Shown: one piece after another, positions 1-34,883 of the stretch
Numbering within the stretch: position 1 is the stretch's first letter
Layout of the letters: every line of letters starts with the position of its first letter
DNA from: Clostridiales bacterium
GTDB taxonomy: Bacteria > Bacillota > Sulfobacillia > Sulfobacillales > Sulfobacillaceae
Length of the DNA: 34,883 nt
Direction of reading: 5' to 3'
NCBI GenBank assembly: GCA_027365485.1
Contig: DAHXNH010000003.1
Span: 1-34,883, forward strand
The notes under the pieces: generated by a model
Told to the model about the DNA's origin: nothing
Databases searched by the model: none
The model's input: only the letters and a program-made list of their open reading frames with translations
Position numbers and translations under genes: made by a program

Positions 1-188
1 GTGAACTCTTGCTGAGCTAGGGCCTGGCTGGGCCGTCCTGGAGACGGTTCAGCGGCTGGCTGGTGCCGGCGATACCAGCGGATGGTATGCGGGGACACCT
101 TGACCCCAAATTGCTGCGCAATTTGGGCCGCCATCTCCGAACATGCATCCCCAGATGAGTCAGGTGGAACCCTACCAATGGAGGACAT
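1..188 (-). CDS. Partial HTH-containing protein, C-terminus outside window
   Basis: On the minus strand an open frame starts at ATG 188 and runs off the left edge (62 codons visible). Around residues 19-40 it reads like a helix-turn-helix (AAQIAQQFGVKV, then HTIRWYRRH), followed by a Pro/Gln-rich linker. The frame stays open upstream to about position 366, so the true start could be a TTG near 314, which has GGAG about nine bases before it. The fold resembles the DNA-binding N-terminus of terminase small subunits or transposase-like proteins, but the family cannot be fixed from this fragment. A different minus-strand frame (17-292) is also open, and I judge it a shadow because it lacks the HTH-like pattern. 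One arm of an inverted repeat (140-167) lies inside the gene. It may be a mobile-element relic beside the IS cluster. Confidence 0.4.
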   Translation of the reverse strand, partial: MSSIGRVPPDSSGDACSEMAAQIAQQFGVKVSPHTIRWYRRHQPAAEPSPGRPSQALAQQEF

Positions 189-296
189 AGAGTAAAATTG
201 GTGGCTACAGCTCTCCGAAAAGGCCGTAATGCGCCCGAAAGTGGCGAGAAGTGCGGCGCGTTTCCTGCTACCTGACTTATCTGGGGATGCATGTTC
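140..296. repeat. Inverted repeat, about 27-bp arms, 100-bp spacer
   Basis: The arm at 140-167 reappears as its reverse complement at about 269-296, with two mismatches. Weaker similarity extends outward to about 121 and 316. The core is CATCCCCAGAT / ATCTGGGGATG. Both arms lie within one open minus-strand frame, so the transcript could fold into a long stem. It could also be the paired ends or a target duplication of a lost mobile element. Confidence 0.6.
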
Positions 297-378
297 CGTT
301 ATGGCCTCCCGCAAATGGCGCAACTCCGTGAAAACAGATCCCCAGCGGAGAGGGTCTGTGAGCGTTCAAAGCAGGGAT

Positions 379-396
379 GGCGTGGCTTACCACGCC
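379..396. repeat. Perfect 7-bp hairpin downstream of ISL3 gene
   Basis: GGCGTGG and CCACGCC flank a four-base loop (CTTA). It sits about 60 bases past the stop of the minus-strand ISL3 transposase. No T-run follows it, so it may be an IS-end structure or a weak terminator. Nothing else is evident between 297 and 453. Confidence 0.35.
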
Positions 397-453
397 GGTT
401 AGCCCTCAAAAACGCGCGAGGTGAGGGTGAGGTTTTATTGGATTGGGTGCCGA

Positions 454-1822
454 CTAGGTGGCCTCGGGGTGAGGTTCCTGGGCGGGGTCGAAATCATCGT
501 AATACCAGGAGAGCGCGAAGAGCGCGTTGAGTAATTCCAGCCCTGCGCGTCCATACCCCCGTCGACGGACCATTTTGATTTTATTGTTGGTCCCCTCCAT
601 GGGTCCATTGCGAATGGCCGGATAGCGTAGGCAATTTTTCACTGCCTCTAAATCCTTTGGTAGTCCGGAGGCGAACACCACAATCGGTTCGGATGCGTCG
701 TGCTGATAGGTTGCAATGAATTGGTCGAGACCCGCCTCCTCGCTGGTATCCAGCATAGTTGTAAAGGTAGCTAGGCACGTCCGTAGCCGAGCCACGCTCG
801 GGAGCAGTTCTTCCAGGTGAGCATATCGCTCGGCGCTAAAGGCCTTGCTGGGCCCCGGAACCTTGGGGCGCGTATCGAAAATGATAGCGGCGGTGGCGTC
901 ATCGTATGTGGTCGTATTGACCCAGGGGGCGGGCACGGACGCCGTCTCTGGTTCCGTCAGAACCGAACTTGCGACTGAGACCAGGCCCGTTCGGGCCTGC
1001 AGGACCTTCGCCCGCTCTTGCGCGACTTCCTGGAATAGGCGTCGATAGATGGAGCCCCGAACAATCCGGATCAGACCAATCCTGGGCGGCCGAGCCTCTG
1101 CGTTTTCTTCGGGACGATCTTCGGACGGGTCGCCCGAAGCCAGGGCCTGTTCGCGCGTCTCTTTGAGCAAATATTGGTACACGGCGTTGGCACTCCCGGA
1201 ATAACCTTCCTTAAGTATCGCTGCATGTATGCTTCGGTGCCCCTCCCCTTGAGAGGCGAGGCGCAGGACGGTTTCGCGATAGGGCGCGACAATGGATTCC
1301 GACGCAGGTCGTGCCTCTAGCGCTAGCGTTTTTAGCGGGCTCGTGGAGGAAGGCGTGTGGAGATGGCTCGTCCAGGCATCGATTTTGCTTTCGACCTTCT
1401 CGAGGGTCTTTGGGGCCTCCTTGCGATACCGACGCAATGTCGCCCGCGTGATACCGAGACGGTCGGCCAGGCCCGCCGTTCGCAGGTCGCTGTCCGCGAG
1501 CTCGAGCAGGTTCAACGTCGTCCGATATTTTTGTGCTTGGCGCGCGGTGAGGGCAAAGCCCTCCGTCGGCTCCACGAAGGTGTAGACGGAACAATCTGTC
1601 TGGTCACAGACATATCGCATGCTGGTGACCGTGTGATACACGGCCTTCCCATCCAACGGAAAATCTTGCACCGTATGGTCGGTATACCGCTTGGCGGAGT
1701 GCCGACCATACGGTGTGGCAGACCGGGCACGTGGCCTGGTCCGACCGCGACCGCCATTGAAAGTACCAGCATTTTTCACCGCGTTCAACCTCCGTCAATC
1801 CCAAGTAACTCGGTATCGACAA
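454..1822 (-). pseudogene. ISL3-family transposase, frameshifted near its N-terminus
   Basis: The body (stop at 454) ends in the characteristic ISL3 C-terminus, NGPMEGTNNKIK followed by RRRGYGRAGLELL. It also carries an HTH (LGITRATLRRYRK) and a second IS21-like HTH region around YRETVLRLASQGEGHRSIH. The zinc-ribbon start (CPVC) is in a different frame, beginning at TTG 1822, so the gene needs a +1 (or -2) shift at about 1690-1735 to join CPVCHTV to HSAKRYTDHTVQDF. A 440-aa frame beginning at 1788 exists, but its first 35 residues are out-of-frame translation of the zinc-ribbon segment. I do not see a clear first and second catalytic Asp of a DDE domain in the middle. ISL3 elements normally move by cut-and-paste with this single protein; this copy is probably inactive. 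No matching terminal repeats were found. Confidence 0.75.
1669..1715. repeat. Perfect 14-bp inverted repeat at the ISL3 frameshift
   Basis: CACCGTATGGTCGG (1669-1682) is followed 19 bases later by its exact reverse complement (1702-1715). It lies where the two transposase frames must be joined. It may have caused the frame-breaking change by templated misalignment, or form a stem in the mRNA. Confidence 0.8.
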
Positions 1823-1828
1823 CCCATA

Positions 1829-1945
1829 TCAAAACTTCGCTAGCACCTCCATGAGGCGGGTGATGCTATCGAATCGACCGTCCAGTTTCGTAGCCTCGGT
1901 TCTAAAAAAGTCTTGCAATTGTTGGCTTAATCGTACGGAGTCCAT
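1829..1945 (-). CDS. Possible 38-aa helical peptide upstream of ISL3 transposase
   Basis: A short minus-strand frame starts at ATG 1945, with TAGGGA six bases upstream, and ends at TGA 1829-1831. It reads as an amphipathic helix (LSQQLQDFFRTEATKLDGRF). It is in the same frame as the zinc-ribbon start of the ISL3 transposase immediately downstream, separated only by the TGA, so it could be an original N-terminal extension, a leader peptide, or chance. The rest of 1946-2220 shows no gene, only AT-richer sequence between two opposed IS remnants. Confidence 0.22.
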   Translation of the reverse strand: MDSVRLSQQLQDFFRTEATKLDGRFDSITRLMEVLAKF

Positions 1946-2220
1946 AGCAATCCCTATCCCCTTGATGACATTTCTCTTCAGGATAGTCCATCGCGTCGAG
2001 CATGTTCAACGTATGATTTCGGTAATATTTGCATCGAACCGCCGTCGGGACAAATGACTCTGTTTTTACTTTATGGTTACTGGGTCAATTCTTAATAACA
2101 GAAAGTGCATAAGAGCCATCGATCGGTTATAGTGAACCTCTATCAGCAAAATTGAAGACGAGACGGTGGACTTTCGGTGTCTGTAGCCATGTCTCGTTCG
2201 GATGGAGGCGCTTTTGCGTT

Positions 2221-3353
2221 ATGGTCGATTTAGATGCACTGAACTGAGCTGGGCCTTCCGGTCTCCGGGACCGACTTGCGGTCTTGATTGACCCTCGCCA
2301 GAGGCGAGGAATCCGTTTTCCCTTAGAGGAAATTCTCCTATTGGCGATGGTAGCCGTGTTGACGGGCAAGCGATCGTATATCGCCATAAGCGACTGGATC
2401 CATGATCTGAGCCCCGAGTACCGCGAACGATTCGGCTGTCGACCCCGGGGATCCACGTTTAAGGTCCCCAGTGAACCGACCCTCCGCCGGACGTTGCAGA
2501 GCATCGATCGCGGGGCCTTTGACGCGGTTCTCAATGCGTGGTTGACCGAAGAATCTCGTCGACACGACGACGCTATTGCCGGGGTGGCAAAGCCTTACGA
2601 GGACCCGGGCACGGCCGCCGAAAGCGGCCGGTGCAATTGCTCGCTGCGTTGGGGCATGAGACCGGGCAAGTACTCGGACAAGTCGATGTCGACATCAAAA
2701 CGAACGAAATCCCGAAAATTAAAGATTTGCTCGATCCCTTAGACATTACGGACAAGGTCGTCACCACGGATGCTCTCCACACCCAAGTCGAGACGTCCCG
2801 GTATCTCGTCGAAGACAAACACGCCCACGACATCATGGAAGTCAAAAAGAACCAACCCAGCTTATACGAAGCTATCGAGGCGGTGCCCTTGGAAGACTAT
2901 TCCCGGCCGATGGTCACCCTCAATAAAGGGCATAACCGCATCGAACAACGGGTCGTGCGCACGTCGACCGTGCTCAATACTTACCTGGACTGGCCCTATG
3001 TGGGCCAGATCTTTCGAATTGACCGCCACGTGACCGACCTTGTGGGCGAACACCCTCGCGATGAAGTCGCCTTCGGCGTGACCGATTTGCGGCCGAAATC
3101 GGCTTCGAGCCAGCGAATCGGGAAGCTCGTGCGAGGGCACTGGCGCATTGAAACCCGGTTGCATTATGTTCAAGACGTGGCCTTTGACGAAGACCGAAGC
3201 CAGATCCGGACCGGGTCCGGTCAGCAAGTCATGGCGACACTCCGCAATATCGCCATCGGGTTAATCCGACGCATGAAATTACCCAATATCCAACGCACGC
3301 TCGAGCATCTTGGACGTCGGCCGGACCAAGTGTGTGCCTTACTCTTGAGCTAG
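2221..3353 (+). pseudogene. ISAs1-family transposase, one-base frameshift at first catalytic Asp
   Basis: The N-terminal part (from TTG 2284; DPRQRRGIRFPLEEILLLA) is the DDE_Tnp_1-associated domain of ISAs1 transposases. The C-terminal part (RPVQLLAALGHETGQVLGQ, then VVTTDALHTQ, then GHWRIETRLHYVQDV) is the DDE domain in the -1 frame. The break is at about 2578-2586. Family members there read AIAVDGKALRG; here the bases after ATTGCC give GGGGTGGCAAA, one base short, so the first catalytic Asp codon itself is gone. The second Asp (TTDALH) and the Glu (RIE) remain. An ATG at 2221 begins a plausible original N-terminus but meets a TGA at 2245. The gene is therefore doubly damaged and very probably dead. 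It diverges from the ISL3 remnant. No terminal inverted repeats were identified. Confidence 0.85.
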
Positions 3354-3863
3354 CTCCTTCGTCGACTTCATCCATCGTGGCCTTCATTGTCCCGGCATCG
3401 CGGCGGGCACTTTGCCATGCTCTCCACACATAGACCACCGGACCTCACTACCACTAGGGCCCGAACACCCCTCCATTCCGACGCCAGGGCCACATAGTCG
3501 CAATTGAAAGATAATTACTTTGACGGGCCTTGGCCCTACCTGTGGCGATGCGTTCGGCAACGGACGTGACGGGGTTCGGAGATCCTGCGCTTGATCGGGA
3601 GTCGGACTTCGACGGGAAAGTCACGCCTCTCAGAGACGAAGCGAGACCCGCTGGCTATAGGCTGGCGGCTTCGGGGCAGGAAGAATCTTGTGATCACCAA
3701 CGATCACAAGATTTATAGCAGGTCAACCAGCTATCACCACTACCTCCGCGACAGGGGAATTCGAATCAACGTCCATTGAACACGATCCTCACCAATCGGT
3801 GGTATGATGGCCCAAAAGACAGATTGCTCTAGGAATCTCGATAAGCAACCAAGGAGGTAGAAG
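3354..3863. other. 510-bp intergenic region upstream of GH172 gene
   Basis: Short overlapping open frames here (3530-3718, 3591-3779) have no family pattern and no ribosome site, so I treat the stretch as non-coding. It holds a perfect hairpin (3684-3713) and, nearer the gene, TATGAT at 3803-3808, a possible -10 box with only a poor -35 partner (TTGAAC 3777-3782, spacer too long). Confidence 0.5.
3684..3713. promoter_or_regulatory. Perfect 12-bp dyad, 6-base loop; operator or terminator candidate
   Basis: AATCTTGTGATC, then ACCAAC, then GATCACAAGATT. All twelve pairs match. There is no T-run on either side, which argues against an intrinsic terminator. It lies 150 bases before the GH172 gene, so an operator for a sugar-responsive regulator is one reading; a recombination-site core is another. 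Confidence 0.4.
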
Positions 3864-4937
3864 ATGGGTTATCAGGCGAGTTCACCGCTTTTTAATCTGC
3901 CGATGTTAGGCACAGGCCGCAGTCGCTCGGTCAGTCCTGAAAACTTCACCGGGGAGAAGGGCGGTGGAGGAAGAGCTACGGAAGGCACCGGGACACAGGC
4001 CGCACGCGATCTAGGCCAAGGCTGGAAGGTATCTCCTTCGATTGTAATTCAGCCCGAGGAGACCACCGTCCTGGCGGATATTGCCGGTAGCGGAGTGATC
4101 CAACATTTTTGGATCACCACCCATACCCAACACTGGCGCTCTCTAATTTTGGAAATGTTTTGGGACCAAGAATCTATCCCGTCAGTCCGCGTGCCGCTAG
4201 GCGATTTCTTTTGCCATGGCTGGTCCGAACCCGCCGGCATGCAGTCCCTGATGGTGGCGGTCAACCCGCGCGGAGGCTTTAACAGCTACTGGCCCATGCC
4301 ATTTCGCGACGGCGCCCGCATCGTCTTATCGAATGTCGGTCCTAAGGACGCGGTGGTTTATTACCAGATCGATTATTGTGCAGATACGGTTGCACCGGAG
4401 GCCGCCTATTTTCATGCCCAGTGGCGAAGAAGTCATCCGCTAGCAACCATGCAGTCCCATGTCATTGCGGACGAAATCCGCGGACAAGGTCATTGGGTTG
4501 GAACCTACTTGGCCTGGCAAACCAATCACACCGGGTGGTGGGGCGAAGGCGAAGTGAAATTTTATCTCGACGGGGATGACGAGTTCCCCACTATCTGCGG
4601 CACCGGGACCGAGGACTACTTTGGCGGAGCCTGGGATTTTGAGCAGCCCATCGGCCACTACCAAGCCTTTAGCGCTCCGTTTTCAGGGTTTCATCAAGTC
4701 ATTCAACCCGATGGTCTCTATCAGAGTCAAACTCGATTCGGCATGTACCGTTGGCACGTGGCCGATAGGATCCAATTTCAACAAGATCTCAAGGTCACCA
4801 TTCAAGCATTAGGCTGGCGAAAGGATGGTCGCTATTTGCCCTTGCAAGACGATATTGCATCCGTCGCCTACTGGTACCAATCCGAACCCCACCATCCATT
4901 AGCTGTGTTATCTCCCGATGAGTTAGACAATACTTAG
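3864..4937 (+). CDS. DUF2961 glycoside hydrolase, family GH172
   Basis: This 357-aa protein has the hallmarks of DUF2961, now CAZy family GH172: a WWGEGEVKFYLDGD block (residues 225-238) followed by GTGTEDYFGG (246-255), whose acidic residues are the likely catalytic carboxylates, and an N-terminal jelly-roll starting near residue 60. Characterised members act on alpha-D-fructofuranosides or D-arabinofuranosides; the substrate here cannot be read from sequence. No signal peptide is seen, so it probably works in the cytoplasm on imported oligosaccharide. Length is normal for a single-protomer member. The start is well supported by AAGGAGG at 3851-3857, seven bases before ATG. It converges on an isomerase-like and a dioxygenase-like gene, together suggesting a small sugar-catabolism island without its own transporter. 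Confidence 0.88.
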   Translation: MGYQASSPLFNLPMLGTGRSRSVSPENFTGEKGGGGRATEGTGTQAARDLGQGWKVSPSIVIQPEETTVLADIAGSGVIQHFWITTHTQHWRSLILEMFWDQESIPSVRVPLGDFFCHGWSEPAGMQSLMVAVNPRGGFNSYWPMPFRDGARIVLSNVGPKDAVVYYQIDYCADTVAPEAAYFHAQWRRSHPLATMQSHVIADEIRGQGHWVGTYLAWQTNHTGWWGEGEVKFYLDGDDEFPTICGTGTEDYFGGAWDFEQPIGHYQAFSAPFSGFHQVIQPDGLYQSQTRFGMYRWHVADRIQFQQDLKVTIQALGWRKDGRYLPLQDDIASVAYWYQSEPHHPLAVLSPDELDNT

Positions 4938-4963
4938 ACGAAAGCCTCTCATGAACCGCTATG

Positions 4964-4980
4964 GAGGCTGCTTGAGCCTC
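4964..4980. terminator. Hairpin between convergent genes
   Basis: GAGGCT, a five-base loop GCTTG, and AGCCTC lie just after the GH172 stop. There is no proper T-run (GCGGGGTTTAC follows). It could serve as a weak terminator in the 230-bp gap before the convergent isomerase gene. Confidence 0.35.
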
Positions 4981-5167
4981 GCGGGGTTTACGGCAAAATT
5001 GCTCTCTTCTTGGTAAAACCACCGACCCTCCGACGAAGACTGACCGTTGCCAGGGTGTGCCACCCAGCGAGCACCGCATTCTTCGGAGAGTCGGTGGTTC
5101 CCCTGCCATTCACCTCCCACGAACATTTATGCCCTTTACTATATCCGGCAATGCCCTTGATCGTTCC

Positions 5168-5989
5168 CTAGCCGGCGGCAGTCGACCACCGGGATTTTTC
5201 TCGCTCGGCCATCCAAGCACAAACCCGCCACAGATCCGCCACGGGTTGTCCAGTATGAGGCAGCGTGGGCATGTACCCAGGGGGACCAAATTCAGGATCA
5301 AAGGTCAGATCGTCTTGCCCGGCTGCGGTCCGATAGGCGCGAATTTGATCCCACCAGACTTCGTGCCGAGCCAAGGCCTCTGCCCATTCCGGGGCAGCCG
5401 GATCTGGCACTTGCGGCCCTTCGGGATGCCCCACCCGGCCATGAATGTGAATGGTCCGGGAAAGGGTCAGATCGACCGCCTCGCTGTGGTCTTCTAAATA
5501 CGACTCGCAGACGTTCACCCAATGGCTAAGATCTGCCGTCACCTTGAGGGCCGGAAATTGATTCAACAGCGCTGCGGTCGTCCATGGTGTGAACATCGCC
5601 CGGCTGCGATGCGTTTCATGGCCAATAGCCACCCCCCACCGCTGCTCAATGTCCAGTGCCGCTTCATAGAAACGACACTGCTCATCAAAACTCATGACAT
5701 CCCGGGCGGTATGGGCATCGAGTAGGAGAGGTTTCCAGGGCACGGAATCCTCGACCTGGCGCTGAAACGACTCAATGTGTTCCATGACATCGTGGGCCCC
5801 ACCCGTTGAAAACACCTGGCCAACCCACAATAAGCGCTTCGCCTCGAGTGTTGCGAAAAATGCGTCCGGTTCAGTGAGGGCCGTAATCGGCACCTCCACC
5901 GCATCATAGCCAGCGCGAGCAATTGCTTCGATTTGATCCGGCCACGGCTCTGTCATTCCCCACGTCGATTTCACCATTAATACGCGCAT
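5168..5989 (-). CDS. Sugar phosphate isomerase/epimerase-like TIM barrel
   Basis: The 273-aa protein matches the xylose-isomerase-like TIM barrel (AP endonuclease 2 superfamily). Likely metal ligands are visible in order: GHETHRSR near residue 137, TADLSHW, then IHIHGRVGHPEGPQVPDP, and near the C-terminus DPEFGPPGYM. The last two blocks are typical of the sugar phosphate isomerase/epimerase group. These enzymes interconvert keto- and aldo-sugars or act on inositol-type substrates; the exact substrate is unknown. The ATG at 5989 begins the barrel directly (MRVLMVKSTWGM); the upstream ribosome site is modest (AAAGGG). It lies 178 bases downstream of the dioxygenase-like gene on the same strand and probably shares its transcript. 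Confidence 0.8.
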   Translation of the reverse strand: MRVLMVKSTWGMTEPWPDQIEAIARAGYDAVEVPITALTEPDAFFATLEAKRLLWVGQVFSTGGAHDVMEHIESFQRQVEDSVPWKPLLLDAHTARDVMSFDEQCRFYEAALDIEQRWGVAIGHETHRSRAMFTPWTTAALLNQFPALKVTADLSHWVNVCESYLEDHSEAVDLTLSRTIHIHGRVGHPEGPQVPDPAAPEWAEALARHEVWWDQIRAYRTAAGQDDLTFDPEFGPPGYMPTLPHTGQPVADLWRVCAWMAEREKSRWSTAAG

Positions 5990-6030
5990 AGCCTCGCACC
6001 CTTTCCTCTGAGTATGATTCGGTCTGCATC

Positions 6031-6068
6031 AGGGCCACCCCATCCCGCATCCGGATGGATGAGGCCCT
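6031..6068. terminator. Nested hairpin in the dioxygenase-isomerase gap
   Basis: The outer stem is AGGGCC (6031-6036) with GGCCCT (6063-6068); the inner stem is CATCC (6041-6045) with GGATG (6053-6057). It lies between two minus-strand genes without a T-run. It may be an intra-operon attenuating or mRNA-processing structure rather than a full stop. Confidence 0.3.
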
Positions 6069-6167
6069 TAGGATCCTCTTCTCACATCGATCGCATTTCT
6101 CATCGAAGCACTGGCTCCTTCTTCATCGCCTAGTCCGAAGCAACGTGCACCCTGTTCGGAAACGCTT

Positions 6168-6977
6168 CTATGACTTGGTGCGCAGGTACTCCAGTTCGTA
6201 GGGGGACTCTCTCAATCGGGTCGGCCCGTTGCGAACGTCAAAACACATCGGAAACGCTTCCGGGTAATGGCTATAGATCATCAAACGCCGGGGATGATTC
6301 GTCCCGTTGCTTCGCGAATTATGGACAAGCAAACTATGAAACAGCATCACCGAACCTGCGGGTGCTAAAATGTCGATACCGCCGTGGGGGTCCAAAAGGC
6401 CCTCCTTGACCTCCCAACCGATGGGTCCCTGCACATGTTCCAAGTGAGTCCGATGCGTCCCCGGCCACACATGCAAGGGCCCATTGTCCGGCGTCGAGTC
6501 ATCCATGGAAATCGCGGACGAAATAATCGCTTGGGGATAATTCTGAGCTGCGTAGTAGGCCCAATCGTTGTGCATCGGAAAACGATCCGTGCCCTGACGA
6601 ATTTCCAAGCCCTCGAACCGTTCCCACAAGGGTTGCTTGTAGTTGAGTTTTTCTTCCATCAACCGCGGCTCATCGCGCATAATCTGGCGCATCGGGGCCA
6701 ACAGCCGAGGATCCTCCGACACCTGGGTCAGGTATAATGAAAGATCGTTAATCGGTTGGATTTTTCGCACCTGCTGCCGTCCTTCGGTCTCGATCCAATC
6801 TAACCGCCCACTTTTGCGATGATTCGCCCGTGACGAGTTCAGAATCAGTTCAAGAATAAAGTCGGCCTCCTGCCGCATGTGATCCACCTCATTGCTCTCA
6901 AACACCGCAGGCAAAATCACATAGCCTTCGTTCTCAAACTGCTCTAATTCAGCCGTCGTCAAGGCTCCTATAGTCAT
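6168..6977 (-). CDS. Phytanoyl-CoA dioxygenase (PhyH)-like oxygenase
   Basis: The 269-aa protein fits the PhyH branch of Fe(II)/2-oxoglutarate oxygenases. The H-x-D iron motif is FPMHNDW (His136, Asp138), the distal His is in LLVHNSRSNG (His219), and the 2-oxoglutarate-binding Arg is in the HPRRLMIY block (about 230). GPLHVWPGTHR is a family hallmark. These enzymes hydroxylate diverse small molecules; bacterial paralogues often sit in sugar or secondary-metabolite clusters, so the name does not imply phytanic acid. I chose ATG 6977, because GGAGGAA lies seven bases upstream; an in-frame GTG at 6998 would put that ribosome site inside the gene. It is probably the first gene of a unit with the isomerase-like gene. 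Confidence 0.83.
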   Translation of the reverse strand: MTIGALTTAELEQFENEGYVILPAVFESNEVDHMRQEADFILELILNSSRANHRKSGRLDWIETEGRQQVRKIQPINDLSLYLTQVSEDPRLLAPMRQIMRDEPRLMEEKLNYKQPLWERFEGLEIRQGTDRFPMHNDWAYYAAQNYPQAIISSAISMDDSTPDNGPLHVWPGTHRTHLEHVQGPIGWEVKEGLLDPHGGIDILAPAGSVMLFHSLLVHNSRSNGTNHPRRLMIYSHYPEAFPMCFDVRNGPTRLRESPYELEYLRTKS

Positions 6978-7585
6978 AGCAGTTCCTCCATTTCTCACGC
7001 GTCATGCTAATCTTACGGGGTTGCGGAGTTCTGCCCCATTATGGCATTTCTGCCATCAACCGTGAATATCCCTAGGCACACATTTTCTGAATTGTTGTGA
7101 GATGTCTACCCAGTTGTTGAGCCGCGTAGCACCGGATCTCCGCGCTGCGCCAAAATGTCATCCTCCCCCCCTTAAAAACCCGCGTTGCTTTGGTAGTAAA
7201 GATATTGAAGCCATCAGGGGGGCCAAAATCACTGTTTGGATAGTTCAAGTTACCAGCCAGAGTCCCTATGCGTGCAATTTTCGAACCTTCGAGGTCCAAA
7301 AGCCGATGAAATGGGACCGCGATTAGCCCTGGCTGAAGCGAAGAGCCGTGACGCACGGGGCCTTCCTTCAGCTTATTTCAGTGTCACAGGCTGAATCACA
7401 ATTGACAGGTCGTCTTCCTTGCGAGATCATCTACGTTTCGCACCTTGGGAAATGTTCGAAAATGCCAATGGTTCGCCTCGATATATATCCCACATTTGGC
7501 TCCACATTTTTCCAGTCATTGGGTTAAAAGGGTTTCGGGCATCGGTACGGAAAGATTAGTGACTACAACCAGGATTGCATCGCCT
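6978..7585. other. 608-bp stretch with no recognised gene
   Basis: The longest frame is a 94-codon minus-strand one (7072-7356, GTG start) without a ribosome site or a recognisable family. It contains GFNIFTTKATRVF and could be the degraded tail of a regulator, but I cannot support that. The part near 6990 should hold the promoter of the dioxygenase-like gene. Confidence 0.3.
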
Positions 7586-8342
7586 CTAGGGGGGTGGGAG
7601 CGTCGCATTAGCGGTGAGGGATTCGCAAGCCAGCGCCTGAAGATAGGCGCGTTGCTGGGGTGACGATTCGGTGAGCGTTAACCAGGTTTGGTTGGTCGAT
7701 TGGATTTTCAAGCGATTGATCTGGCCGGACGCCAAGGCGTCCAGGACCGTCGTGGGAAACTCAGCCATGGACTGATGTTGCAGACGTTCTTCCACGGCGT
7801 TATCGATCCTATAGGCCAGGACCTAGGCCATCCCATGCGCTCGAATGCGTTGACTGCGACTGAGACAAAACGGCCGCAAGGCCAGCGGCGACTGGATTCC
7901 GTGACAGGGTTCTTCGACGCTATTTTTGCGGCGATACCAGGCGATGACCGCTTCTGTCGACATTTGGGAGGTCGTGGCATGGGTCTGGAAGCAGGTCCCC
8001 CCGAACCCGCGTTGGGCCGCATGACGAGCCGCCGAGTCCACTCGAAGCGAGACCTGCCAGGACTTCGCGGGCGTCCGCCGGGGAGCCTGAGGTTCCACCC
8101 AGCACGGAGTACACTCGATCTGGACGATCCCGGTTAGATGTTTGCGCCGTAGTTGATCACGGGGTCACGTTCCAAGGGAGCCAGTGGGCGGGCCCGGCGC
8201 GCTGCGCCCGTTCAGCGTTTTTTTCTTGCACCCGGTGTAGCACTTGACGACCTCCCAGCTTGTCTGAATTTCTGGGTCCACTATAGGTTGGGTGGGCTCG
8301 AGGACAGGAACTAACGCACGAGTGGGCACCGTTTCGTGACAA
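7586..8342 (-). pseudogene. Decayed IS4/IS1634-like transposase, C-terminal part
   Basis: In one minus-strand frame (8098 down to 7586) the C-terminus of an IS4-superfamily DDE transposase can be read: AVIAWYRRKNSVEE, then SPLALRPFCLSRSQRIRAH, then after a TAG (7823-7825) the frame continues VLAYRIDNAVEERLQHQ. This matches the usual order of an IS1634-type tail, where YK-x-K-x-x-IE carries the third catalytic residue and RIxAH follows. Upstream, 8157-8342 holds a further coherent piece in another frame (KLGGRQVLHRVQEKNAERAQ). The stop codon, a frame change and loss of the N-terminal half show it is dead. The subgroup is uncertain. Confidence 0.5.
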
Positions 8343-8485
8343 ACTGTCGGCAGTCAGCTAGCAGCACGCGCAAAGCAAACACGTGATCGTGAATTATTGC
8401 GGTGGTGTGCTGAATTGGGCAGGTTGTTTTTACAAAAAGGCCGGGTTGATCGAGTGTGTACGTTAGAACAGCAGCTTCCGCATTG

Positions 8486-8519
8486 TTGACTGATCCGATA
8501 AACTGGTCTTAAGACTAGT
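8486..8519 (+). promoter_or_regulatory. Promoter and 18-bp palindrome of the toxin-antitoxin operon
   Basis: TTGACT (8486-8491) is a good -35 box, and the -10 region about 17 bases on overlaps the palindrome ACTGGTCTTAAGACTAGT (8502-8519), which has a single mismatched pair. Antitoxins of the Phd/VapB type usually bind such a dyad to repress their own operon. The link to this antitoxin is inference. Confidence 0.5.
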
Positions 8520-8536
8520 CGACAGGGAGTTAAAGG

Positions 8537-8773
8537 ATGAGACAACTGGGATCGTATGAGGTCAAGACCCATCTAGCGAAATTACTCGAAGCTGTCGAAC
8601 AGGGTGATACCATCATCGTCACACGCCGGGGGAGACCCATAGCCAAAATCGAGCCGTATCGTCCACTGCCGATGTCTGTAGACTCTATCGAGCAAGAGTT
8701 CGAACGCCTGCGCCTATCGCTGAAGCCGGGAGGGAGCCTTCGGGAATTAATCGAAGAGGGGCGGCGTTTTTGA
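8537..8773 (+). CDS. Antitoxin, Phd/YefM-like, of a VapBC-type module
   Basis: The 78-aa protein begins MRQLGSYEVKTHLAKLLEAVEQGDTIIVTRRGRPIAKIEP, the standard Phd/YefM fold: a strand, the helix in which T/S-x-L-x-x-LL packs the dimer, and the RGRPIAKI hairpin. The C-terminal half (about residues 45-78) is charged and helical, the part that wraps and neutralises the toxin. GGGAG at 8525-8529 lies seven bases before ATG. Its TGA overlaps the toxin ATG by one base (TGATG), so translation is coupled. It appears intact while its toxin partner is broken, so it may persist as an orphan antitoxin able to neutralise related toxins elsewhere. Confidence 0.88.
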   Translation: MRQLGSYEVKTHLAKLLEAVEQGDTIIVTRRGRPIAKIEPYRPLPMSVDSIEQEFERLRLSLKPGGSLRELIEEGRRF

Positions 8774-9197
8774 TGGCCTTCGTCCTCGACGCTTCCGTGG
8801 CACTGGCCTGGTGCTTCCCCGACGAATCAAGCAATCACGCGGTATCTATCTTTCATCGCTTCAAGGAAGAAACCGCCATCGTCCCGTCCATTTGGCCTCC
8901 CGAGGTGGCCAACGCGCTCGTCGTCGCGATGCGGCGTGGTCGCCTCAACGAAGAGCAGTTTTCGCTGGTAGCGCGGCTTCTCTGGTAGCGCGGCTTCTAA
9001 AGGAGTTGCCTATTGAGATAGACTCATCGTTAGTGGTTCGCGCGCTTGACGGCGTAGTGAGCATGGCTGTAAACCACGCGTTAAGCGTTTACGACGCTTC
9101 TTACTTGGAACTGGCCCAACTGCTGAAATGCCCGATAGCCACCGCCGATGCGAAGTTGGCCAAGGCAGCCAAGACGTGTGCTATTGAGTTAATTTAA
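8773..9197 (+). pseudogene. vapC: VapC-type PIN-domain toxin, broken by a 17-bp duplication
   Basis: The gene starts at ATG 8773 and reads as a PIN-domain RNase (FVLDASVALAWCFPDE, then PPEVANALVVAMRRG). It stops early at a TAG (8986-8988) after 71 residues. The rest of the protein continues in another frame: LVARLLKELPIEI, then VYDASYLELAQ, then IATADAKLAKAA to the TAA at 9195-9197. Two adjacent identical 17-bp units (8965-8998) cause the break. Removing one gives a perfect 135-aa VapC, the usual length, with all four acidic positions (first Asp in VLDAS, Glu in PPEVAN, Asp in YDAS, Asp in TADA). The truncated product lacks the last two, so it should be inactive. PIN toxins cleave tRNA or rRNA. 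Recombination between the repeats would restore it. Confidence 0.9.
8965..8998. repeat. Perfect tandem duplication, two 17-bp units
   Basis: CTGGTAGCGCGGCTTCT occurs at 8965-8981 and again at 8982-8998 with no differences. Seventeen is not a multiple of three, so it shifts the vapC frame. Confidence 0.97.
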
Positions 9198-9437
9198 ACC
9201 GGGTTTTCGCACCATCGAACCTAGCGGTGTATCCAAGGGTTTGCTACCCAGATGGAAGCCATGCCAAGGTATGAATTTTCACCTCCAGGAGCAAACAGGC
9301 GAGGCGCTCGACCCAAGTCACCTCATCGGTCCCCACGACTCGGCGCACCTGCTGCTGGTTTCGAAAGCCTCACCGATTGGCGCTTGACACCACGCCTCAC
9401 AATGCCTGATGCTAAGGTCAAGGGAGCCATGATATTT

Positions 9438-9827
9438 ATGACCAACGATAAAGGCCCGGATACCGAGGAGCTTCTTGCGATTTTACGCGCAAATCGCGAC
9501 TTAGGACCCGAGTATGATCAGCCTACGGCCGAGCAAATTCAGCAGTGGTATGCGGCCCACAACGATTCCTCCTCAGAGATCAGGACGGACTTCCTCGGAG
9601 ATGCCCTCGATTGGCATGAACGTCGACACCTGGCCCGCGAGCAACGACGAATTTTTCGAGAAACGCGACGGAGTTCCCGACCGCATTCTGTGATCCCCGC
9701 CGTCATCGCGCTTTCCATTCCCCTCATGGCCCTGGCGGATCACTACGCTCGTGGCATGGGGGTTTTAGCCGTGCTGATCTTTGATTTTATCAGCGTGCTT
9801 TCCTTGATCCGGCATTCCGATCGCTAA
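9438..9827 (+). CDS. Small membrane protein of unknown function
   Basis: About 129 aa. The N-terminal two thirds are soluble and charged (EELLAILRANRDLGPEYDQPT, then ALDWHERRHLAREQRR); the C-terminus holds a hydrophobic hairpin of two probable membrane helices (VIPAVIALSIPLMALA, then MGVLAVLIFDFISVLSL). I do not recognise the family. The frame is open from 9252, but AGGGAG at 9421-9426 points to ATG 9438 (11 bases) or, less well, ATG 9429 (2 bases). It stands alone between the toxin-antitoxin remnant and the unrecognised genes downstream. Confidence 0.55.
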   Translation: MTNDKGPDTEELLAILRANRDLGPEYDQPTAEQIQQWYAAHNDSSSEIRTDFLGDALDWHERRHLAREQRRIFRETRRSSRPHSVIPAVIALSIPLMALADHYARGMGVLAVLIFDFISVLSLIRHSDR

Positions 9828-10070
9828 GCACTCCAGATATTGTATCCATAGATTACCGCGCCACCCCGAGCTCAAAGGTTTCATCAGGTGAATGGGAGGT
9901 TGCTGAGGCAGCGTCTTGGGGCGAGCATGCCGACCGCCCTCCAGTCGGTGATGGCTACCTTCCATGTTAGCCTGACCTACCCCACGAACTCAGGGAGCTC
10001 TTAAGATTGTCAGGGCACATTAAGACTCCACTGAAACCGTTACCATCTATCTTCGCGCGGAGGGATCGTC

Positions 10071-10262
10071 GTGGATGCCCTCTGGGTACCGAAGAATCCT
10101 CGCAGCCACTGGCACCGGAGTTCGGCACCCCACCAGGCCCTGTGGATTATCGACGTACGCTAGCGGTATCTTCATGCGTCCGTTACGGTATGCTGGAAAC
10201 GGGCACGGGCCGATGACCGCGTCGGTCCTATTGGAAAACGGGTTGGAGACCAGGCCGTGTGA
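10071..10262 (+). pseudogene. Unrecognised short gene with an in-frame TAG
   Basis: GTG 10071 is preceded by GGAGG at 10059-10063. It reads DALWVPKNPRSHWHR, then HQALWIIDVR, up to a TAG at 10161-10163; the same frame then continues with RYLHASVTVCWKRARADD to a TGA at 10260-10262. The residue mix looks protein-like on both sides of the TAG, suggesting a 63-residue gene broken by one stop. The evidence is composition and the ribosome site only. Other frames across this stretch are open too, so it may be chance. It belongs with the next two entries, one of which has the same pattern. The stretch 9828-10070 before it shows nothing. Confidence 0.3.
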
Positions 10263-10303
10263 CGCGAGAATGATACGCGGCCTGTTGAACGGGAGGGTCA
10301 CCC

Positions 10304-10537
10304 ATGATACCTTATGCGCTGTCGGACATCCGGCACAAAATGTTACACGCCTGGGACGAGATCCATCGGGTGCACGCCCGGACGCAAATGAAATGCTTTG
10401 GCGGGTTCTTCGGGCCTGGGCGGGAGCTTTCACGCCCGCTGCGATTCTGGGGCCCCGAAGATATGGCTCGACCACCCCAAACGCTGGAGGCGTGGTGGGT
10501 GGCTCCGAATCATTGGCGCCCCGATTACCAGGAGTAG
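10304..10537 (+). CDS. Unrecognised 77-aa protein, perhaps N-terminal half of a broken gene
   Basis: It has a good start (GGGAGGG at 10291-10297, then ATG 10304) and an aromatic-rich sequence (LRFWGPEDMARPPQTLEAWW, then VAPNHWRPDYQE). It ends at a TAG (10535-10537). The next frame (from ATG 10562) is in the same register, with eight sense codons and no other stop between them. Either these are two coupled genes or one gene of about 260 codons cut by an amber codon. No domain is recognised; no signal peptide or membrane segment. Confidence 0.5.
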   Translation: MIPYALSDIRHKMLHAWDEIHRVHARTQMKCFGGFFGPGRELSRPLRFWGPEDMARPPQTLEAWWVAPNHWRPDYQE

Positions 10538-10561
10538 GGGCGTCCACGGATTAGCTACAGG

Positions 10562-11086
10562 ATGATCCGCGATCGGTGGGCATGGTGGCAGGACGACACC
10601 GTGCAGGCCACCGGCACGATTGCGCGGGCGCGCGAGCAACATCTGACCGAAACGGAACTGTTGACGTATGGACGCCCCTACTTGCCCCCGGCGGAGAATG
10701 CCCACTTATGGTTGTGGCTGAATCCGGGCATTTGGGCAGCATCCTTTGGGTTGGTCGCGGATAATCTCGATGTTCCCCTCTTCGACGACCTCTACGAAGA
10801 TGAGCAGGCGGTCCATGTCTTAGCAGGCCATGGCCTGACGTCTTCGGTGTTTCCGGGGGATAATGAGGCCCTCGACCACTGGGACATCAACACCTGGGAT
10901 CGCGATCAAGATCTGACGGACTTCGCCAACTTTCATCAACTCTGGATGGATATGGGCACGGGATTTTGTCGGCCTATGACCGCGGAAGGGTCCAATGGTC
11001 GCCAATGGGATATTATCGTCGATACCCTGGAACTCAACGGTCCCTTAGACGAAACGCATCCGGTGTTTGATCTGCCCATTCTTTAA
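10562..11086 (+). CDS. Unrecognised acidic 174-aa protein
   Basis: A soluble, acidic, Trp-rich protein (MIRDRWAWWQDDT, then PPAENAHLWLWLNPGIW, then FPGDNEALDHWDINTWDRD). The block ENAHLWLWLN recalls the MT-A70 methyltransferase phrase with AHLFLWV, but no DPPW motif is present, so I do not assign that function. There is no convincing ribosome site before ATG 10562, which fits the idea that this is the C-terminal part of the gene begun at 10304. Downstream 11087-11347 has nothing I can support. Confidence 0.5.
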   Translation: MIRDRWAWWQDDTVQATGTIARAREQHLTETELLTYGRPYLPPAENAHLWLWLNPGIWAASFGLVADNLDVPLFDDLYEDEQAVHVLAGHGLTSSVFPGDNEALDHWDINTWDRDQDLTDFANFHQLWMDMGTGFCRPMTAEGSNGRQWDIIVDTLELNGPLDETHPVFDLPIL

Positions 11087-11347
11087 TCAACTACTCAAGA
11101 CACACACAACTGCCCGTTAATACCATAAGCGGGGCGACTGCTGAACGCGTTTCTTAGGGCACGAACGCCCCCGTTAAGGTCGTAACTGGTATCGCCTCGC
11201 TCGGATCTTGGAACACAAACGACTTTATCATCCTGTCCCCCCAGAAGTGTGATTGAAGAGCACCTCCTACGATAGGAAGGCAATATCTACAACACGCGAT
11301 TTTGAATCCGACGGCGATCTAATAGCATTAGAAAGAGCTGGGGTCTC

Positions 11348-11651
11348 ATGCATGGCGCGTGGGTCGTGTGGTCTTTATGGAGTGCCTTCCTCTGCTCCCT
11401 TAGCCTCACATGGTATGGGTTTCGTGGGTGACAAACCTCTCGTTGGTGGGCGTTTTTGCTCGCGTCCGCGCTTAGCGGCTATTTTTACGATAGGCGCGAT
11501 TCCCATCGCGCTTCTCGTCGGCGTATTGCCCCTGTTACAACTAAGCTGGGCGTTCTCTGCAAGATTTCGGCATAGACATTGGCAGAGCTCCGCCTTTGGA
11601 ATGGGCACCTTCGCGCTATGGGTCGCCCTAACATTAACTCCCGTAATTTAG
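11348..11651 (+). pseudogene. Decayed small multi-pass membrane protein
   Basis: From ATG 11348 one frame reads a membrane helix (WVVWSLWSAFLCSLSLTWY), meets a TGA at 11429-11431, and continues RWWAFLLASALSGYF. From about 11480 the neighbouring frame carries two more hydrophobic helices (IGAIPIALLVGVLPLLQL, then FGMGTFALWVALTLTPVI) to a TAA at 11649-11651. Joined, they make a four-helix protein of about 100 residues. One stop and one frameshift would explain the present state. The family is not recognised; chance hydrophobic frames are the alternative. Confidence 0.35.
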
Positions 11652-11839
11652 CCACGCTGATGAAAGCCATCATCCGTATGCGGAATCCTTTCACCTGTGC
11701 TCATTTAGATTTAAAAAAGATTGCCAAGTTCGATGACCAATCTCTGAATCGCCAGCCTTATTTAAGAGACCCCTTTCCCCTCCGTTTCACGACTGGGGGG
11801 CAGGATAACACAAACTCTCGATATGGTGCAGGGGGCACC

Positions 11840-12436
11840 TCATTTTTTCAATGTATTTGACTTCCGTTCAGCTTTAGTTTGGACGAACCCAATTGGTCTA
11901 CCTAAATAGCTACCCTGTTTGAGTAGCTTGCTTACGGTGCAATCACTCACACGATACTCTTGGGTGCGCAATTCGCTCGTCAGGTTGCGCAAACTCTTGG
12001 ACGACCAAGAGTAACGGGCGTTCGGGATCGCGCCGAATGGCGGCGGCGACCAGGGCCAGCAAGGGGGGGGATGAGGGTCGGGATCGTGTGGGACAATGGA
12101 CCGGCGGTCGGCTCCAGGCCGATGGATGCGTGTGGACGCTGTCAGAGCCTCTGGATGTTGGACCTTGCGGATGCCTGCGCTGACGGTATTCGGAGCCAGG
12201 CCAGTCATCTGGCTGACCGCGGCGATGCCGCCGTAGCCCAGTTCCACGGCGGTCGCCCTCGCCCACGTGCGCTTCACTTTTTCATTGCGGACGGGAGCTA
12301 TCCTGTCGTATGGCTGCCGTAAGCATCGCGTCATTGGCTGTCCGAGAATCATCCTTAGAGCCTCCCCCAGAATAGGGATGAAGAGCTCTTCGCCATGATT
12401 ATCCCCCGACCCTTTACTGGACAGAGAATCGCTCAA
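11840..12436 (-). pseudogene. ISAzo13-family transposase remnant, N-terminal region
   Basis: The minus-strand frame contains the ISAzo13 N-terminal phrase ELGYGGIAAVSQMTGLAPNT followed by RIHRPGADRRS, and later SSKSLRNLTSELRTQEYRVS with TVSKLLKQ. The segment between (LLALVAAAIRRDPE) lies in another frame, so at least two frame changes occur at about 12000-12090. The sequence then stops at 11840 where the catalytic domain should begin, so the whole DDE core is missing. A non-functional relic. The 155 bases between it and the permease gene show nothing clear. Confidence 0.75.
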
Positions 12437-12591
12437 TGGCGATGATTGCCATCAACGAGATGGCGGGAAATCGATCGTAAACGGGCCGATTTTCAAGACA
12501 ATCCGAGTGGAGAAACCGCCATCTTTCTCTAGTGACTCGTTCATGTTAATTTTCCGTGAGTTCTAAGAGCCTTTAAGTTTTCGCTAACTTG

Positions 12592-13644
12592 CTAGGAGCG
12601 AACGCCAGACCGTATTTTCCACAAGGCGCGCCGGCCGATTTGACGCACGACCCACCGCCAGACAAAGAACATGGGTGCGGCAATGCCCAGCAACAGCAAC
12701 AGTCGATTCACGCCGACGAGATTCGATCCGTTCACCGCTTCATAGACCCACGCCGTGATCAGAGCTAGTCCGGCATAGACGCCATTCCAAAGCACAGGAA
12801 AGTAAAACGCATCAAAAAATCTCTCCCAAAGTACCTTCTGAAACAGGCGTTGGCCCAACCAGCCCATAGCCCCCAGCCACACCCCGAACCACAAGGCAAT
12901 CAGCCATTGGTCGAATCGGCTAAAGGCGACCACTTTCGGCGTGCTTTGGACGTACAAACTCAGGTGGTTACTGATGATGCTTGCCGGCGACAATGCTGCC
13001 ATCAGGTTTTGCACGGCCACTTCCAAGCGGTTCGCGGAACCACCGATTACCATTTCAATCACTGATTGCAACAAGGTGGGCCATGCGACCATCACCACCA
13101 CCCCAATGGCGGCATAAATCACGTTACCGATGGCCGACACCACCATCATCGCAGTCGCGGCGATGACCAAGTGTACCAGGATCAGATAGGCCATGGCATC
13201 CACGATGGTAACTGACACTCCGCTTTGGCCGACCGCAAGCCAGGCTCCCTCCATCGCAATCCCGGTGAGCACGTAGGCGCCAATGATCGTGGCACTGACA
13301 TAGAAAGCCTTGGCCCACCACACATGGCGTCGCTCCACGGCCCCTTCCAGCACATAGGCGAGTCTTCCTTGCGAAAAATCGTACCAAAACACGACCAATC
13401 CAAGCCCTCCTGCAATCACCGTAGAGGCGGCAATGGTGGTATTCCCATAACCTCCAATTAACTGAATAATCAAGGTGCGGACAGGACCCACTTCGAAATC
13501 GTTGTACAATTGAATAAACCATGGTGCTACCAGCATGGCACAGGCTAAGATATACCAGCTTCGATTGATCCGCCACTCACGGTAGCGAACCGCCGGCAGG
13601 ATCCATCCATTTAAGTTAAAGCGTCCCCGCATGGAATGTTTCAC
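12592..13644 (-). CDS. ABC transporter permease, YtrC/D-like
   Basis: A 350-aa integral membrane protein with about seven to eight hydrophobic segments (for example WYILACAMLVAPWFIQLY near residue 31 and LLLLLGIAAPMFFVWRWVV near the end). It has no enzyme motif. It is the last gene of a three-gene unit with an ATPase and a GntR regulator. The start is GTG 13644, with GGAGGG eight bases upstream, so it overlaps the end of the ATPase gene by 29 bases. With the ATPase it should form a small-molecule or peptide exporter, or a lantibiotic-immunity or cell-envelope-stress transporter as in the Bacillus Ytr system. The substrate is unknown. Confidence 0.75.
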   Translation of the reverse strand: MKHSMRGRFNLNGWILPAVRYREWRINRSWYILACAMLVAPWFIQLYNDFEVGPVRTLIIQLIGGYGNTTIAASTVIAGGLGLVVFWYDFSQGRLAYVLEGAVERRHVWWAKAFYVSATIIGAYVLTGIAMEGAWLAVGQSGVSVTIVDAMAYLILVHLVIAATAMMVVSAIGNVIYAAIGVVVMVAWPTLLQSVIEMVIGGSANRLEVAVQNLMAALSPASIISNHLSLYVQSTPKVVAFSRFDQWLIALWFGVWLGAMGWLGQRLFQKVLWERFFDAFYFPVLWNGVYAGLALITAWVYEAVNGSNLVGVNRLLLLLGIAAPMFFVWRWVVRQIGRRALWKIRSGVRS

Positions 13645-14539
13645 GCTTATATCCCTCCGCTTCTAACAATCGACGAACCACCTCGGCCAGATCCATGTCG
13701 ACCACGTCGACATAAAGCGCCCCCGCGCTTCGAAATTGTTCGACCAGCCCATCCGGGGTTCCCCGTGCGACTCCCGCAGCCATGCGCCCGCTCCACTCGG
13801 GTGAAACCTCACGTAGACTATCTTTTACTCTAGGTGTCGCGCCTTCCGGGAAAAAGCCCTGAACCCGAGTGAACGTTTTCTTTACCGTATCCACAGGGCC
13901 ATCGATGAGCATCTGGCCTCGGTGGAGTAAAGCCACCTGATCGCACAATCGCTCGACGTCTTCAATCAGGTGGCTGATAAAGATCACGGTGGTGTGATCT
14001 TCGCTCACGACATCTAAAATCAATTGCAATACTTGTCGTTTCACCACCAGGTCGAGTCCGTTAGTCGGTTCATCCAAAATTAACAGTTTTGGACTAGCAG
14101 ATAACGCCAGGGCGATTTGCAGCTGCGTTTTGGTTCCGTACGATAGTTCACCGATGCGCTGACTCGGTTCCAGTTCAAACGCCTTTAACAACTTTTGAAA
14201 TCGGGCCGCATTCCACTGCTCATACATCAACTCTTCGTAGCGCGCCCATTCTGCGATGCGAAAGCCTGGGCCCAAGCGGCTGTCTGCTCCGACATAGTAC
14301 ATCTGCTGACGGGCTCGCCCGCTTTCTAGCGTAAGCGGCACCCCGCCCACCGCCACCAATCCCGAATCCGGCCACAATATCCCTAGGATCAGGCGGCACA
14401 GCGTCGTTTTGCCCGACCCGTTGGACCCAATCAATCCGTAGATGGATCCCTCCGGAATAGCCCAGTCAATCCGTGTCAACACCTTTTGACCTCGAAAGGT
14501 CTTGTCCAAATTTTCCACGGTCACCAAGGATGAGGTCAT
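13616..14539 (-). CDS. ABC transporter ATP-binding protein, YtrB-like
   Basis: The 307-aa protein has a complete nucleotide-binding domain in its first 220 residues: Walker A GSNGSGKTT, signature LSYGTKTQ (in place of LSGGQ), Walker B LLILDEPTNGLD, and H-loop FISHLIEDVE. The variant signature is common in the YtrB/YxlF-like group. The last 90 residues are an accessory domain that is variable in this group. Its ATG overlaps the GntR stop (ATGA at 14536-14539), showing coupled translation. It energises the permease encoded next. Confidence 0.9.
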   Translation of the reverse strand: MTSSLVTVENLDKTFRGQKVLTRIDWAIPEGSIYGLIGSNGSGKTTLCRLILGILWPDSGLVAVGGVPLTLESGRARQQMYYVGADSRLGPGFRIAEWARYEELMYEQWNAARFQKLLKAFELEPSQRIGELSYGTKTQLQIALALSASPKLLILDEPTNGLDLVVKRQVLQLILDVVSEDHTTVIFISHLIEDVERLCDQVALLHRGQMLIDGPVDTVKKTFTRVQGFFPEGATPRVKDSLREVSPEWSGRMAAGVARGTPDGLVEQFRSAGALYVDVVDMDLAEVVRRLLEAEGYKRETFHAGTL

Positions 14540-14937
14540 TGGTCATTCCGCCCTTTCGCACGTTCCCACTCACTCACCACGCTATGAAACAGTTCCCGCA
14601 ATTCGTCCACAGTCATCTGCATATGGTGCGCCTCCACCAAGAGTTGCTGTATCGCCTCAACCATCAGTCCGATCCGCTGAGCACGGTCGGGCACCGATTC
14701 CAGGTCGGCAATATATGTTCCCCTGCCTTGGATCACGGTTATGACGCGTTGGCGTTCTAGCTCTCGATAAGCCTTCGCAATCGTGTTGGGGTTCAAAGTC
14801 ATTTCGACCGCTAAATCACGTACGGATGGCAATCGGTCACCCGCTTGCACGACCCCTTGAGCGACCCCTTGCCGAATCCCTTGGATGACTTGCTGGTAGA
14901 TCGGTACGGACGACTGAGGATTCACTCGAAACCACAT
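14536..14937 (-). CDS. GntR-family transcriptional regulator, YtrA subfamily
   Basis: The 133-aa length is typical of YtrA regulators, which have the GntR winged helix but only a short helical C-terminus. The DNA-binding domain is clear: IYQQVIQGIRQGV, then AGDRLPSVRDLAVEMTLNPN, then TIAKAYRELERQ, then GRGTYIA. The start ATG 14937 has AAGGAGG six bases upstream. As first gene of the operon it most likely represses its own transcription and that of the ABC pair until an inducer, often a cell-wall-active antibiotic in known cases, is present. Confidence 0.92.
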   Translation of the reverse strand: MWFRVNPQSSVPIYQQVIQGIRQGVAQGVVQAGDRLPSVRDLAVEMTLNPNTIAKAYRELERQRVITVIQGRGTYIADLESVPDRAQRIGLMVEAIQQLLVEAHHMQMTVDELRELFHSVVSEWERAKGRNDQ

Positions 14938-14957
14938 ACCGTACCTCCTTGAGCAAT

Positions 14958-14990
14958 AGTAATAACCGTACTGTTAGTAATAATACACTA
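14958..14990. promoter_or_regulatory. Candidate GntR operator: repeated TAGTAATA and a TAGT/ACTA box
   Basis: TAGTAATA occurs at 14958-14965 and 14975-14982, a 17-base period that would put both on nearly the same DNA face. The second copy is part of TAGTAATAATACACTA (14975-14990), with TAGT/ACTA ends. It lies just upstream of the regulator's ribosome site. YtrA-type operators often have TGTATTA-like dyads, so this is a reasonable but unproven site; the -10 may be TATTAT on the minus strand within it. Confidence 0.35.
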
Positions 14991-15456
14991 AGGATTCGTT
15001 TAGGTCGTCGAATCCTTCAAAAAAATTCATCGGTGGGTTTAGCGGGCCCATGGATCGGTGATCCTCGGCAGGAAAAATCGCCCCCGGTTCCGACGACTTC
15101 GGAGGCGACGACGAGAAACGTTCGTCGGGCTAACTCACCGAAAAAGCCGGCATCCTACTAGGAGCCTGTCCGTTAATTCCAGTTTCCTCCCGGGTCAACA
15201 CAGCGTATACGTTTCCAACAAATAATAACCATAGATGTTGTGGAAGAGGCTGACAAGACGCCAATAGATGGACAAACTCCTAGGTTTCACTCCCCTGGTC
15301 CTCTCGATTAGCTAGTTAGGGCCTCATTCACAGCCATCACCGGAGCCCAAAGCCGGTAAGGTATGCAACAGGGGCTCACCGCCACATTCTGGCAGTGAGC
15401 CCCTGGGCTGATTCGAAAACAGAGGAGCCAGGGCATAAGGAGTAGGCCCCGAACCC
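14991..15456. other. Intergenic region upstream of the GntR operon
   Basis: No supported gene. It holds a small hairpin (CGACGA 15109-15114 with TCGTCG 15122-15127) and the strong hairpin at 15369-15405. The rest is featureless to my reading. Confidence 0.5.
15369..15405 (-). terminator. Strong hairpin, probable terminator of the CWB2 gene
   Basis: CAGGGGCTCAC (15369-15379) pairs with GTGAGCCCCTG (15395-15405), and inside it GCCA pairs with TGGC around the loop CATTC; only one pair is mismatched. It lies about 50 bases after the minus-strand CWB2 gene. The following bases (TTGCATACCTT) are only weakly T-rich. Confidence 0.65.
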
Positions 15457-18400
15457 TTAAGGCTGAGTGATGTGGGCTTTGAGTGCGGATGCCACCGTCG
15501 ATTGAACGGCAGCTGAGCCTCCCAAGATCCACACGCCATGAATCGCTCGCTGGTGTCCGAGATAGGTCGACGTCGCTAGCGAGAGACTACCGGGACTGGT
15601 CAAAAGGATGGGAAGACCATCCAGTGCGGCCAAAGGCGCTCCGGTGAATGCATCCACAAACGAACTCGCTCCTTGGCCATTGGACGTGATAATGACTCCC
15701 GATGGCGCCGAATTTTGGTCAGGCGCAAACGCTACAGCTGTTTGCTCTCGGTTCTCGGCGCTGATTCGCGTCACCGAGGCGTTTTGGTCCAAAGACTGTA
15801 TCCCGTGCACCAACGCAGGCGACACCACTGTAGGTCCTCCCACGATGACCACGTGGGCGAACTGCGCTCGACTCAACCACAGCTGAGTCGCCTTCGGCAA
15901 CTCACTTTGCCCATCGGTCACCAGCACCACCGGAGCGCCCGATTGGTAGATGAGCGGGACGGCCCCGACCACGTCTTGCAAGGTCACCCCATTGGCCACA
16001 TACACCGTCGCCTGGGGACCGGCCGCCCCGTGGACCAGAACGTCATTGACCGCTTGACTCGTTACAAACTGATTCGCTCCAGGGAACACGGTCACCCCAA
16101 GGCCTGCGGATTTCAGAGTGGTGATAATCGCAGGGCCTACTGCCTGGGACCCTCCGACAATGTCCACCGTCTTCGCGCCTAACTGATGAATGGTCTCCAG
16201 ATCGCCAGCGCTTAGAGTCTTGGCCGTCGTCAATAACAGGGGAGCGTTAAGCCTTCCCGCCAGCCCTTCTGCTGACAGAACATCCGAACTGGGCGTACCT
16301 TGGCCGGCGTTGACCAACACCACCGTCGATGCACCATTCGGAAAGGCGATTTTAGCGGCGAGGATAGCGGTGTCTATGCGGGTATTGCCGCCAATGCGCT
16401 GAATCATGTTCTCCGTGGTCGCCGGTACGAGGGCAAAGGTACTCCAGTGCCGGGTGGTAAAACTGAGTGTGTCTTTTGACTCACGCACCGAAGGCACTGG
16501 AATCCACGAGTGCACCATCGGATTCCAATAAACGACCCCTTCCCCTTTAAACGTCTTAGTCGGCCACGTCACCGTCACCGTGCTTAACTGACTGACATAG
16601 GCTTGGGTGCCGCCCTGAGCAGTGAATCCCGCAATTCCAAACGAGAGCAAACTGCCCTCAGGCGCCGAAGGCGTTGTCGGAGACAGCACGACATGGGTCG
16701 TCATGCCCTGGGGAGTGGCCTGAGCGGGAATACTGACCTGAATCGATGGGCCGATGGGCGCGAGCGTGGTGACGGTTTCGGAACGGGAAAAGGCCCCCCG
16801 GTGGCCCTGATCGTCTGCTGCCACCGTTACGGCATAGGTGGTGTTTGGCATTTCTCCGGTCACCGTCCAACTGGGTGCCTTCGACGATCCGACGGTCTTG
16901 CCATTAATGGCTATCTGATAGCTGGTTGCTCCATAGACTGCATCCCAGGTTTGCTTCCAGCCGGTCGTGGTGATGGCTGTGGCCTTAAGCCCAGTGGGCG
17001 TCCCCAAATTTACGGTCAGGTCCGCAGGCACACTCGTCTGCCCGGTGGCATCGGTGACCGCGACCGTCGTGGAACCCAAGCGGAGATTGGCGGGTAACGT
17101 CGTCACAATGGACGTCGAGGTCCAAGTAATGAGCGCGGAGCCGCTTTGATCTATCGACTGTCCCGACTGATTAAAAACGACGGTGCCCGGTACTGTCCCG
17201 AAGTTCGAGCCGGTAACAGTCACGGTGTCACCAAGTTGATCGGTGGTGGGCATCACACTCGCGATTTGCGGCGAAGGAGGGGCCGAAATACTCAGCGCTA
17301 GGGTGGTCTGCAATTGATTGCCGCCAGCGTCTTTCGCTGTCACTGTGGCCGTATAGCTGCCATCCGTGGTCGGCGTGCCCGACAAGATACCACCGGCACT
17401 TAACCCCAGGCCCGGCGGCAATCCGGTCGCGCTCCACTGGATTCCTCCGGCGAAGTCAAACGCCTCCAAGGTCGTAGCCGGATACGGAGTCTCTGCCACG
17501 GTCGATGGTGGAGTCACCGACTGCACAACGGCCAGGTAAGGCATTCCTCCGTTCACCGAAGGTGCTATGGCCCAAGGGCCGCCTTGGGCCAGAAATGACC
17601 ATCCGGCAAACGTGATCTGATTCTCCAAGGCCCCAGTCGCCTCCCCGGTCGTCGTCCCTCCGGTGGGCAAGGTATCCTCGCCAAAAGCTACAGTATTGCC
17701 TGACGAGGTATTAAAGTACGATTGTTGTACCGTCCCTCCGGCAAAATACCCGACCAGTCCTCCGCTGTCTAACGATCCGGTGGCTAATCCAGTCGCGTAG
17801 GTATCCGTAATGGTTCCGTACGACTGGCCCACCAGACCCCCATTTTCATTAGTGCTCGAGACCGTTCCGGTGGCATATGCCTCCTCAATCGTGCCGCCTG
17901 GCTGGTAACCGACGAGTCCCCCCGCATAATAAGTCGCTCCATTGCCGGTCACCGAACCGGTGGCATAACTTTGGCTGACCGTTCCTCCGGATTCGTCCCC
18001 AATCAGCCCTCCTAAGGACCCGCCTTGGGAAGTGGAAGTGGACCCGGTCAAGGAGACGCTACCGGTAGACCCGGTATCTTGGATGGTCCCGTTGGAGCCT
18101 CCAACTAATCCGCCCACCGACGAGTAACTACTTGCCGTGACCGTCGCAGCCGATTCGCTATCGACCACCACCGCCGAAGTCCCAATACTGCCCGCCAGTC
18201 CTCCGGCGCTGGCTTGGGTACCGCCGGTCACCGTACCATTGCCTTGGACATTGGTGAATTGACCGGAGGTCAGGACCCCGGCTAACAGACCCAGGTTGGC
18301 TTGGGGAGCGGTATCCTCTACCTGACCGGACACACTCAAATTTTCCACGGTCCCAGAAACCGCCCCGAAGAGACCCGCTTGGCCGGTCCCAACCGACACT

Positions 18401-18744
18401 TGGAGTCCAGTAATCGCATAGCCTTGGCCATTAAAAACTCCAGCAAATGGGGTTGCCCCATTGCCACCCAAGGGCGTCCAAGGGGATCCCGCCAGATCGA
18501 CGGATTGGGTTAATTCAATGTGATCGTTGAGATACGCGGTGGGGTTTCGATCCAGGTACACCAATTGCGCGGCGGTAGAAATCGCTATCCAAGCCACTCC
18601 ATCGATGGTCGTCGCAGGCAAAGGAGGATTAGCGGCGTTGACCAATGCTCCTCCCCATCCAACCATACTGAACAGGGCCACAGCGCCGCCTAGCCCACTG
18701 GCTAGAAATCGCTGCCGGATGCCCATTGACTGCTTATTTAGCAC
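15457..18744 (-). CDS. Secreted surface protein with GLUG repeats and CWB2 domain
   Basis: The protein (about 1095 aa) begins with a signal peptide (RQRFLASGLGGAVALFSMVG, cleavage probably after VNA). Residues about 85-340 contain many GLUG-like repeats (GGLVG, then SYATG phrases). A putative-Ig block follows (LPPGLGLSAGGILSGTPTTDG, about 425-482), then an IPT/TIG domain (VTGSNFGTV, about 495-585), an FN3-like domain (about 580-658) and, from about 779, three cell-wall-binding repeat 2 units (IQRIGGNTRIDTA, VDIVGGSQAVGP, HVVIVGGPTVV, VWILGGSAAV). CWB2 triplets anchor proteins to secondary wall polymers in Gram-positive bacteria; the front repeats suggest an adhesive or S-layer-associated role. 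I chose GTG 18744 because AAGAAGGGA lies nine bases upstream; an upstream TTG (18783) is less likely. Confidence 0.88.
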   Translation of the reverse strand: MLNKQSMGIRQRFLASGLGGAVALFSMVGWGGALVNAANPPLPATTIDGVAWIAISTAAQLVYLDRNPTAYLNDHIELTQSVDLAGSPWTPLGGNGATPFAGVFNGQGYAITGLQVSVGTGQAGLFGAVSGTVENLSVSGQVEDTAPQANLGLLAGVLTSGQFTNVQGNGTVTGGTQASAGGLAGSIGTSAVVVDSESAATVTASSYSSVGGLVGGSNGTIQDTGSTGSVSLTGSTSTSQGGSLGGLIGDESGGTVSQSYATGSVTGNGATYYAGGLVGYQPGGTIEEAYATGTVSSTNENGGLVGQSYGTITDTYATGLATGSLDSGGLVGYFAGGTVQQSYFNTSSGNTVAFGEDTLPTGGTTTGEATGALENQITFAGWSFLAQGGPWAIAPSVNGGMPYLAVVQSVTPPSTVAETPYPATTLEAFDFAGGIQWSATGLPPGLGLSAGGILSGTPTTDGSYTATVTAKDAGGNQLQTTLALSISAPPSPQIASVMPTTDQLGDTVTVTGSNFGTVPGTVVFNQSGQSIDQSGSALITWTSTSIVTTLPANLRLGSTTVAVTDATGQTSVPADLTVNLGTPTGLKATAITTTGWKQTWDAVYGATSYQIAINGKTVGSSKAPSWTVTGEMPNTTYAVTVAADDQGHRGAFSRSETVTTLAPIGPSIQVSIPAQATPQGMTTHVVLSPTTPSAPEGSLLSFGIAGFTAQGGTQAYVSQLSTVTVTWPTKTFKGEGVVYWNPMVHSWIPVPSVRESKDTLSFTTRHWSTFALVPATTENMIQRIGGNTRIDTAILAAKIAFPNGASTVVLVNAGQGTPSSDVLSAEGLAGRLNAPLLLTTAKTLSAGDLETIHQLGAKTVDIVGGSQAVGPAIITTLKSAGLGVTVFPGANQFVTSQAVNDVLVHGAAGPQATVYVANGVTLQDVVGAVPLIYQSGAPVVLVTDGQSELPKATQLWLSRAQFAHVVIVGGPTVVSPALVHGIQSLDQNASVTRISAENREQTAVAFAPDQNSAPSGVIITSNGQGASSFVDAFTGAPLAALDGLPILLTSPGSLSLATSTYLGHQRAIHGVWILGGSAAVQSTVASALKAHITQP

Positions 18745-19415
18745 ACCGTTTCTTCCCTTCTTAATTGACGGTTCACTGTTCAATAATCAGAATCATCGAT
18801 CCCAGATTCAGCCTACCATAAAAAGCATTCTGTGTGCTCGACACGGTTTAACACACCCCGCGCAGGCAACCTGCGTCGGTTTTGCCACTCTATTGCGTCC
18901 TTGGTCGATTTCCGAGAGGCAAGGGTTAACCTTACAGTCGTGGTTGAGGCTGCGAAGTCCTGCTGCGAAAACCGAAAATCATCTTTCAGGCTCCCAACCA
19001 CGCGGGGTTCAGGGTTCTCAATCTGACTTCTTGAGACTTCAGCACCAGGTCCCTAAACTTGGCCGCACGTAGGCGGCATGCGCCTTCACTGTAATGGGGA
19101 GGAGTTGGCCCGCTCCGTGGCAACTCCTCCATGAAGGCTGACGCCCCACCTCCCCCCAATGACTCCTTGCCTTCATGACCCCAAGTGGAGCGCTATCTCC
19201 GATGCCGTGCGCAAGGTCGGACCCCCCTTAAAGATAGGTCGAATCGGCGAGCCCTCTCATTCAACCGCCCTCAGAGCGCCTTCAAGCATCAGGCCCGTCA
19301 TCGGTGAAGGACGCGTCTATCTCTGGCGCACGGTCCGCATCTCCTCCTTCACGAGAAATATCGACCCCGGCCTCAGGCCATACCCCCGCTCATCCTCCAG
19401 CGAGTCTTGGTTCGG
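18745..19415. other. 671-bp gap between two minus-strand surface genes
   Basis: No gene can be supported. It must contain the CWB2-gene promoter near its left end and a hairpin at 19082-19138. A plus-strand frame from 19159 begins like an IS5-type N-terminus (LHDPKWSAISDAV) but gives no further match. Confidence 0.5.
19082..19138 (-). terminator. Bipartite hairpin downstream of the D,D-peptidase gene
   Basis: GGAGGAGTTG (19098-19107) pairs perfectly with CAACTCCTCC (19121-19130), and outside it GCCTTCA (19082-19088) pairs with TGAAGGC (19132-19138), with unequal bulges. It is 280 bases past the peptidase stop and has no T-run, so the terminator role is tentative. Confidence 0.4.
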
Positions 19416-22187
19416 TCAAGAGAGCACTTTCGCAGTGAAATGCCGATTCCAAAGCTGTTCGCTCATCATCACGGTCACAGCGTAGACTGCTCCCGTCGAT
19501 GATTTGATGTAACCCGCCAGAGCATACTCCTCAGGGCTCTCGGTTTTCCAAAGCGACTGACTTAATAAGCGGGTCAGTGGCTCCTCCTCGGGATTGTTCC
19601 AGGCTTGGGTCAATAACGCACTGATTCCAGCGGGCGTGAGGTAATTCCCCATTGCCGCCCCAGTGGGCTCCACGAGATCGTTGGGCTCAGAACCCAGCAC
19701 CCGAGCAATGTCGGGCCAAAGATTAAGACCCAACGCGTTGGCCACGTCCTCTGACGGCGCGATATTGGCGGTCGCCAACATGGCGTTCACCTGGTCCGCC
19801 AGAGTGGGACCTGGGGTGACAGCAATCACTTTGGCCATGGGCAGCGGTGTGCCGATGTCGGCGATGGTTCCCTTGACCGTTACCCCATAGGATCGCAAAT
19901 CTTTGAGGAACACACTGGCCGCATAGAGACCCGGATCAGGCGGAGCAATGTCCAAAGTCACAGACGACCCTTTAGGCATGGAGCCCGTCAACACGTAAAT
20001 GTGGCTGGCAAATTTGAGACGGGCGGTCACTGTATTCGCCCCACCGTCTGTCGTGGCTGTCAGGTTTTGCACGCGAATCGGAGTCAGCGAAGGCATCACC
20101 GTGACTCGAGCCGCTTGTCCTATCTTGCCAGCACTGATCACAATTTGTGCTTGGTCGTCGTTGGCTATCAGAGTTGACCAAGGCGGCGTCCAACCCTTGC
20201 CAAAGTCATTCCAGGCCATGCCACTCGGCCAGCGACTCGCATGAAAACCGGTGATTGCGTTGACATATTCGAGGTCGCCATCGACCGTGCTAATTCCGGA
20301 CGCTCGCACCCGCTCCGCCATGGCCGCTAAGTTGGAGAACGTCAAAGCGGAGTCGTCGTGGCCATCGAGCACCAGGTTCCCGCTCAAGACGGCCGCGTGC
20401 ACCGATCCGGTTTCGGCCACCGTCGCTGAATTTGGAGGGTTTGGATGATAGGCCAGAGCGGCATCGGCCAAAATCAGTCGCGGTAACAACCCCGAGTCCA
20501 TTAAGATATTACCGTTGTCCTGCCATACGGTCTTACCGCTCTTCACGTTCACGATCGAAGCGCCGACGATGCTTCCCGGCGACACTGCAGGAAGTTGGTC
20601 TGAAACCTTTGACCATAAGAGAGTGCCCAGCCTCGTGGACGTCAAAGCGGATGGAGCGCCCGCAGCCGAGATTGTTGGAACGCCGGGCCAAAAGGCTGTG
20701 TCTGCCATCATCTGATCGACGGCTGAACCGCGATAGGCATTGTCACTCGTCGGAGTGCCGTCGTCCAAAATTGCGAAGGCTATCAAATTTCCGTTTTCCG
20801 CCTTGGCAAACCCGGCGTAGTTCCATTGATTACTAAGGTTTCCCGTCTTTACCCAAATGTCCGTATGAGTCGGCAGGTTGTACGACCAGGCTGGAGGGCA
20901 TAAAATGCCACAATGATTGGGGTCGTTCAAGTGCATCAGGGAATTGCGAAACGTCTTATACCACGGTTGCCGAGAAACGTACGCCAGCAGCGACACCACT
21001 TCTTCAGCGCTGGTTTCATCGAGAGGTGAAAGGCCTGAACCGTCGACTTGCACGCGATCGCGCGAAATGCCGGCCTTAGCCGAAAACGCTTGCATAAAAG
21101 CCGACGCATGCGCCAGCGATCCGACACCGTGACTGGCCACTCCGAGTTCGCGATACAAATTCTCTGCCATCTGGTTAATCGAGTATTGGTTTTGAATTTG
21201 CAAATCGGCGGCTAAATTCGCCGAAGAATGCGTGGCTAGGGTAATCGCCGTGGGGGGAACTTGAGACGCCACCGAAGCTGACGATGCAAACCGCACGCCG
21301 TCCTCCGCCAGGGCCTGTTGGAATAACGCGGCGGCAAAGAGCGGAGGATCTCCAATCGACAGCACTGCCGCCGATGAAGTGGGCGTGGAACTCGCGCTAA
21401 GAGGAATGCTCCCGCTGACTACGATTTGATTCGTGCCGATACGGCGATTGATGACAATGGTGTCGGCGGTGGCTGCGGTTCCGGTAGTGGCTCGATTCAC
21501 CACCTGAAAGTAAGACGGCATAGTCAATCCACCATTAAACGATAAATCCACCACCGGACGAGTGCCGACCTGTCCGCCCTGAGTCACGTTGACAAAGACT
21601 TCGCTGCGCTCGGCCATCAAGGCCGTGGTCCCGGCCGCATAGTTCTGGGAAAGAGCCCCATAAGGCCACCCGATGCCGTAGATCGGGGCTGTGAACAAAG
21701 AACTTACCCCTACCACCGAGGTTGCCCGTTTCACGACTTTCGCCACCTTGGCCGCTAACGCTTCCAGATTGGTGGCACCGTTGGCTTCAAGCCACGGATC
21801 GCCTCCCCCTTGGAGATAAATCGCACCACTGCCCCGGGCCAGAGTGGTTGGGGTAGCTTTGACGGTGGTTTGATAGGTAAAGTGTGGTCCCAAGAGCGAC
21901 AGGGCAGCCGCCGAGGTGAATAATTTGGTCACCGACGCCGGCGTCTCTCGCTGTTGGGGATGAATGGCCGCCAAAACCTGGCCGGTGCTCAAATCGTAGG
22001 CATAAGCCGACACGCTGGAGTGAACCAATCCAGGATACCCCAGGAGATGGTCCCAGGCTGTATTCAAAGAATTTGGAGCTAACCCCGTGGATGCTTTTGG
22101 AATCGATTGCGCAAAACTGATACTGGTCAGAGATAAGAGCATGGCGACTGAGGTCACACTAATCCAAGCGGTCAGACGGCGACGCAT
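19416..22187 (-). CDS. D-Ala-D-Ala carboxypeptidase (PBP4/S13) with a degenerate second domain
   Basis: The precursor (923 aa) has an N-terminal signal sequence (RRRLTAWISVTSVAMLLSLT). Residues about 45-510 form a full peptidase S13 domain: SVTK (Ser85-Lys88), SIN (336-338) and KTG (447-449), with VDGSGLSPLDETS between. Residues about 535-910 repeat the same architecture, but the motifs are changed: the SxxK position reads SGLL (565-568), the SxN position reads SED (812-814), and KTG reads KSSTG (from 895). The second half is thus a likely pseudo-enzyme for substrate binding or interdomain regulation. S13 enzymes trim peptidoglycan stem peptides outside the membrane. At roughly 920 aa it is about double the usual 400-500. 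Start ATG 22187 is chosen since AGGAGG lies nine bases upstream; an upstream TTG would include that site. Confidence 0.88.
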   Translation of the reverse strand: MRRRLTAWISVTSVAMLLSLTSISFAQSIPKASTGLAPNSLNTAWDHLLGYPGLVHSSVSAYAYDLSTGQVLAAIHPQQRETPASVTKLFTSAAALSLLGPHFTYQTTVKATPTTLARGSGAIYLQGGGDPWLEANGATNLEALAAKVAKVVKRATSVVGVSSLFTAPIYGIGWPYGALSQNYAAGTTALMAERSEVFVNVTQGGQVGTRPVVDLSFNGGLTMPSYFQVVNRATTGTAATADTIVINRRIGTNQIVVSGSIPLSASSTPTSSAAVLSIGDPPLFAAALFQQALAEDGVRFASSASVASQVPPTAITLATHSSANLAADLQIQNQYSINQMAENLYRELGVASHGVGSLAHASAFMQAFSAKAGISRDRVQVDGSGLSPLDETSAEEVVSLLAYVSRQPWYKTFRNSLMHLNDPNHCGILCPPAWSYNLPTHTDIWVKTGNLSNQWNYAGFAKAENGNLIAFAILDDGTPTSDNAYRGSAVDQMMADTAFWPGVPTISAAGAPSALTSTRLGTLLWSKVSDQLPAVSPGSIVGASIVNVKSGKTVWQDNGNILMDSGLLPRLILADAALAYHPNPPNSATVAETGSVHAAVLSGNLVLDGHDDSALTFSNLAAMAERVRASGISTVDGDLEYVNAITGFHASRWPSGMAWNDFGKGWTPPWSTLIANDDQAQIVISAGKIGQAARVTVMPSLTPIRVQNLTATTDGGANTVTARLKFASHIYVLTGSMPKGSSVTLDIAPPDPGLYAASVFLKDLRSYGVTVKGTIADIGTPLPMAKVIAVTPGPTLADQVNAMLATANIAPSEDVANALGLNLWPDIARVLGSEPNDLVEPTGAAMGNYLTPAGISALLTQAWNNPEEEPLTRLLSQSLWKTESPEEYALAGYIKSSTGAVYAVTVMMSEQLWNRHFTAKVLS

Positions 22188-22931
22188 AGAAAAAACCCTC
22201 CTCAATAGGTACCCTACGGCCGAAATTTAGTGCACGAGCATCCCGCCGTCAAACACCGAAGCCCCTCGTTTCATGGGCGATATGATCGGGCAATCTTTCA
22301 TTCGGTCGTCCACGGGCGCTTTCGTTAGGGAAGTTTGACTGAATGAGGCAAGCAGATGGCGAGACCGGCCCCGTGCCTCAGCCCATGACCGATGAAGAGG
22401 GCCCCACCGCTTACTTGCAGAGCCGGTCCCATTTGGATCACCTGTCCCTGATTTTACGATCCAGAATGGATCGCTCGAAGCTCTTTCCGACCATGACTCT
22501 CGATAAAACGTGATAAATATCTGCGAAATGGCGATTGACCCTTTGGTCATCAATGCTGGACCTCTGGTGTCAGTTTACGCCCAAGAATGCACCCCCTGGG
22601 GAGACCATCCATGCCAAACTCTTTATTTCTCGAAACATTGCCTATATCCCTTTTCGCCCACGCTCTTTTTCTCATGGAAAACCTTGGACTTTTTGGTCCT
22701 GTTCGCAACCAAAAGACCTTGGATCTACCTTCCGCGATGACGATGGCGACCTTATCTCGGCGGATTGCCCGACATTCTAGCTTTGACATCGTTGTTAAGA
22801 TATTACGCATTGAATAGAGGGGTTCAGGGTGTCTTGTCGAAGTTTGTAGAATAAAGATTATCAGTCAACCATTAGAGGGCCAAGCCTCTAGATCGCTGAG
22901 GCATTCTAGCCCACGGAAGAGGATCGCAGCA
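22188..22931. other. 744-bp divergent intergenic region
   Basis: It separates the minus-strand peptidase from the plus-strand GGDEF-EAL gene and must carry both promoters. Several overlapping frames (22227-22553 minus, 22535-22780 plus, 22550-22810 minus) are open, none with a ribosome site or recognisable family. I see no strong hairpin or repeat. Confidence 0.5.
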
Positions 22932-25379
22932 ATGAGCACTTTTTATGACGATACTGCCCATGCGTCACAATCATTGGAGCAATCATTGCTTGACATGACT
23001 CCCGATGGCATCTTTTTGCTCGACCGGGAGGGAACAATGTTACATAGCAACGCCGCTTGCTCTAGGCTCTTCGAGTACAGTGCGGACGAGCTTAAGCAGC
23101 TTTCGTTTATTCACGTGGTTGCCAAGAGCCACCAAAGTTTGGCCCGGTCTATCTTCGAGCGGACGCTCGACGGGCGCCCGCAACAGGCAGAACTCCTGGT
23201 CGAAACCAAGTCCCATCGGGTCGTCACAGTCGGGGTGCAGACGATACCCTACCGAGTCGACGACAAGACTCTTGGAGTCGTCGGAATCGCTCAGGACTTG
23301 GATCGCATGCACTCTATGGAACAGACGTTGGGAGATAGCGAAAGCTTGCTTCGCTTAGTGATGCGTTTGGCCCATGTTGGACGTTGGGTGTGGAACGACG
23401 AACGCCAAGAAGTTGAAGCTTCTCCCGAACTCTTTGAACTCATGCGCTGGGACCCGGTCAAGGATGATTCGATGACCGTGGAAGCTTTCATCCAAAGCAT
23501 CGCCCCCGACGATCAAGCCATTGTCGAAGCGGCGTTGGCCCGGGCAATTGCGCACCACACAGCGATGTCGGTTCAGTTTCGTTTGAACCATGGCCCAAGT
23601 ACCCGCGTCTATCTAGCTATGGCCGAACCACGCTTCAATGCCATAGGCACCTTCATGGGCCTAATCGGAATGGTTCAGGATATCACCGAATTCAACCGCC
23701 TGTCGGAACGGCAACAACAGTTGGCAGCTGTATTTGAACATAGTCGTGATTTAGTAATCGTGGCCGACCTCGATGGCTTCGTGCGTTACGCGAATCGCAC
23801 CTGCCGACTCACCTTGGGATTTGACGAATTGGAGGGGTTGAAGGATGTCCGGTTATCCGACCTCCGCCGAAATGCCGACCCGCACACCCTGAACCACCAA
23901 TTGCAGGCGGCGATGGACCATGGTGCTTGGCGAGGAGACCTCTGGCTGAAGCATCGTGACGGTCACAGCATTCCCGTATCCACGGTCATTCAATGTCATC
24001 GCGACGATAGCGGGCGTCCTCGATTTTTTTCCGGTGTCGCGCGTGACGTGACCCATGAACGTGCTCTCGAAGAACATATTCGCTATCAAGCCGACCATGA
24101 CACCTTGACGGGATTGCTAAATCGTCGGCGGTTTACCGAACTCCTAAATGCCTATCTTACGTCGTTGCCTGCCGATGGACATGCCACCGTGGGCTTTATC
24201 GATCTCAACGACTTCAAACACATTAATGACATTCACGGTCATTCGGTGGGGGACCGGCTCTTGGCCGAAGTTGCGTCCAGACTCTCGGCGCATTTCGACC
24301 AACCTCAAATTCTCGCCCGATGGGGGGGCGACGAATTTACCTTCTGGTTGCCAGACGCCAACACGAGCGAAGCGGTCGGTTGGCTCGACTGTTTGATACC
24401 GGACCTCGAACGCTCCTACTTGGTCAACGATACTCCGTTTGAATGTATTCCTGCCGTAGGGTTATCGGTATTCCCGGAAGACGGCCAGGATGTAGAGACC
24501 TTAGTGCGCAAAGCGGACGCAGCCATGTTCGAAGCGAAGCGCCGAGGGACCTCGTATGTCTTTCATACCCAAGCGATGACTGCCGAGGCGGATGAGCGCA
24601 AAGAGACCCGCGAAGCTATCCGAAACGGCATCCGCAGTCAAGAATTTGTGGCCTACTTTCAACCCATCGTGACAGCCGCTTCGCAGTCGCTGGAAGGCGC
24701 TGAGGCGCTCGCCCGCTGGAACCATCCTATCCGTGGCGTGCTTGCCCCATCGGAGTTCATGGCCGAAGCCGAGCGCTCGGCCCTCATTGTCCCCTTGGGC
24801 CTTCATATGCTCGAACTAGTTGGAATGGCGCTGGGCCAATGGCGGCAATCCGGTCTCACCGCTATCCGGATTGCGGTCAACTTCTCAGCACGCCAATTGG
24901 CCCAAGACGACCTTGCCGATACCGTGCACCATATTTGCCAACGATATGGCATCGATCCGCGCTGGGTGGAATGCGAAATTACCGAAACCGCCATCCTCGA
25001 GAACTACGACTTAGCTCGGCGCACTCTAGACAATCTCCGCATGCGTGGGTTTCGCATTGTCTTGGATGACTTTGGTACGGGATATTCCTCACTCAGCCAT
25101 CTGCGCGATCTTCCCATCGATGGCATCAAACTGGACCGCTCGTTTGTCGACCAGCTACCCGACCATCCACGGGAGACTGCCATCGCCCGGTCTACCATTC
25201 GGTTGGCGCATGACCTCAACCTCACCGTAACCGCGGAGGGCGTAGAAACCGAAACCCAAGCCCAATTCCTCATCCGCGAAGGTTGTGACTTGCTTCAAGG
25301 ATACGGGATCAGCCGTCCGCTGCCTCCCGACAAATTCATAAGCTGGCGCCAAACTTATCAACCCGGGGCTATTGGCTAA
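22932..25379 (+). CDS. PAS-PAS-PAS-GGDEF-EAL cyclic-di-GMP protein
   Basis: The 815-aa cytoplasmic protein has three PAS-type sensor segments (about residues 15-130, 140-250 and 265-385), a diguanylate cyclase domain (about 390-540) and an EAL phosphodiesterase domain (about 560-805). The cyclase signature RWGGDEF is intact, and no RxxD inhibitory site stands five residues before it. The EAL domain keeps its main catalytic and metal motifs: EALARW, ETAILENY, LDDFGTGYSSL, IKLDRSF, AEGVET and the final LLQGYGISRPL. Both activities are therefore possible; many such hybrids work in one direction set by the sensor. There are no membrane segments, so the PAS domains should sense an internal cue. 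ATG 22932 follows GAAGAGGA. The last 11 bases overlap the convergent gene. Confidence 0.93.
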   Translation: MSTFYDDTAHASQSLEQSLLDMTPDGIFLLDREGTMLHSNAACSRLFEYSADELKQLSFIHVVAKSHQSLARSIFERTLDGRPQQAELLVETKSHRVVTVGVQTIPYRVDDKTLGVVGIAQDLDRMHSMEQTLGDSESLLRLVMRLAHVGRWVWNDERQEVEASPELFELMRWDPVKDDSMTVEAFIQSIAPDDQAIVEAALARAIAHHTAMSVQFRLNHGPSTRVYLAMAEPRFNAIGTFMGLIGMVQDITEFNRLSERQQQLAAVFEHSRDLVIVADLDGFVRYANRTCRLTLGFDELEGLKDVRLSDLRRNADPHTLNHQLQAAMDHGAWRGDLWLKHRDGHSIPVSTVIQCHRDDSGRPRFFSGVARDVTHERALEEHIRYQADHDTLTGLLNRRRFTELLNAYLTSLPADGHATVGFIDLNDFKHINDIHGHSVGDRLLAEVASRLSAHFDQPQILARWGGDEFTFWLPDANTSEAVGWLDCLIPDLERSYLVNDTPFECIPAVGLSVFPEDGQDVETLVRKADAAMFEAKRRGTSYVFHTQAMTAEADERKETREAIRNGIRSQEFVAYFQPIVTAASQSLEGAEALARWNHPIRGVLAPSEFMAEAERSALIVPLGLHMLELVGMALGQWRQSGLTAIRIAVNFSARQLAQDDLADTVHHICQRYGIDPRWVECEITETAILENYDLARRTLDNLRMRGFRIVLDDFGTGYSSLSHLRDLPIDGIKLDRSFVDQLPDHPRETAIARSTIRLAHDLNLTVTAEGVETETQAQFLIREGCDLLQGYGISRPLPPDKFISWRQTYQPGAIG

Positions 25380-26538
25380 GTCGCGAGATCTGGTTCAACG
25401 ACCAAAGGCTCTGAAAATCGAGATCTGGCTTCTGGGCGATCCGGTGCCAGCGCCTGCCGCCATCTTCGGTCTCGAAGATACGCGAACCCTCAACCGCCAA
25501 GCCTTTGAGTGAAGTCAGAAACACCAGATTGGTCAATGTCATGCTCTGGCTCTGGTCGATAAGTCGCCAAGAGGCGCCGCCATCCGTCGTCTGGTAAAGT
25601 CTGGTACCTACCGGCGTGACCGCTGAACGTCCGGAAATCGTTCGAACCGGCGCCAACACGTATCCGTCGTTGGCGGTGAGAAAATCAAATTGCTCCACCG
25701 TCGCCAACTTGGGCAAAGCCGTGTTCTCGCTCCAGGTCCGCCCACCGTTGGTGGATGTCATAAGGAAGTTTAAACCTCCAGCCCCAGCGCCGGTGGAGGC
25801 AACCAGCGTCCAGCCCCGCCGGGGGGTGGTAAACGTCACCCCAACCGGGCTAACTCCGGCTCCGCCTAATGGCCGAGCGGTCAGACGGCGAAAAGATTGA
25901 CCCCCATTTTGAGTTTCTAGAACATCCCACTCGGGCCCTTCAATGTCTAAGATGAAGCCTTCTTGAGCATTGACAAAAAACGGCGCACTGGTCGCGGAAA
26001 GTGTTGCCAAATGAGACTGAAAGACCGGGATCCAATGCAGGCCTCCGTCCGTCGTCCGATAAATTTTCCAGGACACCTGTCCCGAACTTGGCAGATTGGT
26101 CATGCTACGCCAGCCATCCTCATCATTCAAAAAATCCAGGCCCACTAAATCCTTTGACCCAAAATACCGCGTCCAGGTTTGTCCACCGTTGCGCGTTTGG
26201 CCAAAATATAGGGCACCAGTTTGTGTCTGTCCGGACGTCCATCCATCGGTCGCCGACAGCATAGAGGGCACGTTGAATGCGGTAAATCCGCTCTCAAGTT
26301 TGGTCCAATTCAGCCCACCGTCGCGGCTTTCGTACAGCGACACCGAGGGAGGATTGTTCGTGCTACGATCCGCTGTCGAAATTGCCGTCGCCCAAATCGG
26401 CGGCTGGGTATGCCTCGTTTGGGCGGCTGGCCCAAACTGAGGCAGTACCCCGAGCGCTAAGGTGGCCCCCACTGCCGCTGTCAACAGAGCCAGCCACCGC
26501 CAACCCCGAACCACGGTACTTCTTGGGCTTTTTTGCAT
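25369..26538 (-). CDS. Secreted or anchored Asp-box/YCF48-like beta-propeller
   Basis: About 389 aa with an N-terminal hydrophobic segment (WLALLTAAVGATLALGVLP) that is a signal peptide or anchor. Seven Asp-box type motifs follow at regular spacing: SRDGGLNW, TRNGGQTW, TTDGGLHW, TQNGGQSF, STNGGRTW, TTDGGASW and TEDGGRRW. That fits a seven-bladed propeller of the BNR/YCF48 group. Such proteins may act as assembly factors or binding scaffolds; no catalytic residues for sialidase are seen, so enzyme activity is doubtful. Start ATG 26538 is favoured by AAAGGGAGG six bases upstream; an in-frame ATG at 26583 lacks this. Its 3' end overlaps the GGDEF-EAL gene by 11 bases, tail to tail. Confidence 0.82.
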   Translation of the reverse strand: MQKSPRSTVVRGWRWLALLTAAVGATLALGVLPQFGPAAQTRHTQPPIWATAISTADRSTNNPPSVSLYESRDGGLNWTKLESGFTAFNVPSMLSATDGWTSGQTQTGALYFGQTRNGGQTWTRYFGSKDLVGLDFLNDEDGWRSMTNLPSSGQVSWKIYRTTDGGLHWIPVFQSHLATLSATSAPFFVNAQEGFILDIEGPEWDVLETQNGGQSFRRLTARPLGGAGVSPVGVTFTTPRRGWTLVASTGAGAGGLNFLMTSTNGGRTWSENTALPKLATVEQFDFLTANDGYVLAPVRTISGRSAVTPVGTRLYQTTDGGASWRLIDQSQSMTLTNLVFLTSLKGLAVEGSRIFETEDGGRRWHRIAQKPDLDFQSLWSLNQISRLSQ

Positions 26539-26666
26539 CTTGGACCTCCCTTTCGGCCGCAGGAAGCGATTCATCTCGGCCACGCCACCTGGAACCTTTT
26601 TTCTTCACGAAACATATGGGAAAAGGGTAGCACACTTGTGAAACCCCGAGAGGAGCGCTTATCTAT

Positions 26667-27857
26667 ATGGCATTGTTCGACTCCACCTTTGCTCCCTATG
26701 AGCCATTTGGCAGCAGAAACCTTAGCCTCGGCAGCCACGGCACCGACGTGGCCGTGCTCCAGGCGGTTTATGATCTGATGCTGAAGATGATGACCCCCCC
26801 TGGGGGCCCGATGGGGGATCCCATCTCCATCAGCGGCACCTTCGACGCTGATACCAAAACTGCGGTCGAGAACATTCAAAGCTATTTTGGCTTGGTCGTC
26901 GACGGAGTGGTCGGCGCCGAGACGTTTTTTGTCTTTGGCCAAGGGGTCGGGCCCCATCAAACTTACGGCGGACCCGTCTTCGGTAGCCGCGCCTTGTCCG
27001 AAGGGATGGCTGGCGGCGACGTCACCATTTTGCAAAACCGTCTCAACTGTTTCCAATACGCCACCATCCTGGATGGACCCGCCACGGGGACGTTTGACAC
27101 TGCGACCGGGGCCGCCGTCGCCGCCTTTAAAGCCTCGGCATCCTCCAACGGTGACACCGGATTTCCCAACAACCAAATTGCCGGATTCGGCTATTACGAT
27201 GCCAACTGGATCTATACCTTTGCTGGCGGTCGGGCGATTTTTTCTGGTCGCAACGGCTTTGACGTGGTCTTTATTCAAAGCATCTTAACGACGTTAGATT
27301 ACTACACAGGCGATATCTCTGGCTACTACGACAACGCCACCGAATCCGCCGTCGAAGCGTTCCAGGCCGCACAAGGCATCAGCAACGACGGGGTGGTCGG
27401 TCCCGTCACTTTCTATTACCTCGGTCTCAAAAACCCCAAACCCGCCCCGGATCCTTTGGGGATAGCCTGGCCGCCCACCATCGTGACCGAATGCTCCGTA
27501 GCGTTAAGCTCTATCGTCAGCGATGTCAATGCTTCGTTTGGAGTAGCTTCTCTGGCCGCCAGTTCTTACCAAGCGGGCCAATGGCTCAATGTCGTCGGCG
27601 ACAACCTTCCCAGTCCCGACATATTTGGCAGTAATTTCACCACCTACGCGTTTACCTTATCCGACGCCACCACCGGCGCGGTGAGTTCCGCCCAAGTCAT
27701 GTTGGTAGTCCCTTCCGGCCCGGGGACATGGGCTGGCACCATGGAAAACGCTAGCGGCGATTTCACTCCCGGGCTGGTCAACGTCTATCCCAGTAATCCT
27801 ACCGGTTCCCTGTTGGGCACGGCGATCTTAGAGGGAAATCTCGTCAATTGTAAGTAA
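26667..27857 (+). CDS. Protein with three peptidoglycan-binding-like repeats
   Basis: The 396-aa protein contains three PG_binding_1-like units, at about residues 20-92 (SHGTDVAVLQ to DGVVGAETFF), 108-170 (AGGDVTILQNRLN to TGFPNN) and 195-255 (GFDVVFIQSILT to DGVVGPVTFYYLG). The C-terminal 120 residues look like an Ig-type beta domain (LNVVGDNLP, then TWAGTMENASG). There is no typical signal peptide (it starts MALFDSTFAPYEPFG) and no hydrolase domain. It may leave the cell by another route, act in the spore or mother cell, or be a binding or scaffold protein. It is divergent from the propeller gene across 128 bases. GAGAGGA lies about 12 bases before ATG. Confidence 0.8.
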   Translation: MALFDSTFAPYEPFGSRNLSLGSHGTDVAVLQAVYDLMLKMMTPPGGPMGDPISISGTFDADTKTAVENIQSYFGLVVDGVVGAETFFVFGQGVGPHQTYGGPVFGSRALSEGMAGGDVTILQNRLNCFQYATILDGPATGTFDTATGAAVAAFKASASSNGDTGFPNNQIAGFGYYDANWIYTFAGGRAIFSGRNGFDVVFIQSILTTLDYYTGDISGYYDNATESAVEAFQAAQGISNDGVVGPVTFYYLGLKNPKPAPDPLGIAWPPTIVTECSVALSSIVSDVNASFGVASLAASSYQAGQWLNVVGDNLPSPDIFGSNFTTYAFTLSDATTGAVSSAQVMLVVPSGPGTWAGTMENASGDFTPGLVNVYPSNPTGSLLGTAILEGNLVNCK

Positions 27858-27869
27858 GGTTTAGCCTCC

Positions 27870-27891
27870 GGCGGGGTACGTCCACCCCGCC
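27870..27891. terminator. Bidirectional hairpin between convergent genes
   Basis: GGCGGGG, loop TACGTCCA, then CCCCGCC fills the 35-base gap between the peptidoglycan-binding gene and the convergent acetyltransferase gene. Both genes can share it; neither side has a long T-run. Confidence 0.7.
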
Positions 27892-27892
27892 C

Positions 27893-29002
27893 TTAAACAA
27901 AATTGAGCCCGGCCGTATCCGGCAAGGGCAAGTTTAGTCCGCTATCGGTAAAAAACCAAGCGCCCATCGAGGCCACGCTCACTGGCCCCGGCAATTGGGG
28001 CACCGCATTCGCAGTCTCCCCAGACCAACTCAAAACGAATTTGCCGTCATCCGATACGACCTTTAGTCCCTGACCCGTGCGTTCCCTCAGCACCGGATTG
28101 ACTTCGTCCACCAGCCGCTTCACATTCAAAATTAAAAGCGTACCCTCATTGGCCTCGTCGTGTTCAGCGATCCCATGACTGGCAAGCATTCCACGAAGCG
28201 TCAGATCATCGGGTTGCAGCAACCACTCTGCTCTCTTGGCGCCAGCAGCCTGCCCAGCCCTGTTCGCCAAGGCCATCAACTGAGCGCGGTCGCCAGCCCA
28301 TTCCACCAAATCGACCCGACTGCCATCACGACTCGGCGCCGCCACCACATAGGCCAACGCTCGTCCCGCGGATTCGGCGACAAAGACTCGGGTGGGGTGC
28401 GGACGGGCTCGATATCGCTCTGCTTTCGTCGCCTGCAAAAATGCCGCCATTTCTTCCGACGTCCGCAAGTATCGACAGGGCTCGCTGCGGTAAACCCGAT
28501 GCAGTTCAGCCACGTCCTTGGCAAAATCCTCAACTTCTCGGATCAAAATGCCACGGCCAGGACCTTCACTGTGGACCGGCCAATCTACCCGAATCAAATG
28601 GCCAAAAGGCACGCAGCCCAAGCGCAGGTACAAATTACGTCCTCCCGAAACCAGCATCAGAGAGTGATCGGACCTGGCGTCTCGCATCATTGCTTCCAAA
28701 ATTTGGGTAGCATACCCATAGCCGCGATGTTCGACCAACGTAGCTACCGAACCAATGGAAATAGCCGAAATGAGCGCTCCATTAGCCGCGAGCACACTTT
28801 TGTAGGTCGCCACCAAACTGACCGGACGGTCTTGGTCGTCAGCAACAAAATATAAGTTCTGCGCATTGGCAGCGTGAAAAAGCCTCGGGAACTCGTAAGG
28901 CATCCCCGTTCCTGGGGTCAAATTGGGTCGAAACACTCGATCCGAAAGCTCCCCTAAGATTTTCACGTCTTCGGGCCTGCCTCGTCGTACCTCGCTCGCC
29001 AT
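27893..29002 (-). CDS. GNAT acetyltransferase, Eis-like two-part protein
   Basis: The 369-aa protein has an N-terminal GNAT domain (about residues 1-150): the acetyl-CoA loop is HRGYGYATQILEAMM and the fold ends near GRNLYLRLGCVPFG. A second GNAT-like half and a C-terminal segment (about 270-369; VNPVLRERTG, then FVLSWSG) resemble the sterol-carrier-like domain of Eis-type acetyltransferases. Eis proteins acetylate amines, including aminoglycosides, but the substrate here is unknown. Start ATG 29002 has GGGAGA upstream. It is monocistronic and ends against the shared terminator. Confidence 0.8.
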   Translation of the reverse strand: MASEVRRGRPEDVKILGELSDRVFRPNLTPGTGMPYEFPRLFHAANAQNLYFVADDQDRPVSLVATYKSVLAANGALISAISIGSVATLVEHRGYGYATQILEAMMRDARSDHSLMLVSGGRNLYLRLGCVPFGHLIRVDWPVHSEGPGRGILIREVEDFAKDVAELHRVYRSEPCRYLRTSEEMAAFLQATKAERYRARPHPTRVFVAESAGRALAYVVAAPSRDGSRVDLVEWAGDRAQLMALANRAGQAAGAKRAEWLLQPDDLTLRGMLASHGIAEHDEANEGTLLILNVKRLVDEVNPVLRERTGQGLKVVSDDGKFVLSWSGETANAVPQLPGPVSVASMGAWFFTDSGLNLPLPDTAGLNFV

Positions 29003-29437
29003 CTTACCATCTCCCTATTCCGCTGATGCGGATGATGTCACCTGAGAATCCAGTCCTCTGATCATATCGTCTTAGCGTGCTTCCGTCTACGGAGAGAGCC
29101 GGCTTACCGGCATAGATCAAGGGCACTAACCGCACTCACATCCGAAAATCCAGGGTCAGCGTCCGCATCGCCGCAGTCAATGATCACCATTTTTCAGGTT
29201 TCCGCATATATAAAGAAACGGCGCAGCCCAAGAAGACTCAAGAGACCCATTCGTCCGCGCCTTATCATCATCCCGACCGTCACAAAAAACCTTGATCGGG
29301 CTAAGATTCGGCAGGAAAACTCTCGGCCCGACACGAATTTCATTTTAAGGATTCTGTTAGGTATTCTAAAATCCGGGGAGCGATCGAAAGCCCATCGAGG
29401 AACCTTGGCCAAACAAATCAGAGAAGGGATAAAGAGC
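29003..29437. other. 435-bp divergent gap
   Basis: It holds the promoters of the acetyltransferase gene (minus) and the unknown/TM2 pair (plus). The small hairpin GCCGG-CTTA-CCGGC lies at 29098-29111. A frame from 29180 runs into the next gene, but its first 86 codons are basic, low in protein-like pattern and lack a ribosome site. Confidence 0.5.
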
Positions 29438-29905
29438 ATGTCCACGAACACGAACCTCGACCGCGCCATGCAGCGGTTGTTAGATGCCCAAGACGGCATC
29501 CCCAGCCAAGACGAGGTCGACCCGGAAGCCCTGTGGCTTCAAATCAAGTATTGCCTGGCACCAGTCGCTGACAGCTTGGTGCCGGACTTTCATAGGTACG
29601 CAAGCGGTTCCTGGGTTTTGGCGGTCTATTTAGCGGATGGCACTGGCTATGGATCGGATTGGCACCCAAACAACGACGCTTGGCACCATTTCTGGCAAGC
29701 GCAGAGGAAAAGCTTAATCGCTGAGTTCTATTTGCCCTACCGAAGCCCGATGCTCTTGGCCATACCAGGGACAAAACCTCTGCCGTCGACAGCCGAAATT
29801 CCCGAATCCGATGCCATCCGCTTGCTGGAACGAGCCGATTTCATCCTACGCCATGGGCAAGGGGCTCCCGTGAATGCCATGCCCAAAGGAAGCGGTCGCA
29901 AATAA
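29438..29905 (+). CDS. Unknown soluble protein coupled to a TM2 protein
   Basis: The 155-aa protein (MSTNTNLDRAMQRLLDAQ, then IKYCLAPVADSLVPDFHR, then YASGSWVLAVYLADGTGYGS) is not recognised. It lacks a signal peptide and membrane segments. The start ATG 29438 has AGAAGGGA nine bases upstream. Its TAA overlaps the following ATG by one base (TAATG), so the two products are made together and may interact. Confidence 0.65.
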   Translation: MSTNTNLDRAMQRLLDAQDGIPSQDEVDPEALWLQIKYCLAPVADSLVPDFHRYASGSWVLAVYLADGTGYGSDWHPNNDAWHHFWQAQRKSLIAEFYLPYRSPMLLAIPGTKPLPSTAEIPESDAIRLLERADFILRHGQGAPVNAMPKGSGRK

Positions 29906-30234
29906 TGCGCAATAAAGTCATAGCGGGTCTTTTGGGCATATTGTTAGGAAGTTTCGGAGTCCATAAGTTCTATTTAGGAAAAACCGGCATGGGCATCTTG
30001 TATGCTTGCCTTTTTTGGACCGGTCTTCCCGGATTTATCGGCTTCATTGAAGGAATTTTTTACCTCGCCATGTCTGAAGAAGACTTCAATCGGCGATATA
30101 ACCCCGGGGCTACCGTCGGCGGGATCCAATCGGCCATGAACGACTTGGTCCGCCTCAAAAGCTTAATGGATCAGGGTATCATTACCCCATCGGAATACGA
30201 AGAACGGCGTGAGCGCTTAATGCAGAAAATCTAG
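29905..30234 (+). CDS. TM2-domain membrane protein with C-terminal SHOCT motif
   Basis: The 109-aa protein has the TM2 pattern: a first helix (VIAGLLGILLGSFGVHKFYLG) joined by GKTGMG to a second (ILYACLFWTGLPGFIGFIEGI), with the GxxGxHxFYLG phrase typical of the family. The C-terminal 30 residues (LVRLKSLMDQGIITPSEYEE, ending RLMQKI) form a SHOCT motif, a short helical oligomerisation segment. No enzyme activity is expected; TM2 proteins are small membrane adaptors. It is second in a coupled pair with the unknown protein before it. Confidence 0.9.
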   Translation: MRNKVIAGLLGILLGSFGVHKFYLGKTGMGILYACLFWTGLPGFIGFIEGIFYLAMSEEDFNRRYNPGATVGGIQSAMNDLVRLKSLMDQGIITPSEYEERRERLMQKI

Positions 30235-30416
30235 CTGGCCACCCAGGGGTTAACCTGACGAAACAAGCCTCCGTGGCTAAGCTGAAAATAAAGCGAGCCG
30301 TCCCTCCATCTAGTGCGGCCTGACTCAGCCGCCTCGACGACTTCAGCTTGAATGGCTCGGGCCGTCGATCGCATCGATCCCGGCAATAGGCGACGCAAAC
30401 GGACATTATGGACCAA
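30231..30416 (-). CDS. Possible 61-aa protein after the NUDIX gene
   Basis: A minus-strand frame with TTG start at 30416 lies seven bases after the NUDIX stop. It reads TARAIQAEVVEAAESGRTRW, then DGSLYFQLSHGGLFRQVNPW, a helix followed by strands, quite protein-like. There is no clear ribosome site, and the stop overlaps the convergent TM2 stop by three bases. It may be a small cotranscribed protein or a relic. Confidence 0.3.
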   Translation of the reverse strand: MVHNVRLRRLLPGSMRSTARAIQAEVVEAAESGRTRWRDGSLYFQLSHGGLFRQVNPWVAS

Positions 30417-30422
30417 CGACTA

Positions 30423-30854
30423 TCATTCCCAGCCAAATTGCGCAAACCAAATTCCATTTCTATAGTTGCTCCACGCTTGTTTCACGTAGGGAATCATATT
30501 TGCCGGAAGCGCATCCCAGGCATACCAGCTTAAGTCGTCACATTTGTGCGGTTCCATATTGCGGATTTCACCCTGCCAAGTATTCGGTCTTAGAAAGAAA
30601 TCAATGCGCTCGCTGTCTGATCGTCGGTGCATAACTCCAACGACCTCTATTTCGTCTGAAGGTATTTCGATGCCGCACTCTTCCTTCGCCTCGCGAATTG
30701 ATCCCGCGATCACTGACTCCCCACCTTCTAAGTGCCCTGCTGGCACACTATAGCTCCCATCCTCGTAACCCGTGTTGAACCGTCGCAACAGGAGGATTTC
30801 TTGATCTCGCACTAAAAACAGGTGAACCGCACCGAGCAGCTTAAATCGCTCCAT
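30423..30854 (-). CDS. NUDIX hydrolase
   Basis: The 143-aa protein has a perfect Nudix box, GHLEGGESVIAGSIREAKEE followed by CGI, which matches G-x5-E-x7-R-E-hydrophobic-x-E-E-x-G-hydrophobic. The fold starts with VHLFLVRDQEILLLRRF. These enzymes cleave nucleoside diphosphates linked to another group; MutT-like clean-up is a possibility, but the substrate is not determined. I chose ATG 30854 (MERFKLLG), since GAGAGG then lies eight to nine bases away; ATG 30863 would leave no spacing. The upstream neighbour is 300 bases away, so it has its own promoter. Confidence 0.88.
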   Translation of the reverse strand: MERFKLLGAVHLFLVRDQEILLLRRFNTGYEDGSYSVPAGHLEGGESVIAGSIREAKEECGIEIPSDEIEVVGVMHRRSDSERIDFFLRPNTWQGEIRNMEPHKCDDLSWYAWDALPANMIPYVKQAWSNYRNGIWFAQFGWE

Positions 30855-31161
30855 GGATACCATCCTCTCTTGTCGCTTACCCGATTGTCAGCATGACCTC
30901 AGAGTCTTTGCAGATTTCATTGACCGGTCCTTGGGGCGGAGTATCCCCCCGCCGCATGCTTTGCCGACCGAATATCCCAGGGGCGCATTGTCAAATATCA
31001 ACCAAATGGCGCCAAGGCTCCCTATCAACCTTGGCCCACGAATCGTCAGCCGAAAGAAGCTTTTAGGCTGCTAAAAAGCCAAAAATAAAGCCCCCTGTGC
31101 ACACTATCGGAACTCTGCCTACTGCCTGCATCGTGGTCTGAGACACGGATAGGATCTGGGC
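30855..31161. other. About 300-bp gap, AT-rich hairpin inside
   Basis: No gene is supported. TTTTAG (31061-31066), loop GCTG, and CTAAAA (31071-31076) make a small hairpin after the minus-strand phosphatase gene; T-rich bases near it make a weak terminator possible. Confidence 0.4.
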
Positions 31162-31731
31162 TTAGACTATCCTTTGATTGAAGTCCACAATGCGCCAGGT
31201 TTTATTCTCATATTCAACGACACTCAGACTAGCATTGGCCAAAACCGTCTTGCCGGTGCCGATCTCCCCACCAGACAGAAGGGAAAGCACCACATTGATG
31301 GTACCGCCATGAGCCACCACTACGACCGACTGTTGCGGATAATTCCGAGTCAGGTCCTTGAGCGCACGATCCACGCGAAGTCGCATGGCCTCCATGGGCT
31401 CAATATCCGATGCCTGACCGTTGACAAAGCGTTGCGCACGTTCCTCCGACGTCAGTCCTGAGCCTGACCCATAGTCTCGTTCCTGCAAATCGTTCATCCT
31501 TATCGGTCCCTCAATCCCCGTGATTCGGGCGATGATGACGGCCGTCTCCCAAGCCCGAGACAAAGGGCTAGCTGCGATCTTGTGCCACGTAGACAGGGCT
31601 AAATACTGTCCCACGGCCTCCGCTTGGGTTCGTCCGCGGGAGTTTAAGGGAATGTCCTCACGACCTTGCAGTCGTCGCTGGGCATTCCAGTCCGTCTCAC
31701 CGTGACGAACCCAACACAGCGTGGTTCCCAT
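31162..31731 (-). CDS. Histidine phosphatase (phosphoglycerate mutase-like)
   Basis: The 189-aa protein has the family signature near the start (WVRHGETDWN; His10 is the phosphorylated residue), Arg59 in SPLSRAWETA, Glu84 in LQERDYG and the second His141 in VVAHGGTINVV. All catalytic positions are present. It removes phosphate from small metabolites or sugars; which one is unknown (cobalamin-pathway phosphatases and GpmB-type proteins look alike). An open frame extends to 31869, but GGGAGAGG just before ATG 31731, and the start of homology there, favour the shorter protein. It is a single gene, divergent from the SDR gene. Confidence 0.88.
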   Translation of the reverse strand: MGTTLCWVRHGETDWNAQRRLQGREDIPLNSRGRTQAEAVGQYLALSTWHKIAASPLSRAWETAVIIARITGIEGPIRMNDLQERDYGSGSGLTSEERAQRFVNGQASDIEPMEAMRLRVDRALKDLTRNYPQQSVVVVAHGGTINVVLSLLSGGEIGTGKTVLANASLSVVEYENKTWRIVDFNQRIV

Positions 31732-32021
31732 ATTCCTCTCCCATCCGAGCCGCTGCTTGGTCTCACAGCCAGGCTTTGGCGAATCGTCAAACCCTAAACG
31801 GTCATCCACGCGTTCAGTGAAGGGATCTGCCGGGTTCTTTGACCGATCCTCGCAACTCGTCATAGTCACCTAATCAAATGACTCGCGTCTTTATCGCACC
31901 TTGCTCGATGCCAAGCTAGTCATCTACTTTTGCTTGATCTACACTAACGGATACGAAGCGGAATTGGAATACGCTTGGGCGTGCAAGCGATTTGGCTCAA
32001 GCTCACTGAGGAGGGTCCGTA

Positions 32022-32768
32022 GTGAAGCTCGAAATGGAAGGGAAGTTCTATTTGGTGATGGGCGCGAGTCGCGGATTGGGTCAAGCCGTGGCTCAGGCCT
32101 TGTCCGACGAAGGCGCCATCGTCTTCTTAACATCGCGTAACGCCGAAATCGCAGCTAAAGCAGCCCAACCCTTGGGAGGGGTTGGCTTGTCCCTCGATAC
32201 CAGCGATTCCAAGAGCATCGCCAAATTTTTATCCGAGTGGCATCGTCATCCGCTCGACGGCATCTTTGTCAATACCGGCGGGCCCCGCCCGGGAGACTTG
32301 GAAGACTTGGATATGGAGGCCTTTACGCTCGCCTATCAGCAACTGCTGGGGGGACCAGCGCAACTGGTGAAAAGCCTGAAACCTTCCCTGCGGGCTGGCG
32401 CCTCTGTCCTGTTTAACACCTCAGTGTCCATCCGCCGCCCGATTCCCTCCCTGCTGTTATCTAATGTCTTTCGCCCAGCCGTTTCGGCGTTGGCACAGTC
32501 GCTGGCTTTGACTTGGGCCGAGGATCATATTCGGGTGAACGCGATTGCTCCGGGCAGGATCGCCACCGAACGAATCCAAGAACTGGATCGGGCCCAAGCG
32601 GAAAGGACCCACACTTCGCTCAGCGACATTCACCAGGCTCATTTGGCGGCCATCCCCTTGCGGCGCACCGGAGATCCCGAAGAATTCGCGCGCCTAGCCG
32701 TTTTTTTACTCTCCCCCGCCGCTAGCTACATCACAGGTGAAACCATCGTCATTGGCGGCGGGGCATAA
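32022..32768 (+). CDS. Short-chain dehydrogenase/reductase, atypical active site
   Basis: The 248-aa protein has the SDR cofactor motif (VMGASRGLGQA, residues 12-22) and the C-terminal SYITGETIVIGGG. The usual YxxxK is not present: after the catalytic-Ser region (LFNTSVSIRRP) it reads LLLSNVFRPAVSAL, so Ser and Arg occupy the Tyr and Lys positions. A group of FabG-like proteins with LSN-x-x-R at this site is known to me (BKR-like SDR subgroup), so this is probably lineage-specific rather than a mutation; its chemistry is uncertain. GTG 32022 is preceded by GGAGG seven bases away and is a strong start. Confidence 0.85.
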   Translation: MKLEMEGKFYLVMGASRGLGQAVAQALSDEGAIVFLTSRNAEIAAKAAQPLGGVGLSLDTSDSKSIAKFLSEWHRHPLDGIFVNTGGPRPGDLEDLDMEAFTLAYQQLLGGPAQLVKSLKPSLRAGASVLFNTSVSIRRPIPSLLLSNVFRPAVSALAQSLALTWAEDHIRVNAIAPGRIATERIQELDRAQAERTHTSLSDIHQAHLAAIPLRRTGDPEEFARLAVFLLSPAASYITGETIVIGGGA

Positions 32769-33113
32769 CCTCGGAATAGGCAAATCCCCGTCGTATCCGA
32801 ACATCTTTTACTTATGGGTGCTTTCCGAATCGAACAATGGCCTCGAATCGCTGTAGGGTCCACCCCTTTTCCATGGTTTTTGGCCCACGCCTCTTCCCGC
32901 CCAATGGTCACAACGCCCTAGCCTCGACTCCTCTCGCCGAAGGCCCAGTCGTCTCTGTCCGTGAACGGAGCTGGCCGCCGACGACATCAGCGCTTCCCTT
33001 GGCAAAAGGTTCACACAAGTCGGTGCAATCTCCTGTTTTTGTGATACATTGACCATGCTTTCACTTCCAAAATAAATCATGCTGCTTAGGTCGTAAGAAG
33101 GGATGAAAATCAC
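32769..33113. other. 345-bp gap upstream of ABC exporter gene
   Basis: No gene is supported; the frames present have no ribosome site. It should hold the exporter promoter near its right end. AAGAAGGGA at 33095-33103 is the exporter's ribosome site. Confidence 0.5.
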
Positions 33114-34883
33114 ATGGCCAGTCTAGAGTCTCGGCCCAAATTTTTGTCGTCGGGCCCCACCATTTTAACCTTAGAGTCCGACTTGGACGATGGCGCCAAT
33201 TTTTGCCGGAGATGGTTTGTCATCACCCCAGAGAGGATTACTCTTTATGACGAAGAGGGTGAAGTCATTCGTCAGTTAGAGGTATCGCGTCTGAAAGCGG
33301 TGCGCCTGGCGCAGGACTTTGGCGGAGGACATCTCTTATTTAGCTATCAGTCAGAGCCCTTCGACGAAGCCTTTGTCCGCTTCAGTGCCCCTCTGGCCCC
33401 CCAATTCGCCTACGGCTTGAGCGTCCTCCAAGCCCTCATCGACCAGCAACCGATTCCCGAGATGTCGGTGCGCGACCGACCTCGTTCGTGCTCCCGGTGC
33501 GGTCGCACGCTTCCTGACGGTACCGATGTCTGTCCGCTCTGCGTCGATAAGAAAAAGGTGATGGGACGCCTATTAGGCTACATCCGACCTTATCGCGGCC
33601 CCGTCGTCTTTGCCATGGTCGTGTTGCTCATTGGCACGGGCGTTCAATTAATTCCGCCGTATGTCACCAAAATCATTATCGATCGGGTTCTGGAGCCTAA
33701 AGCCTTCTCCTCAGATCTTTTGAGTCTGGTCGCCCTGTTGTTTGCCATGAACGTCATTCAACTGGGGATGCAGGCAATTCGCGGCTATCTCGGGGTTTGG
33801 TTTGGCAGCCGGGTGATGGGCGACATCCGCCGCAATACGTATAACGCCTTGATGGCCTTGTCGCTCCGATACTTCGACCAACGCCAAGTCTCCCAATTTA
33901 TTGGCCGTGTCAATAGCGATGCCGCATCCATGCAGCAATTTATGACCGACGGGATTGTGATGATTACCGGCCAGTCCTTACTGATTGTGTCCGTGTTAGC
34001 GGTCATGTTAGCCATGGACTGGCAGTTGGCCTTAATCACCTTCGTAACCATGCCCCTCATCGTCTTGGTCTCGGTAGTGGTATGGCCGTATGTGCGCCAA
34101 CGGTGGTATCGTCAGTGGCGGTCGATGATGCGCCTCAATATTTTGGTGGGTGATTCCTTACAGGGCATTCGGGTGGTGAAAGCTTTTGGTCAAGAGCCCA
34201 CTGAGCGGGAACGGTACCATGGTGCCAATCAGGACTTAGTCCTGCAAAATGTTCGCACCGACGGCATGTGGCAAGGCATCTTTCCCCTCTTTTCCTTCCT
34301 GTCGGGTATCGGCGGCCTGCTAATATGGTACTTCGGCGGTGAGCAGGTCCTGCACAACCGCATTTCCCTGGGAACCTTGGTGGCATTTACAGCCTATATT
34401 GCGATGCTTTTGGGTCCCTTGCAATGGTTCAGCCAATTGATTAACTGGGTAACGAATGCCATGGCCGCGGCCGACCGCATATTTGAGATTATTGATGCTC
34501 CGGTCGATGTAGACGATGTCGCCGATGCCGTGGCGATGCCTCATATTCATGGGCATATCCAATTTGACCAGGTCAGCTTTGGTTACGAGCGCCATCGACC
34601 GGCGGTCAAGGCCATCAATATGGACATCCAACCCGGGGAAATGATTGGTTTAGTCGGTCATTCCGGGGCTGGCAAGTCGACTTTAATTAATCTTTTGGCC
34701 CGATTTTACGATCCGGACGAGGGTACGATTTACCTTGACGGTGTGGATCTAAGACGGGTCCAACAATCCGATCTCCATCGTCAAGTCGGCGTGGTCTTAC
34801 AAGAAACGTTTCTTTTTGATGGCACCGTGGCGGACAATATCCGGTACGCCAATCCCGACGCCACACTAGTCGATGTCATTCGA
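33114..34883 (+). CDS. ABC exporter with N-terminal domain and zinc ribbon, partial
   Basis: The visible 590 residues are a fused permease-ATPase half-transporter of the MsbA/LmrA type, cut at the window's end. Residues about 155-440 are the six-helix membrane domain (FAMVVLLIGTGVQLIPPYVT, then LLIVSVLAVMLAMDWQLALI). The ATPase starts near 480, with Walker A GHSGAGKST at about 515 and the Q-loop VVLQETFLFDG; the signature and Walker B lie outside. Unusual is the N-terminal 150 residues: a beta-rich module (WFVITPERITLYDEEGEVIR, PH/GRAM-like in outline), then a zinc ribbon with CSRC (126-129) and CPLC (140-143). I chose ATG 33114, with AAGAAGGGA about ten bases upstream; the ATG at 33103 stops at once. 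Exporters of this type move lipids, drugs or peptides. Confidence 0.88.
   Translation, partial: MASLESRPKFLSSGPTILTLESDLDDGANFCRRWFVITPERITLYDEEGEVIRQLEVSRLKAVRLAQDFGGGHLLFSYQSEPFDEAFVRFSAPLAPQFAYGLSVLQALIDQQPIPEMSVRDRPRSCSRCGRTLPDGTDVCPLCVDKKKVMGRLLGYIRPYRGPVVFAMVVLLIGTGVQLIPPYVTKIIIDRVLEPKAFSSDLLSLVALLFAMNVIQLGMQAIRGYLGVWFGSRVMGDIRRNTYNALMALSLRYFDQRQVSQFIGRVNSDAASMQQFMTDGIVMITGQSLLIVSVLAVMLAMDWQLALITFVTMPLIVLVSVVVWPYVRQRWYRQWRSMMRLNILVGDSLQGIRVVKAFGQEPTERERYHGANQDLVLQNVRTDGMWQGIFPLFSFLSGIGGLLIWYFGGEQVLHNRISLGTLVAFTAYIAMLLGPLQWFSQLINWVTNAMAAADRIFEIIDAPVDVDDVADAVAMPHIHGHIQFDQVSFGYERHRPAVKAINMDIQPGEMIGLVGHSGAGKSTLINLLARFYDPDEGTIYLDGVDLRRVQQSDLHRQVGVVLQETFLFDGTVADNIRYANPDATLVDVIR

Follow-up and report, generated by a model that had tools for sequence, protein, structure and literature searches.

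One protein encoded in the window (the whole stretch of 34,883 nucleotides that was analysed) carries the peptidase S13 fold twice, and the question raised by this locus is what the second copy is for if only the first has a working active site. The host genome belongs to the Bacillota, and its nearest named relatives are Sulfobacillus-type metagenome-assembled genomes. PF02113 (Peptidase_S13) is found twice in the protein by Pfam search; in a search of the whole genome the two halves score 194.6 and 102.6 bits against a cut-off of 22.8, and no S13 match besides these is listed. The NCBIfam label for the protein is PBP4, an annotation at the family level that conceals its active/dead tandem architecture.

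Gene layout and the intact first half

The open reading frame lies on the minus strand from 19416 to 22205 and has an internal ATG at 22187 (Table 1). The first-pass annotation had placed the start at this ATG, a choice upheld by the strong ribosome-binding site in front of it. Residues are numbered from the TTG at 22205; numbering from the ATG is obtained by subtracting 6. The N-terminus resembles a signal peptide, and the protein is probably exported.

Table 1. Features of the tandem S13 gene and its product (window positions; residues in brackets)
Feature	Position	Strand	Basis or remark
Tandem S13 coding sequence	19416..22187	-	923 aa counted from ATG; ORF opens at TTG 22205
Ribosome-binding site GAGGAGGG	22196..22203	-	8 nt before ATG; read directly
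Probable Sec signal peptide	22104..22187	-	Charge-positive start, hydrophobic core, ...SFAQS; end approximate; read from translation by eye
First S13 half (47-500), catalytic motifs intact	20706..22067	-	Pfam; Z 40.1 to 1w5d, 441 aligned
SVTK (91-94), catalytic S91 and K94	21924..21935	-	Alignment
SIN motif (342-344)	21174..21182	-	Alignment
KTG motif (453-455)	20841..20849	-	Alignment
Variable short linker (501-524)	20634..20705	-	Mean pairwise identity 27%
Second S13 half (525-929), predicted catalytically dead	19419..20633	-	Profile, Foldseek, VIA-align, predicted model
LLPR (573-576), SxxK position	20478..20489	-	Arg invariant in 30/30 of fused family; profile and MAFFT alignments
ANI (813-815), SxN position	19761..19769	-	Profile and MAFFT alignments
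TES (888-890), KTG position	19536..19544	-	MAFFT alignment; register less sure here

The first half covers positions 7-442 of the 444 in the S13 profile, and domains II and III are inserted between its SxxK and SxN motifs, the arrangement used to define S13/class C1 enzymes in the available text of PMC4604126. SxxK, SxN and K[TS]G occur in the order expected of an S13/class C1 PBP; the three motifs that the first-pass annotation had read as SVTK, SIN and KTG are thus all present. In a MAFFT alignment of 29 first halves the catalytic Ser, the catalytic Lys and SxN are each intact in 28, with L108 the sole first half lacking SxxK and SxN; the third column reads KTG in 22, KPG in five, KSG in one and AAG in one. 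The KPG variant is found in L027, L028, L030, L033 and L037, where the motifs are otherwise intact; it is unusual for a DD-peptidase, and altered substrate or beta-lactam recognition may be involved.

Fold and motif positions of the second half

The two halves are about 21% identical to each other, and a plain BLASTP comparison of the first with the second gives no match (best E 7.3). The second half was nevertheless said beforehand to repeat the S13 layout, and this is borne out by several methods: a profile built from 19 second halves matches PBP4a with an E of 3.7e-40; the structure predicted for residues 518-929 with 18 homologues (pLDDT 87.4, pTM 0.83) aligns to PBP4a (1w5d) in VIA-align with Z 33.0 and an rmsd of 3.6 over 390 residues; and Foldseek with the same model gives a best E of 1.4e-30, to R39. 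Together with the PF02113 score these results rule out a chance resemblance. The top-scoring matches are without exception PBP4-type proteins. Domains II and III are included in the predicted fold, and the matches fall in S13 and the wider beta-lactamase/DD-peptidase fold and nowhere else.

The motifs of this half were counted in 31 sequences, comprising 17 class-level loci read whole (the window, L021-L028, L030, L032-L037 and L039), L029 and L031 from Alicyclobacillus, L047, L048, L052, L053, L057 and L064 from the class family f33, L080-L083 and L111 from the Alicyclobacillales, and L108; L111 and L064 contributed second halves only, and the fragments L017, L020, L038, L063, L071 (G003, broken contigs) and L112 (G590) were left out. 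The profile alignment to PBP4a pairs the catalytic Ser with L573 and the catalytic Lys with the conserved R576. Across the 31 second halves the Ser column holds Leu in 21, Trp in nine and Gly in one, and the Lys column holds Arg in 30 and Gly in one, so that every second half of the fused family (30 of 30) has Leu or Trp for the catalytic Ser and Arg for the catalytic Lys. Neither SxN nor K[TS]G is found at the aligned columns in any of the 31, which have no Asn and no Lys there, and both positions are unconserved. No Lys and, among Ser residues, only S915 is conserved in at least 17 of the 19 aligned rows; the invariant polar and aromatic residues include R576, Y647, T857, W886 and Y899.

The second half accordingly lacks all of the motifs of an active S13 enzyme (SxxK, SxN and K[TS]G) and is predicted from its sequence to be unable to acylate. 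The first-pass annotation was right to call this half dead and wrong in the equivalents that it proposed: SGLL starts two residues ahead of the catalytic Ser column, SED aligns with the 'AEN' just after the SIN of the first half, and KSSTG sits in the strand after KTG. With the columns corrected to L573, R576, ANI and TES the half is more clearly dead than had been described, and the homologues that might have kept the motifs have not done so, as catalytic Ser and Lys are absent in 31 of 31. The description of an active/inactive pair in one chain therefore stands on both sequence and modelling, as an intact and a motif-less S13 fold.

Distribution, ancestry and selection

The spread of the gene was sampled in the Bacillota (the class and the Alicyclobacillales) and in one plasmid collection. 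Among 154 genomes of the class, 26 have S13 matches well above short weak cross-matches; 24 of these carry the fused family, G106 has a single S13 only, and G093 has a single S13 together with a divergent tandem. Seven of 59 Alicyclobacillales genomes have such matches and all seven are tandem, with that of G590 split between contigs. The search that had been proposed for the same two-domain layout in related genomes is thus answered in 24 of the 26 S13-bearing class genomes and in 7/7 Alicyclobacillales. The gene is patchy: within the family to which the window's genome belongs, 15 of 34 genomes have it. Its carriers among named species are Alicyclobacillus acidiphilus, A. mengziensis and Sulfobacillus harzensis. 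In the class and Alicyclobacillales searches the first half of the fused family is never found alone, contig-end fragments in G003, G094 and G590 aside, and no internal stop codon falls inside any listed match.

A reversed tandem and a spread on plasmids were both rejected. L109 (G106), a candidate for the former, is treated as a single S13: the first ~620 aa of its open frame resemble an arginine-rich translation in the wrong frame, and a signal peptide comes after them. Ten plasmid records match and are read as single S13 matches; the two that cover more than 80% of the query do so through two pieces in one 1407-base stretch.

The divergent tandem of G093, L108 (G093:C73:11500-16000, frame 1036-3909), is a 958-aa protein in which neither half retains the motifs, the first-half positions reading PGVAWG, PSP and AAG; in the tree it has long branches and its placement is unsure. 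G093 also has a single S13 with intact motifs, L040, on another contig.

In the tree all 31 second-half rows fall on the same side of one branch (support 97/77), the tandem first halves form a group of 28 with 100/100 support, and the Alicyclobacillales rows do not form one clade. This topology indicates that the fusion is old and may have passed between lineages. The distance matrices of the halves are correlated (Mantel r 0.873 for 28 proteins; 0 of 9999 permutations), and the second half evolves faster, with a mean pairwise distance of 0.647 versus 0.480 and a mean identity of 37.4% versus 55.2% for the first; by domain, identity within the second half is even (38.8, 37.3 and 36.8%).

Values of dN/dS were obtained with our own Nei-Gojobori-type script and are rough, several pairs having very high dS; they range from 0.083 to 0.318 for the second half in 7/7 pairs and from 0.088 to 0.243 for the active half over seven pairs, one of them saturated, and in the closest pair they are 0.182 for the dead half and 0.243 for the active half. 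The low values for the dead half point to its maintenance by purifying selection and, with its retention in relatives, argue that the second lobe is functional. Being conserved in both the Sulfobacillus-type Bacillota and the Alicyclobacillales, the dead half is not a peculiarity of this one locus.

The genomic context offers no conserved operon: none of the neighbouring gene families recurs in over five of 20 neighbourhoods (the window and L021-L039), and recurrent neighbours, which include an aldo/keto reductase, a GntR regulator, an oligopeptide-binding protein and a GNAT acetyltransferase, have no cell-wall link; as no neighbour is widely common, the context is silent on a pathway. Several genes near the S13 gene may be recorded in their own right. 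A 1108-aa protein at 15457-18783 (-) has three CWB2 cell-wall-binding repeats and a GLUG motif, and is mostly without a counterpart in the closest relative, L021, which is otherwise collinear; nucleotide matches to L021 end at about 15025 and restart in pieces from 18364. A PAS-GGDEF-EAL cyclic-di-GMP protein at 22932-25379 (+) is divergent from the S13 gene, and in both L021 and L022 a homologue of it adjoins the S13 gene. A protein with three PG_binding_1 domains is encoded at 26667-27857 (+); an opposite-strand open frame at 26571-27278 overlaps its gene.

Possible roles of the second half

It is tentatively proposed, by analogy with PBP4 dimers and at a little less than an even chance, that the dead half serves as a substrate-holding pseudo-partner of the active half. 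The N-terminal half is predicted to be a DD-carboxypeptidase/endopeptidase of the PBP4a type in an exported class C1 PBP; the C-terminal half, a second S13 fold predicted to be incapable of acylation, would correspond, in fused form, to the second protomer of a PBP4 dimer, docked on the active half and adding peptidoglycan binding or positioning. This contribution may replace the PBP4a-like lysine-rich membrane-attachment surface, which is seemingly absent from both halves.

The full-length predicted model has a pTM of 0.79 over 884 residues, higher than would be expected if two domains of equal size had no fixed orientation to each other, and this suggests docking. Against the proposal, four of the five full-length models have lower pLDDT (73.7-76.6), and residues 130-240 of the full-length model are largely poor. 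E. coli PBP4 is mainly dimeric by ultracentrifugation, and an inactive domain-3 deletion of it still dimerises and sediments with sacculi, as stated in the available sections of PMC9166362. PBP4 of M. tuberculosis is described as a monomer in the portion available of PMC10815838; a dimer is then not required in the PBP4 family, which counts against a pseudo-partner, as does the faster evolution of the second half. Domains II and III hold on average 3.8 Lys in the first half and 3.4 in the second, versus 12.5 in 11 single S13 proteins; most of their Lys columns are not retained in the tandem halves, where Arg may form a cluster in place of Lys. Bacillus PBP4a binds the membrane through a lysine cluster in domain II (PMC4604126, in the text available), and the tandem protein, with few Lys in either half, may therefore have to be positioned by some other means; the low Lys content and charge may also be just an adaptation to an acid exterior.

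The remaining explanations are each less favoured. That the dead half is a structural stabiliser, serving folding, secretion or acid stability with no contact to substrate, is unlikely but deserves to be kept in view: the named hosts belong to Sulfobacillus and Alicyclobacillus, which are acidophilic spore-formers, and conserved positions in the second half are distributed about equally among its domains instead of clustering at the cleft, yet a whole extra S13 fold, domains II and III included, is a costly stabiliser, and many relatives of the same family manage with no S13 protein at all. A regulatory gate, in which the dead half covers or opens the active cleft, perhaps when a ligand binds in the remodelled second cleft with the invariant Arg at its centre, is slightly less likely still. 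All 30 of 30 members of the fused family have Arg (R576) where the catalytic Lys would stand, conservation is higher in the short LLPR helix (51.8%) than over the whole second half (37.4%), and the high pTM of the full-length model suggests defined docking; the unconserved SxN and KTG positions, however, indicate that the ancestral cleft has not been preserved in its entirety, a structural role could account for the invariant Arg, and the ligand is purely hypothetical. A bolder and improbable form of regulation would make the dead half a fused allosteric peptidoglycan sensor, its Arg-rebuilt cleft binding a muropeptide and switching the active half on or off; if true, a single secreted chain would combine enzyme and receptor, and G093, with its doubly dead tandem and its separate active single S13, would look like a genome in which these two functions had been divided among genes. 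A different catalytic activity is very unlikely: the several invariant polar and aromatic residues would suit one, but the second half has no conserved Ser-Lys pair and its fold matches stay within S13 and its wider fold. A functionless duplicate decaying towards loss, as the absence of every motif and a rate above that of the first half might suggest, is scarcely credible given the low dN/dS in every pair, the intact frames of the listed matches and a first half that, contig-end fragments apart, is never seen alone in the fused family across the class and Alicyclobacillales searches.

The tandem protein can be compared with known S13 enzymes. PBP4a of Bacillus subtilis (DacC, 1w5d) aligns with the first half over its full length with all motifs, and the second half has its fold including domains II and III; PBP4a is a single S13 unit with a lysine-rich domain II (PMC4604126, available text), whereas the tandem protein has two units per chain, the second motif-less and both Lys-poor. 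The DD-peptidase of Actinomadura R39 (1w79), the second-best VIA-align fold match of both halves, differs in being a single unit with intact motifs. E. coli PBP4 (DacB, 2ex2) has the same fold, and its homodimer, as presented in the sections available of PMC9166362, is the nearest functional analogy; it consists of two identical active subunits rather than a fused active/dead pair. The domain layout of Pseudomonas PBP4 is given in the part available of PMC5054556, and the survey in PMC2605481, in its available text, covers S12 and not S13. S13 enzymes, PBP4 dimers and pseudoenzymes are already known; searches of an open-access literature library listed no description of a tandem or dead S13 protein, and as far as these searches show the fused active/dead S13 pair is undescribed. 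Degenerate domains of the LytM/EnvC and carboxypeptidase D types are cases of a dead enzyme relative kept as a partner or domain, in folds unrelated to S13.

To our knowledge the contribution of the second subunit in PBP4-type dimers is unclear, and a natural fusion with one unit switched off offers a way to ask what a non-catalytic S13 unit contributes; changing or removing the dead half alone would leave catalysis intact, and the named carrier species open the tandem protein to experimental testing. The locus presents an enzyme/pseudoenzyme fusion in a drug-target fold that is common to Sulfobacillus-type bacteria and the Alicyclobacillales.
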